The translations under genes were made by a program, and so were the position numbers. From a virus: 64,000 nt of DNA. The first letter of the stretch is position 1. Each line of letters starts with the position of its first letter. The notes beneath the pieces are model-generated. The model ran no database searches. It was not told where the DNA came from and saw only the letters and a program-made list of their open reading frames with translations. Positions 1 through 64,000 of the stretch are shown here, in pieces. The stretch lies in the IMG/VR virus record IMGVR_UViG_3300042879_004726, positions 1 to 64,000 of that record; one strand, written 5' to 3'.

Positions 1-186
1 TATAAATTCATTAAGAATAGTTTGTGGGAAATATTTTCTTTGAATCTCATCAAATAAATCCCAAAGTCCATTTTCAGATACTCCAGTACACTGGGAAAGT
101 ATTGCAATAATAGAAGATAATACAATTCCTATAATTGCATACTGCTTTATATCTGGTTTTTTATTTCCAAAATTGAAATTAAACAT
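1..186 (-). CDS. Small membrane protein, partial (C-terminus beyond window)
   Basis: The reading frame starts at ATG 186 and stays open for 62 codons to the window edge, so the C-terminus is missing. The protein opens with a short polar stretch (MFNFNFGNKKPD), then one hydrophobic segment at about residues 15-32, then a soluble amphipathic part with LWDLFDEIQR. This looks like a single-pass inner-membrane protein with its C-terminus in the periplasm or cytoplasm. It lies directly downstream of the lysozyme gene, so a spanin-like or other lysis role is possible, but that rests on position only. I do not recognise the family with certainty. The gene is too short for ordinary ORF thresholds. Confidence 0.6.
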   Translation of the reverse strand, partial: MFNFNFGNKKPDIKQYAIIGIVLSSIIAILSQCTGVSENGLWDLFDEIQRKYFPQTILNEFI

Positions 187-189
187 AAA

Positions 190-211
190 TGGGGAGAGCT
201 AACCCTCCCCA
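190..211 (-). terminator. Hairpin after lysozyme gene, possible terminator
   Basis: TGGGGAG and CTCCCCA form a 7-bp GC-rich stem with an 8-nt loop just after the lysozyme stop codon. On the minus strand it is followed by ATTTATGTTT rather than a clean T-run, so it is a weak terminator candidate. It also lies only 4 nt before the ATG of the next gene and could instead affect translation of that gene. Confidence 0.4.
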
Positions 212-212
212 C

Positions 213-220
213 TATTTATT
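213..220 (-). promoter_or_regulatory. Late promoter-like AATAAATA
   Basis: AATAAATA on the minus strand, 27 nt upstream of the ATG at 186, differs at one base from the T4 late octamer TATAAATA. Transcription from it would start inside the adjacent hairpin, so that RNA would not form the full stem. Confidence 0.35.
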
Positions 221-228
221 CTATTGTG

Positions 229-873
229 TCAAACTTCTGCTAGGATCAGTCGGTTGGCATAATTATAAGCAAAATCAGTTCTTGCTCCTTTATGTCCCCA
301 CCCCAACCAAGAATACGCTAAACGCATATAATATTCAATAGGTTTTCCTGGAACTTTCAATCTATCTTCAATACCTCGCCATTGTGGTTCAGTAATAATA
401 TAACGAAGTTGAGTATCAAGTGTAGAAGGGTCTCCACCAATACGAGCAGCAAACTTACCAAGACCATTATATCTTGGAGCATCGGTAAATTGAATCAATC
501 CATAACCACCACTCCTACAAGCACTATAAGACACTCTAGCACCACCTTCACAGATATTAGGAGTGAAGGTAGATTCTTGTCGGATATTGCCCATAATGGT
601 TGCTAGGGCGTTTTTGTCAGTGATTCCTCGTTTCTGTAAGAATTCCAGAGTACGGGACTCATTAGTATTACATCCTTTACAAACTAATCGTTTTACTTTA
701 GGTTTTTCGGGAACAACCTCTTTGGTCTCTGTCTCTTGAGCAGGCGCTTCAGGAATAATTGCAAATGGTGCTTGTACTGAAGATGTTGCCATACTCGGTG
801 CTGGCAGTGTTGCCGCTGATGTTGCAACCGCACCTAAAAGAGCTACGGTTACATTTGTTAGGTTTCTAAGCAT
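229..873 (-). CDS. Lysozyme with signal-like N-terminus (phage tail lysozyme family)
   Basis: Predicted 214-aa peptidoglycan hydrolase. Residues 1-30 (MLRNLTNVTVALLGAVATSA...) have a basic start, a hydrophobic core and Ala-rich exit, like a Sec signal peptide. A Pro/Glu-rich linker with a CKGC motif follows. Residues about 75-210 match the phage tail lysozyme fold: LQKRGITDKNALATIMGN, then IRQESTF with the likely catalytic Glu, a GYGLIQFT segment, and a C-terminal Trp-rich YSWLGWGHKG. Four cysteines (CKGC, ICEGG, SACRSG) may form disulfides outside the cytoplasm. It could be the endolysin or a virion-bound lysin. An early-type and a late-type promoter lie upstream. The family assignment is firm, the exact role less so. 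Confidence 0.75.
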   Translation of the reverse strand: MLRNLTNVTVALLGAVATSAATLPAPSMATSSVQAPFAIIPEAPAQETETKEVVPEKPKVKRLVCKGCNTNESRTLEFLQKRGITDKNALATIMGNIRQESTFTPNICEGGARVSYSACRSGGYGLIQFTDAPRYNGLGKFAARIGGDPSTLDTQLRYIITEPQWRGIEDRLKVPGKPIEYYMRLAYSWLGWGHKGARTDFAYNYANRLILAEV

Positions 874-982
874 TTAGTTAAATTGAATTCGACATCTGGG
901 CTTTAATACAATCACACACCATCGAAATAGTGGATCTTAGTATTCCCAGCTCTAGTTTCACTTATAATTCATAATAAGGAAA

Positions 983-990
983 TATTTATA
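983..990 (-). promoter_or_regulatory. Late promoter TATAAATA upstream of lysozyme
   Basis: An exact copy of the T4 late promoter octamer on the minus strand, in the 160-nt gap between the lysozyme gene and the HNH pseudogene. It is about 110 nt from the lysozyme ATG, longer than at other late genes here. The leader holds only a 27-codon GTG reading frame of doubtful reality. Confidence 0.55.
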
Positions 991-1008
991 AAGTATAAGA
1001 GATATGGT

Positions 1009-1037
1009 ATCTTATGACAGCATTTCAATAATGTCAA
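1009..1037 (-). promoter_or_regulatory. Sigma70-type promoter upstream of lysozyme
   Basis: TTGACA at 1037-1032, a 17-nt spacer, then TAAGAT at 1014-1009 on the minus strand. The -35 box is perfect and the -10 box matches 4 of 6. It overlaps the stop of the HNH pseudogene and would transcribe the lysozyme gene. With the nearby late octamer it makes a possible early plus late pair. Confidence 0.45.
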
Positions 1038-1630
1038 GAATATTTCGTTTCTTTGTAATTTAGATAATCATTTCTAATAGTTTTACAAAGACTAATAATT
1101 TTTTCTTTTATAATGTCATCACTTTGTCTTTCTGCTAATAATAAAAGATAATCAATCTTGTGTTTTTGCCAAACTCTATGGGCATTATAAATGTCATAAA
1201 AAGAACCTAAGAATATTCTTTTATTGTCAATTGATATTTTAACATCTACTTTATTTTTAGTTTTTGATTTATAAACCCCAAGAGGATATTCACTTCTTCT
1301 AGATAATTTAATAAACAAAGAATTAACTTCTATTGGAACAAAAATACATTTTTCTGGACTATACAATTTGTTCCCATAATAAAGAATGTCTTTATCTAAA
1401 ACTTTCTCCATCCAGTCTTTAGTTTCCATCCATTTCTTAAAGTTAGAGGCATATCTCCATTCATCGCAAATTTCACAATCTTTATATGATTTGTTACATT
1501 CATGAAACTTTGTAGAGTATCATCTACATAAAATACTTCTCCATCTTTCATAATATGGGCAGTCTTTTATGACATAAGGGAGGTCATTAATACCAACTCC
1601 ATGTACTAATTTTCTTACAGTATTTACCAC
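1034..1630 (-). pseudogene. HNH/AP2-type homing endonuclease gene broken by one in-frame TGA
   Basis: A continuous frame from GTG 1630 (GGGAG 5 nt upstream) to the stop at 1034 reads as one endonuclease of about 198 residues, except for TGA at 1522-1520. The first 36 codons (MVNTVRKLVHGVGIND..., ending WRSILCR) and the codons after the stop (YSTKFHECNKSYKDCEICDEW...) align to the usual N-terminus of the phage family, in which the interrupted spot is normally Cys or Met followed by Tyr. Downstream are GNKLYSPEKCIFVP and an AP2-like DNA-binding stretch (PLGVYKSKTKNKVDVKIS). A shorter 131-aa product could start at ATG 1429 but would lack the N-terminal domain. Other genes here use TGA as stop, so recoding is unlikely. 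Confidence 0.7.
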
Positions 1631-1654
1631 AATACTCCCATTAAAAAAATTGAT

Positions 1655-1662
1655 TATTTATT
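1655..1662 (-). promoter_or_regulatory. Late promoter-like AATAAATA before HNH gene
   Basis: AATAAATA on the minus strand, 25 nt upstream of the GTG at 1630. A TTGACA hexamer lies just upstream (1671-1666) but has no good -10 partner. The octamer supports GTG 1630 as the original start of the broken endonuclease gene. Confidence 0.35.
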
Positions 1663-1679
1663 TGATGTCAAGAGTTTAC

Positions 1680-1889
1680 TCATTTGACATCCAATTCCTG
1701 ATCTGTCCACTCATTATCTTCAAGACAAAGATAAGTAATTTCTTCATTTCCATCTGGTATATTAATCCATTCATCAAATTCAGCAAGAAGTGCATCGGCA
1801 TTATAATGACTGTTAGTTTCATATAACATTTCAATCTTTTCAATTGCCCAATCACGAACCTGAACTACTGGTTCAATCTGAGTTTCCAT
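1680..1889 (-). CDS. Small acidic hypothetical protein
   Basis: A 69-aa product starting METQIEPVVQVRDWAIEKIE, with NADALLAEFDEWINI and an acidic tail ending TDQELDVK. It overlaps the end of the GIY-YIG gene by 17 nt, a spacing common in this genome. Longer in-frame starts exist up to 2105, but they lie inside the GIY-YIG gene and read as low-quality shadow sequence, so I chose ATG 1889. The family is unknown to me. The soluble, helix-rich acidic composition gives no function. Confidence 0.55.
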   Translation of the reverse strand: METQIEPVVQVRDWAIEKIEMLYETNSHYNADALLAEFDEWINIPDGNEEITYLCLEDNEWTDQELDVK

Positions 1890-2310
1890 AATAATCTTTT
1901 CTGTAGAATCTTCCGATAATGTTGGAATTGTAGTATGCTGGTGTTCCATCGTCAAGAGATTCTGTGAGAACGTCGTTCTTGAAGAGTTGACTCGTTTCTC
2001 CAAAGTTTGTTTTGCCCTTTGTTTTATGTAATGATAAGATAGTTCTACTAAAATTTTCTCTGCCATATTTAACAATATCTTCTTTAAGTTCTGGACAAGA
2101 GCCATAATAATCTTTCCAATTCGATTCTAATTTTACTTTTCTATTTTTACCTTTAGGCGTTCTATAGCTAAAAAAATATTTACGCCCAATATATTTTCTT
2201 TTATTTAAATTATTTTCAATTAAATAAACAAATCCAAAATAATCTTGAATATCAGAAGATTCAAATATTTTTCCATTATAATACCAAGGATTAGTATAAC
2301 TGCAACTCAT
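1873..2310 (-). CDS. GIY-YIG-like endonuclease family protein
   Basis: A 145-aa protein in which FGFVYLIENNLNKRKYIGRKYF carries a GIY-YIG-type core (VYL...YIGRK), followed by a basic segment (KGKNRKVKLESNWKDYYGS) and a conserved ELKEDIVKYGRENFSRTIL block. This arrangement is common in free-standing phage proteins related to Seg endonucleases of T4. It would cut DNA, possibly as a mobile element, but no target can be named. The C-terminus (YYNSNIIGRFYRKDY) is intact. It starts at ATG 2310 and overlaps the end of the upstream small gene by 20 nt. Confidence 0.6.
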   Translation of the reverse strand: MSCSYTNPWYYNGKIFESSDIQDYFGFVYLIENNLNKRKYIGRKYFFSYRTPKGKNRKVKLESNWKDYYGSCPELKEDIVKYGRENFSRTILSLHKTKGKTNFGETSQLFKNDVLTESLDDGTPAYYNSNIIGRFYRKDYYGNSD

Positions 2311-2449
2311 CTACATACACAATAGCCTTGCTCAGATATTTATGAGCAAGGCTAATTTCTAATTCTGATGCGTTTTCTGCGTAAACTTGTTTCTTGAGTT
2401 TATTCAATTTTCTCTTTAATGTATAATAATCTGTTGGTATAATATACAC
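2291..2449 (-). CDS. Small hypothetical protein, GTG start
   Basis: A 52-aa reading frame from GTG 2449: MYIIPTDYYTLKRKLNKLKK, then a helical part with NASELEISLAHKYLSK and IVYVDELQLY. It is helix-rich with a basic first half. A TATAAATA octamer lies 35 nt upstream and its end overlaps the GIY-YIG gene by 20 nt, which supports a real gene. No function can be assigned. Confidence 0.5.
   Translation of the reverse strand: MYIIPTDYYTLKRKLNKLKKQVYAENASELEISLAHKYLSKAIVYVDELQLY
2323..2354. repeat. Perfect 11-12 bp inverted repeat
   Basis: TAGCCTTGCTC and GAGCAAGGCTA are exact reverse complements with a 10-nt centre. One further A-T pair closes the loop to 8 nt. There is no T-run on either strand. 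The repeat lies inside the small 52-aa gene, just upstream of the GIY-YIG start. Confidence 0.6.
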
Positions 2450-2467
2450 AAAAAGTAACTTACAAGA

Positions 2468-2629
2468 TTAATTAGTATTACTACTATTTATAGATAACCA
2501 TTCATTTTCATAATCATAATCACCAAAAAGAAACTCATCACACTCTGCTGCCTCTTGGTATGCATTCAGGATTTCCTGTTCGCACCATTCATCATAGTTG
2601 GAATCATCTTTAAGTATTTTAGGATTCAT
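2468..2629 (-). CDS. Small acidic hypothetical protein following nrdB
   Basis: A 53-aa product starting at ATG 2629, 6 nt after the nrdB stop: MNPKILKDDSNYDEWCEQ..., then EAAECDEFLFGDYDYENEW. It is strongly acidic with two cysteines. Close coupling to nrdB suggests co-transcription with the ribonucleotide reductase genes. It has no CxxC motif, so it is not a glutaredoxin. Family unknown. Confidence 0.55.
   Translation of the reverse strand: MNPKILKDDSNYDEWCEQEILNAYQEAAECDEFLFGDYDYENEWLSINSSNTN
2485..2492 (-). promoter_or_regulatory. Late promoter TATAAATA
   Basis: An exact late octamer on the minus strand, inside the 3' end of the 53-aa gene and 35 nt upstream of GTG 2449. It would start transcription of the small gene and the GIY-YIG gene. 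Confidence 0.5.
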
Positions 2630-2635
2630 TGTAAT

Positions 2636-3802
2636 TCATAATTTAAATCCACTAAATGTATCAATTTTTACATCTTGTTTAATTCCACCGACAATATAAG
2701 ACTCTAAAGGCTCCTCTTGAGGTGGATTTTGTACATTCTTACTATTAAGCCAATCTTCAGTCCAAGGAAGAGGATTATTATTACCAGCAATATCATAAAT
2801 TGGCTTGAGTCCTATTGCTTTCATACGACGATTAGCAATCCATTCAACATAATTACATAGAAGTTTATCATTTAATCCTATCATACTACCATCACGAAAA
2901 AGATATCTAGACCAATTTTGCTCCTCTTGAACAGCTCGTTTAAACATATCATAAACATAGGGTTCTTCTTCTTTAGCAATTTGCTTCATATCAGGGTCAT
3001 CTAAACCATTTTTCCACTTGGTAAGAATATTTTGGGTTAGTGTTAAATGAAGCCGTTCATCAGTTGCAATTTTAGAAATAATTTTAGCAGAACCCTCCAT
3101 CAAATGAAGTTCACCAAAAGCAAATGAGCAAGCGAAAGAAACATAAAATCTAATACCTTCTAGAATATTAACATTTGCAATTGCCCGGTAAAGTTTGCGT
3201 TTCACTTCATAAAGTGATTCCTTTCCTAAAGGTACTCCTTCGTTATTAAATTTCCACAAATTAGACGAAGAATAACTTTGAGAAGACTCTAGGTAATCAT
3301 CATAAGCTTCAGTAACACTTTTAGCCCTATCTAAAATATTTTCATCTTTAATAATATTATCAAATACATCAGATGGATTTGAATAAACATTTTTTATAAT
3401 GTAAGTATAAGAATAACTATGAATCATTTCCATAAACTGCCAAACAATCATTGCAGATTCCAATTCTGGAAGAGAGCAATGTGGCATTAATGCTAATCCA
3501 GGACCTCTTCCCTGAACAGAATCAAGCATAATTTGATACTTTAAATTTGAAGTAAAAATATGTTTTTGTTCTGGTCTCATTTTTTGATAATCCGACCTAT
3601 CTTTAGTAAGTGCAGTACCATAAGCTTCTGGACGCCAGAATGCACCAATTTGTTCTTGAGTTAACTTATGAAATACTGGAAACTTGTGAACATCATATCT
3701 TTGAATACCTAAAGGTTTTCCAAAGAACATATTTTGCTCAGTATAGTCTGAGATAGTTTTATTAAATACAGTCATTCCTTTAATGTCAGAGTTTACATCC
3801 AT
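2636..3802 (-). CDS. nrdB: Ribonucleotide reductase class Ia, small (beta) subunit
   Basis: A 388-aa subunit that holds the diiron-tyrosyl radical for reducing ribonucleoside diphosphates. The spacing of the metal ligands fits E. coli NrdB: Asp94, Glu125 and His128 in FMEMIHSYSY, radical Tyr132, a later Glu in NILEGIRF, and Glu and His in ATDERLHL. The C-terminus (...DTFSGFKL) is the kind of tail that docks on NrdA. The start ATG 3802 overlaps the end of nrdA by 17 nt, so the two are translationally linked. The enzyme supplies dNTPs for phage replication in a slow-growing host. No intein or frameshift is visible. Confidence 0.95.
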   Translation of the reverse strand: MDVNSDIKGMTVFNKTISDYTEQNMFFGKPLGIQRYDVHKFPVFHKLTQEQIGAFWRPEAYGTALTKDRSDYQKMRPEQKHIFTSNLKYQIMLDSVQGRGPGLALMPHCSLPELESAMIVWQFMEMIHSYSYTYIIKNVYSNPSDVFDNIIKDENILDRAKSVTEAYDDYLESSQSYSSSNLWKFNNEGVPLGKESLYEVKRKLYRAIANVNILEGIRFYVSFACSFAFGELHLMEGSAKIISKIATDERLHLTLTQNILTKWKNGLDDPDMKQIAKEEEPYVYDMFKRAVQEEQNWSRYLFRDGSMIGLNDKLLCNYVEWIANRRMKAIGLKPIYDIAGNNNPLPWTEDWLNSKNVQNPPQEEPLESYIVGGIKQDVKIDTFSGFKL

Positions 3803-6065
3803 CGCAGTCTTCCTCGTCAGTTTCTAGAATTTGATTAACTAAATCATCCAAATTGATATTATCATCATCATCTTTTTTACTATCATAAGTATTCATATAA
3901 TAAGCTGTTTTGTGTCCTTTTTTAAAGGCTTCAAGAAAATCATTAGCAACCACACTCATAGGAACTTTTTTATCTGAATAATTTTCAGGATTGTACGTCC
4001 AATTTGCACTGATTGCTTGATCGAAAAACTTTTGCATAGCAGCTACAATATTAAAGTATCCTTCATTAGATTTCATTTCCCAAGCAAGAGTATAATTATT
4101 CTTCAATGTTGAATATTGAGGAACAATTTGTTTAATCTTACGTTTAATAGAAATAAATCCTCTAGGAGGCTCAATACCATTAGTTGCATTTGATGTTTTT
4201 GCGCTAGTCTCACTTGGCATTTGAGCAGTAAGTGTAGTATTTCTAAGTCCATACTTGACTATATCTTTTCTAAGAGTTTCCCAATCGTGATATAAAGTTT
4301 TATCACAAAACTCATCAATGTCACGTTTATATGTATCAATTGGAAGAATACCATCTGCATATTTAGTATCTTCAAATCCTTCACATACACCCTTTTCCTT
4401 GGCAAGATTATTAGAAGCTTTTAATAGAAAATACTGAAGGCTTTCGGCCAAACGATGTACAACATTTGGTGCATTTTCATCTTCATAATTAATTCCCAAT
4501 TTTGCAAGATAATGTGCAAGTCCAATTACTCCGATACCAAGAGAACGATAACGTTTTGTTGATATTTCAGCTGCTTTAACAGGATACTCTTGAATATCAA
4601 TCAATTCATCCAAAGCGCGAACAATGAGGTCACAACATTCTTCAAGTTCTTTATCACTTTTAATAAGTCCTACATTTAATGCGGAAAGTATACATAAGGC
4701 AATTAAACCATTACTGTCATCAATATGCTCAATTGGTTTAGTTAACAAACAAATTTCCATACATAAATTTGACATATGAATAGTCTTCTTATATGGACTA
4801 TGAGAATTAGCGTGATCAATATTAAGGATATATATTCTTCCAGTATCACTTCGTTCATTAAGAATTTCAAAAATCAGTTCTTGGCTATTAACTTTTTTCT
4901 TTGGAATTGAAGAATCTTTCTCATACTTCAAATATAATTCATCAAACTCAGGAGTACCAAAGACATCATAAAGTCCAGGAACATCATAAGGAGAAAATAA
5001 AGTTATATCCTCATTTCTAATAAACCTTTCATAAAAAAGTTTAGAAATTGATATAGCGTAATCAAGTGACCTAGCACGATTTAAATCATTACCCTTTTCA
5101 TTTTTAAGAACAATCAAGTCCTCAACTTCAATGTGCCAAATGGGAAAAAATAAAGTGGCTGAACCCTTACGAATACCCCCTTGAGAACAAGAATTTAAAT
5201 CACCTTCAAATGACTTAATAAAAGGAACAATACCAGTATGAATAACCTCACCATTTCTAATTTCAGCTCCAATTCCGCGAATACGACCAACATTTAATCC
5301 AATGCCAGCCTTATTTGAAACATACCTCATCAGAGCAGATTTTGTTGCGATAATAGATTCCATTGAATCACCACAATCAAGAAGAGTACAACTAGAATAC
5401 TGACGTTTCTTTGTTCTTACACCCGCATTAATTGGAGTAGGAATATTAATTTTATGACGACTAACTACATCGTAAAATCGTTTCACATAATTCATTCTAA
5501 TTTCTTTTGGATATCTAGAAAAAGTAACCATAGAAACTAGCATATACATAAACTGAGGAGTTTCGTAGACTTTTTTAATAGTTCTTTTTTGTACAAGATA
5601 CTTATCAACAATCTCACGAAGCCCTACGTAGGTAAATAGAAAATCTCGTTTATGATCAATAAAGGAATTAGCTTCTTCAAATTCTTCTTCAGTATACCAA
5701 TTTAAAATATCAGAGTCATAAAAACCTAAATTAATTGTATTTAATACGTGGTCATAAAGTTTAGGAAGTGAAGTAGTTCCACCATAACATTCCTTTCTAA
5801 TAGAAAACAAAAGAAGTCTAGCTGCAACATATTGATAATTAGGATTATCAAGTGAAATCAGATCTGCTGCAGACTTAATTAGAATTTCTTGAATCTCTTT
5901 TGTCGAAATTCCATCATAAAACTGAATTCCAGAAGCCATCTCAACCTGACTCGCAGAGACACCAGAAAGGCCAGTACAAGCCTCCTCTACCATTCTATGC
6001 ATCTTATCAAGGTCTAGATACTGAATTACTCCATTTCTTTTAGTGACTTTTGTTCCGTTGCTCAT
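3786..6065 (-). CDS. nrdA: Ribonucleotide reductase class Ia, large (alpha) subunit
   Basis: A 759-aa catalytic subunit. An N-terminal ATP-cone-like region (TKRNGVIQYLDLDKM) is followed by the barrel. The active-site cysteines are in SSCTLLDCGDS, in MSNLCMEI (thiyl radical position) and in IALCILSALN. The C-terminal DEEDCDGCKL holds the redox pair that re-reduces the active site. I chose ATG 6065, with GGAAG upstream and an ATGA overlap with the primase stop, rather than the TTG four codons earlier. The gene belongs to a primase-nrdA-nrdB cluster that an early-type promoter at 7060-7087 could drive. It is intact. Confidence 0.95.
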   Translation of the reverse strand: MSNGTKVTKRNGVIQYLDLDKMHRMVEEACTGLSGVSASQVEMASGIQFYDGISTKEIQEILIKSAADLISLDNPNYQYVAARLLLFSIRKECYGGTTSLPKLYDHVLNTINLGFYDSDILNWYTEEEFEEANSFIDHKRDFLFTYVGLREIVDKYLVQKRTIKKVYETPQFMYMLVSMVTFSRYPKEIRMNYVKRFYDVVSRHKINIPTPINAGVRTKKRQYSSCTLLDCGDSMESIIATKSALMRYVSNKAGIGLNVGRIRGIGAEIRNGEVIHTGIVPFIKSFEGDLNSCSQGGIRKGSATLFFPIWHIEVEDLIVLKNEKGNDLNRARSLDYAISISKLFYERFIRNEDITLFSPYDVPGLYDVFGTPEFDELYLKYEKDSSIPKKKVNSQELIFEILNERSDTGRIYILNIDHANSHSPYKKTIHMSNLCMEICLLTKPIEHIDDSNGLIALCILSALNVGLIKSDKELEECCDLIVRALDELIDIQEYPVKAAEISTKRYRSLGIGVIGLAHYLAKLGINYEDENAPNVVHRLAESLQYFLLKASNNLAKEKGVCEGFEDTKYADGILPIDTYKRDIDEFCDKTLYHDWETLRKDIVKYGLRNTTLTAQMPSETSAKTSNATNGIEPPRGFISIKRKIKQIVPQYSTLKNNYTLAWEMKSNEGYFNIVAAMQKFFDQAISANWTYNPENYSDKKVPMSVVANDFLEAFKKGHKTAYYMNTYDSKKDDDDNINLDDLVNQILETDEEDCDGCKL

Positions 6066-7036
6066 ATTTTCTTCCAATTGTTAAATTTGATTTTTGATTC
6101 TAAACCTGAATAAGTATTTGATTTTAACATATCCATAACATTATGTCCAGAAAGCACAAGATCATTAATATCTTTTTCTTTCATATCTCTAGGCCAAATC
6201 ACTACTTTGTCTCCTCTATCGATGGTTTTTGATATTCTGTTGACGATTTCTCTATTGCGTGGTTCGTTATCATAAACGTAAATATAATCGCACCAACCAA
6301 ACGACCTAATATCAATATCGGACCCACACATAGCAACAGAGTTTTGTATAAACGTAGAGTCGAAAGGTCCCTCAACGATGTAAATAGATTTTGATTCGTC
6401 AATTTTATCAAACCCATAAATTTTTGGTACATCATCAGAAAGCATTACAGTAATATATTTATTTGTAGAATAACCGAGTGCTCTTCCCTGAAATCCTATC
6501 AATGATTTCTTATAGACAAGAGGGATAATGATCCTAGATTCTTCATACTTCATACTTTTTTCATCAAAAGTATGAACTTTACTATTAACCCATTCCTTAA
6601 ACTTTTCAGCATAATAAAATTTATCCGGGTCCAATTTTCGGTTTAATAGGTATTCTTTTGCTATTTTATTTTCAGACGCCTTCGGAAGATTAATTTTAGT
6701 TTGAAATATAGGTGGCTTAAAATCAAGCTTTGGTTCTTCAGTTGTGAAATTTTTACCAGTAAATCCTTCTTTAAATTTCTCAAAAACATATTGTTTATGA
6801 ATACTTATATCAATTTCTTTTAAGAAATTATTAAAGGATATATTTACACCACAATTATGACATTTGTAGTTTGTATTATTTTTAACTTGATAGAAATATC
6901 CTCTTGCTTTATTTTTATTCTTTTGAGAATCGCCACAAAGAGGACAGCGAAAATTATAAAGATTAGAGTTTACTTTTTTAAATTTTTGAAATCTTATGGA
7001 AATTAAATTGATATATTTTGTATCAATAAAGTCCAT
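6062..7036 (-). CDS. 61: DNA primase (gp61-like)
   Basis: A 324-aa primase that makes RNA primers for lagging-strand synthesis with the gp41-type helicase. The N-terminus has a zinc-binding site, CPLCGD...CHNCG, at about residues 32-67. The middle has a Toprim core: IYIVEGPFDSTF with the metal-binding Glu, then YIYVYDNEPRN. The ATG at 7036 (MDFIDTKYINL) was chosen over a TTG at 7087, because the TTG is itself the first half of a TTGACA promoter box and a transcript from that promoter would begin near 7053. The end overlaps nrdA by 4 nt (ATGA). Confidence 0.85.
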   Translation of the reverse strand: MDFIDTKYINLISIRFQKFKKVNSNLYNFRCPLCGDSQKNKNKARGYFYQVKNNTNYKCHNCGVNISFNNFLKEIDISIHKQYVFEKFKEGFTGKNFTTEEPKLDFKPPIFQTKINLPKASENKIAKEYLLNRKLDPDKFYYAEKFKEWVNSKVHTFDEKSMKYEESRIIIPLVYKKSLIGFQGRALGYSTNKYITVMLSDDVPKIYGFDKIDESKSIYIVEGPFDSTFIQNSVAMCGSDIDIRSFGWCDYIYVYDNEPRNREIVNRISKTIDRGDKVVIWPRDMKEKDINDLVLSGHNVMDMLKSNTYSGLESKIKFNNWKKI

Positions 7037-7059
7037 AGTTAAATTTTTTAGGTCTATCC

Positions 7060-7087
7060 ATCCTAGCACATCATTTAATTCTGTCAA
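7060..7087 (-). promoter_or_regulatory. Sigma70-type early promoter for primase-nrdA-nrdB
   Basis: TTGACA (7087-7082), a 16-nt spacer, then TAGGAT (7065-7060) on the minus strand, preceded by TGC so that it forms an extended -10 (TGnTAGGAT). The predicted start near 7053 gives a leader of about 17 nt before the primase ATG. This fits host RNA polymerase transcription of early nucleotide and replication genes. Confidence 0.6.
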
Positions 7088-7231
7088 GGCACAGAGAGGT
7101 TAATATTCCAGTCCACTTAACGACAGAATTTGTTACTTTTTGTAAGTAATAAATGGATATTTTTTTATTATCCTTTATATTTAAATAATCCTTTTTCATC
7201 GGAACTAGTGCCCGAAATTTAGTAATATTTA

Positions 7232-7648
7232 TTACCTTTTTGTTTCTATCTTGTAATTTGGTTGATTATCTGGGGTTAAAATATCTACAACTATACCTGA
7301 TTGTGAAACCGCAAAAGACACTACAGCAAAAATACCAACTATGATCCAACGATATTTTACAAACTCGTCCAATCTAACTTCTATTTTTTCTATTCTAGTA
7401 TTTACTGCTTCACAATGCTCTTTACTTTCTTCTTTTAAGTCAGTAATCATTTTTGAAATTAAATCATCAGTTTTACTACACTGATCAATTTTTTCTTCGT
7501 GAACTGCCAGCATTTTACTAATGTTTTGACTTGTCTTACCCATTAGTTGTATTGCTTCATCTATTTTATTCATCATAACTTCATATGCAGAAAGTCTTTC
7601 TTCGAGAACAGCAATTTTAGTGTCTGCTGAAGCGTTTTGGTTAAACAT
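7232..7648 (-). CDS. Coiled-coil protein with C-terminal membrane anchor
   Basis: A 138-aa protein from ATG 7648 (MFNQNASADTKIAVLEER). Residues 8-95 form a long heptad-rich coiled coil (AVLEERLSAYEVM..., AVNTRIEKIEVRLDEFVKY). They are followed by one transmembrane segment (WIIVGIFAVVSFAVS) and a short tail. The layout resembles XhlA-type phage membrane proteins, which are sometimes lysis-associated, but this is fold-level similarity only. A TTG start at 7702 would add 18 residues; I prefer the ATG, although no strong ribosome-binding site is visible for either. An AATAAATA lies upstream. Confidence 0.6.
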   Translation of the reverse strand: MFNQNASADTKIAVLEERLSAYEVMMNKIDEAIQLMGKTSQNISKMLAVHEEKIDQCSKTDDLISKMITDLKEESKEHCEAVNTRIEKIEVRLDEFVKYRWIIVGIFAVVSFAVSQSGIVVDILTPDNQPNYKIETKR

Positions 7649-7705
7649 TTTATTGTGAGTTAAAAATTTACTACCAAAAACAAATAACTCAGGTGGTTTC
7701 AATTA

Positions 7706-7713
7706 TATTTATT
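7706..7713 (-). promoter_or_regulatory. Late promoter-like AATAAATA
   Basis: AATAAATA on the minus strand overlapping the stop of the upstream 78-aa gene, 58 nt before ATG 7648 and only 4 nt before the alternative TTG 7702. This favours the ATG as the usable start. Confidence 0.4.
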
Positions 7714-7948
7714 ATTTTTTGATATTTCTTCTTTGAATTTGTATAAGATTTTTAAAGAAAGGATTCAAATTTTTATATCTTCTTTTTCTTAAGTCAACCG
7801 GAGGATTTTCAGGATCTGCCTGGGGTGTGCCCGCAATATTCCCACTACCGACATTATTTGTTGGTGTAGAAATTATTCCATCTTCTTTTAGTTGTATGTA
7901 ATGACGAAATGCTTCAATAATCTTATCAATCTTTTTCTTTTCCATCAT
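7712..7948 (-). CDS. Small conserved phage protein with NxVGSGNIAG motif
   Basis: A 78-aa protein starting MMEKKKIDKIIEAFRHYIQL. A helical N-terminus leads to TNNVGSGNIAGTP, a Pro-rich segment (DPENPPVDLRKRR) and a basic C-terminus ending IQRRNIKK. The GSGNIAG-type motif recurs in T4-like cyanophage proteins as far as I recall, but I know no function. The start overlaps the previous gene's end by about 23 nt. An upstream in-frame ATG at 7984 would lengthen the overlap, so I used the internal ATG-ATG pair. Confidence 0.5.
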   Translation of the reverse strand: MMEKKKIDKIIEAFRHYIQLKEDGIISTPTNNVGSGNIAGTPQADPENPPVDLRKRRYKNLNPFFKNLIQIQRRNIKK

Positions 7949-8318
7949 AGATTTTATTGAGTTCTGATAAACAACTTTCATCAATTTCTACATTATGAAT
8001 ACTTGATTTTGGGTATTCTGGCAATTTATTCAAAAATACAACAAAAGATTTTAAAAATGGCCACAAATCTCTTTCTATTTTAAAGAATAACATTGGAGTT
8101 GCAGCATCTCCAAATATATTATAAAGAATAATAAAATGATTCAACAGAAGGTGAGTTTTTAATTCACCTTCTCTGCTATATCGTTTAAGCAATCTTTTCA
8201 CATATTTAAAGTGATTTAAATCTTTTTCAAAATCTTCTCTAGTGATTGCTTGTGGATTTTCATAATTTTTTATAGCAAATAATAAAAAATTATCTTCATT
8301 CAACTCATTAAAAATCAT
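7926..8318 (-). CDS. Conserved phage protein of unknown function
   Basis: A 130-aa mostly helical protein: MIFNELNEDNFLLFAIKNYE..., then FKYVKRLLKRYSREGELKTHLLLNHFIILYNIFGDAATPMLFFKI. Proteins with this LLLNHFIILYNIFG...MLFFKI core are found in marine T4-like phages, often as small conserved hypotheticals. I cannot name a role. It starts 7 nt after the stop of the 251-aa structural gene, so it is probably co-transcribed from the TATAAATA at 9112-9119. Confidence 0.65.
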   Translation of the reverse strand: MIFNELNEDNFLLFAIKNYENPQAITREDFEKDLNHFKYVKRLLKRYSREGELKTHLLLNHFIILYNIFGDAATPMLFFKIERDLWPFLKSFVVFLNKLPEYPKSSIHNVEIDESCLSELNKIYDGKEKD

Positions 8319-8324
8319 ATCTTA

Positions 8325-9080
8325 TCAAACAGGAGGATAGATTGGAGCATTTCCTGTAGTGATTCCAGACATAGCAACTAAAGTTTCCGTCTTAACTCTT
8401 AAATTTCCTTCAGAATCAATATAACTCGTAATGCCAACCCATCCAGCATGAGTTAATTTATATTGATTAGAAACAGAAGCATTAGCTCCTGCAGTAGAAA
8501 CTCCAGAAACACTTTTACTATATCTTCCACTCAATCTTGTAATCGTTACAGAAGAACCACTTGCAAGAGAACTTCCGATAGTAGAACCAAAAGATACTGT
8601 AGTTGTTCCAATAGAAGTAATTGAAGTAGTAACTCCCAAACTAGCAAAAGTATCTCCAACGCGAATTCCAGTCGTAGATGCAAGTGCTACTGTTGAAACT
8701 CCTATATTTGCTGTAGCAGCAACGCTTGTTTGGACTGTAGTTGTTTCTAATGGATTATTTTGAATACTTCTTTGATTATATTTTGGATCTCGAATCACAT
8801 ATTTTGGAAGTTGACTAATATCATACTGAACGCCAGAAATTGCATTTCCGTTTAAATTTGTTGTTGATGCAATTGAAAGTACGGTTGTACTTGCAATTCC
8901 AACAATTACTGCATCTCCAAAATATGTTCCAGTTCTTGAACCAAAACGAATTACGTCTCCAGTTGAAGCAGCCCCAGCTTGTCCAAAGCTGGTTCCACTG
9001 CCAGTTACAACAAGACTGGTATAATTTAAAGATACTGTACCAACAGATCCAACAGCATCATTATTTCCCCAGAGTGCCAT
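8325..9080 (-). CDS. Virion structural protein (beta-rich, 251 aa)
   Basis: The protein opens MALWGNNDAVGSVGTVSLNY and consists of Ser/Thr/Gly-rich beta segments such as LVVTGSGTSFG and ATANIGVSTVALAST. A central DISQLPKYVIRDPKYN block is followed by a C-terminal YKLTHAGWVGITSYIDSEGN. This layout is that of a conserved cyanophage structural protein; the YIDSEGN part suggests attachment to the particle surface. It could decorate the capsid or tail. An exact late promoter lies 32 nt upstream, which fits a late virion gene. Confidence 0.65.
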   Translation of the reverse strand: MALWGNNDAVGSVGTVSLNYTSLVVTGSGTSFGQAGAASTGDVIRFGSRTGTYFGDAVIVGIASTTVLSIASTTNLNGNAISGVQYDISQLPKYVIRDPKYNQRSIQNNPLETTTVQTSVAATANIGVSTVALASTTGIRVGDTFASLGVTTSITSIGTTTVSFGSTIGSSLASGSSVTITRLSGRYSKSVSGVSTAGANASVSNQYKLTHAGWVGITSYIDSEGNLRVKTETLVAMSGITTGNAPIYPPV

Positions 9081-9111
9081 GTTTTTTCCCGTAAAAATTA
9101 TTTGCTATGAA

Positions 9112-9119
9112 TATTTATA
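9112..9119 (-). promoter_or_regulatory. Late promoter TATAAATA
   Basis: An exact late octamer, 32 nt upstream of ATG 9080. Its first bases continue directly out of the T-run of the preceding terminator, so termination and re-initiation are packed together. Confidence 0.65.
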
Positions 9120-9149
9120 AAAAAAGGAGACCCTAGATTTTGAGTCTCC
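9119..9149 (-). terminator. Rho-independent terminator after the 61-aa gene
   Basis: On the minus strand GGAGAC pairs with GTCTCC across a 12-nt loop and is followed by seven T residues (9125-9119). It lies 24 nt after the stop of the small gene at 9173, as expected for a factor-independent terminator. Confidence 0.75.
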
Positions 9150-9172
9150 TCTTAAGTAAAATTAAAGTGAAA

Positions 9173-9358
9173 TCAAGGAGTTAAATCTTTAGCTCCTTTT
9201 TCTTTCAGTCGTGTTTGAATTTGAATTAATACGAAAGAAAGAATTCCATTTGCCTTTACATTTGGATTAGAACCAAGAAGTTCTGAAATTGCAAACAATA
9301 CAGTTGCAATCAGAGCTTCATTTGCTTTTACCCAAGCAACTAATGCTACGATAGACAT
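9173..9358 (-). CDS. Small hydrophobic protein
   Basis: A 61-aa product starting MSIVALVAWVKANEALIATVLFAISELLG at ATG 9358, with a strong GGAGG ribosome-binding site 6 nt upstream. A TTG four codons earlier is unlikely because it overlaps that site. The first 30 residues are hydrophobic to amphipathic and could enter a membrane. The C-terminus is basic (RLKEKGAKDLTP). A holin-like role cannot be excluded, but there is only one clear hydrophobic stretch. It lies next to virion genes and ends in its own terminator. Confidence 0.6.
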   Translation of the reverse strand: MSIVALVAWVKANEALIATVLFAISELLGSNPNVKANGILSFVLIQIQTRLKEKGAKDLTP

Positions 9359-9403
9359 AGTAACCTCCAATTAGAGTATATCCTATATTATTTAGGAAAA
9401 ATA

Positions 9404-11995
9404 TTACACTGAAAGGGAAGATAAATTAACTCCCTTTTGAATTGCTGCTTTTTGTGCGCGTGAAAGATTCTGATGAGCAAAATCTGCTTTTTGCTTTGCC
9501 TGCAAAACTTGATTGATTGCTGATGTATTCTGTTGATTTTGTGTTGTAGATTGTTGTGTTTGTTCAACTGCTTCACCCATACCTCTCTTTGCTTTCCTTG
9601 CTCTTCTTTGAACTTCTTTTGTAGATACTGGTTCAGTTACAGAACCTGGATTTCTAACGCCACTGTACCTTCTCACTCTACCATGTTCTCTTGATGTTTC
9701 TCTACTTTCCCCTCTTTTACTAAAAGAGCCAACAAGTTGAGTCTGAATTTTTGGATCAGTTCCTCTAGTTTGTCCCCTTTCACCTTGAGTAACTTGTCTA
9801 TGTTTTTCTAATGGCTCTAAGTTTTTTGGATCATCATCAATATGAGAAACTTTTTGTGGTTGATATTTTTTGATATCTTTCTTAGTTGCAATAAGTTTTT
9901 TTCGAGGAGAACCAGTTCCCGGAATATCTCCAGTAAAATGACCTGGTTTTATGGTCATTCCACGTTTACGATTATATCCAATGTTTTTCAAATGTTGAAT
10001 TATACTTTTATTATCAACTTTCCCTTTATCTTCAACTAAAGAAACTTCCTCTCCTACTGATTTCCTAAATGCACCTCTCGCGGTATTTGGTTCTATTACT
10101 GCACCTCTAGATTTATTAATTACATACTTATTTGCTTTTGTGGTTTGTTTGAATTTTGATGGGTCTCTCAACGGAGAAAAATCCATAGTTTCTCCTTTTC
10201 CTAATTTTTCTTTATGAAAATCTCCAGTAGATACTGTTCTTACAACATTACCTTCAGGTCCTTTAACATTAATCTTTGCTGGTTCAACTTTAGTTGTTTT
10301 CCTTCCTCCAGTTTCAGGGTTTCTTATTTTTTTACTTCCTACTTCTTTTAATGCAGCTTGATCTAAATCAAGCTGTACTAAATGCTTTGGTCTTGTTGGG
10401 CCAGAAAGCTTTTCTATTTTTTTTGATTTTTTTTCAGATCTTGGAAGTTTTGCTTCATCAATATATTGCTCTGCCATCTTTTTAGCCATCTTAGTGGCAG
10501 TAGCATACATTACCTCTTCACCACGCCCAGGATACCTTTTTTCAAAGTCGGAAAGTTGATTTTTCATACTTTTTACGATTCTTTCCTTTTCACGAGACTC
10601 CTTTGAAGATAAAGTTCTTTCTTCAATATATTCCTCTGTTACCTTTTTCTTTTTATTTTTCTTTTTTGGTTTTTTAGTACCTTCAGGATTCAACATTCTC
10701 ATTAATTCACCAGGAGACTTGCGGGAACGTGTTTTTCCTGTCTCTACAGATGATAATGGATTAGTTACAGTTCTAGAACGCAATTCTGGTGTATTATCAT
10801 CATTATTTTCATTTATTCCAAGTTTATTAGCTGCGGCAGCCATTCTTTGTCTTAATTCTGCCGCCTTATCCTCCGTACTCTTAACTGAAGAAACAATTCT
10901 TTGTGCATCTTCTGGAGATAATTTACCACCCTTTCTACGCTCAGCTCTAACTAATGCTTTCCTTTGATTATCATTTAATGGTTTTACGGGAGTTGTGACC
11001 GTTTTTGCTGTTGGTTTAAATTGTTTTTTTGGTGGTGATGTTGGTTCACCCCAAGGATCTTCAATTGATTTTGTTTTTACTTTTGGTCTAGATTCTTGTT
11101 TTGTTGGATTTGTTTGTTTAGTAGGTGGTGTATAGGAACCACTACTTACCTTTTCCTTTGTCCCAACTCCAGTACCACGATATGTTGATGCACTTCTTGT
11201 TTTTGTGTGTGCTTGACTTGGTTTTTTATTACCTTCCATTTTGCGAGCAACACCTAATGCTCCTTTAGCAACACTTCTTGCTCCAGATGCAACTGCACCT
11301 GAAACCATTTTCTTAGCACCACGAACTTTACTGGAAAGTTTTTGTCTTGCAAGTCTTCCAACTGAACTCAAAATATTTCTACTTCCCTTTTCTTTACTAG
11401 AAGTATCGTGACCATAAGTAACTTTTGCTTCAGTCAGGGCATATTCAAGTGCTTCCTCAATATCATCTTCTTCATATCCTTCACCAAGAAGTTCTATATA
11501 AACACTCTCTACAATATAATCAACCTCATCAATTTCAATCATTTCAAGAAGAGTTCCGCCAAGAATTTCTACAGATTCTCTTACACCATCACCCATATCA
11601 ATTGTTGGGTTAATAATAATTTTATTATTTACTGACTTTTCTTTTATTTTATTGTCATTTTTATCTTTATTAAGTACTTCGACAATTTCAGAGAGGTCTT
11701 CTCTCCAGTTTGAATATCCTTCCTTTACACTTCTTTTTTTTGCCTTTTTTTTGCGAAGTTCTTTAAAATCAGATGAAGTTAATTTTCCATAGGGAGCTGC
11801 TACATCAATTTTAGTCTGATCTCCAACCAACTCTTCTTTAATTTTCTTTTTTCTATCTTTTAATGCCTTTTTCATAGATTCAATTTCATCACCATCATTA
11901 TCAAAATCAAGATAATCTGGTTTTGATTTTTTACCTTCAGTTAAACAATCATTATATTCTAATTCATTTATTAAAGATCTTTTAGAAATAGACAT
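9404..11995 (-). CDS. Large charged, low-complexity virion-associated protein
   Basis: An 863-aa product rich in Lys, Glu, Ser and Arg. Near the start, KPDYLDFDNDGDEIESM holds a DxDxDG calcium-loop-like motif. Long basic low-complexity segments (e.g. KKPKKKNKKKKVTEEY) alternate with acidic helices (VDYIVESVYIELLGEGYEEDDIEEALEYAL). The C-terminus has a Gln-rich stretch before VLQAKQKADFAHQNLSRAQK. The DFDNDGD motif with following KKAL is seen in cyanophage particle-associated proteins. Basic content suggests DNA binding or an internal head protein, which is inference. An exact late promoter lies 34 nt upstream. Confidence 0.55.
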   Translation of the reverse strand: MSISKRSLINELEYNDCLTEGKKSKPDYLDFDNDGDEIESMKKALKDRKKKIKEELVGDQTKIDVAAPYGKLTSSDFKELRKKKAKKRSVKEGYSNWREDLSEIVEVLNKDKNDNKIKEKSVNNKIIINPTIDMGDGVRESVEILGGTLLEMIEIDEVDYIVESVYIELLGEGYEEDDIEEALEYALTEAKVTYGHDTSSKEKGSRNILSSVGRLARQKLSSKVRGAKKMVSGAVASGARSVAKGALGVARKMEGNKKPSQAHTKTRSASTYRGTGVGTKEKVSSGSYTPPTKQTNPTKQESRPKVKTKSIEDPWGEPTSPPKKQFKPTAKTVTTPVKPLNDNQRKALVRAERRKGGKLSPEDAQRIVSSVKSTEDKAAELRQRMAAAANKLGINENNDDNTPELRSRTVTNPLSSVETGKTRSRKSPGELMRMLNPEGTKKPKKKNKKKKVTEEYIEERTLSSKESREKERIVKSMKNQLSDFEKRYPGRGEEVMYATATKMAKKMAEQYIDEAKLPRSEKKSKKIEKLSGPTRPKHLVQLDLDQAALKEVGSKKIRNPETGGRKTTKVEPAKINVKGPEGNVVRTVSTGDFHKEKLGKGETMDFSPLRDPSKFKQTTKANKYVINKSRGAVIEPNTARGAFRKSVGEEVSLVEDKGKVDNKSIIQHLKNIGYNRKRGMTIKPGHFTGDIPGTGSPRKKLIATKKDIKKYQPQKVSHIDDDPKNLEPLEKHRQVTQGERGQTRGTDPKIQTQLVGSFSKRGESRETSREHGRVRRYSGVRNPGSVTEPVSTKEVQRRARKAKRGMGEAVEQTQQSTTQNQQNTSAINQVLQAKQKADFAHQNLSRAQKAAIQKGVNLSSLSV

Positions 11996-11996
11996 T

Positions 11997-13280
11997 TTAA
12001 TAAGTACTTACTTTTTCTTTCTTATACTTATTTATAAATTTTGATAGAAATGATTTACCTCCAGACTGAATATTTCCACTACCTAAAGTAGAACCTGGAG
12101 TTTGTTTTATTGCATACTTCAAATAACCATCAGTTCCAGCAAGAGTATTAGGTTTTCCAGGTTCTCTATACATTTGATTCATTTTAACTTCACTGTATTC
12201 AGCTAAATCTTTAATCCAAGATTTAAACATAACATCATCTTCAGTAACACAAATTAAATAATTTGTTCCTCTACGAATTACCTTTCCAACTAACCCACTA
12301 TTTGTATTTTCTACTATGTCATCAAGTTTGAAAATTTCATTTTTAATATAATTTTCCCTTAAATTTTTAAAGTCAAGTTCTGGAGCAATTTCCCAAAGAT
12401 TATAACTTTCTTTCATGGATGTTTTAAATCCCATAGCTTTTCTGATTTCATTAAATAATTTTCTACTATCATTTTCATCCATTGTTTTTGTCATTCCTCT
12501 CTTAAATTCCCTAAAGTTATTATCTGCTGCAGCTCTTCTTAACATTCCAGATGAAACACCAGATATATCCTTTTCAGCATCAAAATTACCGCTTGGAAAA
12601 ACTCTTATATCTTTAAATTCATAATATTTACTATTATACTTATTTGCCAGATTTTGAATTTCAGATTGGCGATCAGAACCAACTACAATATTTACATTCA
12701 CATACCCATCCTCATTTGCAGACATTAACACATCAAATACTGTTTTCATTTCTGGGTTGTTTATAATTTCCTCTTCAATTTCAGGAAACATTTTTTTCAT
12801 ATAGTAAATTTTTCTATTAGGATTTAATGGATCTTGTTTTGAATCTTGAGTTCTCGATGGATAAATTCTTATCTCTCCTCCCAAAGAGACTCTATCTGCG
12901 GTTGAAAATAGTTTCTTATGCTCCTTTGTCGGTGGATTAAATCTTCCAAACACAACTGTTACATACTCATCTTCAGATGGAAGTTCTTCTACAGCCCCTT
13001 TCACATTTTGTATAGAAGGAAATTTTTGTGATGCCTGCGGTTGAATCTGACCTGCAACTTGAGCTTTATTTGGTGTACCAGCCTTTGGTGGAATATCTCT
13101 TTGCCCTACTCTTTGACCTTTATTAAAAAATTTAAGTTGACCCTCAACTGTTTTTGCTACGAATTCTCCCTGAGAATTATACCAATCACCATGACCGTCT
13201 CCAACAAGACCAAGCTTTTTTGCTTGCTCTGATGCTCTTGTTTCTTTTGCTTCTAGTATAAATTGAGAAAACTTCTTCAT
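11997..13280 (-). CDS. Nucleotidyltransferase-like protein
   Basis: A 427-aa product from ATG 13280 (MKKFSQFILEAKETRASEQ). Residues about 105-275 resemble the HxGH cytidylyltransferase/NMN-adenylyltransferase fold: VTVVFGRFNPPTKEH, where TKEH takes the place of HxGH, followed by NVNIVVGSDRQSEI and then ISGVSSGMLRRAA, an ISSTxxR-like motif. The C-terminal 150 residues (KLDDIVENTNSGLVGKVIRRG...) look like a small beta domain. Such proteins occur in many T4-like cyanophages; the substrate is unknown. A 14-codon longer start at 13322 is possible but overlaps the previous gene. A late octamer lies 18 nt upstream. Confidence 0.65.
   Translation of the reverse strand: MKKFSQFILEAKETRASEQAKKLGLVGDGHGDWYNSQGEFVAKTVEGQLKFFNKGQRVGQRDIPPKAGTPNKAQVAGQIQPQASQKFPSIQNVKGAVEELPSEDEYVTVVFGRFNPPTKEHKKLFSTADRVSLGGEIRIYPSRTQDSKQDPLNPNRKIYYMKKMFPEIEEEIINNPEMKTVFDVLMSANEDGYVNVNIVVGSDRQSEIQNLANKYNSKYYEFKDIRVFPSGNFDAEKDISGVSSGMLRRAAADNNFREFKRGMTKTMDENDSRKLFNEIRKAMGFKTSMKESYNLWEIAPELDFKNLRENYIKNEIFKLDDIVENTNSGLVGKVIRRGTNYLICVTEDDVMFKSWIKDLAEYSEVKMNQMYREPGKPNTLAGTDGYLKYAIKQTPGSTLGSGNIQSGGKSFLSKFINKYKKEKVSTY
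12029..12036 (-). promoter_or_regulatory. Late promoter TATAAATA
   Basis: An exact octamer within the 3' end of the nucleotidyltransferase gene, 34 nt upstream of ATG 11995. It would drive the 863-aa gene. Confidence 0.55.
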
Positions 13281-13297
13281 CTTATAGTGTTTATAGG

Positions 13298-13335
13298 TAT
13301 TTATTGATTTATCTAACTCCATCTACATATTTATT
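13298..13335 (-). promoter_or_regulatory. Two tandem late promoter-like octamers
   Basis: AATAAATA occurs at 13298-13305 and again at 13328-13335 on the minus strand, 18 and 48 nt upstream of ATG 13280. Each differs by one base from TATAAATA. They overlap the end of the preceding 338-aa gene. Confidence 0.4.
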
Positions 13336-14325
13336 CCTTGGATCAAATGCATGACTTTTATTTGTAAAAGTAATTGAAAGACCTTTATATGGAGATAGAG
13401 ATCTTGCGTTTCTTTTTGGATCTGTTTTTATTACCAAATACACATCAGATTTTATTCTTGATAAGTCTGCATAATTATTATTTTTGTATATATTAATCCC
13501 ACTCATACTAATTACATTATGACTAACATTGGTCAATCCCGCATTTATGATGATATAATCAACTCCTGCAGATCCACCAAAACAATATTTTTTAATTTCA
13601 TCTATAGTTGCTGGGACTCTTATCCCCTTTATATCATTATCAAAAATTACTGGCTGGTTTGAAGAGCTTTTTAATGATACTATTCCTTTATTTAAAGTAT
13701 CATTCAAAACTTGTAAAGGAATATTTTGATATGTATCTGCACTACTCCAAAATGAAAAATTACCTTGTTTTAACGATAAAGTAACTTCTTTACCAGCTTT
13801 AGTTGTTATTAAAATATCAGGTTTTTTTAAACTTTGACCAACTTTATCTACTGATTTTATAGGTCCTATTGATATTTTTTTCCCTCCACCATATAGGTTT
13901 AGAGTTAAATTATTATACATATCAAATATTTGAGGAGGAACTCCATCCATTTCTTCTCTTAATTCTTTAAGATTATTGAGTTCATCAACTATCACAGAAT
14001 GAAAATATAATTCATATGCTTCACCAGGTTTTAATACACTACTAACTTTACTTTTACTCCTTTCTAATTGTATTTTTATATACCCATATCCATTTTCAGT
14101 TAATCTCAGTTTACCAACATTACCATCAACTTCCTTTTTTACTTTTATTTGTGGATATAATCTAATAAGTTCAGTGTATATTTTTTCGTATATATTTTTT
14201 CCTTGAGATAAATCTTTTGGTATGACAGTTACAGTGTAGTTTTTTCTATACACCAATCCAAGTTTAGATGCAATAGAATTTACCACATATTGAATTTTTG
14301 TTACATCTACTTTGCTACTTATCAT
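13309..14325 (-). CDS. Unknown protein, possible PD-(D/E)xK nuclease-like fold
   Basis: A 338-aa product starting MISSKVDVTKIQYVVNSIAS. The centre has GEAYELYFHSVIVDELNNL, then KPDILITTKAGKEVTLSLKQGNF, a spacing like the D...(E)xK core of restriction-like nucleases, although the position usually held by Glu is Ser here (LSLK). The rest (IDEIKKYCFGGSAGVDYIIINA) is mixed alpha/beta. I do not recognise the family. It lies between gp46 and the nucleotidyltransferase gene and is probably co-transcribed with one of them. The nuclease idea is weak. Confidence 0.5.
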   Translation of the reverse strand: MISSKVDVTKIQYVVNSIASKLGLVYRKNYTVTVIPKDLSQGKNIYEKIYTELIRLYPQIKVKKEVDGNVGKLRLTENGYGYIKIQLERSKSKVSSVLKPGEAYELYFHSVIVDELNNLKELREEMDGVPPQIFDMYNNLTLNLYGGGKKISIGPIKSVDKVGQSLKKPDILITTKAGKEVTLSLKQGNFSFWSSADTYQNIPLQVLNDTLNKGIVSLKSSSNQPVIFDNDIKGIRVPATIDEIKKYCFGGSAGVDYIIINAGLTNVSHNVISMSGINIYKNNNYADLSRIKSDVYLVIKTDPKRNARSLSPYKGLSITFTNKSHAFDPRNKYVDGVR

Positions 14326-14364
14326 TATAAGTGAATCTTATTATATAAGTATTTAGAAAAAAAT

Positions 14365-16077
14365 CTATAGTTTAACTAATTTAGAAAATCCCTTTATCTT
14401 TTCTGCTTGATAAACACCATCAAATTTATCTTCCAGTCCAATTTTATGTGAGATTACAAATACATTGGTATCCTTTAAAATATATTTAATAATTTTAAGA
14501 AAATCATCACTTCCTGCACTATCTAGAGAACTATCAAAAACTTCATCAAATAAAATAATATTACAATTAGTTGAGTTTTTAAATTTTGCAATTTCTCTCC
14601 AAGCAAAAATCAAGGCAAGATTAATTCTTGACTTTTCACCTTCAGAAAAAGAACTATATGAAAAATCTTCTTGAATTGGAGATTTAATTTCTTCATTAAA
14701 TTCTTCATCTAAAGTAAAATTTACATAAAAATCCATCATTTGCAAATAACGATTAACTTGCTGATTTATTAAAGGTAAATATTTTTTAATAATTTTAGAT
14801 TTTACCCCACCATCTTTAAGTAAATTATAAGTGAAATCATAATAATGAATTAAATCTTTTTTAGATGCAAGGTCTTCATATATGTGTTGAAGATTATCTT
14901 CAAATTCTTTTAATTTTACGTGTTCAATATTTTTGTTCTCAATCTGTTCGGCAATAGTTTGAATTTCATATTGAATATCTTGAATTTGTTTCTGTTTAAT
15001 AGAAACACTTGTATGATTTTGTATAATTTCATTATTAAATTTTACTAATTCTTTTGACAGTGTTAAAAATTTATTCTCTTTACTTTCTTCTTCTTGAATT
15101 GTTAGTTTTAAGTCCTGATACCCAGATTGTAATTCCTTGGCTTTATTTTGATAATCATCAATCTTATTTAATCTAAATTCTTCATTAATTGATTGAGTAC
15201 AAGTTGGGCAAACAGTATTAGTTGAAAAAAATTTATGTTCTTCTGCAATTATTGATATTTTTTCAGATAACTTACCTTTCAAGTTTACAAGTTTTTTAAG
15301 TTTGTCTGTAGAATTTGCATATTCATCAATATTTTTCTGGATATCAACAATATTAGTCTCAATAATTTTATTACCATTTAATAAATTTTTGATTTCTTGA
15401 TTTAAACTTGAAATTATTTGTTTTTTATTTTGAATATTTTCCTTTTCACGTTTTTCAAGTTCGTCAATAAAGTTATTTTGCATTTTAACTTTATCTGAAA
15501 GGGATTCTTTTTTTAAATCAAGGGTTTTAATTTCATCTTTTATTTTACGTATTTTTTCTTTAATTACAATATTCATAGAAGAAAAAATTTTAATATCCAA
15601 TAAATCCTCAATCACTTCTCTACGATGAGCCGATTGAAGTTGCATAAATGGAATATAATTACTTGAACCTAAAATTACTATCTGAGTAAAACTTTTAAAG
15701 TCCATTTTTAGAACATTTTGCTCTAACCATTTTTGTTGTTCTAATACTGCAGATTGATCTAATGATTTTCCATCTTTTTGTATTTCAAACAAATTAGGCT
15801 TAATTCCACGAATTATTTTCCATTCAGTATTTCCAATTGAAAATTCAACCTCAACTCTACAATCCTTTTCATTTATAGAATTAATCAATTGATTTTTATT
15901 TATTTTACGATATGCCTTTCCATAAAGTGAAAAACATAAGGCATCTAATAAAGAACTCTTACCACTTCCATTAGTACCGATAAGAAGATTAGTTCTATGT
16001 TCTGTAAAATCAATTTCATTAAAATGATTACCAGTTGACAAAAAATTACGGTAACGAATTTTTTTAAATAAAATCAT
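14365..16077 (-). CDS. 46: Recombination endonuclease subunit gp46 (Rad50-like)
   Basis: A 570-aa SMC/Rad50-type ATPase that works with gp47 to resect DNA ends for recombination-dependent replication. Walker A is GTNGSGKS at residues 34-41. Long coiled coils run from about 165 to 430 and are broken by a zinc hook CPTC at 290-293. The ABC signature FSEGEKSRINLAL and Walker B IILFDEVFDSSLD are near the C-terminus, followed by the His-switch FVISHKIG. The start ATG 16077 overlaps the DUF3110 gene by 14 nt. The protein is complete and close to the T4 length. Confidence 0.93.
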   Translation of the reverse strand: MILFKKIRYRNFLSTGNHFNEIDFTEHRTNLLIGTNGSGKSSLLDALCFSLYGKAYRKINKNQLINSINEKDCRVEVEFSIGNTEWKIIRGIKPNLFEIQKDGKSLDQSAVLEQQKWLEQNVLKMDFKSFTQIVILGSSNYIPFMQLQSAHRREVIEDLLDIKIFSSMNIVIKEKIRKIKDEIKTLDLKKESLSDKVKMQNNFIDELEKREKENIQNKKQIISSLNQEIKNLLNGNKIIETNIVDIQKNIDEYANSTDKLKKLVNLKGKLSEKISIIAEEHKFFSTNTVCPTCTQSINEEFRLNKIDDYQNKAKELQSGYQDLKLTIQEEESKENKFLTLSKELVKFNNEIIQNHTSVSIKQKQIQDIQYEIQTIAEQIENKNIEHVKLKEFEDNLQHIYEDLASKKDLIHYYDFTYNLLKDGGVKSKIIKKYLPLINQQVNRYLQMMDFYVNFTLDEEFNEEIKSPIQEDFSYSSFSEGEKSRINLALIFAWREIAKFKNSTNCNIILFDEVFDSSLDSAGSDDFLKIIKYILKDTNVFVISHKIGLEDKFDGVYQAEKIKGFSKLVKL

Positions 16078-16336
16078 AATAAGTATTTGGGGGAACTACA
16101 ATATCATCAGAAGTAATCACGGTATATTGATAATCATGAATTTGGCAGGTTTTTAACATTATTTCATCTTCAATTTCAATTACGTGCATTTCTGGAAATC
16201 CATTTTCTTCAAGCATCATAGCATATCTAACAGCATCATCCTCTTCCTGAAAGATATAAAGGATTTGTTCACCATCCTCATTCTGAACCGAATATGCGCC
16301 TTCATTTTCCTTTCCACTGATTGTTATTAAGAACAT
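16064..16336 (-). CDS. DUF3110-like protein between gp47 and gp46
   Basis: A 90-aa protein, MFLITISGKENEGAYSVQNE, with EDDAVRYAMMLEENGFPEMHV and IHDYQYTVITSDDIVVPP. The GAYSV...DDA.RYA..LE..GFP pattern matches DUF3110, a small domain otherwise typical of cyanobacteria and plastids. It starts 3 nt after the gp47 stop and overlaps gp46, so the three are made together. Its function is unknown; the position suggests it may act with or regulate the gp46/47 complex, but this is inference. Confidence 0.75.
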   Translation of the reverse strand: MFLITISGKENEGAYSVQNEDGEQILYIFQEEDDAVRYAMMLEENGFPEMHVIEIEDEIMLKTCQIHDYQYTVITSDDIVVPPNTYYDFI

Positions 16337-16338
16337 AT

Positions 16339-17379
16339 CTAAACCATCTCACAAGCCTCCTGATAGACCTCCTGGATGAGGTTATGAAGGACTGACTTAT
16401 CAAGGTTCACCTCAGATTCATTCACATATCTATTCAAAATAGAAATGGTGTCTTCAGATTCAAGTGCTTCAAAATTTTCAGGTTCTTCACTATTAAAGTT
16501 TTCAACTATTTTAATTTCGGCAATATTTGATCTATAAAGTTTATCAATAAATTTTTCAAATTTTTGTGCATCTGTTTTTTTACGAACTATCACCTTTACA
16601 ATTTTATTTTCATACTCAGATACATCAAATGTTTGATATGGAGTATCCTCATAATAAATATGATAAAAAAGACGATATGGATTATTGACTGGAATATGCT
16701 CCAATGTTTCTGTGTCAAAAATATGAAATCCACGAGTATCATTTATATCATTCCAAAACATCTCATATGGATTTCCCAGATAAAATACCGTTCCGTTATC
16801 AGAACGAGTATGATAATGACCAGAAAATACTTTTTTGAATCCTTTAAAAATATCGGAATCCATTCCTTGGTCCATAATGGTTGTAGTATTTGCACGAAAT
16901 CCTTGCAGTTCCAAATGACCCATTACAACTGGCGCTTTTGTAGATGAAATCATTTTCATTGTTTTCATTTCATTTTCAGAATTAATCCAAGGAATAAAAA
17001 GAACTCTCAAATTTTCCAATAAAACTTCTGTTGGGTCTGAGATAATTTTTACATTTGAATATTCACGAAGTAAAAGATCTACTGCATTTACTTGGTTTGT
17101 ATTGCGATAATAACTTGTATGATTACCTACAATAGTATATACATTACAATTTAATTCGGAAAGTTTATCATAATAATTACTTTTTGACCAAGAAAGTGCA
17201 GCAAAATCAATACCTTTACGACTATCAAATGTATCACCCATATCAATAACAGTAGTAATACCATACTGTTTCAATGTTGGAAAAAAAATTTTATTATAAA
17301 AGTTTAAAAAATAATCGTGAAATAGTTTTGAATTTTTACGACACCCAAAATGCTGATCTGAAATAATAGCGACTTTCAT
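16339..17379 (-). CDS. 47: Recombination endonuclease subunit gp47 (Mre11-like)
   Basis: A 346-aa metallophosphatase-type nuclease. All the phosphoesterase motifs are present in order: ISDQHFG at residues 7-13, DMGDTFDSRKG, IVGNHTSYY, MGHLELQG, and SGHYHTRS. It partners gp46 in DNA-end processing. The gene starts 8 nt after the gp55 stop, and its own stop is followed almost at once by the DUF3110 gene, which suggests one operon gp55-gp47-DUF3110-gp46. It is intact and near the T4 length of 339 aa. Confidence 0.93.
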   Translation of the reverse strand: MKVAIISDQHFGCRKNSKLFHDYFLNFYNKIFFPTLKQYGITTVIDMGDTFDSRKGIDFAALSWSKSNYYDKLSELNCNVYTIVGNHTSYYRNTNQVNAVDLLLREYSNVKIISDPTEVLLENLRVLFIPWINSENEMKTMKMISSTKAPVVMGHLELQGFRANTTTIMDQGMDSDIFKGFKKVFSGHYHTRSDNGTVFYLGNPYEMFWNDINDTRGFHIFDTETLEHIPVNNPYRLFYHIYYEDTPYQTFDVSEYENKIVKVIVRKKTDAQKFEKFIDKLYRSNIAEIKIVENFNSEEPENFEALESEDTISILNRYVNESEVNLDKSVLHNLIQEVYQEACEMV

Positions 17380-17386
17380 TTTAAAA

Positions 17387-17923
17387 TTAATATCTCAACT
17401 TAGTGTAAATATTATCCTTAATTGAATTATAGTCACTATAATTACTTCCGTCAAATAAATTATCTTCAAATACTTCGGAAAATCCTGATCTTTCTAAGAT
17501 TTTATTTTTAATTTCCATTTGTCTTTTTTCTCTTTGAATTCTACGAAGAAAGGCATAATGTATAATTTGAGTAAAATACGCAAATGGGTTCTGAGATTTT
17601 GCAGGATCAAAATTGTGTATATATTGAACTGAATTCTCAATTCCATCAGAAATCATATCTTCTTTGAACATATAATTTACAAAATTTGGTTTAAAGGAAA
17701 GGTGATTTGCTATTTTTAAAAAACAATCTCCGATATATCTTGGTATTGGTGGTTTTGTATCCCAAGATTTTGCCCTATCATCTTTTGTTGGTTGATTTCC
17801 ATACTTTCTAATAAAACTTATTTCAACATCTTCACGATATTTAATAAGTGCTTCAAGAAATTCTTTATTATTTACATAATGCTCTGACCTTTTTCTTTTG
17901 GTCATAATTGCTGTGGTTATCAT
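17387..17923 (-). CDS. 55: Late-transcription sigma factor gp55
   Basis: A 178-aa sigma-like protein that directs host RNA polymerase to TATAAATA late promoters, together with a clamp and coactivator. Recognisable are KRKRSEHYVNNKEF at the N-terminus and the sigma region 2-like core NFDPAKSQNPFAYFTQIIHYAFLRRI (split here as NFDPAKSQNPFAYF and TQIIHYAFLRRIQ), followed by a basic helix. I placed the start at ATG 17923; ATG 17935 and ATG 17905 are alternatives. A sigma70-type promoter upstream would begin transcripts near 17941, too close to 17935 for a normal leader. The late octamers across the window are its predicted targets. Confidence 0.9.
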   Translation of the reverse strand: MITTAIMTKRKRSEHYVNNKEFLEALIKYREDVEISFIRKYGNQPTKDDRAKSWDTKPPIPRYIGDCFLKIANHLSFKPNFVNYMFKEDMISDGIENSVQYIHNFDPAKSQNPFAYFTQIIHYAFLRRIQREKRQMEIKNKILERSGFSEVFEDNLFDGSNYSDYNSIKDNIYTKLRY

Positions 17924-17947
17924 AAATTTTATCATTATTATGTATGA

Positions 17948-17976
17948 ATATTAACATATTAAGGTGGAGTTGACAA
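17948..17976 (-). promoter_or_regulatory. Sigma70-type promoter upstream of gp55
   Basis: TTGTCA (17976-17971), a 17-nt spacer, then TAATAT (17953-17948) with TG one base before it (extended -10) on the minus strand. The -35 matches 5 of 6 and the -10 matches 4 of 6. The site lies in the only intergenic gap of the recombination cluster and fits early or middle expression of gp55, gp47 and gp46. Confidence 0.5.
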
Positions 17977-18020
17977 CCCTACAGATTCACACTAGACTAC
18001 CTTTGTCTCCAATGAAGGGG

Positions 18021-18416
18021 TCACTCTGATCTATTATATATCTTCTCTAATATATCTTTAGCATCATTTACATTAGCTATGTAACCCATTTCACGAGTTA
18101 TTTTTGATTGATTTGTTTTTTGTTTATTTAATTGTCTAATAAAAGATTGATACATCATTATCATTTCAATATCAGATGATTCCGACATAGTAATTATGTC
18201 ATCCAAATTAAGTATAATCATATCTTCAGTTGTTGTTTTTAACCAAGGTTCTATTTTATAACCAGCAGCACCAGTTCTTAATTTAAATTCAGAAACAATA
18301 ATAGGATTGGAAACAATTAATAGTGTTCTATTCTCCTCTTCTGATGCTGCTACCTTAGCAAATATTTCTTCTCCAGTCTTAAGCTTAAGGGTACAATAAA
18401 AATCTTCTTCAATCAT
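18021..18416 (-). CDS. Conserved phage protein, Sm-like N-terminus
   Basis: A 131-aa protein: MIEEDFYCTLKLKTGEEIFAK, then LLIVSNPIIV, GYKIEPWLK and DMIILNLDDIITMSE, followed by a helical tail. The strand pattern (tl.tGeeif.kV...d..ll.l.nP) resembles a small Sm/LSm-type barrel, a fold guess only. It is a conserved neighbour of uvsW and gp55 in T4-like cyanophages. Because late-transcription factors lie next to it, a role in late transcription is tempting but unproven; I see nothing that identifies it as gp33. It overlaps the uvsW stop by 8 nt. Confidence 0.6.
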   Translation of the reverse strand: MIEEDFYCTLKLKTGEEIFAKVAASEEENRTLLIVSNPIIVSEFKLRTGAAGYKIEPWLKTTTEDMIILNLDDIITMSESSDIEMIMMYQSFIRQLNKQKTNQSKITREMGYIANVNDAKDILEKIYNRSE

Positions 18417-19878
18417 TTTTTTTAAGAGGTACAGTAATTATTTCATATTTAAAGTTTTCTTCTGCATATATTTTAATTCTTTCAATCAGATGATTTAGAG
18501 TATAATTTTTTCTTGATTTATAAGTACAATCATCAGAAATGTCATAAAGAGTTGCTTTTGTTTTATTTTTTCCCTTTCTTAAAACTCTTCCAATTGATTG
18601 TAAATTTCTTATTCTAGATTTACTTGGTGATGCAAAAATTACATTATGTAGATTTTTTATATTTATACCAGTACTAAATGTTCCATAAGAAGCTACAATA
18701 ATTGCATCATTTTCTCTTTCTGTAATTTCTCTAACCAATTCTCTTTCTTCAGTATCTACTCCACCATGTATAAAAAACACTTTTCTTTCACCCCTCTTAT
18801 TTTTATTTATATTTTCAAATAAGATTGATCCATGAGTTTCTACCCTAGAAAATAAAACAAGAGTATTACCTTTTAAATCAAGAGTAAGATTTGTTATAAA
18901 TTTATTTCTTTGTGTATGAGAAATTAAATATTGAATTTCATCTTCATAAGTTTCAAATTTTTGGGGTAAATGTTTAAGAACGATACAACGTATATCAAGT
19001 TGAGAAAGATGTCCTTGTTTCATCAATTCTTCTGTTCTTGTAATTTTATAAGTAGGACCAAAAAGACCTTCCAATACCCATTTATGAGTTTGAGATCCAT
19101 CTAAAGTACCAGTAAAACCAAATCTATATTTTGCATTGTGAAGTTTAGTCATTATTGATATTAATGACTTCGATTTAAATTGATGTGCTTCATCACCAAT
19201 AATTACATCATAGTCATTAAAAAATGTTTTATCTAATTTATAGATTGACTGCCAAGTTGCAATTGTGATAGGATGGTTACTACTTTTTTCTCTTCCAGAA
19301 TAAATCATATGGCAACATGATTGAGAATCCATACCATAATCTTCAAAATCTTTATATAATTGACTTACCAAACTTGTCGTTGGAACAACTACGAGAATTT
19401 TTTTACCTTTATTCATATAATAATGCACGAGGGAATAAATCATCAGACTTTTTCCAGATGCAGTTGGACTTATCAATAATTTTCTATTATGCTTTAAAGC
19501 ATCATATACTCCATCTATCTGATAATCTCTAGGACTATAAGAGCATATGGATTTCATATAATCTGTTACACCTTCAATTGAAATACCGTCATTTACTTCA
19601 AATGGAGTTCCATAAAATTTATTATCTTTAAATTCATATGTGTAATTGTGTATAGAAAGTTTTTCAATTACTTTATCAAGTAATCCAACATATATTTCTC
19701 CAGTATGAGTACTTAACAAACGAATTTTTCCATCCCAATATTTACTTCTGTATTGGGACATAAATTTTGAAGACTCTACTTCAAATGTAAAATACGGTTG
19801 AAGTTCATATAAAATATGAGGCTCACAATGAAGTTTCAAAAATACTTCATTTTTCTTTTCAATGATTACATCACTCAT
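18409..19878 (-). CDS. uvsW: RNA-DNA/DNA helicase UvsW
   Basis: A 489-aa superfamily 2 helicase that unwinds R-loops and branched DNA, shifting T4 replication from origin-dependent to recombination-dependent. Motifs in order: SPTASGKSLMI (Walker A), ATWQSIYKL, GDEAHQFK (DEAH box), GFTGTLDGS (motif III), TLVLFSRVE, and QSIGRVLRKGKNK (motif VI). The N-terminus has the DNA-binding domain typical of the T4 protein (SKYWDGKIRLL). I chose ATG 19878 (MSDVIIEKKNEVFLK); in-frame ATGs at 19887 and 19911 exist. AATAAATA at 19899-19906 fits late expression, as known for T4 uvsW. Confidence 0.92.
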   Translation of the reverse strand: MSDVIIEKKNEVFLKLHCEPHILYELQPYFTFEVESSKFMSQYRSKYWDGKIRLLSTHTGEIYVGLLDKVIEKLSIHNYTYEFKDNKFYGTPFEVNDGISIEGVTDYMKSICSYSPRDYQIDGVYDALKHNRKLLISPTASGKSLMIYSLVHYYMNKGKKILVVVPTTSLVSQLYKDFEDYGMDSQSCCHMIYSGREKSSNHPITIATWQSIYKLDKTFFNDYDVIIGDEAHQFKSKSLISIMTKLHNAKYRFGFTGTLDGSQTHKWVLEGLFGPTYKITRTEELMKQGHLSQLDIRCIVLKHLPQKFETYEDEIQYLISHTQRNKFITNLTLDLKGNTLVLFSRVETHGSILFENINKNKRGERKVFFIHGGVDTEERELVREITERENDAIIVASYGTFSTGINIKNLHNVIFASPSKSRIRNLQSIGRVLRKGKNKTKATLYDISDDCTYKSRKNYTLNHLIERIKIYAEENFKYEIITVPLKKND

Positions 19879-19898
19879 AATACTCATTATACTATGAG

Positions 19899-19906
19899 TA
19901 TTTATT
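19899..19906 (-). promoter_or_regulatory. Late promoter-like AATAAATA before uvsW
   Basis: AATAAATA lies 20 nt upstream of ATG 19878 and would exclude the longer start at 19911. T4 uvsW is a late gene, so a late promoter is expected here. Confidence 0.4.
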
Positions 19907-19929
19907 TGCATTATTTGATGATATTTTTA

Positions 19930-20367
19930 TTAACCCAATCCAGACATAAATTTTTGATAATCAATTGAATTTTTAATTTGATATGTTCTATTGTGTAACA
20001 TTTTCAAAATATCATTGAGGTAATCGATCATAATATTGTAATAGTCTATTTTTAAAATAACAGAAGATAATTTTTCATCAGCGTCAAGATACTTTTGCAT
20101 TGTATCTTTATCTCTAATTTTCTTTGGAAATGGACACTCGATATAAACTTCAGGATCTGCCTTTCCAGAATAATATTCGTATCTTTCGTGCCTAATATTA
20201 CTTTTTTGTTGTTCTGCTTTTTTCTTAAGAAGAATTATATTATTATATAAATCAAAATATTTTGCGTGAAGAGATGGTACTTTTAAAGATTCTGTATGTA
20301 AATTGTCTATATCTATTTTCGAATCACTTTCCCACATTTTTTGAATCATCTCTAAACTAATACTCAT
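19930..20367 (-). CDS. uvsY: Recombination mediator UvsY
   Basis: A 145-aa protein that loads the UvsX recombinase onto gp32-coated single-stranded DNA. The SLHAKYFDLYN helix, ERYEYYSGKADPEVY (matching the YYSG...D motif of T4 UvsY), and DKDTMQKYLDADEKLSSV are present. The length is close to the 137 aa of T4. It overlaps the 3' end of the upstream tail-tube-like gene by 4 nt (ATGA) and precedes uvsW by about 50 nt, the usual order. Confidence 0.85.
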   Translation of the reverse strand: MSISLEMIQKMWESDSKIDIDNLHTESLKVPSLHAKYFDLYNNIILLKKKAEQQKSNIRHERYEYYSGKADPEVYIECPFPKKIRDKDTMQKYLDADEKLSSVILKIDYYNIMIDYLNDILKMLHNRTYQIKNSIDYQKFMSGLG

Positions 20368-20924
20368 AATGGATTTCCATTTAAATCTGTTATATTGTAA
20401 ATAGTATACTTGAAATTTACTTCTGCTGTAAAGTAATTTATATCAGTATTTGTAGCATCAAAATCCAAAGAAGTTAAACTGTAAGGCCAAAGGTCATTGA
20501 ATTTAATTTTAAAATTTGGTCTCATAGAACTTCCTAAAATAGTTAATGTTCCATCAGAAAAAATATTCATCATTTTTGAATCTGAACCATCAAATGATTT
20601 ATTTTCATTTTGTAACTCAAATATTTCATTTAAACTTTCTGGATATCCCAAACCTCTAATCCATTTTTGTATTTCCATATAATTTTCAAGGTCTTCATCT
20701 ACAATAAACCTTAAATTAAAATCATCAAATTGCATTTTATCACCAGGAACATCAATATTTTTTAGATATGTTGGTTGCTCTGCAATTCCTAAGGTAATTC
20801 CTGGTATATTTGCCAGATTGCTAAAAAAAGATACTTTTGGTGCTCGATTTAAAGTAAATTCAAATCCTGTGGGAGATAAGAAATTTCTATTTTTTATCTG
20901 TCTATCTGAGATATTAGATGCCAT
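20364..20924 (-). CDS. Tail tube-like structural protein, gp3-position tail completion candidate
   Basis: A 186-aa protein: NFLSPTGFEFTLNRAPKVSF, then NLANIPGITLG, DKMQFDDFNLRFIVDEDLENY, and a C-terminus TDINYFTAEVNFKYTIYNI. The strand pattern and the IPG...F.D..L.F..DEDL..Y core resemble the tail tube fold of gp19. In T4-like cyanophages a gene in this place, between gp23 and uvsY, is often called the gp3 tail completion protein. It could be a tube terminator at the neck or a baseplate tube cap. It is separated from gp23 by the inserted plus-strand endonuclease. Confidence 0.6.
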   Translation of the reverse strand: MASNISDRQIKNRNFLSPTGFEFTLNRAPKVSFFSNLANIPGITLGIAEQPTYLKNIDVPGDKMQFDDFNLRFIVDEDLENYMEIQKWIRGLGYPESLNEIFELQNENKSFDGSDSKMMNIFSDGTLTILGSSMRPNFKIKFNDLWPYSLTSLDFDATNTDINYFTAEVNFKYTIYNITDLNGNPL

Positions 20925-20925
20925 T

Positions 20926-20955
20926 TTGGATAATTATTGACTATGAGTATATAAT
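20926..20955 (+). promoter_or_regulatory. Possible sigma70 promoter for plus-strand endonuclease
   Basis: TTGGAT (20926-20931), an 18-nt spacer and a perfect TATAAT (20950-20955) on the plus strand, about 21 nt before ATG 20977. The -35 is weak. A second option, TTGACT at 20937 with TTAGAT 17 nt on, is poorer at -10. Confidence 0.35.
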
Positions 20956-20976
20956 AATATTAGATATTGTGCTGAA

Positions 20977-22494
20977 ATGTTTAAAACTAAAGAAGAATTA
21001 AAAAACTATTTATTGGATAATTGGAATAAGTCAAATTTCATCAAAGTATCCTTAAATAAAAATGTTAAAAATATAATAGAAAATGAAACAACATTTTTAA
21101 ATAAGTATTATCAAAACATTCCTTTGAGAACCAGAGCTTATGTGATAATCAATGAAATAATAGAAAATACACTACCAAAATGTAAATGTGGATGTTCTCA
21201 AGTTTGTTGTATTGATAGGACTTATAGTGAAAGGGGATTTAGGTTGTATGCTAACTCAGAATGTTCCAGAGGAGATAGTAAAATTGATGAAAACTCTAAA
21301 TCAAAACTTGAAAATTATAATTGGTTATTTAATGAAAGAATAATTTTGAAAAAATCAATTGAAAACATATCAAATGAATTAAATGTTTCAACAATTTCTG
21401 TAGTTAAGTACCTTAAAATGCATCAATTGCATAATTTAATTGATGCAAGAAGAAGAAATAGTTATAGTACAAAAATATTAAGTGACAAAGAGAAGTTGAA
21501 TGAATTATATGATAGTGGATTGACCTGTGAACAAATTGCGGAAAAATTAGGAACTACAAAGTCTACTGTATCTCGTTGGTTGAATAATTATAATATTAAA
21601 ATAAAAGATTCAAACTCATATGAAAGAAAGGTTAAAAAAATAAGTAAAGAGGAAAATACATTATTTGAATTTATATCATCAATTTATTCTGGTACAATTA
21701 TACAATCAAATCGTTCAATATTAAAAGGAAAGGAATTAGATTTATATCTACCCGATAAAAATTTAGCAATAGAATATAATGGTTTATATTCTCATCAATA
21801 CAGACCTACAGAAATTAAAGAATCTTTAATTAAAGATAAATCTTATCATTTAAATAAAACAAAAGAGTGTGAGAATCAGGGAATACAATTACTTCAATTT
21901 TATAGTGATGAATGGTTAAATAAACCTGAAATTGTAAAATCAATTATAACAAGTAAATTAAATTTAAATGAAAAAATTTATGCAAGAAAGTGTGAAAAAG
22001 TAATTATAGACACTCATACAAAAAATACATTTCTAAATCAAAATCACATACAGGGTGAAGATAAAAGTAAAGTTAAACTTGGATTATTATATTGCAACGA
22101 ATTGGTATGTTTAATGACTTTTACTAAATCAAGATTTAATAAAAATTATATTTGGGAACTTTCTAGATTTTCAAATAAAATTGGTTTAAATGTAATAGGT
22201 GGATTTAGTAAATTATTAAAATGGTTTAGAGAGAATTATGATGGAAATATTGTTTCATATGCTGATAGAAGATATTCAAATGGAAATGTTTATATTAAAA
22301 ATTCATTTAATATAATAAAAATAAATTCACCATCATATTATTACGTTGATAAAAATTACAACCAAAGATATAATAGAATGAAATTTCAAAAAAAACTTAT
22401 TGGTGCTTATCAATGTACTGAATTTGAAAAAGCAAGAGAAATGGGATATAATAAAATATTTGATTGTGGTAATATTTGCTTTGGTTTGGAATAA
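20977..22494 (+). CDS. Free-standing EDxHD (Vsr-like) homing endonuclease
   Basis: This 505-aa protein is the only plus-strand gene. The N-terminus has a Cys cluster (CKCGCSQVCC) and two HTH-like segments (SIENISNELNVSTISVVKYL; LTCEQIAEKLGTTKSTVSRW). The nuclease core, about residues 250-310, is KGKELDLYLPDKNLAIEYNG (E/D), LYSHQ (H), then ECENQGIQLLQFYSDEW, the EDxHD pattern of Vsr-like homing enzymes such as I-Bth0305I. A C-terminal GNAT-like part (KLGLLYCNELVCLMTF...YADRRYSNGN) is usual in this family. It is very AT-rich compared with gp23. Its opposite strand and its place between gp23 and a tail gene point to recent insertion. Its target is unknown. Confidence 0.85.
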   Translation: MFKTKEELKNYLLDNWNKSNFIKVSLNKNVKNIIENETTFLNKYYQNIPLRTRAYVIINEIIENTLPKCKCGCSQVCCIDRTYSERGFRLYANSECSRGDSKIDENSKSKLENYNWLFNERIILKKSIENISNELNVSTISVVKYLKMHQLHNLIDARRRNSYSTKILSDKEKLNELYDSGLTCEQIAEKLGTTKSTVSRWLNNYNIKIKDSNSYERKVKKISKEENTLFEFISSIYSGTIIQSNRSILKGKELDLYLPDKNLAIEYNGLYSHQYRPTEIKESLIKDKSYHLNKTKECENQGIQLLQFYSDEWLNKPEIVKSIITSKLNLNEKIYARKCEKVIIDTHTKNTFLNQNHIQGEDKSKVKLGLLYCNELVCLMTFTKSRFNKNYIWELSRFSNKIGLNVIGGFSKLLKWFRENYDGNIVSYADRRYSNGNVYIKNSFNIIKINSPSYYYVDKNYNQRYNRMKFQKKLIGAYQCTEFEKAREMGYNKIFDCGNICFGLE

Positions 22495-22516
22495 AAAAGG
22501 GGAGGTTTCCCTCCCC
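22493..22516 (-). terminator. Strong terminator after gp23
   Basis: On the minus strand GGGGAGG-GAAA-CCTCCCC forms a 7-bp GC stem with a GAAA tetraloop followed by six T residues. It lies 24 nt after the gp23 stop. The stop codon of the opposing endonuclease gene overlaps the T-run; on the plus strand there is no T-run after the stem. Confidence 0.85.
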
Positions 22517-22539
22517 AAGTATTGAGTTTGAAATAAAAC

Positions 22540-23973
22540 TCACATAAGGTTTTTGATAGCAACTCTTCTGTAGTAACGGTTAGAGTTAACTTGAAGTCTT
22601 CCAAGACCTTGAGTTGTACCTTCTGCAAAGGGATTAGCAACCATACCATAACGAGTCTTAAATCCAATCTTGGGTTGGAAGGTATTCTCACCAACGGCAC
22701 GAACCATTTGGAGAGGAACATAAGGACAATAGAAGAGACCAGCGTCATAAGGAGAAGAACCCTTATATCCAACAACATAATACTGGTTTCCTGGAGAAGC
22801 ATTAGCAGCAGTCAGGTTAGCAGCATATGGGTCAATATAAACGCGGAATTTGCCCATCAGAACACCAGCAAAAGTATTGCCAGTATCATCAACGTTCAGA
22901 TTTGAATTAAGAGCAGGAGTATAGTCAAGAACTCCAGCCATTGTTAAAGCAGATGCAACGTCAGCAGAACAAAGAACAATGTTGCCCTTTCCTCTACGAG
23001 TTCTCTGAGTGATAGCGTTAGCATCTCTTTCAATTTGGAAGAGAAGACCTTTGAATTTCTCAACAGACCAACGACCGTTAGAGTCAATATCAAGGTCAAA
23101 GACACCAGGAGTTGCAACGTTTTGAACTGCACCCTGTTCTGCAACCTTATAGATGGTTCTGATAACTTCACGGTTGATTTCAGCAAGAATCTCTGTGGAG
23201 AGAATATTTGCCAATTCCGCTTCAGCATTCAAACCGTGAATTGCCTTCAGGTCTTGTGCAAGCTCAAGACTGTACTCAGCTTTGAGTGCTCTAGATTTTG
23301 CAGTAACAGTAACTTTCTCAATTGAGAAAGCCATTTCGTTGAAGTTATTACCAGCAGAATCTCCAAGGATTTCTGAATCACCTGTAGGCATTCCTTGACC
23401 TACGTTATATGCGGTATCAACTCCACCACCACCAACAGGGTTCAATACAGATGGGTTTGAACCAGATTGAGTTGTAGTACCAATACCAGCAGCTGTACTA
23501 CCAAAACCTGCAATGTTAAATCCAGCATCCTGACCTGAGAATGCAGAATCTACTTCGTTATAGAAGGCTTCAGATCCACTCTGATTGCTATATCTAGAAC
23601 GCATCGCAAAGATGAGTCCAGTTGGTCCACTCATAGGCTGAACGCCAGCCACATCATAAGCGATGAGGTTAGGCATAGAACGTCTGATGAGTGAAATCAG
23701 AACTGGGTCAAAACCTGCAGTAGGACCACCAGCAGCGGAACCACCACCAAAACCACCTCCAAAACCAGCGGCATTACCACTGTTGGTTGGTGATGCTTCC
23801 ATCAGGTTGGAAAGATTTCCAACTTGGAATGATTGCTCTTCCCTTAAGAATTTTTCTTGGTTTTCTAGCAGGACAGCGGTTACAGCTCTACGATGAGAAT
23901 CTCTGATTGAATCAAGACCCTGATAATCTAAGAGAGGTGCCCACTTTTCCTGCAATTGTTCGGATTGGAACAT
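22540..23973 (-). CDS. 23: Major capsid protein gp23
   Basis: A 477-aa capsid protein forming the hexamers of the head, cleaved by gp21 during maturation. The N-terminal scaffold-binding part (MFQSEQLQEKWAPLLDYQG) is followed by the HK97-like core: PNLIAYDVAGVQPMSGPTGL, the variable YSNQSGSEAFYNEVD region, SIEKVTVTAKSRALKAEYS, and TRRGKGNIVLCSADVASAL. The C-terminus is RYGMVANPF...RYYRRVAIKNL. Codon use is more balanced than in neighbours, as expected for a highly expressed gene. A strong terminator follows. The gene has no intein. Confidence 0.96.
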   Translation of the reverse strand: MFQSEQLQEKWAPLLDYQGLDSIRDSHRRAVTAVLLENQEKFLREEQSFQVGNLSNLMEASPTNSGNAAGFGGGFGGGSAAGGPTAGFDPVLISLIRRSMPNLIAYDVAGVQPMSGPTGLIFAMRSRYSNQSGSEAFYNEVDSAFSGQDAGFNIAGFGSTAAGIGTTTQSGSNPSVLNPVGGGGVDTAYNVGQGMPTGDSEILGDSAGNNFNEMAFSIEKVTVTAKSRALKAEYSLELAQDLKAIHGLNAEAELANILSTEILAEINREVIRTIYKVAEQGAVQNVATPGVFDLDIDSNGRWSVEKFKGLLFQIERDANAITQRTRRGKGNIVLCSADVASALTMAGVLDYTPALNSNLNVDDTGNTFAGVLMGKFRVYIDPYAANLTAANASPGNQYYVVGYKGSSPYDAGLFYCPYVPLQMVRAVGENTFQPKIGFKTRYGMVANPFAEGTTQGLGRLQVNSNRYYRRVAIKNLM

Positions 23974-24028
23974 TTGCTTTTTACCTTTTACTAAAGTGCG
24001 TTTTGTGTTTGAATTATGTTAAATTCAA

Positions 24029-25201
24029 TTATTTACTAAATGCTGAAAGAGTTTTCAGATATGCGTCCATAGAACCAGAATAGGTTTGGTGTGCAATGTC
24101 TACACCCTCAGAGAGAGTGTCAGCTTTAGTTGAAGGAGATGTTACTCTTAAAGGAAAATATGATTCCTTTAATGTCTCCAGTTTTTCACGATATTCTTGT
24201 TCACTTTCAAACTCAACACTTTCGGCAAGTGAAGCGAGCTTATCCTTCTGAGTGTCTGCAAGACCATCAGAAACTTCTTCAAAGATTCCATCGGCAACCG
24301 CCTCTGCGAGACGCTTGTTTAGTGAAACATTTTTCTCAATTTGCTCGTTGAGTTTTGTCTCCATTTCATCAAGTTTTTCTACCATATTTTCAAGTACATC
24401 ATATTTTTCTTCAGGGATTGATACATAATGTTCTTCAAAAAGACCTTTCATTCCAGTGAGGAATGATTCAGTCATTTCAGTTTTAAGCCCTTGCTCTACT
24501 GCAAGAGTATTTTCTTCCATCCATTCATTTGCAACATACTCAAGATATGCATCTACACGCTCTGAAAGTTCGGACTTAATTTCTTCAACTTCCTCAGCAA
24601 GAATCATTGAATATTGCTCTTCAAGAGATTCTTTGATTTCATAAACTTTGGAGCGAATAGCAGCTTCAAAGATAGTGCGTGCTTTTTCTTGAAACTCTTC
24701 TGAAAGATTTTCACCAGCAAGAAGAGCATTTACATCTTCTTCAATGTCAAAGCTTTCTTTCATATCATCTTCTTCATCATCTTCTTCATCATCTTCTTCA
24801 TCTTCTTCATCATCTTCTTCTTCATCTTCATCATCTTCCTTTTCCTTTGCAGCTTCAGCAATATCTTCATCTTCTTCATCATCTTCAATATCTTCTAACA
24901 GTTCTTCATCTTCTTCATATTCTTCCTTTACTCCAGACATAGGCATTGCTGCTTTTGCTCCTTTATTTACAACATCTTTAACTTGCTTAAGAGTTGAACC
25001 TGGAGTTTTAAGTTTTGCTGAATCATCATCAGTACGATAGTTGGAAGGATCTGGTCCACCCAAATCTTCCCATCCTCCAGTTTGTCCTGGTGTTGTACCA
25101 GATAATTTTGGAATCGCATCCCCTGCCTTAGCATTAGCATTAACGGCGGTTTTGGATTGCTTTGTGCCTACTTCCATTTCTTGTAAATTCCCACGAGACA
25201 T
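24029..25201 (-). CDS. 22: Prohead core scaffolding protein gp22
   Basis: A 390-aa scaffold around which gp23 assembles, later degraded by gp21. A flexible N-terminus is followed at about residues 95-150 by an uninterrupted acidic tract (EEYEEDEELLEDIEDDEEDE and onward, almost only Asp and Glu), encoded by GAA/GAT triplet runs. Long helices (RTIFEAAIRSKVYEIKESLEEQ) and a conserved C-terminal part ending SGSMDAYLKTLSAFSK follow. An exact TATAAATA lies 39 nt upstream. Its order gp21-gp22-gp23 is that of T4. Confidence 0.9.
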   Translation of the reverse strand: MSRGNLQEMEVGTKQSKTAVNANAKAGDAIPKLSGTTPGQTGGWEDLGGPDPSNYRTDDDSAKLKTPGSTLKQVKDVVNKGAKAAMPMSGVKEEYEEDEELLEDIEDDEEDEDIAEAAKEKEDDEDEEEDDEEDEEDDEEDDEEDDMKESFDIEEDVNALLAGENLSEEFQEKARTIFEAAIRSKVYEIKESLEEQYSMILAEEVEEIKSELSERVDAYLEYVANEWMEENTLAVEQGLKTEMTESFLTGMKGLFEEHYVSIPEEKYDVLENMVEKLDEMETKLNEQIEKNVSLNKRLAEAVADGIFEEVSDGLADTQKDKLASLAESVEFESEQEYREKLETLKESYFPLRVTSPSTKADTLSEGVDIAHQTYSGSMDAYLKTLSAFSK

Positions 25202-25239
25202 TTGAACTCTCCGTTTACCTTTAAGTTATAAACTATATT

Positions 25240-25247
25240 TATTTATA
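25240..25247 (-). promoter_or_regulatory. Late promoter TATAAATA before gp22
   Basis: An exact late octamer, 39 nt upstream of the gp22 ATG, in the 62-nt gap between gp21 and gp22. It would transcribe gp22 and gp23 to the terminator at 22493. Confidence 0.65.
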
Positions 25248-25263
25248 AATTTATAATTTACAA

Positions 25264-25911
25264 TTAAAGAGAATTGATGAATTCATTAAATAAAGATAAT
25301 TTATATTCTTCTAAAATATTTTGATCTACTAGACTATTAACTCTTTTTTTTGTATTTTCAATTAGCCAATCATTTCTTGATGCATCATAGACCCATTCAA
25401 CACCTTCCATAATTCCTTGAACAAATGCATCTGGAGCAGAAGGATCTGCAACAATATCCGCTGCAGTTGCTAACATAAAATCTTCACCAACTTCAGTGTA
25501 CCCCTCAACCGTTTGTTTTACTGAACCGATGCCTCTAGAAGAAACTCCCAAAGTTACTCCTTCTTTTAAAAGAGATTCTGCAATTTTTCCCATTGGTGTT
25601 GAGAGAATTTGAGCTTTTCCAATGAAATTATTTCCATTTTGATATAGCTCTACAATTTTATGTGATACTCTATCAAGATTTACTGTTGGACCATCTGGAT
25701 GTCCAAGTTCTCCGAGAGCACGCCCTTTATTAACATAATTTTCAGTATAACGCTTTACCTCTCTTTCCATTACATTAATAGGATACTTTCTACGATTGCG
25801 ATTTACACACTCAGCCTGCAAGAAAGTTCCCTTTATAAAAAGAGTTTTTTTTCCATTTATACTTTCAGTAAGAACTTCTATATTTTCAATTTCTTCTGTG
25901 ATAAGTTTCAT
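25264..25911 (-). CDS. 21: Prohead core protease gp21
   Basis: A 215-aa serine protease that processes gp22, gp23 and internal proteins inside the prohead. The herpes-protease-like catalytic residues are visible in GELGHPDGP (His) and TLGVSSRGIGS (Ser). RNRRKYPINVMEREVKRY near residue 40 is characteristic. The C-terminal 40 residues probably form the self-cleaved tail. It is joined to the upstream gene by a TAATG stop-start overlap. Confidence 0.93.
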   Translation of the reverse strand: MKLITEEIENIEVLTESINGKKTLFIKGTFLQAECVNRNRRKYPINVMEREVKRYTENYVNKGRALGELGHPDGPTVNLDRVSHKIVELYQNGNNFIGKAQILSTPMGKIAESLLKEGVTLGVSSRGIGSVKQTVEGYTEVGEDFMLATAADIVADPSAPDAFVQGIMEGVEWVYDASRNDWLIENTKKRVNSLVDQNILEEYKLSLFNEFINSL

Positions 25912-26462
25912 TACGCTTGTCCTGTAATTTGTACTTGTTGAAAATGAAGTGTTCCTGGACCAGCACCAAATGCAGATATTCTTTGTGATAGTCTTATTTC
26001 AGCATTAGGTGAATTAAATGCAGTCACAATACCAGATGAGTTGTAATTTACAGTCATTCTTGTTTGATAGAAACCATTTACTCCGGAAGAAGTATCTACT
26101 GAAATTACAGGAACGTGAGTAAAATTATAATAAGATTGTCCTGTTGCAGTTAAAGTGACAAAATCACCTATACCAAAAGGAACTTGTGTTCCTTCAGGTA
26201 CTGATACAATTGTTGTAGTTCCTGTTATAACACCAACAACCCTATTTGATGCTTTAGTTAATGCAAGTGTTGCTGTTTGATTTGATGGAATAAAATAATC
26301 AGTATCAGTTGCTGTAGGATTAGTTCCTATTGCAACTTGAGCAGATGATCCTACAGCAACAATTCTCAAAACGTCAGACTGTACCGAAAAGGGAGCTGAA
26401 GTTGTTGCAGAACCCGATGATATTGAAAATGAGGAACTTACCCCAACTGGTCTGTGGGCCAT
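25911..26462 (-). CDS. Conserved virion structural protein (183 aa)
   Basis: The protein opens MAHRPVGVSSSFSISSGSAT and is beta-rich throughout: LRIVAVGSSAQVAIGTNPTA, TDYFIPSNQTATLALTKASN, then FGAGPGTLHFQQVQITGQA at the C-terminus. This type is a constant small neighbour of gp21 in cyanophages and is found in particles as far as I recall; it may be a head decoration protein. It has no T4 counterpart that I recognise. A CATAAATA octamer lies 24 nt upstream and its stop is fused to the gp21 start (TAATG). Confidence 0.65.
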   Translation of the reverse strand: MAHRPVGVSSSFSISSGSATTSAPFSVQSDVLRIVAVGSSAQVAIGTNPTATDTDYFIPSNQTATLALTKASNRVVGVITGTTTIVSVPEGTQVPFGIGDFVTLTATGQSYYNFTHVPVISVDTSSGVNGFYQTRMTVNYNSSGIVTAFNSPNAEIRLSQRISAFGAGPGTLHFQQVQITGQA

Positions 26463-26485
26463 TATTTTTTAAATGCACTTTGAGT

Positions 26486-26493
26486 TATTTATG
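26486..26493 (-). promoter_or_regulatory. Late promoter-like CATAAATA
   Basis: CATAAATA on the minus strand, 24 nt before ATG 26462, one base from the late consensus. It would transcribe the 183-aa protein and gp21. Confidence 0.4.
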
Positions 26494-26501
26494 TTTTTCA
26501 A

Positions 26502-26651
26502 TTACTCATTATCATTAAACATAGAATCTGCCACTTCTGGACGAAATTCGTCTATTTTTTGTGCAGCTTTAGTAAACAAAATATCTTTAATTTTGTCACT
26601 AATTTGAGATGGAGAATCGTCAGATGCGACCATATTCATTAAATCATCCAT
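26502..26651 (-). CDS. Small prohead core protein (gp67/gp68-position)
   Basis: A 49-aa product from ATG 26651: MDDLMNMVASDDSPSQISDK, then IKDILFTKAAQKIDEFRPEV and MFNDNE. It is acidic and helical. In T4 the small core proteins gp67 and gp68 sit in the same place between portal gp20 and protease gp21, and cyanophages carry a short protein here with the SQISDKIKD core. An exact late octamer lies 25 nt upstream. It is easily missed because of its length. Confidence 0.65.
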   Translation of the reverse strand: MDDLMNMVASDDSPSQISDKIKDILFTKAAQKIDEFRPEVADSMFNDNE

Positions 26652-26675
26652 ATGTATAAAAATAATAATCTTTTT

Positions 26676-26683
26676 TATTTATA
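26676..26683 (-). promoter_or_regulatory. Late promoter TATAAATA before the prohead core gene
   Basis: An exact late octamer overlapping the last codons of gp20, 25 nt before ATG 26651. Confidence 0.6.
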
Positions 26684-29600
26684 TTACTCCACCTTTAGGC
26701 ATTTCAACTTGCTTTCCAGATGCAACTACATCTTTTGCTTGAGATTCAATATCAGGTTCAATTACAGGTTTTCCCAAATTCATTTGAGATGTTTGATCTA
26801 ATGGCATTCCAGTTTGTGGGTCAATAGGAATACTTGGATCTGGAATAACTCCTTTTTTAATTTCCTTTTCAATTTTTGCATCTTCTTCTACAATTTCAAC
26901 GTCTGTTTGGCGTAGAATTTTTCTTCTCACATAATCTTGTGAAAAATATTTCCCTACATATGGTTCTGCAATTTGTACCATACCTAGCCTTTCGTTTAAT
27001 AATTCTGCATCTTTCAATTCTGCAAAATGATTATCATAAAGAAAATCATACTGAATATGTTCATCCATCATTGACCAATCTTCTGGTGTGATGATATTTT
27101 TCAATATTAATTGAGTTTTTAACATATCACTAAACATATATGAAAATCTTTTTCTCAATCTAGAAACAAATTTACTAAATTTAACTTCATCTCTCAATAT
27201 TTCAGATGATTTTCCTAAATTAAATCCACCTTCTCCATCCATTCTTGATGGTGGAACATTTAAAGAATTATATAACTTTTTTTGAAAATAATTTATATCT
27301 GTAATTTCACCTAAATTCTGACCTCCAGGAAGTGTTGAAATTTCCGTTCCTCTTCCACCTTCTCTTCTTGGGAGCCAAAAATCTTCAAGCATTGCCATAA
27401 ATTTTTTATCGTCCCTAACCTCACCTGTTGAGTTGCAAGTGTAAATACCACAATCCAAAGCAAAAGTATGATAATCGTGATATAGTTCTTCCTTATCAAT
27501 TGTAAGGGTTCCCACATCCATAGTATCATCTAAAAATTCAATATTTTTAATTTTGTGATTTTTATAAATGAAAGAGTTTCTATATTCTTTCCAAGAATTG
27601 AAACCAAGTTGTCTACAAACATTAATTAAATTACTGTAAGTAAATTTACTTAAAGGTTCTCCCAAACCTTTTCCTTTGCGTGGTCTCTTTTCGGAGTTTA
27701 GTTCTATCCATGAAGTAAAATCAATGTTATCATTTACAAAAGAAATGGTATTATTTAAACTTAATCTTCTTTCGGCACATTCTTCAACAATATTAAAAAT
27801 TTGTTGAGTATACTCAATTGTTTGTTTATTAGATAATTTTTGTCTATATTCTTCTGAATTTTTTCCACCCCAAAGAGAGTTTTGAGCCAATTGGGTCATT
27901 TTTTGGAAGTGAGATTTTGGAATTGCTTTACCTCGCTCTCGTGCAGAATTTCTAGATTCTTCAGTCCAACCATTTCTAATGTTTTCTTTAAATTTTTCCC
28001 TAAATTTAATATCAGTTTTTAATTTATCTTGAAGAATTTCATTACCTTTTTTTGAATTATTAACTATTTCAGTTTTTGATAAACTATGAATTCCTGATTT
28101 TTTCAGGTAGCAATTTTTTCCACCTTTAGAACCATATATTTTACCATTTTCAATTTGCTGCTCTTTTGATATATTAAAAAATGGTAATCCCAATTCTCTC
28201 TTTCTTTGAGCACATACTTTGCCTCCTATTTTACCAGCATCACTACAATGTTTTTTATGGTATTCAAAATGGTCATCACGAGACATTCTGATCAAATTCT
28301 CTGGAGAATTATTATATCGGTCATAATCCTTATGATGAACTGTGCATTTATTCTCATCAATCCTTTCTTGATTAAAATTGTATTCATTTAAAAGATTATT
28401 TTGATCCTTCCAATTAGAAACTAATCTGTGAGTAAAAATCCACTTCTTACTTTCATTTTCATATAATTGCTCATAAGTAGAATTTTTATTTCCTGGAATA
28501 TTATTCTGTCTCTTATAGTGAGGAATCATAGAATCTCCAACTTTTAGATCTTTTGCTTCTACTTTTCCCTTATTCCAAACTGGAAATTTGTGATCCAATG
28601 TACACGTAATGGCTTCATCATTATCTAAAGTAATTCTCATTACTTTTTCGTTTTTGCGAGTTACTCCTGCCCAACTTATAATTCCAGGAGCAAATTTTCC
28701 AGTTTTAGGGTCACAGGAATATGCCCAAAGACGGTTTCCTTCATTAAATTCTTTTGTAATCTCAGATAGAGATAGAGTTCTACCATCTAAAAGGGGAATT
28801 TTGGTATCCATTGCAAGACAAGAATCATAAACAAGTTTATTTCTATAACGCATCATCACATCACGAAGATATTGTTCTGCCTTAACTTTTGGAAGATTTC
28901 CAACATCAATATAAAAAATTCTTCTTTCAGGGGCTCTTGATAATCTATAAATTACAAGAGAATCTTCAATCATTCTTAATTGATTGAGAGATTTAATTGC
29001 TTTATGTAAATATGAAAGTGTTGAACCTTTATTTCTATCTACAAGACCTGAAGTGCAATATGTTATTGAATCCTTTGTAAATTTAATCCCACTAGTTCCA
29101 CCTAAAGATGATGGATTAGTGGTTGGATAAGACATTTTAGGATTGTAAACAAAATACTCTTCAATCTCAGGAAATTCATATTCCATTGGATCATCAACAT
29201 TCATTCTCCCCAGACGATTTATTTTTTTATCATTTTCACTCTTCTTTTGTTGACGAACATAACGCATTTTCATTGCGTCAATGTATCTTAATTCTTGTAT
29301 TCCCGCTTCTGGATTTTTTAAATCTATAACTTTATGATAATAAAGTCTACCATCAACATACCAATTTCTGTAAATTTCGTGTGATTTTTTATCAAAATCT
29401 AAAAGTTCTAAAATGTACTTAAACTCTTGCCTTATTTTCTTTTTTATTCCATCACTAGCATTTAAATTATCTAAATCAATTTGTATTGGCGTATCATTGG
29501 TATCACTAACAATAGCTTCATTAACAATATCTTCAATGGCACTATCACATTCTGGGTGAAGTGCCATCTCACGATATCTTTTAATTAGATCGAATTCAGT

Positions 29601-29753
29601 TCTATAGACTCCTTCAATATCAACGTAAGAACCAAAGAATCCACTACTTAAATAAAAATCTGAAGAATCCTCATTATTGGGTGGAACTGGAGAAAGTATA
29701 GATGGGGATTCTTTTCCCTCATCTTCAATAGAGAATCCAAATAATTTTGCCAT
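26679..29753 (-). CDS. 20: Portal vertex protein gp20, interrupted by an intein
   Basis: The 1024-aa precursor consists of residues 1-311 of portal, a 463-residue intein (312-774), and 250 further portal residues. The spliced product would be 561 aa, close to T4 gp20 (524). Portal features are FFGSYVDIEGVYRTEFDLI near the N-terminus, RAPERRIFYIDVGNLPK, and after splicing DDKKFMAMLEDFWLPRREGG, with LPGGQNLGEI and NVPPSRMDGEGGF. The dodecameric portal is the DNA entry channel and the docking site for the terminase. The splice point falls in LVYDS|STGEVRDD, a strongly conserved stretch. A GATAAATA octamer lies 31 nt upstream. Confidence 0.93.
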   Translation of the reverse strand: MAKLFGFSIEDEGKESPSILSPVPPNNEDSSDFYLSSGFFGSYVDIEGVYRTEFDLIKRYREMALHPECDSAIEDIVNEAIVSDTNDTPIQIDLDNLNASDGIKKKIRQEFKYILELLDFDKKSHEIYRNWYVDGRLYYHKVIDLKNPEAGIQELRYIDAMKMRYVRQQKKSENDKKINRLGRMNVDDPMEYEFPEIEEYFVYNPKMSYPTTNPSSLGGTSGIKFTKDSITYCTSGLVDRNKGSTLSYLHKAIKSLNQLRMIEDSLVIYRLSRAPERRIFYIDVGNLPKVKAEQYLRDVMMRYRNKLVYDSCLAMDTKIPLLDGRTLSLSEITKEFNEGNRLWAYSCDPKTGKFAPGIISWAGVTRKNEKVMRITLDNDEAITCTLDHKFPVWNKGKVEAKDLKVGDSMIPHYKRQNNIPGNKNSTYEQLYENESKKWIFTHRLVSNWKDQNNLLNEYNFNQERIDENKCTVHHKDYDRYNNSPENLIRMSRDDHFEYHKKHCSDAGKIGGKVCAQRKRELGLPFFNISKEQQIENGKIYGSKGGKNCYLKKSGIHSLSKTEIVNNSKKGNEILQDKLKTDIKFREKFKENIRNGWTEESRNSARERGKAIPKSHFQKMTQLAQNSLWGGKNSEEYRQKLSNKQTIEYTQQIFNIVEECAERRLSLNNTISFVNDNIDFTSWIELNSEKRPRKGKGLGEPLSKFTYSNLINVCRQLGFNSWKEYRNSFIYKNHKIKNIEFLDDTMDVGTLTIDKEELYHDYHTFALDCGIYTCNSTGEVRDDKKFMAMLEDFWLPRREGGRGTEISTLPGGQNLGEITDINYFQKKLYNSLNVPPSRMDGEGGFNLGKSSEILRDEVKFSKFVSRLRKRFSYMFSDMLKTQLILKNIITPEDWSMMDEHIQYDFLYDNHFAELKDAELLNERLGMVQIAEPYVGKYFSQDYVRRKILRQTDVEIVEEDAKIEKEIKKGVIPDPSIPIDPQTGMPLDQTSQMNLGKPVIEPDIESQAKDVVASGKQVEMPKGGVI
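27432..28820 (-). mobile_element. HNH-containing intein in gp20
   Basis: A 463-residue intein. It begins at Cys1 (CLAMDTKIPLLDGRTL) and ends YTCN before Ser+1 of the C-extein. Block B is TCTLDHKFPV (T74, H77). Block F is near YHDYHTFALDCGIY. An HNH endonuclease core lies at residues 160-185, CTVHHKDYDRYNNSPENL, followed by a basic region with repeated NUMOD-like DNA-binding segments (GGKNCYLKKSGIHS; NGWTEESRNSARERG). The residue before the terminal Asn is Cys rather than the usual His. The boundaries are set by the intact portal sequence that results from joining the flanks. Confidence 0.9.
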
Positions 29754-29783
29754 TATATACTAAGAACGTATTTTAAGTATTAC

Positions 29784-29791
29784 TATTTATC
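29784..29791 (-). promoter_or_regulatory. Late promoter-like GATAAATA before gp20
   Basis: GATAAATA on the minus strand overlapping the gp19 stop, 31 nt before the gp20 ATG; one base from the late consensus. Confidence 0.4.
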
Positions 29792-30434
29792 AATTAATAA
29801 TTACATTGGTTGCATCTGATCCATTAGTTGGTCCTTGTCCTGCAGTCCAATAAAGTACTTGAAACTCTACACTATACTCTTCAATTGAATTTTCAGAATC
29901 ATAAGAAAGATCAATTGCAGAAACATTAGTTGGAAAAATGCTATTAAATTTATAAGTTCTTAATGGTGTAATTGCAGAGCTATTGAGAATATTGCTATTA
30001 TTTATTGATTCTTTGGTTCCAGCTCCTCTTCCAAGTTGGTGAACATAAGCATCTACCATATATGAACTGGGATTAGTTGCTCCCGTGGCATTTTCAAGTT
30101 TATTCATATGGTTCATCCATCTTTCAAAGGCAGTTCTTAATTTGAAATTTTCATCATTAATAATAGTAACATTCCAAACATCAAAACTTCTATCACCTGC
30201 AACTTTAAGAGTTCTTCCTCTAAATGGAACATCAATTGAAGCAATTGTTGAAGCTGGAAGTGATGCTGTTTTACATAGAAATTTAAATGTTTCAGATTCT
30301 TCTCCAGGCGCAACATTCCATGAACTTGCAATTGAGGTTGGAAAAGTTGGAATTTCAACTTCAAATAAATTGGATCTTGCACCACCACCAGCAAGTCTTT
30401 CTTTAAATCCAGTAATTGTTCTGAGTGTAGACAT
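29790..30434 (-). CDS. 19: Tail tube protein gp19
   Basis: A 214-aa subunit of the inner tail tube. Typical features: GGGARSNLFEVEIPTFP, FLCKTASLPASTIASIDVPF, GRTLKVAGDRSFDVWNVTI, and LRTAFERWMNHMNKLEN, with the C-terminal SIEEYSVEFQVLYW strand. It lies between sheath gp18 and portal gp20 as in T4, and its length is near the 163-aa core plus extensions usual in cyanophages. It starts 35 nt after the gp18 stop. Confidence 0.92.
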   Translation of the reverse strand: MSTLRTITGFKERLAGGGARSNLFEVEIPTFPTSIASSWNVAPGEESETFKFLCKTASLPASTIASIDVPFRGRTLKVAGDRSFDVWNVTIINDENFKLRTAFERWMNHMNKLENATGATNPSSYMVDAYVHQLGRGAGTKESINNSNILNSSAITPLRTYKFNSIFPTNVSAIDLSYDSENSIEEYSVEFQVLYWTAGQGPTNGSDATNVIIN

Positions 30435-30469
30435 TTTTAGAACCTCCGTGTTTTTTTACTAAAATTAAA

Positions 30470-32659
30470 TCAGACTCTACCAGCCACTTCTTCAAAAGAA
30501 ATGCCGGTTCTAGTTGCAACAAATGTGAGTGTGATATAATTAATTGATCTAGTTGGCTGTAAGAAAATATCAGCTCTAAACTCATTGTTATCAATTATAT
30601 CAGGAGTATTATTTGTTTCATCGCAAATTACAAGATAATTAAAAATTCCATTTTTTGCCTGAACATCTCTTAGATATGGTTCAACAATATTGACAAAGTT
30701 TGATCTAGTTGTTTGATTGTTTAACTCAAAAAGTTGAGCTTGGGCAGATCTCTTTAATGCCTGCTCAACAGTCAAGAATAATCTACGAACATTGATTCTA
30801 TCAAAGGCAGATGAATATGCTAAGGCAGTTTTGTCTCCAAAAAGAACAACTCCAGAACCTGGTTGATTAATAATAGGATTTATTCTTGCTTGATAGAGTA
30901 AATCTCTTTGAGCTTTTGTTGGATTGTAAGCAAGTTTGATTGCATTATTTAACACACCTCTTTGTAATCCTGCTGGAGAGAACCAAGGATAGGCATTAAT
31001 ATTTGTTCTGGCCATTAAACCAGCAATATCAGCATTACAAGGAATATATCTGAAAAGATTATTAAATCTATCAAATGTATACTTATATCCATTATCAAAA
31101 ATTGCATATGATGAAGATGATAATGGTGAGAAGAACTGAATAATATTATTTGTTTGTGTGGTTGTATTTGTTATATCAACTACACCGGCTCTATGTGGAG
31201 AAATTACAGCCACACAATCCTTTCTACTTTCAGCAATAGAGATTAATTGATTTGCTTTTGCCTGAGACTCTTCAATAGTATCAAGCCCAGGACCTCCAAT
31301 CAGATAATCTACCGCAACTTCATCTTCATTGGTAAAAAGATTATAAGCAGTAACAAGACCACCAAGAGTTGCTCTAGAACCGTTTCCAGTATAATCTGCT
31401 CCTGCAGATAACGTGAAAGATTGATTTCCAATTACATTAAATGTAATATTCTGAGCATTTTGATTCCAACCTCCATTTGAAATGGAAACTGGAGAAAAAG
31501 ATGCACTTGGAATTCCAGAATAAGTTGTAAATCCCCCAGAAACTGGAGTAATGTTATTTACGGTATCTGCAGAAGTATAATAATTTGTTCCGGAATAAAC
31601 ATAACTGGAGAAGTTTGCAAGATAATTTCTATACCATACTTTTTGTGGAGAATTTGCTCCCGAAATTGCATCAGTAGCCTTAGAAATTCCAACGTGCTTT
31701 TCTAAAAGATTTCCTTGAACTCCTGTGATGGAACCATTATCATCTACAATTGCAATATTTAAAGCATCATTATTACAATTTCTTGTCAATGCATACTGAG
31801 TGGTAATAGGCTTTGGTGCAATAGATCTCCAATAAATTGTTGAATTTGAAAGACCTAATGTTTGTTCATTATACCAATCAAGAACTGAATTTGCTGTTAC
31901 TGCTGAACCAGTAGAAACTCCAGAATTGGATATAAATGTAAGGGTTTTATTTGCTACAATAGCACTATATTCAGATCCTTCAGAATAAGTAATTAATGTT
32001 TCTGTTCCACCAGTTGATACTCTAGAAAGAATTTTAACTTCAATTGTAGAACTTGCAGTTGTTATTCCTGAATTTACACCAACAACAATTCCTTTTAGAT
32101 ATCCATTAAATGTTGATGTACTACCAGATCCTGCTACAACTGTGCTAATTCCAACAGAAACTCCAAATCCAATTTGAGCACCAATTGCTCCAGGATTAGT
32201 TGTTGCGAGTCCAATGATTTGATCTGCTTTATCATCAATTACACATACTTTCAATCCATTAGCCCAAGTTCCAGGTGTCCTTGCTGCAAAATGATATGCG
32301 CCAGTACTCTGAGAATTATAATCATCAAAATTATTAATTTTTACTGTTGCAGTTGTACCATAACCAACTCTTGAATTTTTAAGATTATTATCATCAACTC
32401 TTACTACTTTAAGAATTCCACCATAAGAAAGGAATGATGAAGCACTCATCCAATATTCAAACTGTCTATCTGAAGAAATTGGTTTTCCAAAAGTATCTAT
32501 TAATGCTTGTTCATTGGTGATATCAATAGCCTGATTTACAGGACCAATTGAAAAAGGACCAGCAATTGCTCCAATATTATCCAATACATTATCTGCCCTT
32601 CCTACTGTTAAATCAACCTCTCTGATTAGTGTACCAGGAGATAATTGAGGAGTTGCCAT
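30470..32659 (-). CDS. 18: Contractile tail sheath protein gp18
   Basis: A 729-aa sheath subunit (T4 gp18 is 659). The N-terminus, PQLSPGTLIREVDLTVGRAD, and the following GAIAGPFSIGPVNQA are characteristic of sheath proteins. A large variable middle domain (about residues 100-480, Ser/Thr/Gly-rich) faces outward. The conserved C-terminal part is NPIINQPGSGVVLFGDKTAL, FDRINVRRLFLTVEQALK and SFEEVAGRV. A late-like octamer lies 36 nt upstream. It is complete. Confidence 0.95.
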   Translation of the reverse strand: MATPQLSPGTLIREVDLTVGRADNVLDNIGAIAGPFSIGPVNQAIDITNEQALIDTFGKPISSDRQFEYWMSASSFLSYGGILKVVRVDDNNLKNSRVGYGTTATVKINNFDDYNSQSTGAYHFAARTPGTWANGLKVCVIDDKADQIIGLATTNPGAIGAQIGFGVSVGISTVVAGSGSTSTFNGYLKGIVVGVNSGITTASSTIEVKILSRVSTGGTETLITYSEGSEYSAIVANKTLTFISNSGVSTGSAVTANSVLDWYNEQTLGLSNSTIYWRSIAPKPITTQYALTRNCNNDALNIAIVDDNGSITGVQGNLLEKHVGISKATDAISGANSPQKVWYRNYLANFSSYVYSGTNYYTSADTVNNITPVSGGFTTYSGIPSASFSPVSISNGGWNQNAQNITFNVIGNQSFTLSAGADYTGNGSRATLGGLVTAYNLFTNEDEVAVDYLIGGPGLDTIEESQAKANQLISIAESRKDCVAVISPHRAGVVDITNTTTQTNNIIQFFSPLSSSSYAIFDNGYKYTFDRFNNLFRYIPCNADIAGLMARTNINAYPWFSPAGLQRGVLNNAIKLAYNPTKAQRDLLYQARINPIINQPGSGVVLFGDKTALAYSSAFDRINVRRLFLTVEQALKRSAQAQLFELNNQTTRSNFVNIVEPYLRDVQAKNGIFNYLVICDETNNTPDIIDNNEFRADIFLQPTRSINYITLTFVATRTGISFEEVAGRV

Positions 32660-32694
32660 TTTTTTCTCCGTAAGATCTCAGTTTAACTAAAAAT

Positions 32695-32702
32695 TATTTA
32701 TT
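32695..32702 (-). promoter_or_regulatory. Late promoter-like AATAAATA before gp18
   Basis: AATAAATA on the minus strand, 36 nt upstream of the gp18 ATG, in the 82-nt gap after the zinc-ribbon gene. Confidence 0.45.
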
Positions 32703-32741
32703 AAAAAATAACTTTACGTGGGGGAAATATGACGTGAATTA

Positions 32742-32972
32742 TTACCAGTCTGGATATTGCCAATTTACATTTAAATAAGTTAATCGTTTATTATTAATAA
32801 CTCGTTTTACGGTACATTCTTTACATTCATATGAGTATGATGATGCAACAGGCCCTCTATCCTTGCGAGTTCTATAAAATTCACCTACCAAATTTTTATT
32901 TAACCCACAAGATCTACATTTTCTGTCTGTAAATAATAAGTGACCCAAATTCAGTTGCTTATCAATTTCCAT
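32742..32972 (-). CDS. Small zinc-ribbon protein between gp17 and gp18
   Basis: A 76-aa product starting MEIDKQLNLGHLLFTDRKCR. Two CxxC pairs, CRSC at about residues 19-22 and CKEC at about 50-53, enclose NLVGEFYRTRKDRGP and YSYE, which is a zinc-binding module. The same CxxC...FY..RK.......YEC..C pattern is seen as the N-terminal domain of some phage HNH endonucleases; here no nuclease part follows. It may be a remnant of such an enzyme or a small DNA-binding protein. It starts 6 nt after the gp17 stop. Confidence 0.55.
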   Translation of the reverse strand: MEIDKQLNLGHLLFTDRKCRSCGLNKNLVGEFYRTRKDRGPVASSYSYECKECTVKRVINNKRLTYLNVNWQYPDW

Positions 32973-32978
32973 ATTTTG

Positions 32979-34193
32979 TTAGTATTTCCACATATAATCC
33001 CATTCAGTTGATCTATCTCCATATTCATCTAAAAACCATCTATCTCCATCTTCATCAACAAAGGTCTTTTCTTCATTTAATCCATCAGATATAAATCCAA
33101 ATGGTGACATATCTTGCTCTATTTGATTCTTTTGTTCTTCATATAGTCTTTTTCTTACGTCTTGATCAGTAAGTTCTTTGAAATAATCTTGAGCAACTAA
33201 CCAAGCATAAATGACCAAGCACATTGCTAGGTCATCATTGCAACCTTCCTCAGCCTCAAAAGAATTGTGTTTTTGTATAAAAGTTGTTAATTCTGAAATT
33301 ATTTCATAATCGTTTAATATCAATTTACTTTCTTCAATCATAGTCTTGAGATTAAGACATCCAACTTTTTTAACAGTTTTTGACATCTTAACTCCTAATT
33401 GAGTCTTTTTACCCGAAAATCCTTGCCCAACAATTTGACCCGCCCTTCCTCTCATTGAACACATAAGAAGATTATTATATTCTAAATCATATTGAAGAAT
33501 ACTTGCTACTTGATCTCCAACATCGTTTACTTCACATAGAATATAAGAGTTATTATACGCAACTGCTGCTTCGTGTATTACACTTGGGAACAACATTGGT
33601 TTTATTTCGTTATGCCTATATTTCGCAACAACTTTATGAGGAAACTGAGTGATATCTATTATAGTAAATGCTGAATAATCATTTCCTACGCCTCTAGCAA
33701 CGTCTACAGTAATCAAATAGTCGTGTTCTTCTATAGGGTCCTCATAGACATCTAAACCAGCACTACGGGCCTTTGGGTGGTCATATACGAGCGTTCTGAG
33801 TTTACTTGGTGCAATAAGAGTATCAACAGAACCTAAAAATTCACAATTATGTGATACTATATTATTTGAATAATATAAATGATCAGTACCAGAATTTACA
33901 ATATCATATAATTCTATTGGTTCATTAATGACTTTTGATCTTTTTAAAAAGCAACCACCATTTTTTGTGTAAATTTCTGTAAATTTATCTAAATCTTTTG
34001 CTTTAATTATTCCTTCAATTGTAGATAATGGATGGTCTAAAGAACATTTTAATTCATTTCCATCTGTAAATGTTAAATGTATGTACTTATTCTTTGTTAT
34101 TTTATTAATACCAAAAAAGGATACTAAACCTTCTGGTGAAAGTATTTTGTGTCCTTTTTTGTTTAATACTACGCTTTCAGGAATTGTATGCAC
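32979..34193 (-). CDS. 17: Terminase large subunit gp17, C-terminal half with C-intein
   Basis: A 404-aa precursor: residues 1-116 are the C-half of a split intein, and 117-404 are the gp17 nuclease domain. The nuclease metal-binding motifs are ITVDVARGVGNDYSAF (Asp), ILCEVNDVGDQ (Glu/Asp) and GCNDDLAMC (Asp). The extein starts with Cys+1 (CEFLGSVDTLIAPSK). There is no ATPase domain, so this product alone cannot package DNA and must be joined to the upstream half by trans-splicing. The start is GTG 34193; an in-frame TGA lies just upstream, so no continuous frame with the N-half exists. Confidence 0.9.
   Translation of the reverse strand: MHTIPESVVLNKKGHKILSPEGLVSFFGINKITKNKYIHLTFTDGNELKCSLDHPLSTIEGIIKAKDLDKFTEIYTKNGGCFLKRSKVINEPIELYDIVNSGTDHLYYSNNIVSHNCEFLGSVDTLIAPSKLRTLVYDHPKARSAGLDVYEDPIEEHDYLITVDVARGVGNDYSAFTIIDITQFPHKVVAKYRHNEIKPMLFPSVIHEAAVAYNNSYILCEVNDVGDQVASILQYDLEYNNLLMCSMRGRAGQIVGQGFSGKKTQLGVKMSKTVKKVGCLNLKTMIEESKLILNDYEIISELTTFIQKHNSFEAEEGCNDDLAMCLVIYAWLVAQDYFKELTDQDVRKRLYEEQKNQIEQDMSPFGFISDGLNEEKTFVDEDGDRWFLDEYGDRSTEWDYMWKY
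33846..34193 (-). mobile_element. C-terminal half of atypically split gp17 intein
   Basis: 116 residues from GTG 34193. HKILSPEGLVSFFGINKI, then HLTFTDGNELKCSLDHPL (block B, with D-H), a LYDIVNSGTDHLYYS block F, and the end IVSHN followed by Cys+1. It resembles the C-part of AceL-TerL, which I recall with the same KILSP.G..F.GI.K order and the same insertion site in terminase. Terminal His-Asn and Cys+1 are all present, so it appears active. Confidence 0.88.
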
Positions 34194-34276
34194 TTGTTTA
34201 AAATTTTTTCAGGATAATTTTTATATTCCAATTGTTCTTTTGTGATATTTTTACTGTTCGTTTTTGAGTTGCTCAT
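34169..34276 (-). CDS. Tiny ORF bridging the split gp17 halves
   Basis: A 35-codon frame from ATG 34276 to TAG 34169, in a different frame from both gp17 halves and overlapping the end of the first and the start of the second. It reads MSNSKTNSKNITKEQLEYKN, then YPEKILNKCIQFLKA. The composition looks coding (Lys-rich, helical). It may be the remnant of an endonuclease gene once located between the intein halves, or only chance. There is no evidence of expression. Confidence 0.25.
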   Translation of the reverse strand: MSNSKTNSKNITKEQLEYKNYPEKILNKCIQFLKA

Positions 34277-36008
34277 ATAAGTCACCTATACATACATCTA
34301 TTATACCATTATTTATTGTAGTCTCAAAGGATAACGATTCAAACTCAACCTTAAATTGTTGTTCGCTGGTGTTAGCAATTGTCTGTTTTTTCCATTCTTC
34401 ATCTCTACCAGGAACCTCACTCCAATGAACATCGGTAAAAATATATTCATTTTTACCTTTTTCAGCATCGTGCCACATTCGGTAGAAATGATTCATACCG
34501 TGTGGAGTTGATACAATAATTACTTTTGTCTGTTTACCTGAAGTAATTGTAGGATATACTGATGCGAAGAAAGAATCTGCGATATGATTTGGTACGAACG
34601 CAAATTCATCCAAAAATAAAATATTGAATGACATACCACGAACCGCAGAAGCAGAAGTAGAAGCAGCCAAGATTTTACTTCCATTTTCCAATTCCAATGA
34701 ACCTTTATTCCAAGAAATAATTCCTTGCTGCATCCATTTTGGTAGATTTTCATATGCTGTTTGCAATCTATCTAAAAGTTCTCTTGCAGTTGCTGCCTTG
34801 TTTGCAAGAATACCAATATTTACATTATCATTAAATACTGCATAATGTAAAAGGAATGCAACTACTGTTGTTGAATTGTGTGTAGGTATAAAAGTTTTTC
34901 CACATAAAAATAAATGATCTTGATTATCAACTGAAATGCATTGCATAGGTTCAGTTTCAATTTTACGAATATCTTTAATATAAAGTCTTTTATTTTTTGG
35001 ATGGTCTAAACTATTTTTTTGTCTTTCTAATTTTCTTGGTAACGTAAAAACTTCATATTTATTTGTACAAAAACTTATGGTTCCATATAATCCAGAATAA
35101 CCGGATATTTTTTTGTACCTTAGTCTACTTTTAATACCCAATGAAGATAATAACTCTCTGACTTGATGTAACAATTTTCCATCTTTTTGATAAAATTCAC
35201 AAGCACCATTTGGAGATACTGAACCATCAGTATCCATCAATCCCTTTAAAAGTTCTAATCTTTGTGAAGTTGAAGATCTTAAATATTCTTCTGGAATGAT
35301 TTTTTCAGATATTTTGTTTATATCTTCATATAAACCAGTAATTGCACCATTTGATTTTGAACCATCTCCTAACCAAACGCCAAGAGTATAGGGGTCTATT
35401 GGAAGCTTAATTTCTGGTAAATCAATTGATTCATTTATTTGGATATAAATTGATGACGATTTAAATACTTTTTTAAGACAATTAAATTTTTCTATAATTT
35501 GATTTGTAGTCAGTATTTTTTCTTTATGATACCAATCACTATGAGAAACTTTCCATAAATGTTCACCACATGCTTTTATAATTTCTCCATTATCAAATTC
35601 AATCTCATAAGTATCTATTTGTTGTATAGGAGATTTTCCAATTACTTTTGTAGTTTTCCCATCTCTTGCAAAAATAAGATCACCCACATTCAAATCTCCC
35701 ATATTAGTCCATCCAGTTGGTGTTGGGATGGGTGTATCAAGGGACAACATTTTTCCAGTCTGACGAGGCATCTTACAGATATTAAATCTGTGTTTATGGA
35801 AATTATTAATTAACTTTTCTTGAAAATGATATGGTTTAAATGATTGTAGTCCATGATCAAGAGTAACAATTTTTACATAATTATTTGCAAAATAAACAGG
35901 ATCATTCATACACTTCACAATCTCAAAAACCTGCTCTTCTGTAAACTCGTGAGTGGTATTTGCTTTTTTAAGTAAAGGATTGCCAAGATATACATCATTA
36001 TTTGACAT
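34251..36008 (-). CDS. 17: Terminase large subunit gp17, N-terminal half with two intein segments
   Basis: A 585-aa precursor of the DNA-packaging ATPase. Residues 1-86 and 379-557 are gp17; 87-378 are a complete intein; 558-585 are a short N-intein. The extein has KMPRQTGK|STTVVAFLLHY, the Walker A loop cut exactly by the first intein, then ILFLDEFAFVP (Walker B) and VIIVSTPHG (coupling motif). It ends QQFKVEFE before the split intein. After both splicing events and joining to the C-half, gp17 would be about 553 aa, the usual size. Unspliced protein has a disrupted P-loop and should lack ATPase activity. Confidence 0.92.
   Translation of the reverse strand: MSNNDVYLGNPLLKKANTTHEFTEEQVFEIVKCMNDPVYFANNYVKIVTLDHGLQSFKPYHFQEKLINNFHKHRFNICKMPRQTGKMLSLDTPIPTPTGWTNMGDLNVGDLIFARDGKTTKVIGKSPIQQIDTYEIEFDNGEIIKACGEHLWKVSHSDWYHKEKILTTNQIIEKFNCLKKVFKSSSIYIQINESIDLPEIKLPIDPYTLGVWLGDGSKSNGAITGLYEDINKISEKIIPEEYLRSSTSQRLELLKGLMDTDGSVSPNGACEFYQKDGKLLHQVRELLSSLGIKSRLRYKKISGYSGLYGTISFCTNKYEVFTLPRKLERQKNSLDHPKNKRLYIKDIRKIETEPMQCISVDNQDHLFLCGKTFIPTHNSTTVVAFLLHYAVFNDNVNIGILANKAATARELLDRLQTAYENLPKWMQQGIISWNKGSLELENGSKILAASTSASAVRGMSFNILFLDEFAFVPNHIADSFFASVYPTITSGKQTKVIIVSTPHGMNHFYRMWHDAEKGKNEYIFTDVHWSEVPGRDEEWKKQTIANTSEQQFKVEFESLSFETTINNGIIDVCIGDLYEQLKNEQ
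34254..34337 (-). mobile_element. Ultra-short N-intein of split gp17 intein
   Basis: 28 residues at the end of the N-half, starting at Ser1 (SLSFETTINNGI) and ending CIGDLYEQLKNEQ before the stop. It aligns in layout with the roughly 25-residue AceL-TerL N-intein, which as I recall ends in a similar IEDLYKRL. The splice donor is Glu in VEFE|S. Use of Ser rather than Cys at position 1 is the main difference. Confidence 0.85.
34875..35750 (-). mobile_element. Class 3-type intein in the gp17 Walker A loop, LAGLIDADG remnant
   Basis: 292 residues, from Met1 (MLSLDTPIPTPTGWTNMGDL) to His291-Asn292, followed by Ser+1. The usual Cys/Ser nucleophile at position 1 is absent. The three class 3 marker residues are present: Trp66 two residues after block B His64 (GEHLW), Cys271 at block F position 4 (MQCISV), and Thr290 in block G (PTHN). 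Two LAGLIDADG-like motifs lie at 123-131 (LGVWLGDGS) and 167-177 (LLKGLMDTDGS), but the gap between them is only about 36 residues, shorter than usual, which suggests an internal deletion in the endonuclease. Confidence 0.88.
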
Positions 36009-36014
36009 AATATA

Positions 36015-36428
36015 TTAACCTTTATTTTTTAAGTATAAAATTGCATTTTCTAAATTTTTAATATTATCCTTAAAATTTCCTAGACCTCTGTTACAATGAT
36101 GGCATAACATGCCACGAAATTTTCCTGTTCTGTGATTGTGGTCCATAACTAATGAATAAATTTTTCCAACATGAATATTATTTCTAGAACCTGCTACTTC
36201 ATTTCCACCACATATATCGCACTTTTCTTGTTGTTTTAATTTTCTAACCTCATCATCACTTAATTGCCCTCTAAATTTTCCTCTACATATTTCTGCTCTA
36301 TAAGTTGCCCTGCATTTTCTACACCAACTATCCAATCCGTCTTTACATTTGTTATGCGGAGGAAAATTTATAGTGTCTCTTGGTTTATTTTCTTTACATC
36401 TAGTGCAAGTTTTTGTATTCATGCCCAT
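36015..36428 (-). CDS. Endonuclease VII-like HNH protein
   Basis: A 137-aa product. An N-terminal zinc module (CTRCKENKPRDT..., CRKCRATYR) is followed by a second pair CDICGG and the endonuclease VII core: SLVMDHNHRTGKFRGMLCHH, CNRGLGNFKDN, then a helix ENAILYLKN. The DH..RTG..RG.LC..CN..LG pattern is that of the recombination endonuclease VII family (T4 gp49 resolves DNA junctions before packaging). Its place beside the terminase fits either a packaging-linked resolvase or a mobile HNH gene. ATG 36428 was used; 36422 is also possible. A CATAAATA lies upstream. Confidence 0.72.
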   Translation of the reverse strand: MGMNTKTCTRCKENKPRDTINFPPHNKCKDGLDSWCRKCRATYRAEICRGKFRGQLSDDEVRKLKQQEKCDICGGNEVAGSRNNIHVGKIYSLVMDHNHRTGKFRGMLCHHCNRGLGNFKDNIKNLENAILYLKNKG

Positions 36429-36444
36429 ATCACAACTTTAATAT

Positions 36445-36452
36445 TATTTATG
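36445..36452 (-). promoter_or_regulatory. Late promoter-like CATAAATA
   Basis: CATAAATA on the minus strand, 17 nt before ATG 36428. It would transcribe the endonuclease VII-like gene and gp17. Confidence 0.4.
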
Positions 36453-36472
36453 TAATGAAGTAGGCATGAAAT

Positions 36473-38572
36473 TTACCACTTTACTTTATTTGCCCAATAA
36501 GCTGCTGACATTGGACCTTTCGCAATATTTTTTGCATGTCTAGATTGAAATTTATGGCGGCGACTTGCATATGCTTTAGACTCACCTTTCTTTTTAGGTG
36601 AACCTTTCACTCCCTTTTGCCCAAAACGAATAATTTTCTCCTCTCCCCCAGAACATGCCTTAACAACATGTGATTTTCCTGTAAGAGAATCTCCTACTGC
36701 TTGTGATTTTGGTTTATTACACTTCATTTTTGATTTATCTAATCTAACTGCTTCATCAACTTCAACCTCCTCACTCATTGGCTTTATATAATTTTTATTT
36801 GGCCCTAATTTTGCTGAACTTCCTCCTTGAGGACCAAATACTTGAATGAGTGGCTGTCCTGGTTGAATTTCTGATGCAGTATGATGAATAACTACACAAC
36901 CTGGATAAACTTTTTTAAGTTCATCATTTAATTCTTTTCTAGTTGGAAGTTTTATTTGTGGGAAGAACATTTTAATATAATAATACTTTCCCCTCCAAGA
37001 AATAGTTGTGGCAATTACATTTCCAGTTTGTGATTGAAGTCTTGTTGCTTCGTTTACCTGAGATTTAAATCCTTTAATTGGTTCTGGTTTTATTAAGTCT
37101 ATAACCTCAGCAAAAGTATTTCCTTCTGAATCTTCTATTGTTATATCTTCAGTTTTTACACAATTTGGATATTTTTTACCGAACATTTTCTTCATTCCCT
37201 TTTTTTTATAACCTGCCCAACACTTTTCATTAATAATTTCATCTATGAGTTTGGTTGAAATACATTCTTCTTTATTTAAATCAATAGGGGGTAAATCAAC
37301 TGGACCCATTAATTTTTTTACCATTTCTGATGGTAATTGTACTCTTTGTTTTGGTGTCATATTATGAAGTTTTTGTTGTGGCTTTGTGAGTGGTTTTTTA
37401 TTGCTACTAATAATAAAACTTTTTGATTCATCAACATCCATCTCACCACTATCAACATAATCCGCCGCAGCATCAAGATAATCTGCTGCTTTAGTAATCT
37501 TTGATTGAACCCATGCTTCTATATTTCCTTCACCTTTCATTTTTTTCTTAAGTCTTTTTACTGCAGATGCAATAGTTGAGAGTTCTGATCTTGCCATTGA
37601 ATGTTCATGATCTTTTTCGTTTGACTCTTTAATTGAGCATTCGTCTTTACCGTGTATATCACAAAAAACACCCCTTTTCGTGTTATTACATTTTTTCGGT
37701 CCTTCAACTGGTTTTCCTATACCAACTTCTGTTGGTTTAATTGATTGTCCTGGAGTGTTAAATCCTGCTGGTATTGGTTTACACACTTCGTCAGTATTAC
37801 ACCAATACATTCCTTTACCACACTTTTCTTCACCAATAATTCTTTCAACTATAGTTGGATATGATTCATTTTTATTTCCCCAATTTTTAGCACCAACTTT
37901 ACGACATTTAACAAGTGCTCCAGAGGCATATGCACTTGGCCAAACATCATAACGAGATTTTACTTTATGGTAACAAGCATCCTTTTTACCATCACTTTTA
38001 TTTTTTTTATTCTTTAACTCATGTAAATTTACTTCTTCAGTTTTTACATTTGTTGGTTTAGAACCACCAGTTTTTTCTGGTTGATTTGGATCTTTTCTGT
38101 TTTTTCTTCTAAACGCACGTTCTTCTTCTTCGTCCGATAGATTTGATGCCATCTTAGAACTTCCACACTTTGGAGTCGATTTTTGTCCTTGTTGACGCGC
38201 ACATGGGGCACCCGCAAAAGGACCACCTATCTGCACCCATCCCTTTACAGTTTTTCCAGTTTTGGGGTTTTTTCCACTGGATTTTTTAAACCAATCGTGA
38301 AGACTTTCATCTCCAGATTTAGTTTCTTCTTTCACATCTTTAAATTTTTTATGATTCTTTTTGGCCTCTGCTTCCATTTTTTTCAAACGGGTATAATAAT
38401 CTGGAATTTCATCAAGATGTTGAAGAGCAATATCTCTAGCCAATTCATGATTATTGGTGTGTTCATGTTCAATAGGCTCTCCCATATCAAGTTGATTTTG
38501 TATAAAGGAAGCATCAAGACGATGCTTTTTTGCAATTTGTTCAACTGTTTTATAAGATTTTAATTTTGCCAT
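36473..38572 (-). CDS. Large accessory virion protein with DUF5661-like N-terminus
   Basis: A 699-aa multi-module protein. Residues 1-75 carry MGEPIEHEHTNNHELARDIA and IPDYYTRLKKMEAEA, the DUF5661 pattern. Near 195-235, DACYHKVKSRYDVWPSAYAS and LVKCRKVGAKNWGN match a DUF5872-like module. A cysteine-rich middle (CGKGMYWCNTDEVC) is followed by CWAGYKKKGMKKMFGKKYPNC. The C-terminus is basic and conserved (SRRHKFQSRHAKNIAKGPMS, AAYWANKVKW). These modules are shared among cyanophage genomes, with unknown function. It lies between gp16 and the gp17 cluster, so a role at the packaging vertex or inside the head is possible. Confidence 0.6.
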   Translation of the reverse strand: MAKLKSYKTVEQIAKKHRLDASFIQNQLDMGEPIEHEHTNNHELARDIALQHLDEIPDYYTRLKKMEAEAKKNHKKFKDVKEETKSGDESLHDWFKKSSGKNPKTGKTVKGWVQIGGPFAGAPCARQQGQKSTPKCGSSKMASNLSDEEEERAFRRKNRKDPNQPEKTGGSKPTNVKTEEVNLHELKNKKNKSDGKKDACYHKVKSRYDVWPSAYASGALVKCRKVGAKNWGNKNESYPTIVERIIGEEKCGKGMYWCNTDEVCKPIPAGFNTPGQSIKPTEVGIGKPVEGPKKCNNTKRGVFCDIHGKDECSIKESNEKDHEHSMARSELSTIASAVKRLKKKMKGEGNIEAWVQSKITKAADYLDAAADYVDSGEMDVDESKSFIISSNKKPLTKPQQKLHNMTPKQRVQLPSEMVKKLMGPVDLPPIDLNKEECISTKLIDEIINEKCWAGYKKKGMKKMFGKKYPNCVKTEDITIEDSEGNTFAEVIDLIKPEPIKGFKSQVNEATRLQSQTGNVIATTISWRGKYYYIKMFFPQIKLPTRKELNDELKKVYPGCVVIHHTASEIQPGQPLIQVFGPQGGSSAKLGPNKNYIKPMSEEVEVDEAVRLDKSKMKCNKPKSQAVGDSLTGKSHVVKACSGGEEKIIRFGQKGVKGSPKKKGESKAYASRRHKFQSRHAKNIAKGPMSAAYWANKVKW

Positions 38573-38594
38573 TGAGTTTATAATTACCTTTTTA

Positions 38595-38602
38595 TATTTA
38601 TT
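38595..38602 (-). promoter_or_regulatory. Late promoter-like AATAAATA
   Basis: AATAAATA on the minus strand overlapping the end of gp16, 23 nt before ATG 38572. Confidence 0.4.
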
Positions 38603-39032
38603 AATCTATACTATCTTTAGATTGTTGTTTTAAAAGTTTAGATAATTCGGCAGTTGAGCCTACAAATAATGCATTGTTAACTGTTGTAGGTCCTTTTGGC
38701 TTATCGTCTTCAATATCCTTTAAAGTTTTTTGGAGTTGTAATAATTTTTCTGCAGTTTCTCCCGTGTTTTTTATCAATTGACCAACAACTTCATATGCAC
38801 GAGGAGCTGCAGTGTCTTGGGCCAATTCAAGAATTCCATTAATTGCTTCTTGTCCCTTTTCAATTAATGAATATAAATTTGCTCTTGCATATTCATAATC
38901 TTTTTTAATATCAATATCTCCTATAATATCTGGTTTAATTTCATCTACGGAAAGCTGTTCTTCTGGTGAAACTATTTCTCCCTTTACATTAAAAGTTTCA
39001 TTTAATTTATCAAATTTTTTTGTCATTTTCAT
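38601..39032 (-). CDS. 16: Small terminase subunit gp16
   Basis: A 143-aa helical protein that recognises DNA and stimulates gp17. The centre has KKDYEYARANLYSLIEKGQE, AINGILELAQDTAAPRAYEV and a GQLIKNTGETAEKLLQLQK coiled helix, typical of gp16 in T4-like phages. The C-terminus has NNALFVGSTAELSKLLKQ, also conserved. The position between gp15 and gp17 agrees. An alternative ATG lies two codons in. Confidence 0.88.
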   Translation of the reverse strand: MKMTKKFDKLNETFNVKGEIVSPEEQLSVDEIKPDIIGDIDIKKDYEYARANLYSLIEKGQEAINGILELAQDTAAPRAYEVVGQLIKNTGETAEKLLQLQKTLKDIEDDKPKGPTTVNNALFVGSTAELSKLLKQQSKDSID

Positions 39033-39037
39033 AGATA

Positions 39038-40051
39038 TTATAAAATAGATCCAGTAAATCCAAAATCATCTCCTATTTCTATTAAATTATTATCTGCAGC
39101 TGTTATAAGTTTAACTTCAGTTCCTGATACATGATTTGAAACTTGTGTAGAATCAGACCCCCTTACAACAGTTAAAATGTTATTTGATTTTGATTTCACA
39201 TACATAGACTCATCATTTATTGTAATGTAAGAACCTGATGATATTGTAGATGCATTAACTACTGTAATTAAATATTCTGAGGTATCAATATCTTTTGATA
39301 ATGTCGTAACAACATTATTTGTATAACTTTGCAATGCTCTTGGTGAAGATGAATACACAAGGTCTCGTCCTGTAGATTTAGAATCCGCTCCTGGAGAATT
39401 TGCAGACATAAATCCAATAGAAACTTTTTGAATAATATCTTTTTCTGCTTTTGATACAGGTCCAAAAAGATATATTTTAGCAGTAAATCGTAAAGTATAA
39501 ATTAAAGCCCGTCTTGTACTAAAGTCTCCTTCATAATCATCTGTCATAGTAATTCCCTCTAAAACAACAGGAATATCTCTTTTTTCATCTATTTCATCGA
39601 TTAATTTCAAAGACATATTATAAGAAGGTTGAAAATATGGTAATATCTGTTCTATTATTTGAAGCATATCATCATTAATTTTAGTCATAATATTGAGTTC
39701 AAATTCCATATTATATGGAACTGGCATAAATGATTTTCTAACGTCTTTTTTATCTGAACTTAAAGATGTAACAAAAGTTTGAGTTGTTGTTACTTTTCTT
39801 GTTGAATCATAATTTAAACCAATGAATTCAAAGGACATTCTTGGTAATGTAATTTGAATCGGTTTATTTAAATCTGGAGATTGCTCCAATCTTGCTAAGA
39901 ATTTTTGGGATGGTCCATACGATAAAGGAACTTTTATTTCACTTACTACCTGTGATGAATTATTTTTATGTTTAATTATAATATCATTAAACAAAGAACC
40001 AAATGATATTATAGTTTTTCTTAATATTTCGTGATAAAAATATTCAAACAT
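39038..40051 (-). CDS. 15: Tail terminator / sheath-stabilising protein gp15
   Basis: A 337-aa protein forming the ring at the top of the tail that joins the head. MFEYFYHEILRKTIISFGSL, KVPLSYGPSQKFLARLE, ITLPRMSFEFIGLNYDSTRK and SFMPVPYNMEFELNIMTK are the conserved gp15 core, complete by about residue 245. The last 85 residues (YLITVVNASTISSGSYITIN, VVRGSDSTQVSNHVSGTEV) are a beta-rich extension not in T4 gp15 (272 aa). The order gp13-gp14-gp15-gp16 is as in T4. Confidence 0.88.
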   Translation of the reverse strand: MFEYFYHEILRKTIISFGSLFNDIIIKHKNNSSQVVSEIKVPLSYGPSQKFLARLEQSPDLNKPIQITLPRMSFEFIGLNYDSTRKVTTTQTFVTSLSSDKKDVRKSFMPVPYNMEFELNIMTKINDDMLQIIEQILPYFQPSYNMSLKLIDEIDEKRDIPVVLEGITMTDDYEGDFSTRRALIYTLRFTAKIYLFGPVSKAEKDIIQKVSIGFMSANSPGADSKSTGRDLVYSSSPRALQSYTNNVVTTLSKDIDTSEYLITVVNASTISSGSYITINDESMYVKSKSNNILTVVRGSDSTQVSNHVSGTEVKLITAADNNLIEIGDDFGFTGSIL

Positions 40052-40083
40052 TTAAAAGATACCTTTATACCATATTGATATAT

Positions 40084-41460
40084 TTAGGGCATACCAAAAG
40101 GATTTTTTTCACTAAAGTCTATGATTGAAGCAGATTCTTCTTGTATGTCTTTATTTTCTGCATAAAAATCTGTAACATTATAATTTTGAGTTGAAATTAA
40201 TTTTCTAGATGCGCTACTAGCAGTTCCAACTATACTTTCACCTGGAGTAAATTTACCTGAAACTTTTGATATTTTAAGTTCATTCGTAGTTGAGTTCCAA
40301 GAGTTAACAATGGCTTTAGTTCCACTTGTTGAGCCAATAATAATTTCATTAACTTTAAATGTTCCAATACTTACATATGGTGGAGCTGCTATAGTTATTG
40401 TAGGTATTGAAGTATAACCAACTCCACAATCTATCATAGCGATTGAAGTCACAACTCCAGATGAATTGATACTCGATACTGCAATTGCAGTTGTTCCAAT
40501 TCCAGGAGAACTTACCGTGACAGTTGGAGATAATACATACCCAGAACCTCCATTTGTTACACTAATAATTCCAACTATTCCATTAGCAATTTCTACAGTT
40601 GCTGTAGTTCCAGATCCTCCACCACCAATAAATGAAATACTTGGAGTAACAGTGTATCCTAAACCAGAGTTTGTAATTAAAACACCTTGAACTTTATTTG
40701 ATGTTACTCCATTACAATCTATAATATCAGATATCATAGTTGCTATTCCAGTTGCGGTTACACCGCCAGCTGGAGCAGATGAAAATACTACATTTGGAAT
40801 TGAAGTATACCCTCTACCTCTATTCGTAATTGTAACTTTTCTTACTCCACCATTGAATATTGATGCAACCGCTGTTGCTGTGGATGCAATTCCCACTAAA
40901 GTTAAAGTTTGAACGTAACCTTGGTCCTGTACGTTATCATCTATATTTTCTATGCTAGTATCAATAAGTTCATCTTCATATCTGAATAGTTCACAAGTAA
41001 GTTGATATGTATAGTTCTTTTGTAATTGATAAAATGGTTTTTCGTGCTCTACATATTTTATTTCAAAAAGTCTATCACCCAAAGGAAAATAAATTAAATC
41101 TCCTTCCTTTGGTCTTGATGATAATTTTATATCTGTAATATCTTTTATCAAAGGTGAAATGTAAGTTTCAAATCTCTCCCTTGATATTGTGATTGTTAAA
41201 TCGTCTAACTCCTGTATTCCAAATTTGGACATCAATGTTCCCAATCCATTATACCCATCATAAGTTTCAACATAGGCTTCTATTGGATAAGCGTTTTCAA
41301 ATTTAGATTCAATAACTTCCTTTATAATTGATTTAGTTGTTACATATTTTCTAGGTAAGTAATATACTTCAACTCCATACATTCTCAATTGTTCATTGAT
41401 TAAATCTTGGATTAATCCTTGTTCTGTTTTTGAACCTTGTTGGAAAAATGGATTAAGCAT
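40084..41460 (-). CDS. 14: Neck protein gp14 with inserted GxGYTxxP repeats
   Basis: A 458-aa neck protein, against 256 in T4. Residues 1-165 are classic gp14: MLNPFFQQGSKTEQGLIQDL, VYYLPRKYVTTKSIIKEV, TLMSKFGIQELDDLTI and EGDLIYFPLGDRLFEIKYVE. The canonical end is also present (IIDFSEKNPFGMP). In between, at about residues 190-365, are four beta repeats marked by GRGYTSIP, GLGYTVTP, GSGYVLSP and GVGYTSIP. Gp14 joins the completed head to the tail, and the insertion probably projects from the neck. It starts 6 nt after the gp13 stop. Confidence 0.9.
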   Translation of the reverse strand: MLNPFFQQGSKTEQGLIQDLINEQLRMYGVEVYYLPRKYVTTKSIIKEVIESKFENAYPIEAYVETYDGYNGLGTLMSKFGIQELDDLTITISRERFETYISPLIKDITDIKLSSRPKEGDLIYFPLGDRLFEIKYVEHEKPFYQLQKNYTYQLTCELFRYEDELIDTSIENIDDNVQDQGYVQTLTLVGIASTATAVASIFNGGVRKVTITNRGRGYTSIPNVVFSSAPAGGVTATGIATMISDIIDCNGVTSNKVQGVLITNSGLGYTVTPSISFIGGGGSGTTATVEIANGIVGIISVTNGGSGYVLSPTVTVSSPGIGTTAIAVSSINSSGVVTSIAMIDCGVGYTSIPTITIAAPPYVSIGTFKVNEIIIGSTSGTKAIVNSWNSTTNELKISKVSGKFTPGESIVGTASSASRKLISTQNYNVTDFYAENKDIQEESASIIDFSEKNPFGMP

Positions 41461-41466
41461 TTAAAT

Positions 41467-42321
41467 CTACCCAATCATATCTAAAGGCGGAAGTTCATAA
41501 GTAGAAGACATTTTTTCCATCAAAACATCGATTTCTCTTTGTGCATCATCATACATTTGTCTTCCATTCAATTCCACTCCACCAGGAAGCTTAACTCCTG
41601 TAAATTTCATCATATTTTGCCCCCATTGTCTTTTTATCAATGAGGTTAAATAAGGTTTTAAGAATGAATCATTCCATACTCTTGAATAATCATTTGGATC
41701 TAGAGCTGCATAGCAATCTATAATAAAATATTTACCCACAGATACTGAAGACCAATCAATATCTAAATATAGTCTATCTTGTCTTTTATTAAATCTTATT
41801 TGTTTTTGCGTATTTAAAAGAAAATCTAAATCTTCCAAATAAGTTTTCACCATAGCATAACTAAGAAGTTCTACTGAACCCCAATAGTAAATATCATTTA
41901 AAAATAATTGATATTTTACACTGAACATATTATGTGTAATTGTATTTGTACCATCAAATGTAAATATTTTATTCACCCCAATAACATTTGGGGGTACTTG
42001 TAAGTAATTGCTATTTTCATAAAAATTAAATGTTGTTGCAGTTCCAACTATATTTGTTGTTACTGAAGTACTTGCAATACCTACAGAACTTTTAGCATTA
42101 GCTCCATATCCAGCTCTACCCCTATCAATGTCATTTTGTGTTACTTGATACTTAAAAAACGTTGGGTATACTCCATCAAAGTGCCTTTCTTGAAAAAACT
42201 GAACTGCATCATCAACTAAATCTTCAATTTGCTCATCCGCAACATTAATTTCTAAAACTGGCGCTCCCAGTTTTCTTTTGCAGTAATCAATTAATTCTTG
42301 TCTGGTGGATGGTTGCGCCAT
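41467..42321 (-). CDS. 13: Neck protein gp13
   Basis: A 284-aa head-completion protein that binds the portal and gp14. The N-terminus, TRQELIDYCKRKLGAPVLEI, and DLVDDAVQFFQERHFDGVYP are strongly conserved among T4-like phages, as is the C-terminal KRQWGQNMMKFTGVKLPGG with LNGRQMYDDAQREI. Its length is near the 309 aa of T4. It is followed closely by gp14. Confidence 0.92.
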   Translation of the reverse strand: MAQPSTRQELIDYCKRKLGAPVLEINVADEQIEDLVDDAVQFFQERHFDGVYPTFFKYQVTQNDIDRGRAGYGANAKSSVGIASTSVTTNIVGTATTFNFYENSNYLQVPPNVIGVNKIFTFDGTNTITHNMFSVKYQLFLNDIYYWGSVELLSYAMVKTYLEDLDFLLNTQKQIRFNKRQDRLYLDIDWSSVSVGKYFIIDCYAALDPNDYSRVWNDSFLKPYLTSLIKRQWGQNMMKFTGVKLPGGVELNGRQMYDDAQREIDVLMEKMSSTYELPPLDMIG

Positions 42322-42346
42322 TTTTATATTTTATTCCTTAAAATAT

Positions 42347-42529
42347 TTAGATAATATTTTTAACATTAATATTTGAAACAACTTCTTGCTGTTTTAAATA
42401 TAATTTATAAAAAGATTTTGCAATATCCCTTAAACTTTTACAGTCATTAATTGAATCAATTTCTCTTGAATATTTTACATACTCAAAATTTTTATTTAAG
42501 CTTTCAAGAACAATATCATCTGGGTTCAT
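42347..42529 (-). CDS. Small helical hypothetical protein
   Basis: A 60-aa product: MNPDDIVLESLNKNFEYVKY, then SREIDSINDCKSLRDIAKSF and YKLYLKQQEVVSN. It is helical throughout. The YSREID...LR.IAK...KLYLKQQE pattern is seen in small proteins of cyanophages near the neck genes. Function is unknown. It overlaps the preceding coiled-coil gene by 14 nt, so both are probably genuine. Confidence 0.6.
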   Translation of the reverse strand: MNPDDIVLESLNKNFEYVKYSREIDSINDCKSLRDIAKSFYKLYLKQQEVVSNINVKNII

Positions 42530-42743
42530 TAATAATACTCCTGAGTAATGTTTTTATTTCATCTAAACTTGTCTTTATAGTTGTTATTTCATTTTCAAGT
42601 TCATTGATTTTTGATTGTTCACCTTTAACTTTATTTCTTCTTGTAATATAAGTATCATAATCACTTTTATTTGTATTAACTATTGCATTTGATTTTAGAT
42701 CTCTATAGAGGTCCTTTTGACCTTCAACTGGAATTAAATTCAT
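42516..42743 (-). CDS. Small coiled-coil hypothetical protein
   Basis: A 75-aa product from ATG 42743 (MNLIPVEGQKDLYRDLKSNA). After the conserved YRDLKSNAIVNTNKSDYDTY comes a basic stretch and a C-terminal coiled coil (INELENEITTIKTSLDEIK). The V.G...L.RD..SNAI.N.D...Y motif is frequent in T4-like cyanophage genomes. It may be a small structural or assembly protein, since it follows the baseplate genes. The TTG at 42758 would add five residues and overlap the preceding stop; ATG is more likely. Confidence 0.6.
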   Translation of the reverse strand: MNLIPVEGQKDLYRDLKSNAIVNTNKSDYDTYITRRNKVKGEQSKINELENEITTIKTSLDEIKTLLRSIINEPR

Positions 42744-42744
42744 A

Positions 42745-45700
42745 TCAAGCAAGGGCAATAACTCTTAAATTTTTTATGATTGGAACAAAGGCTTGAGATT
42801 TACTTGTACCAATTAATTTAATTCTAAATTGTTTAAATGTATTTGATAAATTGGCTGTGAATGTATAATCTTTAAAATCAGATGGTGTGGGATTACTTAT
42901 AAATCTATCTTGCTTAGTCATTTTCAAATCTGGACTTCCATCATTATTTTCTAAGCTAATTGATGACTGGTTATCTGGATTTATATTTCCATAACCTGGG
43001 AATAGGGTAAATGTGTTATTATTTTCACCAATTGAATAAAGTAATCTGATATCAGAATCATTATGAATATATGCATCAAGTAAAACTTTTATTGAAGAAG
43101 CTGGGTTATCTAGAATAATTTGATTTGATATGTAGGAGAATAAATTTGGGTCATCACCAATTGTATTAACTCTAGGATCTTTTATATAATCTGAAATAGG
43201 ATTATTAATTTTATTACTAATCAATACCAAACTATTGTTAGATAAGTCAATTGTAGGACTAACTCTAGAATCTGAAGTATTTAAATTTACATTTAGACTA
43301 ATAGATTTGTTTGCTGGAATTCCAGTCAAATATGTAGACTCATTAATTTTAGACGCAATAATTCGTGATGAATCAAAATAATTTATTGTATTATTTGATA
43401 TATCTTGTAAACCTTGATCTACAAAAGAAACTTCATTTCCACCCAGACTTGTTCCACTGATTGTTCTAATTGATGATTTAATATTTGTACCTGTTGGAGA
43501 AGTCTGTCTTATATTTGGTATAATCATTTCAAATGGGATATTATATGTCGCTTGACCGTTAGTTCCCCCAACTTTACTTGTTCTATTAAACTTTAATTTC
43601 CCAAATCCAGTATTTACACTTCTATCTACTCCATCAGTAGACATATTAACTTTAACGTAATAATAATCCGCACCTATTCTTTCTTTAATTGCACTACTTA
43701 CATCAGATAAATTGTGAGTTTTATTGATTCTTCTCAACGAAACTCCATTTAATTCATATTTTTCAACAAAAGTATCTATTGGATAATTAAATCCTTTTGT
43801 TGAGTCAATCTCCCTTGACACACCAGTTAAACTATTTGAAATTAGATTTACTCCAGTATAACTCAATATTTCATTTGCTATTCTAACATATCCTGGGTTA
43901 CTAGCACTCACTAAAATATTTTCAAAAACATTAAAACCAGAAATGCTGGAAACAAATAGTTCATTACTAGTTCCACTTGAACTTGGATATTGTGATGTCA
44001 GTTTACTTAATGTAGTACTAATTCCTGAAATATTAGAAATTGTTACTTTATTTGATGATGAATGTAAACCGTGATTTCTATGGAAAACTTTTATATGTTC
44101 TCCATCTGTAATTGTATTTAAATATGAGACTGTTAATGTATTTCCATTATTAGTAAAGTCAGTTGTTAAACCGGAATTATTAATAAATTTGAGAGTGGAA
44201 CCAATACTAATTTCCCCCTGAATGTTATCTACAATAATTTGATTATTCCCATTAATTTGAGAAACACTTAATCTCATACCAGTACCCAAATTCTGAGAAC
44301 CTATTGTGATTGGTGTTAAAATATCTCCTATCACATAACCAAAGCCCCCGTTATCTATGGTTGCCCCTGAAGCAACTACACCACCATTATTGATAGTAAT
44401 ATTTGCAGTTGCATTTAAACCAGAGCCAGTAATACTAGTCAATGCAACACCAGAATATGTAGTGTTTGATCCAGTATATCCAATTCCAGAATTAATAACT
44501 TTCAAAGTACTAAAAGCACTTCCAGCATACCCAACAAGAGTTCCAGTAGCTGTTGCAAGTCCGACATTTTGTTGTATTACAGTATTTCCAAGAGTCAAAT
44601 TTGAATTTGTAATTGTTCCAGATAAAGATACTTTAACTTTATTTGATTCAACTATCAAAGGATCCTTTGTCATAATTTGTAGTTTTTCATCAAGATCTGA
44701 ATTAAAAAACTGAGTAAATCCAGAAGAAACGAAATTGGCCCTATAAATCTCAAATGTTAAGTCTTCATATTGACTAGGAGACCACGTTGACGCATTTTGA
44801 GATTTGAATAGAGAACCAAGAAGTCTTTGTGTGGTAACTAATACTTGATTTTGCTCAGAATTTAATGTTGACACATCAGATTCACCAAGCCTAGATATCC
44901 ATACATTATATTCATTTGAATTTGAAATTATAACGATAGCATATTCTTTTTGTCCAGACAGATATACTGGAGATTCAAATTCAAATGTTGTAGAAACTGA
45001 AGCATCTTCTGAAATATTAATTTTATCTGGGGTTAATTCAACTTCAGAAAATGGAAGAATTTTTTGATTTGGTACTCCCAGTTCAACTTCTCTGATTTGA
45101 ACTGTAACTGGAAGAATATCATCCTTTGTTCTAAAGTAAAGATCAACCTTTGTAATATAAATTCCAGTTGAGTCATCTACCACAAATGATTGTGCTAAAG
45201 GATCTAGATATGCTCCAGTAAGTCTAGTATTTGTAGATACATTTGTAACATTTGTTGTAAGTGAAACAGTTTGACTTGAATTACTTGAATCTGATATAGA
45301 ATTTTCCTGTCTAAATCCATTATCAACTTCAACTCTGGCATTTCTAAGAGAAAGTGTAGATTGTTGTGTTGTATCAACTTCACCTTGAGAGTAAAAAGTT
45401 TCTTCAGCAACAGTAGTAATAACTCCAGGAATTTGTGAATTTGTTGAACTGCTGGTCAATTTGAATCTAGATCTTCCAGTTTCAAATGTTGGAGAACCAG
45501 ATAATCCATTTGGAACTTGGAAAGAACCTATTAAAGTTCCAATTCTATCTGTAACTAGTCTAACATTTTTTATTGTAGCTTCAGAACCTGATGTTAAACC
45601 TCTAAGTCTCATTCCAATTTTTATAGAACCATAAAAATTAGGATTTAATTCTTCAGAAAGAGAAAACGTATCAATATTTAATATTGAACTTGTTGATGAA

Positions 45701-48700
45701 TAGTTTTCTGGAATTGATACATTTCTATCATATGGATTTCTATCAAATGTATCAGTTGGATTATTGTATGGGCCATATTTATGATTTGATTTTGCAACTC
45801 TAAATTTAGCTTCAATTTTATTAGTAGATGCTGTAGAAAACTGACCGATTACAGTTTCTCCGACCTGAAATGACCCAGAAATCATTTCAATTTCAATGAG
45901 TTTACTGAAACAATAATCACTGACGTTTACACCATCAAAGAATGGATAAACTTGTGTAAATGGTTTTAATCTTTTAGATGTAAATTCAATATTTCTAGAC
46001 CTCATATATGTAATTACATCTCTACGAACAACTCTATCCCCTAAAGTTTCCGTATTTATGACTTCTCTAACTTTATATTGAGAACCAGTTCTTTGTTGAC
46101 TTAATCCTACATTTAATGTTGAATTTGTAGAAACATTGGTGTTTGTTATTCTATCTACAGAGGTTGTTTCAGTTCCAACTAAAAATGATTCTGGAACATT
46201 TGCAGCATTGGGCCATCTAAAATTCCTAAATTCTTCTAAAGTACCTTGCCTAAATCCATTTGTAGAATTTGTATTTAAATTGGATGATGAACTTGTGCTT
46301 GATTGTGATGTAAAATTAACATCAATTCCTGTAGTTTCCCAAGAATTCCAAATTACAGGGCTTACTCCTATTCTTTGGCCATCTTGGTCCGTATTTATTT
46401 CAGTTCTTAATGCTTCAGCAATTCCAAGGAAAGAACCTTCTACATCAATATTATTTACCTGCAACCTATTAGTATCAACCCAAACATCTGTTGTGGGATT
46501 AAGTTGAATAGATCCTTCCCAAAGCTTTACTAAAAATGGAGTAACATTCTCAGTTCTTGTTGCAAAAGGCTGCTTTAACCAAGAGACTTCATTATAATCC
46601 AAACAAATAGTATCACCAGTTCTTTTTATATTGGAACTGACAATATTAGAGAATCTTTTATCATCATTTAATTGAGTTGCGCCTCCAATTCCTGGAATTG
46701 TAATATTGGCGATTTCTAATTTTACATTAGATGTAAAATGTGAAGGTCTAAGCTCACCTTTAGCTGTATCAATACTATTTTTAACACCATTAGATGTATC
46801 TTGTGTTAAAAGTGAAGTAAAATTATCAACATAGAATCCAGATTTAAATCTGTTTAGTCCAGTTCCGTCATCAACAAAAAGATTTTGAGTGGATGATTCT
46901 AATGATGAAAGAGAAGTATAATACTCAAGATTTTTGATTCTATTTTCAAGATTGAAAATATCCTTCATTTGATATCTTTTATGTTGAATAAATTCAATCT
47001 TGGCATCAGAAGTATCATATAGATATGCGGGAAGATATATGTTTGCAATATTCATAGCACCAGAAATTTCTTCTGGTAGAGTTGGATTATCCGATGGACT
47101 TCCGTATTTTATCGTAAATGATTTATCTTTGGTCAAATAAATTCTGTCAATTCTTGGTAGATAATATGAATATGATAAAGTTAAAGATTCATCTGCACAA
47201 ATAACATCTCTTGCACTATGTAAAGAGCTATTGAAAGTTCTTCCAGAAAATTCAAATGGTGATCTGTTTCCTTCAGAAACTGAATAATCACTAACTCTTG
47301 GTCTGAAATCTACAATATCAGTAACTCTACAACCAGAAATTTTTAATATTTCTGATTTATAGTTAAATGATCCATAAGAATTTACAGTAGTAATATCACC
47401 AATATCTGATGCATCATAATAACCTCTAGAAAATACTACTTTTAATTTTCTTTGAACATTTTCGTTAGTATTTCTAACAATTTTTGAATAATCATAGTAA
47501 GTTGGAGTTTGTCCAGTAATCAACTTATAATTCTTTGTTACATTTTTACTTCCAGGATCAATTGAAGAAATTATTCCATTTACATTGGATTGTTTAAATT
47601 TTACAGTTTCTCCACTCAAAAATGTAATATCATTCAAATAAATGAATCCTATTGATGTATCACTAAGTCTTTCTGAATATAAAGCTTTTGCACCACTTAC
47701 GTTTCCAACTACAATTTCACCAATAAGTAAGTCATTTGTCTTTGATGAAGGCCCGTCCATAGAACCTATGATTGCAGAAGGTATTTTAGGATCTAAAATA
47801 TCATTTGATTCAAAAATTCCATAAAGAAGTCCTACATCTGGATAATTTAAACATATTTCTTTATCTTGAACTCTAGTTCCATATGGATAATTTCCATAAA
47901 TTAAACCATCATTTGATGTAGATTGACCTATTCCAGATGAAGGACTTGATGATTTATTAATGATAATACTATCTACAACTTTCTTTTTCTTTAATTTTGA
48001 TGTAATTTTTGATCTTTTTAAAGTTGCAATTAAAGTTGCTCCAGTATCATTGGAACCTAGGTTGTTTATTTTTAAATTGGTAGAACCGGATTGAAATTCA
48101 AATTTATCTGATGTTAATGTTTCTAAAGAACCATCACTTCTAATTAAGATATATCTCTCTTCATCAAATGGTAAAAATGTATTATTTTGACCTGCTGAAA
48201 TTACATTTGTAGAATTGCTTGTAATTGTAACATTATCAAATTGTCTTCTTATGATTAATTCAGACGATGAGAAATCAACAGAACTTATATTTTGTTTAGG
48301 TAAGATGCTATAGAGACTATTATTTCCAGATACATTTTCACTATTTCCACTAGATTGTAATTTTGTTGATAATATTGATAAATCTGTTACATTAATTGTT
48401 GATGCTGAGAGTGTTCCATTGACAACTCCTGGCACATTTTGTATGGATGAAATTTCAAATTGTTTTGTATTATAAAAAACTCTTCCTACCTTTGCATATG
48501 AAATTGTAGAAATACCAGATTGGCTAAATTTTACAAAATTTCCTGAAGTAACAATTCCAGAAATATTTGTATTATTTACAGTAACTGTTGAAATTCCTCC
48601 ACTAAAAGAACTTATGGAAGCAATTCCTATAAAATAAGACTCTGATTGTATAGTATCAGCACTAAATGTTTTTCCTGTTCCTACAGTGGAATGAACGGAT

Positions 48701-50352
48701 TTTATATCAGAAATACCATAATTTCTAATATTTGTAATATATCTTGATTGATTTGTTGTAGTTGTTGTTGACCCAAAGGAAATATTTTCTTTGGGTGAAA
48801 ATTGACCATTAATTTGATAAATTGTAATTGTACTTGAACTGCTTACAGAATTTCTTAAATAACCAGTTGCTCCTGTTGAGTCTCCCTGAATAAATGTAGG
48901 CACATTAAGTGTTACTGGTTCATTTAAATCAGCTATTGAATATGTTTGTATATCAAATAGAGATAAATCCCATTGATTTATATCTAAATTACTGACATCA
49001 TAACCACCCTGCTCCAAAGAAAAGTCATAAACTCTAGCACACCCAATTTCCTGCCCTGAAGCTATTCCTGCATTGCTTCCTACTCTTTCATCCCTCAAAC
49101 TTAAAATTGTTGTTGTATTAAATCCAATTAAAGGAGAGCCTGTAATATTATTTACTGATAGAGTTGGAGTAAAATTAAAATTTACTGCTTGATTTTCTAT
49201 TGTTTTTGTAGTTCTTGGTTTTGGTACATCTAAAAATGTTGATCCATCAAAACTTACTTCATATCCCTTAACATAAGCTTTTCCAGAACTTATTTTATAG
49301 ATTGCCAAATCTTCACTAGGAACTGATCCATTGTATGTTAATTCCCCTTCATTGAATATACCGTCATTCCCAATTCCATCATTTAAACTCTCTTTACATA
49401 AAGTTGAAAATGATTTTACATAATAATGGCCAGATTCATCAAAAGTTCTTTTTGCCAGTTCATCTCCAATAATATTGTATTCAGTATTATTGTTTAACTC
49501 CCTAATAACACCATCTTTTACGGTTGCGAGTTGAACAAAGCTGGTATTATCATAGTTATCAAGGTCTTTTTTATATAATGATGCTGTTATTTTTAGTCTA
49601 TCTGCTCCAGGGGCAGAGTAATTATTATATCCTTGAGAATTATCTGTTAAATCTTGATCATCATCTGATGTAATAAGTTCTTCATTTACCAATAAACCGA
49701 CTCTATAATTTGGTTTATTGGTATATTGATCTAAAATTAAAATTTGGTCTGAAACCTCGACAAAAGTTCCTCTTAAAAAATAAACTCCATTTGATAATGC
49801 AAATGCAGAACCAACAGAAGTTGAATTAGTAGAGATAGTAGATGCAAAACCTTCATCCACATTGATAAAAGTATTTCCAAATTGAATTGGAGTTTCTGAA
49901 ATTAATACCTCATCATCTGAAAATTCTCTTTGAGATAAATCATTTTCAGATGATTCAAGATAATCAACATAAAGGGTTATATTTCCTCTTTCAGATTCAT
50001 CTGCACTTATTACTTTAACTACCTTGGCTTTTACTCCTGAATTTTTTCCATATATTTTTAATCCTTCTAAATTATTTAAATATAAAGATACTGGAATTCC
50101 TGAATATTCACTATTAATCTCTATTGCATAAAAATTACTAATATATGTCAATTGTCCAGGAATTACTCTTGCACCTTCTTTGAAGAAATGAGAACCAAAT
50201 TGTTCTATTTGATTTTGAAGAATTGATTGTAAAGATGTTAATTCTCTAGCCTGAATTGGATAACCTGGCTTAAATAAAACTCTATAATAATTTTTATTTT
50301 TATCAAAGTCATCAAAATATGGATTTATATTAAGATTGGTTTCTTGTGACAT
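42745..50352 (-). CDS. Giant virion protein with N-terminal DUF4815
   Basis: A 2535-aa protein. The first ~100 residues (NINPYFDDFDKNKNYYRVLF, KPGYPIQARELTSLQSILQ, NQIEQFGSHFFKEGARVIPG) are the DUF4815 signature of phage tail structural proteins. The rest is beta-rich, with many Ser/Thr/Gly segments and one GxGYT-like repeat region (VINSGIGYTGSNTTYSGV) in its last third. The C-terminus (FTANLSNTFKQFRIKLIGTS) looks like a binding domain. It occupies the place of gp9-gp12 in T4, so it probably serves as baseplate periphery or fibre attachment. That role is inferred. Confidence 0.75.
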   Translation of the reverse strand: MSQETNLNINPYFDDFDKNKNYYRVLFKPGYPIQARELTSLQSILQNQIEQFGSHFFKEGARVIPGQLTYISNFYAIEINSEYSGIPVSLYLNNLEGLKIYGKNSGVKAKVVKVISADESERGNITLYVDYLESSENDLSQREFSDDEVLISETPIQFGNTFINVDEGFASTISTNSTSVGSAFALSNGVYFLRGTFVEVSDQILILDQYTNKPNYRVGLLVNEELITSDDDQDLTDNSQGYNNYSAPGADRLKITASLYKKDLDNYDNTSFVQLATVKDGVIRELNNNTEYNIIGDELAKRTFDESGHYYVKSFSTLCKESLNDGIGNDGIFNEGELTYNGSVPSEDLAIYKISSGKAYVKGYEVSFDGSTFLDVPKPRTTKTIENQAVNFNFTPTLSVNNITGSPLIGFNTTTILSLRDERVGSNAGIASGQEIGCARVYDFSLEQGGYDVSNLDINQWDLSLFDIQTYSIADLNEPVTLNVPTFIQGDSTGATGYLRNSVSSSSTITIYQINGQFSPKENISFGSTTTTTNQSRYITNIRNYGISDIKSVHSTVGTGKTFSADTIQSESYFIGIASISSFSGGISTVTVNNTNISGIVTSGNFVKFSQSGISTISYAKVGRVFYNTKQFEISSIQNVPGVVNGTLSASTINVTDLSILSTKLQSSGNSENVSGNNSLYSILPKQNISSVDFSSSELIIRRQFDNVTITSNSTNVISAGQNNTFLPFDEERYILIRSDGSLETLTSDKFEFQSGSTNLKINNLGSNDTGATLIATLKRSKITSKLKKKKVVDSIIINKSSSPSSGIGQSTSNDGLIYGNYPYGTRVQDKEICLNYPDVGLLYGIFESNDILDPKIPSAIIGSMDGPSSKTNDLLIGEIVVGNVSGAKALYSERLSDTSIGFIYLNDITFLSGETVKFKQSNVNGIISSIDPGSKNVTKNYKLITGQTPTYYDYSKIVRNTNENVQRKLKVVFSRGYYDASDIGDITTVNSYGSFNYKSEILKISGCRVTDIVDFRPRVSDYSVSEGNRSPFEFSGRTFNSSLHSARDVICADESLTLSYSYYLPRIDRIYLTKDKSFTIKYGSPSDNPTLPEEISGAMNIANIYLPAYLYDTSDAKIEFIQHKRYQMKDIFNLENRIKNLEYYTSLSSLESSTQNLFVDDGTGLNRFKSGFYVDNFTSLLTQDTSNGVKNSIDTAKGELRPSHFTSNVKLEIANITIPGIGGATQLNDDKRFSNIVSSNIKRTGDTICLDYNEVSWLKQPFATRTENVTPFLVKLWEGSIQLNPTTDVWVDTNRLQVNNIDVEGSFLGIAEALRTEINTDQDGQRIGVSPVIWNSWETTGIDVNFTSQSSTSSSSNLNTNSTNGFRQGTLEEFRNFRWPNAANVPESFLVGTETTSVDRITNTNVSTNSTLNVGLSQQRTGSQYKVREVINTETLGDRVVRRDVITYMRSRNIEFTSKRLKPFTQVYPFFDGVNVSDYCFSKLIEIEMISGSFQVGETVIGQFSTASTNKIEAKFRVAKSNHKYGPYNNPTDTFDRNPYDRNVSIPENYSSTSSILNIDTFSLSEELNPNFYGSIKIGMRLRGLTSGSEATIKNVRLVTDRIGTLIGSFQVPNGLSGSPTFETGRSRFKLTSSSTNSQIPGVITTVAEETFYSQGEVDTTQQSTLSLRNARVEVDNGFRQENSISDSSNSSQTVSLTTNVTNVSTNTRLTGAYLDPLAQSFVVDDSTGIYITKVDLYFRTKDDILPVTVQIREVELGVPNQKILPFSEVELTPDKINISEDASVSTTFEFESPVYLSGQKEYAIVIISNSNEYNVWISRLGESDVSTLNSEQNQVLVTTQRLLGSLFKSQNASTWSPSQYEDLTFEIYRANFVSSGFTQFFNSDLDEKLQIMTKDPLIVESNKVKVSLSGTITNSNLTLGNTVIQQNVGLATATGTLVGYAGSAFSTLKVINSGIGYTGSNTTYSGVALTSITGSGLNATANITINNGGVVASGATIDNGGFGYVIGDILTPITIGSQNLGTGMRLSVSQINGNNQIIVDNIQGEISIGSTLKFINNSGLTTDFTNNGNTLTVSYLNTITDGEHIKVFHRNHGLHSSSNKVTISNISGISTTLSKLTSQYPSSSGTSNELFVSSISGFNVFENILVSASNPGYVRIANEILSYTGVNLISNSLTGVSREIDSTKGFNYPIDTFVEKYELNGVSLRRINKTHNLSDVSSAIKERIGADYYYVKVNMSTDGVDRSVNTGFGKLKFNRTSKVGGTNGQATYNIPFEMIIPNIRQTSPTGTNIKSSIRTISGTSLGGNEVSFVDQGLQDISNNTINYFDSSRIIASKINESTYLTGIPANKSISLNVNLNTSDSRVSPTIDLSNNSLVLISNKINNPISDYIKDPRVNTIGDDPNLFSYISNQIILDNPASSIKVLLDAYIHNDSDIRLLYSIGENNNTFTLFPGYGNINPDNQSSISLENNDGSPDLKMTKQDRFISNPTPSDFKDYTFTANLSNTFKQFRIKLIGTSKSQAFVPIIKNLRVIALA

Positions 50353-50361
50353 AATTTTTTA

Positions 50362-51915
50362 TTAGAATTGCAAAATAACTTTGATATCTTCTTTTTGGTT
50401 TAATGACCTAGTAATAGATGGTCTATTATCAATGTAAATCATATCTCCAGAATATTTTTTTACTTCTGGATATGAAATTCCACTCTCAAAATACTGACCA
50501 AGATTATATGTTCTATTATTTATAGTTGTACTTATACCAGTGAATGAAGTATCAATGGGAAGATTATTTGATGTTCCTACTATAATATTTGAACCTCCAG
50601 TTCCTGGACTTGAAGTAAAACGATATAAATTATATCCATATTGTGGTGTAAATGATAAATTACTAGTTCCACTTGTAAATCCAACAAATGACCTATCTTG
50701 CCAATATTTCAAAACTCCAGTTTTGTTATCATATGAAACTACTTTACCAACAGCAGTTTGGCCTGTAGAAATTGTTTGAGTTATTACTGAATTTGCATTA
50801 AACGTTGCATTACTATATCCAGCACCAACTTTTAATGCATATGTATTACTTACTTTTTGTTGATTTAATAGTGTTGTTGTTCCATAAGAGACTGGATTTT
50901 TTATTATACCAACTCTTGCTATTTTATTTCCAGTTATAAAGTCTGGATTTAAATCATCATTTTCAATTCTAGAATATACTAAAACATTTTTTGCCCCCAA
51001 TTCTTGGTAAATATCAAATCCGTGCCCACCAGTAGGGGGAATAATCACATCAAATGTGGGTAAAATATTTCCAGTAATTCCAGCAGAATTTAAATCTACA
51101 ATTCCATAGGTATATCCACTTCCTCCAGTTGTTACATCTATAGACTCTACTGTGGAATCATTTCCAACTACTATTGTTGCTTTAGCACCTGAACCATCAC
51201 CCAAAATTGGAACATTAGTGTAAGTTTTTGCATTTCCTAAGCCACTTCCTCTATTTGTAATTGTTATTACTTTTAATTGTCCACTCTTAGACGCATCAGA
51301 ATGTTCTCTGACAGAAGCGTTTTCTAAATTTGTATTCCAATCTTTAGGAACAGGAATAAAATTCAAAGAATCAAATTTAATTAAATCATTTGGTTTTATT
51401 GTATAAAGATATTTCCATATATATCCATCACCACTTAATCCAGCACTTCTTGGTTCCAAATCAGTGAATAATGGCTCATCCAAAGAAGGTTTACCTTTTG
51501 GATTTTCTGGGTCTTTACCATTATGTAAACAAATATAAACCCTATAATCACTATTCATTACATAAAAATTAGACTCATATAGACTTGTTCTACTTGAGGC
51601 AGTTGAAACTCTATTTACACTAATATCCTGGCGATACAAATCATATGTTGTTCCAGATTGCCATTCAATTCTTTTTACTACTTGCCTGATGTCATCATTA
51701 TTAATTTTTTTCAATGCAACAACTGTATCCCAAATATCATTATAACTATCAAATGAATCTATTGGAGAAGAAGGATTTGTCTCCCAAGTAGAGCTGTAAT
51801 CAGTAGCATTTGTTAAACCAACAAAAGAATAATAAGAATTTGAAGTGGAGGCAATAGATGTGATAAAATTTGCTGCACTTAATATTCTAAATTGATCTGT
51901 TATTATAGCTGACAT
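50362..51915 (-). CDS. 8: Baseplate wedge protein gp8
   Basis: A 517-aa product: MSAIITDQFRILSAANFITS, VYICLHNGKDPENPKGKPSL, and GDGYIWKYLYTIKPNDLIKF, the last close to the GY.WKYL..I motif of gp8. Residues about 210-290 contain repeats of the GSGYTYGIVDLN type, making the protein longer than T4 gp8 (334 aa). It is placed between a gp7-position protein and the DUF4815 protein, as gp8 should be. An AATAAATA lies upstream. I hold the gp8 name with moderate confidence. Confidence 0.65.
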   Translation of the reverse strand: MSAIITDQFRILSAANFITSIASTSNSYYSFVGLTNATDYSSTWETNPSSPIDSFDSYNDIWDTVVALKKINNDDIRQVVKRIEWQSGTTYDLYRQDISVNRVSTASSRTSLYESNFYVMNSDYRVYICLHNGKDPENPKGKPSLDEPLFTDLEPRSAGLSGDGYIWKYLYTIKPNDLIKFDSLNFIPVPKDWNTNLENASVREHSDASKSGQLKVITITNRGSGLGNAKTYTNVPILGDGSGAKATIVVGNDSTVESIDVTTGGSGYTYGIVDLNSAGITGNILPTFDVIIPPTGGHGFDIYQELGAKNVLVYSRIENDDLNPDFITGNKIARVGIIKNPVSYGTTTLLNQQKVSNTYALKVGAGYSNATFNANSVITQTISTGQTAVGKVVSYDNKTGVLKYWQDRSFVGFTSGTSNLSFTPQYGYNLYRFTSSPGTGGSNIIVGTSNNLPIDTSFTGISTTINNRTYNLGQYFESGISYPEVKKYSGDMIYIDNRPSITRSLNQKEDIKVILQF

Positions 51916-51935
51916 TTACTTTTGTAATTTATTTG

Positions 51936-51943
51936 TATTTATT
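51936..51943 (-). promoter_or_regulatory. Late promoter-like AATAAATA before gp8
   Basis: AATAAATA on the minus strand, 21 nt before the gp8 ATG, in the 33-nt gap after the 1498-aa gene. Confidence 0.4.
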
Positions 51944-51948
51944 CTACT

Positions 51949-54900
51949 TTATATAGAGTTATAATTAGAATATCTTAGAGGATTATATCTTCTAACTATT
52001 GGAGTACTGTTTAAACCAACTACTCCGAAATTAGAATTTACTGTATATTGGTTTGAAACTGAACTAGTTTCTATTAATCCCCAACTATAATCACCATAAT
52101 ATGAACTAAAACCTAATCCTGTTAATCCATTATAGTTGGAAACACTAACAACAACTCTTGTTACTGCAGTATTTCCAACTCCATATACATCAGTTGATGC
52201 AGAAGATACGGAAATTACTTGATAAATGTTATCAATTCCAGTTGTTCCTATTCCTATAATTGATCCATTTCTTCTCAAAGAAGTAACCCCAAACCCAACT
52301 TTTGTATTTGAAACTTTGAGATAATAATCTTGTTTTATTTGACTTTGCGTTATTGTTGGAGTTACTACTGAAGAGTTTCTTAAATATGACTGTGGAATAT
52401 AGAGATCAAAAATTAATCCAGTTGAGGCAAATCCAACATTAGTTGTTCTTATTCCAGATATAATACCAAAATCTCCAGAATAAGAAACATTTTTTATCAA
52501 TTCTTTCTTTAATTTTGGAGGTTCTATTAAAACTAAAGGAGGATTTGTGAATGTATATCCAAATCCAGAAGATGAAATTATCACAGATGAAACTGTACTG
52601 ATGGATATATTAGAGTATGCTAATGCTTTTCCCGTAGTACCTATTCCTATTGGATTTTCTATTGTTATTGATGGTGATGTTGTGTAACCAACTCCACCAT
52701 CAATAATAGATATTGATTGAATAGTTCCAGCAATAGATACTATTGCAGTTCCAATTGCACCGGATTGATTATTATTTTCAATAATTTCTACCTTAGAAAT
52801 TATATCACTTGTTGTATTTTCTGCTTTAGAATCAAATATAGTTTTTAAAGTATCAACAAAAATTTGAGTTGATCCAATTCCAACAGACTGAATTATATTA
52901 CACACAGGAAAAATACTTGGCTCATATATAATCCTACTTTTTCCAACAACGACACCATCAATCACAGCGTCATTTCTTTGCTTGCACCAATTTACTGGTC
53001 TAATTAAATTTAAATCTGACGTAATTCCAATTGAATTATATGGGATTGTATTTACGGTATCTGGAAGTATAATATCAGTTACTGCACGCTCTTCTTCAGA
53101 TAAATTTAAATCATTTGAATTTATTCTCAATTCATCTCCAGTTTTTATGGACTCCAGTATATCAGTATAAATTACATCCACATTTGGGGTTCCTTTGTAA
53201 AACATAATTTTACTTTTACTTCCACTTTTAGGAGCTTCAGAAAACTCTATATAACTTCCTCCATTAAAATTGTAAGAAACCCCAGGTTCTTGTAGAACAT
53301 CATTTATAAAAATTAGAAGAACTGAGTTCAAATCTATAGTTGAATTTTTCTTTGCAATGATTGCAAATCTGTTTCCATTATCAGAAATAGGAAATTTTTT
53401 TCTATTTCCATCAAATAAAGAACTAATATCATCTAATTTTTGAAGTTCTCCAATGGACCATCCACTAAATGAATCATTATAAATTCTATCAACTCTAATT
53501 GAAAATTGACTAAATGGTTTTGATGTATCGGTAGGAATTCCAGTCAATCCACCAGATTGAACTGTTAAGATATCTCCAACACTATATGAATATCCATAGT
53601 TTTTAATCGTAAAATCAATTACACTTGACCCCTGACCAACTACAATATCAATTTTTGCTTGAGAACCAATACCACTACTAGAAGCAGTATGAATTAAAGA
53701 TAAATCTGAATATGATAAGGGGGCATCAAAAACTACTTTTGGTGGATTTGATGATGTATATCCAGTTCCAGGATTTGTGATTGCAACACTCACAATATTT
53801 CCATTAGTTACTGTTGCTGTTCCAATATACTGTATTTTTGGAGTTCCTGAACTAAATGTCTGGACCCCTACTCTCACAATTGATTGAATTCCAGTTCTGT
53901 ATCCAGAACCACTATTCCCAATACTAATTGACTGTATTGTTCCAGATATGGAAACTATTGCAGTTCCTCCCGCAGATACTAGAGGCTGATACCCAAATCC
54001 ACCACTAGAACCAACAGAAACGATAATACCACCCCTAGGAACACTTGAGTTGTTGGGATCATATAATGTAGATGTTGCGGTTCCAGTGAAATTTAATTTT
54101 GTTTGGGATGAAATTTCAGATAAATTGTAATCATCTTCGGGATTCTGAAAAATATTATTCACCAATATTATAGAATTATATGAAGATATTCCACTAATAT
54201 TTTGATTTCTTGATGTTAGATTGAATTGTTTACTTACAGCGTTAAAATTTTGACTTAAATCATCAAAAATATAGTTATTTTGATATGTTTCTTGATTTGA
54301 GTTTGAAATTCCAGATCTTATAAAAACCCTACCTTGAAATGACGACCTAATATTGATATCTCCATTGATTGGATCATATACTGGACCATATGGGGCATCT
54401 GAAAAATATAGCGTATTGTCTATAATATTGTAATTGCCTTTTAATTTTGTAATAAGAGAATTACTGTTGTGTGTAGAAAGACCTGTTCCCATAAAAGGTC
54501 TCAGTACTGCGATATAATTTGTGCTTCCAACTCCAACTGAAGAAATTTTCATAATTTCGTCATCTATTTTTATTAAATCTCCGGCAAAAAAGGATGTTAT
54601 CCCTGAGAAATAAGATATGGTATCCGATAGACTCAGATTATTTAATAATAATGATGTTACTGATGTTGAAACTATGGGAGATTGAATGATATTATCAATC
54701 AGAATTATTGATTTTGCATTTTGGTTTGTTGCAGTTACAAAATGATTATTTCCAACGCCGACTGAAGTCAAATTTATTAATTTTGGAGGAGCTGACAGTG
54801 CATTAATAGATGATGTGCAAAATCCTATAAATTTATCATCATACTTATATACATAAAGATCACCACTTAATTTATTTGTAGTCCCTACTCCGACAATAAA

Positions 54901-56445
54901 AGTTTGTGCTATTCCTATAGATCCTAAAGTTGAATATTGTTCAGTATTGGAAGATGATTGTTTAGAAAATGTAACAGCAACACCGGAATTTATTTGAGAA
55001 CTAATTGTACTTGATAAAGATACTATATTTGAACTTATATTTGTTATAGAAATATATCCTTGAGATGTGGATTTGAAGTAATCATCTACTGTCAACCCCA
55101 AAACAGAGGATACACTAAGTTTATTTGTTCCAACTCCAGCAATTGCTGTAGTTTGTGTAGTCAGTATGTCAACATATCTGAATGCTTCTGATCTATAGAC
55201 TACTTTTTCACCACTAACAAAAAAATGATTTGGAATGTAAATTAAATTATTATTTAAATCAACACCTTTTTGGTTTAATGTCGTATATTCCAAACTACCA
55301 TCAAAAGTCTTTTGAAATATTGGATTAAACTTATGATTTAATGGAAAATCTTTTTTGAAATTAATATCACTAGATTGAAATTTACTTGATCCAGTAGATA
55401 ACTCTGCATTTTTAAAGTTTATAGAGTTTGGAAATGATGAAAATTCAACATATGAAGCAGAATGTTGAAGTAAAGTAATATCTACATTAATATTTGGTAA
55501 TGGTGTAAATAAAAGTTCTAGATTTGAAGATAAATTTGAATCAAATGTTCCCAATGAGTTTTGATTATAAACATTTCCATATTCAATTAGGTATGAATCT
55601 AAATTATTATTGAGTACAATTACTTCAGATAATTGTACTCTATTATTTGTTTTATCTGTAATTTGAACCAAAAAATATCCAAAATTATTATTTAAAGTTT
55701 GTGTTGCAATTATTGATGAAGATGGTGTAGGTGATGATGTTATGGAAACATTTTTAGATGCTATATCTGCATATTTCAATGTTCTAGTTTCAGTAATATT
55801 GAAACTTGTATTGGCTATTGAAACAGCAATCACATTGCTTGTCAAAATCTCATTCACATTGGAATAAAAAATTAAATCTAGATCAGTACCATTCGGAATA
55901 ATTGAATATGTTCCAATTCCAACTTGATTTAAATATGAATTTGTTGATAATGTTATTCTACCATATTCAGAAAATGAAGTATTAGACCCATTTGTAACTA
56001 AATTTATCTCATTATATTCATAATTATTCCCAGTATCTGAAGATATTTCAATTAAAATTTTCGATGAAGTAAATGTTGATGGTATTTTATATAAAACAGA
56101 AGATGTTCCTATACCAATATTTGAATAATTTGATTTAATCTTTACACTATTTCCAAATGTATAATCATCATAGTCAAAAATATTTTGTTTAGTATCGTAG
56201 GATATAAAATTGTAGGAGTATTCATTTCTCCCATCCAATGGAACAAACTCTAATGCCCCCTGGTCTTCGACTTTAACTATATCAAAATTTCCAATTTCAT
56301 CAAGGGTAAACATTTTACCATATTGGTTTGAATAAATTTCATTACCATCTGTTAAAATTGTAATGACTGAAGACTGTCTTCTATCCGAAAAACGGGTATC
56401 ATTTACACCTAAAAATAATTTTTTTGATCTTACTTTGTCTACCAT
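51949..56445 (-). CDS. Large virion structural protein at gp7 position (1498 aa)
   Basis: The protein opens MVDKVRSKKLFLGVNDTRFS and is almost wholly beta-structured. Residues about 790-960 and 1230-1330 contain GxGYxxxP-type repeats (GSGYRTGIQS, GTGYTSSNPP, GVGYTTSPSI, GFGYTFTNPP). A segment IFINDVLQEPGVSYNFNGGS and repeats of NIFQNPEDDYN-like type are common in cyanophage baseplate-associated proteins. In T4 the gene before gp8 is the wedge protein gp7 (1032 aa); I see no firm sequence proof that this is its homologue. It starts 3 nt after the stop of the upstream giant gene. Confidence 0.65.
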   Translation of the reverse strand: MVDKVRSKKLFLGVNDTRFSDRRQSSVITILTDGNEIYSNQYGKMFTLDEIGNFDIVKVEDQGALEFVPLDGRNEYSYNFISYDTKQNIFDYDDYTFGNSVKIKSNYSNIGIGTSSVLYKIPSTFTSSKILIEISSDTGNNYEYNEINLVTNGSNTSFSEYGRITLSTNSYLNQVGIGTYSIIPNGTDLDLIFYSNVNEILTSNVIAVSIANTSFNITETRTLKYADIASKNVSITSSPTPSSSIIATQTLNNNFGYFLVQITDKTNNRVQLSEVIVLNNNLDSYLIEYGNVYNQNSLGTFDSNLSSNLELLFTPLPNINVDITLLQHSASYVEFSSFPNSINFKNAELSTGSSKFQSSDINFKKDFPLNHKFNPIFQKTFDGSLEYTTLNQKGVDLNNNLIYIPNHFFVSGEKVVYRSEAFRYVDILTTQTTAIAGVGTNKLSVSSVLGLTVDDYFKSTSQGYISITNISSNIVSLSSTISSQINSGVAVTFSKQSSSNTEQYSTLGSIGIAQTFIVGVGTTNKLSGDLYVYKYDDKFIGFCTSSINALSAPPKLINLTSVGVGNNHFVTATNQNAKSIILIDNIIQSPIVSTSVTSLLLNNLSLSDTISYFSGITSFFAGDLIKIDDEIMKISSVGVGSTNYIAVLRPFMGTGLSTHNSNSLITKLKGNYNIIDNTLYFSDAPYGPVYDPINGDINIRSSFQGRVFIRSGISNSNQETYQNNYIFDDLSQNFNAVSKQFNLTSRNQNISGISSYNSIILVNNIFQNPEDDYNLSEISSQTKLNFTGTATSTLYDPNNSSVPRGGIIVSVGSSGGFGYQPLVSAGGTAIVSISGTIQSISIGNSGSGYRTGIQSIVRVGVQTFSSGTPKIQYIGTATVTNGNIVSVAITNPGTGYTSSNPPKVVFDAPLSYSDLSLIHTASSSGIGSQAKIDIVVGQGSSVIDFTIKNYGYSYSVGDILTVQSGGLTGIPTDTSKPFSQFSIRVDRIYNDSFSGWSIGELQKLDDISSLFDGNRKKFPISDNGNRFAIIAKKNSTIDLNSVLLIFINDVLQEPGVSYNFNGGSYIEFSEAPKSGSKSKIMFYKGTPNVDVIYTDILESIKTGDELRINSNDLNLSEEERAVTDIILPDTVNTIPYNSIGITSDLNLIRPVNWCKQRNDAVIDGVVVGKSRIIYEPSIFPVCNIIQSVGIGSTQIFVDTLKTIFDSKAENTTSDIISKVEIIENNNQSGAIGTAIVSIAGTIQSISIIDGGVGYTTSPSITIENPIGIGTTGKALAYSNISISTVSSVIISSSGFGYTFTNPPLVLIEPPKLKKELIKNVSYSGDFGIISGIRTTNVGFASTGLIFDLYIPQSYLRNSSVVTPTITQSQIKQDYYLKVSNTKVGFGVTSLRRNGSIIGIGTTGIDNIYQVISVSSASTDVYGVGNTAVTRVVVSVSNYNGLTGLGFSSYYGDYSWGLIETSSVSNQYTVNSNFGVVGLNSTPIVRRYNPLRYSNYNSI

Positions 56446-56448
56446 TTT

Positions 56449-59400
56449 TTATATGTAAAAGGATGTTACAAACGATTTGGATAATGATGTATTAAAATTA
56501 GTACTTATATCATCAATAGTTAAAACTCTATTACCAATTGATTCAAAATAATCCTGTAGTATTACTGAATTAAATATTATTTCATCACTAGTTAAAGTGT
56601 CTTGGACATAAAAATAATTTTCAGAAACTAAATCATAATCATTTATACATTCAATATCAACTATACTATTTAAGTCAGATATAGAAGACAATAATCCTTC
56701 ATTTTGGGTAGTTGAAATTCCAGATACCAATGGGATTGATTCCACAATCAAATCACTGAATTTTTTGAATCCTAAGGTGTGATTTAAATTACTGACAGCA
56801 TCATTCCATTCTTGAATTGAAATCTCAGATTTCAAAGAGTATGAAAAATTTTGATAATAATCATTATCTTGTATTCTTTGTGAGTTGTTGTTTAAAAACC
56901 CTGTATCTTTATTCCAATTGCCATTGACAATGGATGAAGAATCTATATTACAGAACGATTCATTTTTAAATATATCTCTAATGAATGCTTGTGATTTTGA
57001 TGTTGTTCCGGTAATTAATGAATTTATGTCAAAATCCTTTATAACTTCAACATTTAAATATTCATTTTCAGAATCCCATTTTAAAACTTTTCCCTTTGTA
57101 TCACTACCTACAACTTCCTCACCATAGATAAAATAATTTTTTGATAGATTTACTTTAAACTTAGGGAAGTGATTTTCAGATATAATTCTTCCGGATGAAT
57201 TTTGAGAATCAAATATTCCAGTATTTTCTGTAGATTCAATATAATTTTCTAAAGAGTATGTAATTGCAGATCCAGAACCTCCCAGATTTGTATTAACTCC
57301 AACTATAGGAAAAACTGCATAATTATAATTTTTAGAATTAAATCCTTTATCTGATGAATTTACAACAGAAACTCCTTCAACAAAAACATTTTCTCCAACT
57401 GAAAATGGAAATGTTCCAGGATCACTAAATTGCTTAGTGAAGAAAGCAGTAACTATTTTTGTTGATGAGTTATATGATATTGAGCTTATTCCAAGTCCAT
57501 TTGAATTGTTTATGGGAATTACTCTTGGAGTTACATTGTAAAGACCTTTTGTATTTTTAATAATATTGATTTTGGAGTTGATTATATCATAATCCAAATA
57601 AACATCATTGACTACATTATCTGTAAAACCATCAATAACAATTAAATTTGGTTTTGTAATGTAATTTATTCCTGGGAAAAGTACCTCAATAGATTCTATT
57701 GTGGATAGAGGTTCGACTCTAATAATAGAAGGAAACTTAACAATTGGTTTTAATGTTTTATCGATTGGATAATCATATCCAATATCATTTATATCACACT
57801 TATTAATTTTTCCTATAGATTTACTTTGTGGAATTAAAATTGCACCAGTTCCATATATGGAAGAAATCGATGAAATTGAAGGTAATTTTTCATAGAGTGT
57901 TCCTTCGGATGTAATTTTAACAGATTCTATTTCTCCAGTTTCTGATGTTGAATTTGTATAGTATCTAAAATCTCCACTTAGAGAAGAATAATTAATATTT
58001 TCAAGATAATTATTTTGAAAGCTGAAGCTATTGGATGTTATTCCTGAAATTGTTTTGGAACCATTCAAATTACTGTTTATGAAAACAATTTTATTACTTT
58101 CTATTGAATCTTCATCAGATTCTAGATGTAATGTTTCTGCATTTTGAATGATTTTTGGTATCAAGTTATAGTAAATAAAGTTAGGAAATTCAGAATCTAC
58201 CTTAAATTTAAGATTAGCATTAGAACTAATTCCAATATTTCCAGTTTTATTAATTTTTGAAGTTCCATCAGAATTTATTGGAAAAAATATTGTTTGAAAG
58301 TTTTTATCTGAAAATAAATTGAAATCAAATGCAGAAGTATTTCCAGAGCCTATCAATGGAGAAGATAGAGATGAATCTGATAAATCAAAAATTACGTTTT
58401 GATTTTTAATAATTTTTACTTTTGGATTTATCTGGGATAAAGTCCCTGCAGAAGAACTTGTGATACTGATTGCCAATTTATCTTTTCTTGTGGCATTGTA
58501 ATATGAATTAGAAAGCCTAATTCGGTTTTCATCATAAACAATAGCATAATATATTCCTTGATTTTCCAATCCAATAGAAGGTGTGGAGGAAGTATAGATT
58601 AATTTTTCTCCAGTAGTATAATTATGTCCATTGATTACAATCAAGTTATTAACCGTATCTATAGATGAAATAGATCTTGGATTAATAATCATTCTATTAT
58701 GATAATCATTATATCTTACTACTATTGTAGTTGAAATTCCAGGAAATGCTTCAATTACAACTGAATCATTTAAACTTAATTTATGAGTAGATGCTGTGGA
58801 TACTGTTATAGTATTTTTTACTATATTTCCTTTTGATACATTATTATAATTTGTAGTGAAACTATGATAATTTCCAGTTCCAATATTGGTAAAAAATAAA
58901 GTAGATGCAGTTTGTGATATACCTACAAATTCTCCCGTTGTTCCAAGTCCAACTTTAACTGTTGATATTCCAACTAGATCATTTGATAGTTTTGCAGCAT
59001 AGACAATACTATTATTTGAAAGTGTAAAGTTAGTAATTCCATTTGTTACTGTTATTCCAATTCCACTATTTGTATTATATATTAATTGATCTCCAGTTTC
59101 TAACTTATGGTCTTTTAAATATATTGATTTTGTTGGTACTATAATACTAGTTTGTCCTACTCCGGGATTTGAGATTGTTATTGTATATCCAATACCAGCT
59201 ATTGTTCCTATACCAAGAGATTCTTTTGGATCAAAATATAGTTGAGTATTCAATTTATAATTTTTATTTTTTAAATCAGTATTTAAATTGATATAGAATT
59301 TTCTGGGTCTTTCATATAGATATGAGTATGCGGAATGTGCAGAAGAAACTGTTAGATTTTGGTTTCTTAAAACTCTAATTCTAGATGAATCCTTATCAAT

Positions 59401-62400
59401 ATTCAGAACTTTAATATCTTCAGAATCAATTCTTAAAATGTCATTTTCTCTTATTGATGGAAAATCGAGAATTCCTGAAACATAAAAATAAGTAACAATT
59501 CCAGTTACTGATGTATCTGCTACACCAACACTAAGTATTAAAGATTCTGATCTTATCCCAATATTAAAACCTCCCTGCACCGATGAGTCATAATCAGATA
59601 AAGAATTAATGAAAATATAATCATTATCTTGAAAATTATGAATATTACTAGAAAATCCGATCAATCTATTTGAAGATGATGATGGATAAAATTCAACATC
59701 ACTTGTAACTCTAGATGTTTGAGATATTCCACTAATAGTTTTTCCTTTTATATAATTAACTTTAGCCGATACCCCATTTCCTCTACTATTGAGATTATTG
59801 AATATCAATCTGTCACCAATTTTATAATTATTTCCACCTGAAACTATTTTTACAGAGTCTATTGATCCTTTTTTTGTACTTCTTATTTTTATTTTTTGAT
59901 CTGATAATTGTGATAGCTTTAATATATGGTCATATGCTGAATTTTCACTTAAAGTATTACACGGATTTGTATTTCTAATATAATTTGGATTATTTAAATC
60001 ATATAAATCTTGATTTGATTTTACATCCAAATTAAATTCTATCGGCTTAGATTTAAATGTATTTCCTATAATATATGGGAATGTAGGTTCCTTTACACTT
60101 CCTAATGTTTTTATAGGATCTACTGTCATAAAATATGCATAAGTTCCATTTGGATATTCTGGAGTAACACAAAATCTTCCATTATGTTCGTCTAAATCTC
60201 CACTATCAGTAAAAATATAGTCTTCTACAAAAAATCCTGCAGGAAAAATATTTTTATTTGGTCTATTTTGCTGATTATCTTCCGGTGCTTTGTAACCAGA
60301 AGATAATCGTTTTACTTTTTTATTTGTCGGTGAAATATAACCATATGGTCCATAAATTGGATTTCCATCATATGCCCAACCAATAAGAGGTGAGTGGTAT
60401 TTTATTTGATTGTCATCTTTATCATTCTCAGCATCACTTCTATAATTTACTAATCCACCTGAAATAAATTCCGTATATACTCTATCTCTTAGAGATCTAG
60501 GAGCATATAAGTGAGTATATTGATTTCCATATTCTGAATTATTTCCTTCATATACAATACCATCATCATCAATAGATGATTTTTTGTAGTCTATTATTCT
60601 TGAGAAATTATTAATATTCCAAACTTCAGGGTAAAATTTTAATTTACATCCCTCTCCAGAAGTTAATACATCTATTGATGTATTTTTTTTCTCATAATTA
60701 ATTCCCCCATTTATAACCTTTACGTCTACAATTTTTCCATTTTCTATGACTGCTGTTAATTTAGATCCTATTCCAAATCCTCTGACAGCTAAATCTGGAG
60801 GAGAATTATAATCATCACCAGGATTATTAATAACCACACTTACTATTTTTCCATTTGAAACAATAGGAGTCAAAATAGCATTTGAACCCATATTTAAATT
60901 ATAGTCTGGTTGTTTGTTGAAATTAATAATTTCAGATGAACCATAACCAACACCACCTTCATATGAAAATACTGAGGTTATTTTTCCCCTAAAAACTGGT
61001 TGTACTTTTGCAGATAAATCAATAGATGATACTGTAGAAATTCCCAATTTACCAGTAACTTTTACTTCAATTGGCTCATAGTTAAATATATGATTACCTA
61101 CACCATTTGATTTTAAATCTACATATTGGTTTGTTCTATAATAAAAGTCTCTTGAAGTGGAACCAACTCCAACTTGAGATAATTTAAACGAAGTCTCATC
61201 GACTTTTGTTATATAATAACTTCCTGTAGATAATCCACTTATATTAGTTGTTCCACCGTAATAATATATAATGTCACCATCAACATAAGGAATTTGCTCA
61301 GAGTTTATAGTATTATTTGTCGTGTTTATTCCTGATGATGGAATTGATATTTTCTTATTCTTATAATCACTTCCTTCACTTTCAATTACAATAGAATCAA
61401 TTTTTTTCTTTTTGTTTGTGGAATTAAATCTATGATTTCCAACTCCAAACGATGTTATGTTTATTGTGTTAATACCTACAATTGATTCGTTGTAAGATTT
61501 ATGTAGTTTTATTCTGTTATCATCTATTACTTTGACAAAATATTTTGCATCAGTATTTAATCCACCAATTGGTTGATTATTTGATGTTTGATAGATTACA
61601 GATTCACCATCTCTAAATTTATGAGATGTTGAGAATCCAATAACATCATTAGATAATGAAATATTCGAATTTGATGATGATGAATTAAAATCTATAAAAT
61701 GTTCATATGAAACCATCTTTACAAACGCTTTTGCTCCAAATCCACCACCACCAGATATAGTAATTAATGGAGTATCAATATAATCAAATCCACCATCTAT
61801 AATGTTAATTTTATTCAGAGAACCCTCTACTCCACAGTAACCCCTTGCTGTTGATCCAATCGAAGAAGAGATTTCAAGACTAGGGGGATTTATGACATCA
61901 TAATTATTTCCTGGAGATAATACTTCTATTGATTTAATTGGACCATAATGAACAAAATCATTTGATTTATAATTTAAAATTTCAACACCATTAATTAAAA
62001 TTCCAGTTGTTCCTGTTGGCGTTTTATAAGTGTTACCATCGTTTATGGGACTTTTTATTACTCTAACAAGTCTTTGGGAATCTATAGAATCATTCTCTTT
62101 TGATAATCTTAATAAAGATATAGTATTATTTGATGAAATATCTAAATTAGTTGCACCTATACTGACAAATTTCTCACTTTCAATGTCATATTTACTCCTA
62201 GAGAGTTTTAATTGAGATTGAGAACCATTAATTTTTTTAACATAATATACACCAGAAGAAATACCAAGACTTTGATTAGAATTTTCAAATTTATATTCTA
62301 TTTCATCACCAGTAATAAATCCGTGATTCTGAATGTCTATAGTATCTCCAGAAAATAATCCACTCAAAGTATACTTGAATGTTTTTAATGTATCTGGAGT

Positions 62401-64000
62401 AAGATAAGATGGTAATGATGATGATGTAATAAAAATTTCATCCTCATTTAAATTTTTGTATACGTTTAAAACATCAGTTACATACTTATTTGAATATTTT
62501 CGTATTAATCTTTTAACTGAAAATATATTTGATATACTAATTCCATTTGTGGTGATTTTAAATGTTTTTCTTGGTATACTACCAGATGGAATTAACGCCT
62601 GAGATATTAAAGTTTCTCTACTTCCATTAGTTTGATTTAAATATTCTATTTCAACAGAATCTCCAGAATAAATTCCATTATCATCATATGTTTCTATATT
62701 ATATGTAAAATTTCCATCTGGAGTAAAATTTTTAACATTACATCTTACAGTTTTATTAAAAATCCAATTATTATCTTTAAATGAATTTTCATTATACCCA
62801 AGAGTTATAATTCTTCCAGTATCATCTTTTTGATAATAAAAAGTATTATCTGGCAATTCAATATCAGATAAAACACCATTAATTCTAAATTTTATTTTTT
62901 GCTTTATACCATTTATCTTTGAATAACCATATGCGTATACATTTTCATAAATCTCTGTTCCTGAAGTAAAGTTTTCTACAATTCCAGAACAATTTAAAAA
63001 TTGATTAACAGTTTTTCCATTATATGTAACTAAAATATAATCAGAACTACCTTTGATTGATAGAGTTCCAGATGAAGAAAAACCTAAAGTTGAATCTACA
63101 ATTATTGTATCTGAATTGATTATTAAATCATCAATAATTTTAGTTTTTGGGTGAATTTTTAATTCACCAAAAATTGAACCAGAAACACTAATATCTTTAT
63201 CAAAATCATAGTCCAACTTTAGAATATAATATTCTTTTTCATTTTTTATTAATTTCTCAATAGCTACAACAGTTCCAAACGATTTTGGAATATTTTCATA
63301 TTTGTCTTGGAATATTGTTTTATTTTTTAATAATTCAACATCACCTTCTATTGACTCTACAACAATATTCCTTGTTACTCTATATTCTGCATTTGAAGGC
63401 TTTATTAAATAATCTTTTGGTAAAATGACATCAACATTTTTACCATATAGAACACGAAATAAAATCTCAAAAGACCTGTCAGTTCCTTTTGATGTATAAA
63501 AATCTTTTGATTGTTTTAAAAATATATTTTCATTTAGATTTTCGTATAGTTCTCTTCCATCAAATCCAGGTAAAAATTGTTTTTTAGTCTTCAGAAAAAA
63601 TTCTTTTAGAAATAAAGAACTTAAATTTACAACTAATGTCTCTGAAATATGACTTTCTCTTTCCGTAGCACTGAAAGAGAAATCTTCAGTATTCCCTACT
63701 GAAAATTCAGTTATACCACTAAATCCCCTAACACATTCATTGAATGATGTTAAAGTCTTAGATTTGTAAAGAATAATCTCATTGTCAATATAAATCAATC
63801 CATATGTATTTGGAAAACCTTCAGTATTGTCTACATAAATGACATCATCTATCAAATCAATGTCCGATGTAAGAGTTGTATTTTCTACTAAATTTGATAA
63901 ATTATTTACTTTTACATATTGATCAATATTTTGTAATAAATCATATGAAGAACCTTTAGATTCTAATGATCTATAGTATTCAGTAAGAAGTTCTGCAACA
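56449..64000 (-). CDS. Giant virion structural protein, partial (N-terminus beyond window)
   Basis: The frame is open to the window edge: before the TTG at 63855, 48 further codons read in frame, including ELLTEYYRSLESKGSSYDLL and QNIDQYVKVNNLSNLVENTT, a conserved N-terminal element of cyanophage tail proteins. So at least 2516 residues are present and the true start lies upstream. Next come KTKKQFLPGFDGRELYENLN and FYTSKGTDRSFEILFRVLYG. The rest is beta-rich with GxxYxxxP repeats (GGFDYIDTPLITISGGGGFG) and a central GWAYDGNPIYGPYGY segment. The position suggests a gp6/gp7-region baseplate component; a short C-terminal helical domain ends the protein. Confidence 0.75.
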   Translation of the reverse strand, partial: VAELLTEYYRSLESKGSSYDLLQNIDQYVKVNNLSNLVENTTLTSDIDLIDDVIYVDNTEGFPNTYGLIYIDNEIILYKSKTLTSFNECVRGFSGITEFSVGNTEDFSFSATERESHISETLVVNLSSLFLKEFFLKTKKQFLPGFDGRELYENLNENIFLKQSKDFYTSKGTDRSFEILFRVLYGKNVDVILPKDYLIKPSNAEYRVTRNIVVESIEGDVELLKNKTIFQDKYENIPKSFGTVVAIEKLIKNEKEYYILKLDYDFDKDISVSGSIFGELKIHPKTKIIDDLIINSDTIIVDSTLGFSSSGTLSIKGSSDYILVTYNGKTVNQFLNCSGIVENFTSGTEIYENVYAYGYSKINGIKQKIKFRINGVLSDIELPDNTFYYQKDDTGRIITLGYNENSFKDNNWIFNKTVRCNVKNFTPDGNFTYNIETYDDNGIYSGDSVEIEYLNQTNGSRETLISQALIPSGSIPRKTFKITTNGISISNIFSVKRLIRKYSNKYVTDVLNVYKNLNEDEIFITSSSLPSYLTPDTLKTFKYTLSGLFSGDTIDIQNHGFITGDEIEYKFENSNQSLGISSGVYYVKKINGSQSQLKLSRSKYDIESEKFVSIGATNLDISSNNTISLLRLSKENDSIDSQRLVRVIKSPINDGNTYKTPTGTTGILINGVEILNYKSNDFVHYGPIKSIEVLSPGNNYDVINPPSLEISSSIGSTARGYCGVEGSLNKINIIDGGFDYIDTPLITISGGGGFGAKAFVKMVSYEHFIDFNSSSSNSNISLSNDVIGFSTSHKFRDGESVIYQTSNNQPIGGLNTDAKYFVKVIDDNRIKLHKSYNESIVGINTINITSFGVGNHRFNSTNKKKKIDSIVIESEGSDYKNKKISIPSSGINTTNNTINSEQIPYVDGDIIYYYGGTTNISGLSTGSYYITKVDETSFKLSQVGVGSTSRDFYYRTNQYVDLKSNGVGNHIFNYEPIEVKVTGKLGISTVSSIDLSAKVQPVFRGKITSVFSYEGGVGYGSSEIINFNKQPDYNLNMGSNAILTPIVSNGKIVSVVINNPGDDYNSPPDLAVRGFGIGSKLTAVIENGKIVDVKVINGGINYEKKNTSIDVLTSGEGCKLKFYPEVWNINNFSRIIDYKKSSIDDDGIVYEGNNSEYGNQYTHLYAPRSLRDRVYTEFISGGLVNYRSDAENDKDDNQIKYHSPLIGWAYDGNPIYGPYGYISPTNKKVKRLSSGYKAPEDNQQNRPNKNIFPAGFFVEDYIFTDSGDLDEHNGRFCVTPEYPNGTYAYFMTVDPIKTLGSVKEPTFPYIIGNTFKSKPIEFNLDVKSNQDLYDLNNPNYIRNTNPCNTLSENSAYDHILKLSQLSDQKIKIRSTKKGSIDSVKIVSGGNNYKIGDRLIFNNLNSRGNGVSAKVNYIKGKTISGISQTSRVTSDVEFYPSSSSNRLIGFSSNIHNFQDNDYIFINSLSDYDSSVQGGFNIGIRSESLILSVGVADTSVTGIVTYFYVSGILDFPSIRENDILRIDSEDIKVLNIDKDSSRIRVLRNQNLTVSSAHSAYSYLYERPRKFYINLNTDLKNKNYKLNTQLYFDPKESLGIGTIAGIGYTITISNPGVGQTSIIVPTKSIYLKDHKLETGDQLIYNTNSGIGITVTNGITNFTLSNNSIVYAAKLSNDLVGISTVKVGLGTTGEFVGISQTASTLFFTNIGTGNYHSFTTNYNNVSKGNIVKNTITVSTASTHKLSLNDSVVIEAFPGISTTIVVRYNDYHNRMIINPRSISSIDTVNNLIVINGHNYTTGEKLIYTSSTPSIGLENQGIYYAIVYDENRIRLSNSYYNATRKDKLAISITSSSAGTLSQINPKVKIIKNQNVIFDLSDSSLSSPLIGSGNTSAFDFNLFSDKNFQTIFFPINSDGTSKINKTGNIGISSNANLKFKVDSEFPNFIYYNLIPKIIQNAETLHLESDEDSIESNKIVFINSNLNGSKTISGITSNSFSFQNNYLENINYSSLSGDFRYYTNSTSETGEIESVKITSEGTLYEKLPSISSISSIYGTGAILIPQSKSIGKINKCDINDIGYDYPIDKTLKPIVKFPSIIRVEPLSTIESIEVLFPGINYITKPNLIVIDGFTDNVVNDVYLDYDIINSKINIIKNTKGLYNVTPRVIPINNSNGLGISSISYNSSTKIVTAFFTKQFSDPGTFPFSVGENVFVEGVSVVNSSDKGFNSKNYNYAVFPIVGVNTNLGGSGSAITYSLENYIESTENTGIFDSQNSSGRIISENHFPKFKVNLSKNYFIYGEEVVGSDTKGKVLKWDSENEYLNVEVIKDFDINSLITGTTSKSQAFIRDIFKNESFCNIDSSSIVNGNWNKDTGFLNNNSQRIQDNDYYQNFSYSLKSEISIQEWNDAVSNLNHTLGFKKFSDLIVESIPLVSGISTTQNEGLLSSISDLNSIVDIECINDYDLVSENYFYVQDTLTSDEIIFNSVILQDYFESIGNRVLTIDDISTNFNTSLSKSFVTSFYI

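Follow-up and report, generated by a model that had tools for sequence, protein, structure and literature searches.

An optional, probable Hef-like/EDxHD homing endonuclease gene with a Mom-like domain: intact, decayed and empty alleles beside the capsid gene of T4-like cyanophages

The window analysed here, a stretch of 64,000 nucleotides, is part of a 69,770-base IMG/VR virus record of a T4-like cyanophage, the closest relatives at the DNA level being Synechococcus phages, S-SM2 and B23 among them. A plus-strand gene, convergent with gp23, was identified in the interval that separates gp23 from gp3, two minus-strand genes (Table 1). The first-pass annotation had placed it between gp23 and a tail gene in the gp3 position, and the Pfam Gp23 and PHROG tail tube matches of the flanking genes agreed with this. 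Its description as the only plus-strand gene also holds for the 64-kb window, because, of the ten plus-strand ORFs that reach 90 aa, the remaining nine show 93–100 % overlap with an ORF on the minus strand. The start had been set correctly at 20977, but the end, set at 22516, included the gp23 terminator, as the ORF stops at 22494. The reported overlap of the stop with the T-run of that terminator was confirmed: the TAA codon occupies 22492–22494 and the A-run (the minus-strand T-run) 22493–22498, with two bases (22493–22494) shared, and the terminator stem follows at 22499–22516. The gene is, as had been noted, much more AT-rich than gp23 (23.1 % versus 43.2 % GC), but this contrast is uninformative and no sign of foreign origin, since uvsY (25.8 %), gp3 (27.1 %), gp46 (24.1 %) and the window as a whole (30.2 %) are also AT-rich and gp23 is the outlier. 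A foreign origin deduced from base composition was accordingly ruled out, the gp3-side neighbours being nearly as AT-rich as the gene; uvsY, gp3, uvsW and gp46 lie at 24–27 % GC. A search of the window with Rfam returned no group I intron or other known RNA at the gathering score.

Table 1. Features of the endonuclease locus and of the gp17 fracture, in coordinates of the 64-kb window
Feature	Position	Strand	Evidence or remark
gp3, tail completion/tube protein	20364..20924	-	phrog_45 tail tube, 6e-40; annotated gp3 in S-SM2
Sigma-70-like promoter candidate for the endonuclease gene, TGGATA-17-TATAAT	20927..20955	+	weak in the window
Putative Hef-like/EDxHD homing endonuclease gene, 505 aa, ATG start	20977..22494	+	phrog_3339; B23 homologue in the same slot
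Candidate late promoter, AATAAATA, that may stand in for the usual gp3 promoter; antisense within the endonuclease ORF	21007..21014	-	kept in L006, L007, L014, L032
Helix-turn-helix, residues 177-206	21505..21594	+	HTH_23 3.3e-8, above the Pfam cut-off
Nuclease domain, residues 224-330	21646..21966	+	profile match 3r3p_A; Foldseek 3r3p_B
Mom-like GNAT-fold domain, residues 335-505	21979..22491	+	Foldseek 8bv8; hhalign versus Mom
gp23 terminator, GGGGAGG stem and T-run	22493..22516	-	T-run overlaps the endonuclease stop
gp23, major capsid protein	22540..23973	-	Pfam Gp23, 9.2e-149
Remnant (35 codons, in frame, left by deletion) of the EDxHD-like endonuclease gene belonging to the split intein, within the gp17 fracture	34169..34276	-	comparison with the fracture ORF of relatives

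The encoded protein matched a PHROG homing endonuclease family (phrog_3339, 1.3e-96) over residues 11–503 of 505, and 406 phage records contained matches to it, many of them annotated as Hef-like homing endonuclease. The protein in the same slot of B23 was 58.5 % identical, with 31–46 % identity for the other phage matches listed. Intact copies compared with relatives 72–98 % identical displayed dN/dS values of 0.12–0.19, indicative of purifying selection, which together with the PHROG match shows that the gene is not a chance ORF. An AlphaFold model built with 17 relatives (mean pLDDT 83, pTM 0.56) arranged the protein as an N-terminal helical part, two HTH-like segments, the nuclease domain and a C-terminal alpha/beta domain; the HTH-like segment not listed in Table 1 is a helical one at residues ~105–150. 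When a profile of 17 sequences was compared with the PDB, the sole sensible match was the catalytic domain of I-Bth0305I (3r3p_A, E 0.0022), and Foldseek likewise placed the nuclease domain with this structure (3r3p_B, TMt 0.76, E 2.5e-3); profile A2 alone matched no PDB sequence at E up to 1. The putative active-site residues E253, D255, E266, H273 and H291 were identical in 17/17 aligned relatives. The two matches to I-Bth0305I support the initial assignment to the EDxHD homing endonucleases. Judged from sequence and model, the gene belongs with the free-standing (intronless) homing endonuclease genes, and more precisely with the Hef-like/EDxHD type, DNA cleavage being predicted.

The C-terminal domain and the deleted alleles described below had both been overlooked in the first-pass annotation. 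Foldseek ranked phage Mu Mom (8bv8, 3.1e-6) first among the PDB matches to the whole model, followed by a GNAT at 1.6e-3, and a model of the domain only (pLDDT 92.9) again returned 8bv8 first (1.0e-6; next entry 4.3e-4). VIA-align rated ordinary GNATs (Z up to 13.9) as high as Mom (Z 12.7), so the fold alone says GNAT. In hhalign, 14 C-terminal domains aligned with eight Mom proteins at a probability of 97.2 (P 3.4e-11, 139 columns), Mom being the only GNAT family compared. H48, E98, R101, D139 and Y149, which we take to be the catalytic residues of Mu Mom, aligned with H357, E394, R397, D430 and Y439 of the endonuclease. H48, E98, D139 and Y149 are invariant among Mom proteins and R101 is largely kept, and the corresponding H357, E394, D430 and Y439 are kept in 16/17 relatives and R397 in 17/17. 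The copy at locus L156 has lost H357, E394, D430 and Y439 and retains the nuclease residues, so either the Mom-like domain is dispensable there or that copy is decaying. The serine mutated in inactive Mom (S124 of 8bv8; S114 in the 231-aa numbering, by our own count) had no clear counterpart in the endonuclease. Pfam Mom (PF25680) did not match the window protein and matched only three of the 17 relatives at E up to 0.05, the best of them at 18.4 bits, below the cut-off of 27.1. Because of these sub-threshold scores and the unpartnered serine, we designate the domain Mom-like rather than Mom; sequence comparison points to Mom and the fold fits GNATs generally.

To describe the gp3–gp23 slot, we collected loci with both flanking genes; 150 rows were reduced to 146 distinct loci after removal of the window copy and three duplicates, and the counts exclude loci without gp3 or gp23 (11/80 in a gp3 scan and 12/80 in a gp23 scan, L155 among them). 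The gap was 110 bp or shorter, and thus empty, in 77 of the 146, 111–200 bp in four and longer in 65. All 77 empty slots contained the gp3 promoter motif and then the A-run of the gp23 terminator, a typical gap reading 5'-TATTTAGAT-AAAAAAAG on the plus strand of the window. A full-length family gene was present in 8/146 loci, namely L001 (the B23 locus), L006, L007, L008, L009, L010, L012 and L156, full-length carriers having been sought partly through the endonuclease gene itself; all of these copies run along the plus strand when the locus is oriented like the window. The gp3-based scan found the gene in 2/69 usable loci and decayed copies in two more, and the gp23-based scan found it in 1/68. 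Comparison with gene-free relatives, as the first-pass annotation had proposed, thus found the gene missing from most of them, and its presence at this spot in all relatives, which had been named as a finding against that annotation's reading, was not seen.

The decayed copies belong to loci L014 and L032, whose gp3 and gp23 proteins are 100 % and 99 % identical to those of the window, with flanking DNA 96–100 % identical in 100-base windows. In L014, nucleotides 107–1088 of the endonuclease gene have been deleted and a frameshift is present; L032 retains 28 nt from the start of the gene and 34 codons from its end. L174 displayed a 37-aa, 51 % match to the endonuclease, perhaps an old remnant. 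Two contigs from metagenome 3300003430 (L011 and L013) break inside the endonuclease gene with a 14-residue overlap, perhaps owing to the coexistence of intact and deleted alleles. The gene is an optional insert between conserved gp3 and gp23, and empty, intact and decayed forms all exist. This occupied, decayed and empty series at a capsid-side slot is new here, and it makes the slot a ready natural experiment, in which one homing gene can be compared in its intact, half-deleted and nearly erased states and with the empty site. Both decayed alleles come from phages about 99 % identical to the window; the position, next to the capsid gene, is fixed, and the cyanophages are abundant ones.

Intact carriers have the gene between the T-run of the gp23 terminator and the start of gp3, and most retain a late-promoter motif towards gp3. 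In L008–L012, B23 and L156 the insert is flanked by a promoter-type motif next to gp3 and by the A-run next to gp23 (judged by eye in L008, where the motif adjoins the stretch counted as gp3). A 17-mer at the slot junction, TATTTAGATAAAAAAAG, was found once per locus in 62/204 loci and never twice. With up to one mismatch it was present once in 8/20 whole records, in 0/6 whole records with the gene or a remnant of it, and was also absent from the window. As the 17-mer is unique where present and missing in carriers, the insert splits a genome-unique junction, which may be the target of the endonuclease or just the single position at which an insert leaves promoter and terminator both undamaged. 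A target in the last gp23 codons was rejected, the carriers having neither a common C-terminal variant nor a shared resistant sequence.

The terminator itself was associated with the gene. A GGAGG-type stem was observed in 9/10 gene-bearing slots versus 1/77 empty and 0/59 other slots (1/136 in total; Fisher 1.5e-12, lineage-collapsed 1.6e-6). The exception was B23, where a GIY-YIG gene stands between the endonuclease gene and the terminator, as it does in L155; in the latter, a 34-kb contig on which gp3 was not found, the endonuclease gene adjoins the GIY-YIG gene and gp23. The stem type travels with the gene, and gene and terminator have therefore been passed on as a unit, a sign of exchange at the gp23 end.

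Candidate expression signals were found for the gene and for its neighbour gp3. The sigma-70-like site upstream of the endonuclease gene agreed with 10/12 consensus positions in the window, where 6 % of shuffles were as good; it was complete in L012 (12/12; 0/500 shuffles), agreed at 10/12 in L009 and L010 and was unremarkable in L007, L008 and B23. In the clade of the window the usual gp3 promoter motif is missing, and the insert has a single minus-strand NATAAATA, 90 nt upstream of gp3 and within the endonuclease ORF; it is retained in four loci (Table 1). As 13 % of shuffles of the 120-nt region contained such a late-promoter motif, this embedded gp3 promoter is a lead that could be chance. 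Promoters of neighbouring genes are embedded in the T4 genes segG, segA, segE, mobB and mobC according to excerpts of PMC2988022, and NATAAATA is a late-promoter sequence known from S-PM2 and other cyanophages (PMC2984593, in part); CTAAATA appears, on our own reading, to be a variant of it in these phages. Across the whole window, NCTAAATA/NATAAATA occurred 38 times on the minus and twice on the plus strand, where shuffles expect 44–50 and 29–35. An excess on the minus strand was thereby ruled out, and the strand bias of the motif reflects plus-strand avoidance.

The gp23–gp3 slot is a general cargo site. GIY-YIG genes were present in it at L037, L038, L119 and L134, and in tandem with the endonuclease gene in B23 (L001) and L155, where the GIY-YIG/NUMOD3 gene is in opposite orientations relative to the endonuclease gene. 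Other cargo comprised small HNH-like ORFs (five loci; weak Pfam support, 0.005 in one of two tested), GDSL-like genes (11), halogenase-like genes (two) and others. Cargo loci (L076, L111, L122, L123, L180; L048, L069, L078, L125, L126, L159, L171) displayed small HNH-like, GDSL-like hydrolase, tryptophan-halogenase-like and deformylase-like types. The slot thus draws genes of the GIY-YIG and HNH-like types, and in T4 segD adjoins gene 23. This suggests that homing genes settle repeatedly at the 3' flank of the capsid gene.

Other inserts and nuclease genes were observed elsewhere. The gp20 portal gene of the window (26679–29753, minus strand) contains a full intein with a weak HNH match (residues ~312–775), and gp20 of B23 is of ordinary length (557 aa). 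Beside gp17, at 36015–36428 on the minus strand, lies an Endonuclease VII-motif gene (PF02945, 2.4e-15) whose DNA is 82.7 % identical to that of S-SRM01, most of the region being ~75 % identical to other phages; it is possibly another mobile nuclease, and F-CphI uses the same motif. Vibrio phage VP-1 (L229, 70000–90000) carries a Hef-like gene antisense between gp19 and gp20 and has a terminase gene that comes in two pieces and includes an intein-like match. In L220, a split-intein carrier, the portal gene has an insertion of ~1.2 kb (~14963–16182).

We consider it highly probable that the gene is a free-standing Hef-like/EDxHD homing endonuclease gene in active gain and loss beside the capsid gene, spreading by homing and lost by deletion; such a gain-and-loss cycle of homing genes was reportedly described by Goddard and Burt. 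In a mixed infection, the HTH segments would direct the nuclease domain to its site, within gp23 or close to it, on a genome without the gene, and phage recombination would repair the break from the carrier genome, copying the gene together with the adjacent terminator. The interval from promoter to T-run would be about the sole place where a 1.5-kb insert spares both gp23 and gp3. Opposite orientation and a host-type promoter may provide for early, separate expression, and in the clade of the window AATAAATA in the 5' end of the endonuclease gene may replace the gp3 promoter, which would favour the keeping of that end. The Mom-like domain, going by its fold and residues, would most likely modify adenines at or near the target and so protect carrier DNA. 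The fuller proposal, of a self-protecting homing endonuclease in which one polypeptide cuts gene-free genomes and its Mom-like domain marks adenines in or around its own target in carriers, is tentative and, on present comparisons, somewhat unlikely. Were it true, the published restriction-plus-momylation family would be a hybrid of homing and restriction–modification, both mobile and addictive. The Mom-like domain is a labelled but unexplained part of Hef-like proteins and raises a testable question, whether they modify their own target; if they do, homing genes and restriction–modification systems overlap in one protein.

The same domain architecture could belong to a restriction–modification or exclusion enzyme, in which the Mom-like domain marks the phage's own DNA, the nuclease destroys unmarked host or competitor DNA, and the patchy distribution is of the defence-gene type. 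PA5oct, credited with five momylating enzymes in the available part of PMC7824862, has five places matching the endonuclease, and the Mom-type residues are conserved in 16 of the 17 relatives; the fixed slot, the linked terminator and the deletion loss in near-identical phages, as expected for a mobile gene, argue against this reading, which we judge unlikely although it and homing are compatible with each other. The word 'homing' is absent from the accessible portions of PMC7824862. We regard as distinctly improbable a vertically inherited accessory gene of one cyanophage group, with a cellular function, many losses and no homing. Identities of the endonuclease and of gp23 do correlate (r = 0.70, 28 pairs), and the slot also takes non-nuclease cargo (GDSL-like, tryptophan-halogenase-like and small other ORFs), but the protein belongs to a homing endonuclease family in PHROG, its relatives in other phages adjoin unrelated genes, and L035 and L036, whose gp3 is nearer to that of the window (78 and 77 %) than is gp3 of the carriers L008–L012 (64–65 %), have empty slots. 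On a gp23 tree of 152 rows, from which seven gp23-bearing loci fetched for distant endonucleases had been dropped and in which L011 and L026 were counted as carriers, the 13 carriers implied at least four changes, with gain and loss indistinguishable.

A last alternative concerns gp17, which in the window is divided into two pieces (34251–36008 and 32979–34193, minus strand) and contains two inteins. The first, close to the P-loop, gave a LAGLIDADG-type match and also occurs in B23; the second, further on, is a split intein, relatives of whose C part are encoded by 12 IMG/VR loci. The first-pass annotation had described this split intein as being without its own endonuclease and had guessed at a functional link with the slot gene. 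No intact endonuclease gene of its own is present in the window; one does survive, however, as the 35-codon remnant, in which MSNSKTNSKNITKEQLE is fused to YKNYPEKILNKCIQFLKA. The fracture holds its own ORF of 374–390 aa with an EDxHD-like end in 8/10 relatives with both gp17 halves readable; L220 and L223 have likewise lost the fracture gene. Collaborative homing, whereby the slot enzyme would cut intein-free gp17 (or gp20 or gp23) and mobilize the split intein in trans, has a cyanophage precedent in F-CphI, which cuts intron-free psbA according to excerpts of PMC6083498, and VP-1 combines a Hef-like gene with an intein-like match in its terminase gene. Among 16 records, however, gene and split intein occurred together only in the window and probably in G010 (whose contig ends inside the intein), the gene alone in B23 and G012, the split intein alone in G027 and G032, and neither in ten (G015–G024; Fisher p = 0.24). 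The slot gene is ~11.7 kb from the fracture and not between IntN and IntC, and the similarity between the two nuclease families is remote (hhalign probability 66, 55 columns). Because both discordant classes occur and the intein has its own EDxHD-like endonuclease, the proposed link is unlikely, and collaborative homing is very improbable indeed.

The preferred reading, a homing gene in gain and loss, can be set against several known systems; the literature searched, with most subscription papers outside the search, contained no report of an endonuclease in the cyanophage gp3–gp23 slot and none joining Mom with Hef-like homing enzymes. EDxHD genes have reportedly been described by Dassa et al. 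(2009) in fractured, split-intein genes. They share the nuclease superfamily and are present in the gp17 fracture of relatives, but they belong to another protein family and place than the slot gene, and no Mom-like domain was seen in them. Hef-like homing endonucleases (phrog_3339 and phrog_559; VP-1, AR9, PA5oct and Campylobacter phages) combine a nuclease with the same C-terminal domain as the window protein. In five phages whose Hef-like neighbourhoods we compared, these genes adjoin a recombination/RecA-like gene (PSTCR6, SJ_PmiM), the virion RNA polymerase (AR9), an AAA+ ATPase gene (Vibrio 2.275.O) or lie antisense at gp19/gp20 (VP-1), whereas the gene of the window lies at gp23/gp3. 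The EDxHD prototype I-Bth0305I shares the fold of the catalytic domain and profile similarity, and it consists of a nuclease plus DNA-binding modules, like the window protein (PMC3943268, in part); it is intron-encoded (its PDB name is 'mobile intron protein'), in contrast to the free-standing gene with a Mom-like domain described here. Mu Mom has the same GNAT fold, and its His, Glu, Arg, Asp and Tyr have equivalents in the window protein, but the domain of the latter scores below the Pfam Mom cut-off, leaves the mutated Ser unmatched and is fused to a nuclease.

The nearest parallel in position is T4 segD, a free-standing homing-type gene beside gene 23, as the gene of the window lies beside gp23, and the one T4 homing gene that is antisense to its neighbours according to the available text of PMC2988022. 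It is a GIY-YIG gene at 23/24 with no promoter found, whereas the gene of the window is of the EDxHD type, lies at gp23/gp3 and has a promoter candidate. In architecture, the closest counterparts are jumbo-phage proteins that join a Mom domain to an REase-fold domain and for which restriction plus protection has been predicted (Iyer et al. 2021, PMC7824862, in part); the architecture is apparently the same, and PA5oct members match the window protein. Those fusions have been read in that source as restriction plus momylation, whereas the alleles described here are evidence for a mobile, decaying gene. New here is this evidence that a nuclease–Mom fusion, published as restriction–modification-like, behaves as a mobile gene.

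What the first reader, a model, noticed from the sequence alone, without database searches (positions are those of the whole stretch)
32979..34337. Naturally split terminase intein with a 28-residue N-half
The ATPase and nuclease parts of gp17 are in two genes separated by 57 nt and in different frames. The first ends with 28 residues that look like an ultra-short N-intein (Ser1, ending DLYEQL...), the second begins with a 116-residue C-intein ending SHN|C. Joining the exteins restores VEFE|CEFLGSVDTL, the normal terminase sequence. The layout resembles the AceL-TerL family from metagenomes (established knowledge), one of very few atypically split intein types. Ser at position 1 instead of Cys makes this a distinct variant. 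Packaging would require trans-splicing.
Basis: partly seen in the sequence, partly recalled or inferred. Interest (0 to 1): 0.88.

Follow-up and report, generated by a model that had tools for sequence, protein, structure and literature searches.

The report
Split terminase intein with endonuclease scar
In this marine T4-like phage the DNA-packaging motor is encoded as two genes that almost certainly have to be glued together by a known type of split intein (GOS-TerL/AceL-TerL), and the short gap between them is the scar of a homing-endonuclease gene that was cut out, which shows how such split genes persist after the selfish gene that accompanied them has gone.

Summary
In detail: gp17 (large terminase) is encoded as two ORFs, one ending in a 28-aa N-intein (Ser1), one starting with a 116-aa C-intein (SHN|C), 57 nt apart. 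They lie in the same frame, not in different frames, with three in-frame stops between them. The window's gap is its in-frame deletion scar (first 17 codons joined to last 18 at an 8-bp microhomology). Of 116 split loci, 23 lack the endonuclease; the tree needs at least 14 changes of state, yet the split nearly always persists. A phage with 97-100% identical exteins beside the site (L161) carries a different, Cys1 AceL-type intein with a GIY-YIG endonuclease at the same codon, so alleles are swapped. gp17-N also carries a class-3-like Walker-A intein whose LAGLIDADG domain lost 38 codons. Trans-splicing itself is inferred, not shown. New member of a known kind.

The parts
34251..36008 (-). gp17-N ORF (585 aa): terminase ATPase part, a class-3-like intein in Walker A, and the N-intein at its end
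   Evidence: Pfam Terminase_6N E=4.6e-18
34254..34337 (-). N-intein half, 28 aa, Ser1, ends in the DLYEQL helix (S2-type split)
   Evidence: Ser-type profile to Cys-type profile 97.5%; best PDB hit of the Ser-type profile is CatN 6DSL_A, E=0.021
34194..34250 (-). 57-nt gap between the halves, inside the deletion scar of the homing endonuclease
34169..34276 (-). 35-codon residual ORF MSNSKTNSKNITKEQLEYKNYPEKILNKCIQFLKA*: start and end of the endonuclease fused in frame; overlaps the N-half and the C-half start
   Evidence: compared with L114, L083, L084, L115
34226..34233 (-). AATTGGAA microhomology at the deletion junction (present at both ends in intact relatives)
33846..34193 (-). C-intein half, 116 aa, GTG start (ATG in relatives), ends SHN|C
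   Evidence: (6DSL_B CatC, E=5e-19)
32979..33845 (-). gp17 C-extein: terminase RNase H-like nuclease part
   Evidence: Pfam Terminase_6C E=7.2e-15; 75-82% identical to TerL of cultured cyanophages
34875..35750 (-). second, contiguous class-3-like intein (292 aa) inside Walker A (QTGK|M...PTHN|STT), W-C-T residues present
   Evidence: class definition PMC5050341
35299..35306 (-). 38-codon in-frame deletion scar in the LAGLIDADG domain of the class-3 intein

Best explanation
A GOS-TerL-type (Ser1/Cys+1) atypically split class-1 intein in gp17 of a T4-like, cyanophage-related phage, in a post-homing state. The gp17-N and gp17-C polypeptides are made separately. The 28-aa N-intein docks on the 116-aa C-intein, Ser1 starts an N-to-O acyl shift, Cys+1 takes the branch, Asn116 cyclises, and VEFE|CEFLGSV is joined; the Walker-A class-3 intein is removed in cis, giving a 553-aa gp17. 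The gap was once occupied by a DUF559/Vsr-like homing endonuclease that spread the split cassette between phages; a deletion at an 8-bp repeat removed it and left a 35-codon ORF that still overlaps both halves and may couple their translation. Shown: anatomy, homology, endonuclease scar, repeated endonuclease loss, presence of an AceL-type cassette at the same codon in a near-identical phage. Inferred: trans-splicing, translational coupling, past homing activity.
For: Anatomy. C-half matches CatC 6DSL_B, E=5e-19, which is also the top fold hit, E=1.8e-07. N-half profiles match CatN. Eight other contigs have the same split with Ser1; seven of them keep a ~1.1-kb endonuclease with a DUF559 match. 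The scar junction is exact, in frame, at AATTGGAA. Catalytic Ser1, SxxH, penultimate His, Asn and Cys+1 are all present. Purifying selection on the C-intein: dN/dS 0.11-0.13; in an endonuclease-free clade, 10 synonymous to 1 nonsynonymous change. Mobility: C-intein dS 0.14-0.9 while extein dS is mostly above 1.2 or saturated; L161 with 97-100% identical exteins carries another intein at the same codon.
Against: The start codon of the C-half drifted to GTG and has no evident Shine-Dalgarno sequence. dN/dS on the window's own branch cannot be separated into before and after the deletion. The C-half model is of modest confidence (pLDDT 65).
Confidence: 0.85

Rival explanations
1. The intein is dead and gp17 works as two non-covalently paired polypeptides (a gene in pieces), as reported for a ribonucleotide reductase split by a homing endonuclease (cited in PMC10448857).
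For: No experiment shows splicing; the endonuclease is gone and the start codon of the C-half is weakened to GTG.
Against: Every catalytic residue is intact in the window and in its relatives. A dead intein should decay, yet an endonuclease-free clade keeps it under purifying selection. Intein tails left on the ATPase and nuclease would sit at the domain linker.
Confidence: 0.1
2. A contiguous intein was split by a sequencing or assembly error.
For: The two ORFs lie in the same frame, so loss of stop codons would in principle join them.
Against: Three separate in-frame stops (TAA, TAA, TGA); the same split in eight other contigs; the gap aligns to both ends of a real endonuclease gene.
Confidence: 0.02
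3. Stop-codon readthrough or ribosomal bypassing gives one chain that splices in cis.
For: Both ORFs are in one frame; three relatives (L152-L154) have contiguous inteins at this site.
Against: Three stops would have to be read through; in most split relatives the halves are in different frames (91 of 116); the C-half has its own ATG in relatives.
Confidence: 0.02
4. An intact second terminase elsewhere in the phage does the packaging.
For: The record is a 69.8-kb fragment of what is probably a much larger genome.
Against: Only one terminase match in the record; the exteins are highly conserved.
Confidence: 0.03

Closest known systems
GOS-TerL split intein (Bachmann & Mootz 2015, via PMC11766414)
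   Same: Naturally split, host protein TerL, Ser1 with Cys+1, short N-half, C-half of about 115 aa; split after the first helix (PMC13014065)
   Different: N-half 28 aa here against 37 aa; C-half 116 against 115. L091 and L123-L126 found here match the published lengths (37/115) and may be GOS-TerL itself; this could not be checked by sequence
AceL-TerL and the Cat consensus (PDB 6DSL)
   Same: Same host protein, same split position, C-half homologous along its length (E=5e-19); AceL-like cassettes sit at the same codon (L161)
   Different: Cys1, shorter C-half (102-104 aa), only about 40% identity between C-halves; the AceL-like loci pair with a GIY-YIG endonuclease, not a DUF559/Vsr-like one
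Fractured genes (Dassa et al. 2009, cited in PMC3229294 and PMC10448857; content from own knowledge)
   Same: Split intein halves with a free-standing endonuclease gene between them, as in the window's relatives
   Different: In the window the endonuclease has been deleted and only a 35-codon scar remains
Aeromonas phage PX29 gp17A/gp17B (GenBank GU396103)
   Same: Cultured phage with an N-intein on 17A and a C-intein on 17B, annotated as such
   Different: Endonuclease (GIY-YIG) fused in front of the C-intein; C-half only 30% identical

Membership tests
Atypically split TerL inteins (AceL-TerL/GOS-TerL) | Same insertion site in TerL, +1 residue Cys | tested here: met
   VEFE|CEFLG in the window and in L161, which carries an AceL-type cassette at the same codon
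Atypically split TerL inteins (AceL-TerL/GOS-TerL) | Short N-half (25-37 aa), split after the first helix | tested here: met
   28 aa ending DLYEQLKNEQ; split position described in PMC13014065
Atypically split TerL inteins (AceL-TerL/GOS-TerL) | C-half homologous to CatC | tested here: met
   6DSL_B E=5e-19; fold E=1.8e-07; Ser-type to Cys-type profile 99.7%
Atypically split TerL inteins (AceL-TerL/GOS-TerL) | N-half homologous to CatN | tested here: met
   The single sequence finds nothing, but the Ser-type profile has CatN as best hit, E=0.021, and profile-profile with the Cys type gives 97.5%
GOS-TerL subtype | Ser1 with Cys+1 | tested here: met
   Sequence; 33 Ser1 loci with this C-half type
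GOS-TerL subtype | Direct alignment to the published GOS-TerL sequence | not tested
Atypically split TerL inteins (AceL-TerL/GOS-TerL) | Protein trans-splicing activity | not testable with these tools
   Needs expression
Fractured gene with endonuclease | Intact endonuclease gene between the halves | tested here: not met
   Only 35 codons remain, scar at AATTGGAA; intact in L114, L083, L084, L115, L116, L119, L120
Class 3 intein (Walker-A insert) | W-C-T triplet, no nucleophile needed at position 1 | tested here: met
   EHLW, MQCIS, PTHN read from the sequence; Met at position 1 (definition)

The most novel reading that the evidence does not exclude
Splitting at this site is close to a one-way ratchet: split cassettes carrying unrelated endonucleases (DUF559/Vsr-like or GIY-YIG) invade the terminase gene, repeatedly lose the endonuclease and are replaced by each other in near-identical phages, but the gene hardly ever fuses again, so an essential packaging motor stays dependent on trans-splicing.
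Probability: 0.55. Interest if true: 0.55.

Novelty: new member of a known kind. Interest (0 to 1): 0.42.

Why it matters
It gives natural sequences for short-N-half Ser1 split inteins, useful for protein labelling, and a series of states (empty site, split with endonuclease, split with scar, split without trace, contiguous) at one codon of one gene. That makes the origin and fate of split inteins, and whether endonuclease loss ever restores a single gene, directly testable.

Tried and rejected
Pattern scan for other contigs with the same deletion junction: none. A single-sequence PDB search with the 28-aa N-half: nothing; profiles were needed. An 18-nt echo of the homing site, seen in AceL-type loci, was looked for in the Ser1 type: absent. 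A frameshifted contiguous intein was considered, because the gap has coding character in another frame; that frame turned out to be the remnant of the endonuclease. The genome collection (cellular MAGs) gave only two distant loci. Literature for GOS-TerL itself: primary paper not held.

Full report
WHAT IS THERE. On the minus strand the large terminase gp17 is in two ORFs. gp17-N (34251-36008, 585 aa) holds the ATPase part and ends VEFE|SLSFETTINNGIIDVCIGDLYEQLKNEQ*. gp17-C (GTG 34193 to 32979, 404 aa) starts with 116 residues ending NIVSHN|CEFLGSVDTL and continues into the nuclease part (Pfam Terminase_6N and Terminase_6C). The two ORFs are, however, in the same frame, with TAA, TAA and TGA between them. 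Neighbouring genes (tail sheath, gp23, scaffold) and C-extein identity to Synechococcus and Prochlorococcus phages of 75-82% place the phage among T4-like, cyanophage-related viruses.

WHAT IT BELONGS TO. The C-half finds CatC, the engineered consensus of AceL-TerL/GOS-TerL, as its best solved relative (6DSL_B, E=5e-19), and a model of it has the same top fold hit (E=1.8e-07; model confidence modest). The N-half is too short to find anything alone, but its family profile has CatN as best PDB hit (E=0.021) and matches the Cys1 N-half profile at 97.5%, which itself hits CatN at 9e-16. Ser1 with Cys+1 is not a new combination: GOS-TerL has it, with 37- and 115-residue halves (PMC11766414), and both AceL-TerL and GOS-TerL are split after the first helix (PMC13014065), as here.

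THE GAP IS A SCAR. Scans of viral contigs gave 119 loci at this TerL site with a readable N- and C-half (a few contigs overlap in origin, so this is a count of records, not of events). The nearest relatives of the window (L114, L083, L084, L115, L116, L119, L120) have the same 28-aa Ser1 N-half and the same C-half, with a 1.1-kb ORF between them. That ORF ends in a DUF559 nuclease region and has HTH matches, as expected of the endonuclease family named with fractured genes (own knowledge of Dassa et al. 2009). It starts inside the N-intein codons and ends inside the C-half start. The window keeps exactly its first 17 and last 18 codons, joined in frame at AATTGGAA, an 8-base repeat present at both places in the intact relatives. 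The start codon of the C-half, ATG in the relatives, is GTG here. The residual 35-codon ORF still overlaps both halves, so termination-reinitiation coupling is possible; that is inference.

ENDONUCLEASE LOSS IS COMMON, RE-FUSION RARE. Of 116 split loci, 93 have an endonuclease and 23 do not. On a tree of 55 distinct inteins the presence or absence of an endonuclease needs at least 14 changes, 12 forced by well-supported branches. Counts of changes do not give direction, but remnants in the window, L132, L143, L200 and L150 show that at least these are losses. Only three loci (L152-L154) are contiguous; they may be re-fusions, since a Met-Ser-Lys-Thr that starts the C-half of L149 lies inside L153, but direction is not settled. 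In an endonuclease-free clade with a 4-nt gap (L091, L123-L126) the C-intein still shows 10 synonymous to 1 nonsynonymous difference (L091-L123), so splicing function is kept after the endonuclease has gone. This fits the homing cycle (PMC1654191).

MOBILITY. Between the window and its relatives, synonymous divergence of the C-intein is 0.5-0.9, while that of the exteins is mostly above 1.4 or saturated (lowest value 0.64, for the N-extein against L118); for L118-L116 it is 0.14 against 1.2-1.9: the cassette moved between phages. L161 (and L002) is a phage whose gp17 exteins are 97-100% identical to the window's beside the insertion, yet it carries the AceL-type Cys1 intein with a GIY-YIG endonuclease at the same codon. 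Identity breaks off exactly at the insertion point on the N side and resumes in the last, conserved codons of the C-intein. Two distinct split cassettes thus alternate at one site.

SECOND INTEIN. gp17-N also has a contiguous 292-residue intein in Walker A with the class 3 W-C-T residues and Met at position 1 (definition: PMC5050341). Its two LAGLIDADG motifs are 40 residues apart; in 20 other loci they are 73 or 78 apart, and L161 has 38 more codons there, with GAAAAAAT at both ends. So both inteins of this gene have lost endonuclease sequence by in-frame deletions; loss of activity of the LAGLIDADG part is inferred.

VERDICT. The finding is real and correctly read as a split TerL intein. Its claimed novelty is not there, but the endonuclease scar and the swap of cassettes in near-identical phages make it a good case for the life history of split inteins. 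Trans-splicing, although likely, has not been shown.

Noticed in passing
34875-35750 (-): Class-3-like intein in the Walker A motif of gp17 whose LAGLIDADG domain has lost 38 codons in frame at a GAAAAAAT repeat, compared with L161 and L002.
   Followed up: yes
L161 and L002 against window 28834-39011: A near-identical phage carries an AceL-type Cys1 split intein with a GIY-YIG endonuclease at the very codon where the window has the Ser1 type.
   Followed up: yes
AceL-type loci such as L163, L171, L178, L149, L159: end of the N-intein: An 18-nt echo of the empty homing site (like TGTGAGTTTTTTGGAT, the start of the C-extein) overlaps the N-intein stop at a nearly fixed position in 69 of 82 loci with the Cys-type C-half, but not in the Ser1 type. 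It may record how the intein was first fractured.
   Followed up: partly
36015-36428 (-) and the 3' end of 36473-38572 (-): An endonuclease VII-like ORF upstream of gp17, with an altered 3' end of the preceding gene, is absent from the near-identical L161: probably another mobile endonuclease insertion.
   Followed up: partly
20977-22494 (+): A lone plus-strand 505-aa ORF with helix-turn-helix matches sits next to the major capsid gene gp23; candidate free-standing homing endonuclease.
   Followed up: no
L107 (Escherichia phage phiS), L112 (Desulfovibrio phage 7757): Inteins at a second TerL site (IDEC|AF), split in phiS with an extended N-part, contiguous in phage 7757.
   Followed up: no
L152, L153, L154: Contiguous inteins at the same TerL site, nested among split ones; L153 contains the residues that form the C-half start in L149, a possible re-fusion.
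   Followed up: partly

What the first reader, a model, noticed from the sequence alone, without database searches (positions are those of the whole stretch)
34875..35750. gp17 Walker A intein starts with Met and carries the class 3 W-C-T set
Position 1 of the intein is Met (AAA ATG TTG), so standard splicing through an N-terminal Cys or Ser is impossible. Trp66 (GEHLW), Cys271 (MQC in block F) and Thr290 (PTHN) are exactly the residues that define class 3 inteins, which start splicing from the block F Cys. The intein interrupts the P-loop between Lys and Ser (TGK|STT), so only spliced protein can bind ATP. A class 3 intein and a split class 1 intein inside the same protein would be a rare combination.
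Basis: partly seen in the sequence, partly recalled or inferred. Interest (0 to 1): 0.9.

Follow-up and report, generated by a model that had tools for sequence, protein, structure and literature searches.

The report
Class 3 intein in phage packaging motor
A marine T4-like phage carries, inside the ATP-binding loop of its DNA-packaging motor, a self-removing protein insert of the known "class 3" kind; the identification holds up, but this kind of insert at this place, even alongside a second split insert, turns out to be fairly common.

Summary
Window 34875-35750 (-) encodes a 292-residue insert between Lys and Ser of the gp17 (TerL) Walker A motif. Residue 1 is Met, and Trp66, Cys271 and Thr290 lie exactly on B:12, F:4 and G:5. 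The best PDB matches are the experimentally studied class 3 DnaB inteins (E 2.7e-22), and the WCT residues align one to one. A confident AlphaFold model (pLDDT 87) superposes on them over the whole splicing domain. In 78 distinct inteins from the same site, His64, Trp66, Cys271, Thr290, His291 and Asn292 never vary, while residue 1 varies. The class 3 assignment is very likely right; splicing itself is untested. "Rare combination" is not supported: 21 of 85 related contigs with both sites readable also carry the split class 1 insertion. RaK2-like Klebsiella phages carry the same kind of intein at the same site, and M. smegmatis DnaB already combines class 3 and class 1 inteins. Each deletion lies between 8-bp direct repeats, so both inteins are probably immobile. 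New member of a known kind.

The parts
34875..35750 (-). class 3 intein, 292 aa, inserted in the Walker A motif of gp17/TerL (TGK|STT)
   Evidence: empty site in S-SM2 TerL
35748..35750 (-). intein residue 1, Met (A:1, non-nucleophilic)
   Evidence: position varies A/M/S/K/Q/D/P in relatives
35553..35561 (-). His64 (B:10), Leu65, Trp66 (B:12) of block B; Cys61 (B:7) at 35568-35570
   Evidence: aligned to His65/Trp67 of MchDnaB1 6rix and Msm DnaBi1 6bs8; His64 and Trp66 78/78 invariant
34938..34940 (-). Cys271 (F:4), inferred initiating nucleophile
   Evidence: aligned to Cys124 of MchDnaB1 and Cys118 of Msm DnaBi1; 78/78 invariant
34875..34883 (-). Thr290 (G:5), His291, Asn292, C-terminal splice junction
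35223..35384 (-). remnant LAGLIDADG homing endonuclease: motif 1 (LGVWLGDG) to motif 2 (LLKGLMDTDG); both catalytic-type Asp (129, 173) kept, 38 aa between them missing relative to L004-L006
   Evidence: Pfam LAGLIDADG_3 E 2.4e-11; 114-bp in-frame deletion at an 8-bp GAAAAAAT direct repeat
34251..36008 (-). gp17/TerL N-terminal ORF: ATPase domain, class 3 intein, N-half of split intein
   Evidence: Pfam Terminase_6N E 4.6e-18
34254..34337 (-). N-half (28 aa, Ser1) of an atypically split class 1 intein at FE|CEFLGS
33846..34193 (-). C-half (116 aa, GTG start, ends VSHN) of the split intein
   Evidence: phmmer to CatC 6dsl E 4.5e-17
32979..34193 (-). gp17/TerL C-terminal ORF: C-intein half plus RNaseH-like nuclease domain
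   Evidence: Pfam Terminase_6C E 7.2e-15

Best explanation
A cis-splicing class 3 intein in the P-loop of a T4-like cyanophage terminase large subunit. Shown by sequence and comparison: the HINT splicing domain with the full class 3 residue set, no nucleophile at position 1, exact insertion between P-loop Lys and Ser, purifying selection, and a shortened LAGLIDADG domain. Inferred from characterised class 3 relatives: Cys271, activated by His64 (held by Thr290; Trp66 is structural), attacks the Lys(-1)-Met1 bond to give a block F branched thioester; Ser+1 takes over the N-extein; Asn292 cyclises with His291; the exteins rejoin as GKS. A second, trans-splicing event at FE|CEFLGS must then join the ATPase and nuclease halves before a working packaging motor exists. 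The homing endonuclease of this copy is most likely dead, so the intein is kept because loss of splicing would destroy an essential P-loop.
For: phmmer to PDB: top three hits are the class 3 DnaB inteins 6rix, 6riy and 6bs8 (E 2.7e-22 to 4e-21), with W66, C271 and T290 aligned to W67, C124 and T143; class 1 gp41-1 only reaches 3.7e-4, and its WCT-engineered variant 1.5e-5. A profile of 43 relatives gives 6.9e-31 for 6bs8. AlphaFold model of the intein plus flanks: pLDDT 86.9, pTM 0.87. Structure alignment: 6bs8 Z 20.7, rmsd 1.5 A over 126 of 127 residues, model 11..302 on chain 1..139, i.e. intein residue 1 to residue 1 and Asn292 to Asn139. 78 distinct same-site inteins: H64, W66, C271, T290, H291 and N292 all 78/78, +1 always Ser or Thr, residue 1 variable. 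dN well below dS in the splicing blocks against L007, L008, L009 and L016. WCT definition at B:12, F:4, G:5: PMC5050341 and PMC7891396.
Against: No splicing has been measured for this intein or, as far as found here, for any intein of this clade. B:7 is Cys (CxxH); PMC7891396 names Gly and Asp as characterised there, plus Ser in AceL NrdHF, so kinetics could differ. PI-SceI entries score slightly higher than the DnaB inteins in the structure list because they also contain an endonuclease domain. The VIA tool gives alignment ranges, not residue pairs, so a residue-level structural superposition was not printed.
Confidence: 0.93

Rival explanations
1. It is a class 2 intein: no position 1 nucleophile, the +1 residue attacks the N-junction directly, and the block F Cys is incidental.
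For: Position 1 is Met and +1 is Ser.
Against: Cys271, Trp66 and Thr290 are each invariant in 78/78 relatives and align to the WCT residues of solved class 3 inteins. [quoted passage not shown]
Confidence: 0.03
2. It is a decaying, splicing-defective intein, like the Arthrobacter Arth_1007 pseudogene (PMC3196547, listed); the truncated endonuclease domain has broken the fold.
For: 38 aa are missing from the endonuclease domain relative to L004-L006.
Against: The ORF is open; every splicing residue is kept; the splicing blocks are conserved and the C-terminal block is identical in L004; gp17 is essential in T4-like phages and the insert splits its P-loop; the model keeps a confident HINT domain without the 38 aa. 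L017-L019 independently lost endonuclease sequence and also keep all splicing residues.
Confidence: 0.04
3. Side rival on mobility, compatible with class 3: the 114-bp gap is an assembly error and the real element still has a full, active endonuclease.
For: The deletion lies at an 8-bp repeat, where short-read assemblers can err; L004-L006 carry the full version.
Against: Deletions between short repeats are normal in phage DNA. The deletion is in frame, and the window also differs from L004 by substitutions. The split intein in the same gene shows a second repeat-bounded deletion of 1,044 bp.
Confidence: 0.15

Closest known systems
Mycobacterial DnaB-b class 3 inteins (Msm DnaBi1, MchDnaB1; PDB 6bs8, 6rix, 6riy)
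   Same: Full splicing residue set and fold; insertion in the P-loop with the P-loop Ser as +1 (PMC6195587); best PDB sequence hits.
   Different: Msm DnaBi1 is a mini-intein without endonuclease in a bacterial helicase; A1 and Asp62 at B:7, against M1 and Cys61 here.
Inteins in TerL of Klebsiella jumbo phages RaK2, K64-1 and fENko-Kae01
   Same: P-loop site (read here in RaK2 and fENko), WCT residues, LAGLIDADG domain and Cys at B:7; the window intein groups with RaK2 and fENko in the tree. Hint plus LAGLIDADG in RaK2 and K64-1 TerL is published (PMC5259590).
   Different: About 38-43% identity; full-length endonuclease region; A1 in RaK2 and fENko; different host.
Synechococcus phage B23 TerL intein and about 60 relatives in viral contigs
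   Same: Same site in closely related TerLs, same WCT set.
   Different: A distinct lineage with Asp at B:7, usually Ala1; B23 is 44% identical to the window intein.
Mycobacteriophage TerL inteins TerL1-a to -e (PMC5050341)
   Same: TerL1-a sits between P-loop Lys and Thr; TerL1-c and -e are class 3; Bethlehem and Gaia copies were shown to splice.
   Different: The TerL1-c and -e class 3 inteins are not at the P-loop; different terminase family.
AceL-TerL / GOS-TerL / Cat atypically split inteins (second intein of this gene)
   Same: 28-aa N-half, homologous C-half (CatC 6dsl, E 4.5e-17), same kind of host protein.
   Different: Ser1 rather than Cys1; endonuclease gene between the halves deleted in the window.

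Membership tests
class 3 intein | no Cys, Ser or Thr nucleophile at position A:1 | tested here: met
   Met1; residue 1 varies freely in 78 relatives
class 3 intein | Trp at B:12 | tested here: met
   Trp66 aligned to Trp67 of 6rix/6bs8
class 3 intein | Cys at F:4 in place of the class 1 Asp | tested here: met
   Cys271 aligned to Cys124 of MchDnaB1 and Cys118 of Msm DnaBi1
class 3 intein | Thr at G:5 | tested here: met
   Thr290, directly before His291-Asn292
class 3 intein | B:10 His, G:6 His, terminal Asn, +1 Ser/Thr/Cys | tested here: met
   His64, His291, Asn292, Ser+1
class 3 intein | HINT fold | tested here: met
   model pLDDT 86.9; 6bs8 Z 20.7, rmsd 1.5 A over 126 residues
class 3 intein | block F branched intermediate; block F Cys essential | not testable with these tools
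   needs expression and mutagenesis
LAGLIDADG intein homing endonuclease | two LAGLIDADG motifs with catalytic acids | tested here: met
   LGVWLGDG and LLKGLMDTDG with Asp129 and Asp173
LAGLIDADG intein homing endonuclease | complete domain between the motifs | tested here: not met
   38 residues missing relative to L004-L006
LAGLIDADG intein homing endonuclease | cleaves the intein-free allele | not testable with these tools
   needs a cleavage assay
atypically split class 1 intein (AceL-TerL/Cat type), second intein | N-half of 15-37 aa on a separate ORF, nucleophile at position 1 | tested here: met
   28 aa, Ser1, stop at 34251; C-half ORF from 34193; length range from PMC13014065
atypically split class 1 intein (AceL-TerL/Cat type), second intein | sequence homology to characterised members | tested here: met
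   CatC 6dsl E 4.5e-17
atypically split class 1 intein (AceL-TerL/Cat type), second intein | trans-splicing | not testable with these tools
   needs co-expression of the two halves

The most novel reading that the evidence does not exclude
Cys61 at B:7 (CxxH), beside the scissile bond, and the invariant Cys283 may pair with the catalytic Cys271 under oxidising conditions, making P-loop repair of the packaging ATPase, and so DNA packaging, redox-gated in a photosynthetic host, as shown for Cys118-Cys48 of M. smegmatis DnaBi1. Nothing here tests this.
Probability: 0.07. Interest if true: 0.65.

Novelty: new member of a known kind. Interest (0 to 1): 0.35.

Why it matters
It adds a clean, well-conserved set of class 3 inteins (78 distinct sequences, with all core splicing residues fixed and residue 1 free to change) from the P-loop of phage packaging motors, where the splicing nucleophile is also the Mg-binding P-loop residue. 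Two separate class 3 lineages, and in L040 a split class 1 intein, occupy the same codon junction, so the site can be used to compare how different splicing chemistries colonise one target. The window copy shows both inteins of one gene losing their endonucleases while the splicing domains are kept, as the homing-cycle model predicts.

Tried and rejected
Class 1 reading with Met1 misread: rejected, since near relatives read the same Met1 and residue 1 varies across 78 inteins. First AlphaFold run with 13 sequences gave pLDDT 66.5 and was superseded by the 43-sequence run. Pfam and NCBIfam gave no intein splicing-domain match above cut-off for the N-terminal ORF; the PDB sequence search is nevertheless unambiguous. 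The idea that ORF 32742-32972 is a truncated homing endonuclease was dropped: it is conserved downstream of TerL in many related contigs and in the intein-free phage S-SM2. The paper library gave no full text holding AceL-TerL together with terminase; that the AceL-TerL insertion site is FE|CEFLG is from memory.

Full report
What was checked. The gp17 ORF on the minus strand (34251..36008, 585 aa) matches the T4-type terminase N-terminal domain (Pfam Terminase_6N, E 4.6e-18) and contains a LAGLIDADG_3 domain (E 2.4e-11). The insert is codons 87-378, window 34875-35750, 292 residues, with M1, C61, H64, W66, D129, D173, C271, C283, T290, H291 and N292, followed by Ser.

The junctions are exact. 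The intein-free TerL of Synechococcus phage S-SM2 reads MPRQTGKSTTVV and VEFECEFLGS. Removing the Walker A insert and the second, split intein from the window sequence gives a 553-aa protein, 85% identical to S-SM2 TerL with only 6 gap columns, and continuous at both sites.

Class. Against all PDB chains the insert hits the class 3 DnaB inteins of M. chimaera (6rix, 6riy) and M. smegmatis (6bs8) first, E 2.7e-22 to 4e-21. W66 pairs with W67, C271 with C124 (C118 in Msm) and T290 with T143. The class 1 gp41-1 intein is far weaker (3.7e-4; its WCT-engineered variant 1.5e-5). A profile of 43 same-site sequences confirms this (6.9e-31). The WCT positions B:12, F:4 and G:5 define the class (PMC5050341; PMC7891396). 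An AlphaFold model from the 43-sequence alignment (pLDDT 86.9, pTM 0.87) aligns to 6bs8 at Z 20.7, 1.5 A over 126 of 127 residues, first residue to first and last to last. Entries with both splicing and endonuclease domains (PI-SceI) score slightly higher because more residues align.

Comparative test. Three scans of viral contigs and the annotated phages B23 and fENko-Kae01 gave 108 inteins at the site, 78 distinct. His at B:10, Trp at B:12, Cys at F:4, Thr at G:5, His at G:6, Asn at G:7 and also Cys283 are 78/78; +1 is Ser or Thr in all. Residue 1 is A 56, M 13, S 4, K 2, Q 1, D 1, P 1. A residue that changes this freely is unlikely to be the initiating nucleophile, whereas block F Cys is fixed. 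Pairwise dN is several-fold below dS in the splicing blocks against L007, L008, L009 and L016.

Two lineages share the site. In a maximum-likelihood tree the window intein groups with RaK2 and fENko (Cys, or Ser in L022, at B:7), apart from the B23-like lineage (Asp at B:7) found in closely related terminases. Against L007 and L008 the intein is closer than the N-extein (85% and 82% in the first splicing block against 65% and 58%), which suggests horizontal movement of the intein. L040 carries Cys1 and an ending VSHN at the same junction, with the N part ending at a stop, i.e. apparently a split class 1 intein.

The combination is not rare. Among contigs found by intein similarity alone with the second site readable, 21 of 85 also carry an insertion at FE|CEFLGS. 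Contigs were not otherwise de-replicated, so a few may be the same phage sampled twice. L042 and L043 carry a third intein in TerL. M. smegmatis DnaB has a class 3 intein in its P-loop and a class 1 intein elsewhere (PMC6195587).

Endonuclease loss. Relative to L004 (otherwise about 99% identical) the window intein lacks 114 bp in frame between two copies of GAAAAAAT, removing 38 residues between the LAGLIDADG motifs. In the split intein, L028 has a 386-residue open frame in the gap between the halves; the window lacks 1,044 bp of it, bounded by AATTGGAA repeats. Both inteins are therefore probably fixed but immobile. L017-L019 show an independent loss in the class 3 endonuclease, including the first motif (WLGDG to WLSGG), again with all splicing residues intact.

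Mechanism. From the solved and mutated relatives (PMC6195587, PMC7664689, PMC7891396): Cys271 attacks the Lys-Met1 bond, Ser+1 takes the acyl group, Asn292 cyclises, and the P-loop GKS is restored. These steps are inferred. Because the P-loop is split by 292 residues, unspliced gp17 should not bind ATP (inference).

Verdict. A well-supported class 3 intein at a classic P-loop insertion point: a new member of a known kind. The less usual features are Cys at B:7 and the double loss of endonucleases.

Noticed in passing
window 35290-35330 (site of deletion), compared with L004:689-820: In-frame 114-bp deletion in the class 3 intein's endonuclease domain, bounded by 8-bp GAAAAAAT direct repeats; 38 residues lost.
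   Followed up: yes
window 34190-34260, compared with L028:3070-4230: The endonuclease gene between the halves of the split intein is deleted (1,044 bp) at AATTGGAA direct repeats, leaving a micro-ORF; the C-half starts with GTG where relatives have ATG.
   Followed up: partly
L040:115-1560: A Cys1 intein, apparently split (N part ends at a stop), with VSHN end, sits at the same P-loop junction (GK|C...VSHN|TTT) that holds class 3 inteins in the closely related terminases L042 and L043.
   Followed up: partly
L042:113-3507 and L043:1945-5339: Terminase with three inteins: class 3 in the P-loop (Pro1), a cis intein at VS|TPKG that starts with Cys and ends in Gln (GHQ|T), and a Ser1 split intein at FE|CSFLGS.
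   Followed up: partly
window 36015-36428 (-): Endonuclease VII-like ORF (Pfam E 2.4e-15) directly upstream of gp17; no match in the upstream 4.7 kb of the near-identical L006, so it looks like a recent free-standing homing endonuclease arrival.
   Followed up: partly
window 35568-35570 and 34902-34904: Cys61 at B:7 (Cys in 17 of 78 inteins, Asp in 60) and invariant Cys283 in block F; possible redox partners of Cys271.
   Followed up: no
L031, L044 and two further distinct inteins: Same-site inteins with the full WCT set but Ser at position 1; whether Ser1 takes part in splicing is open.
   Followed up: no
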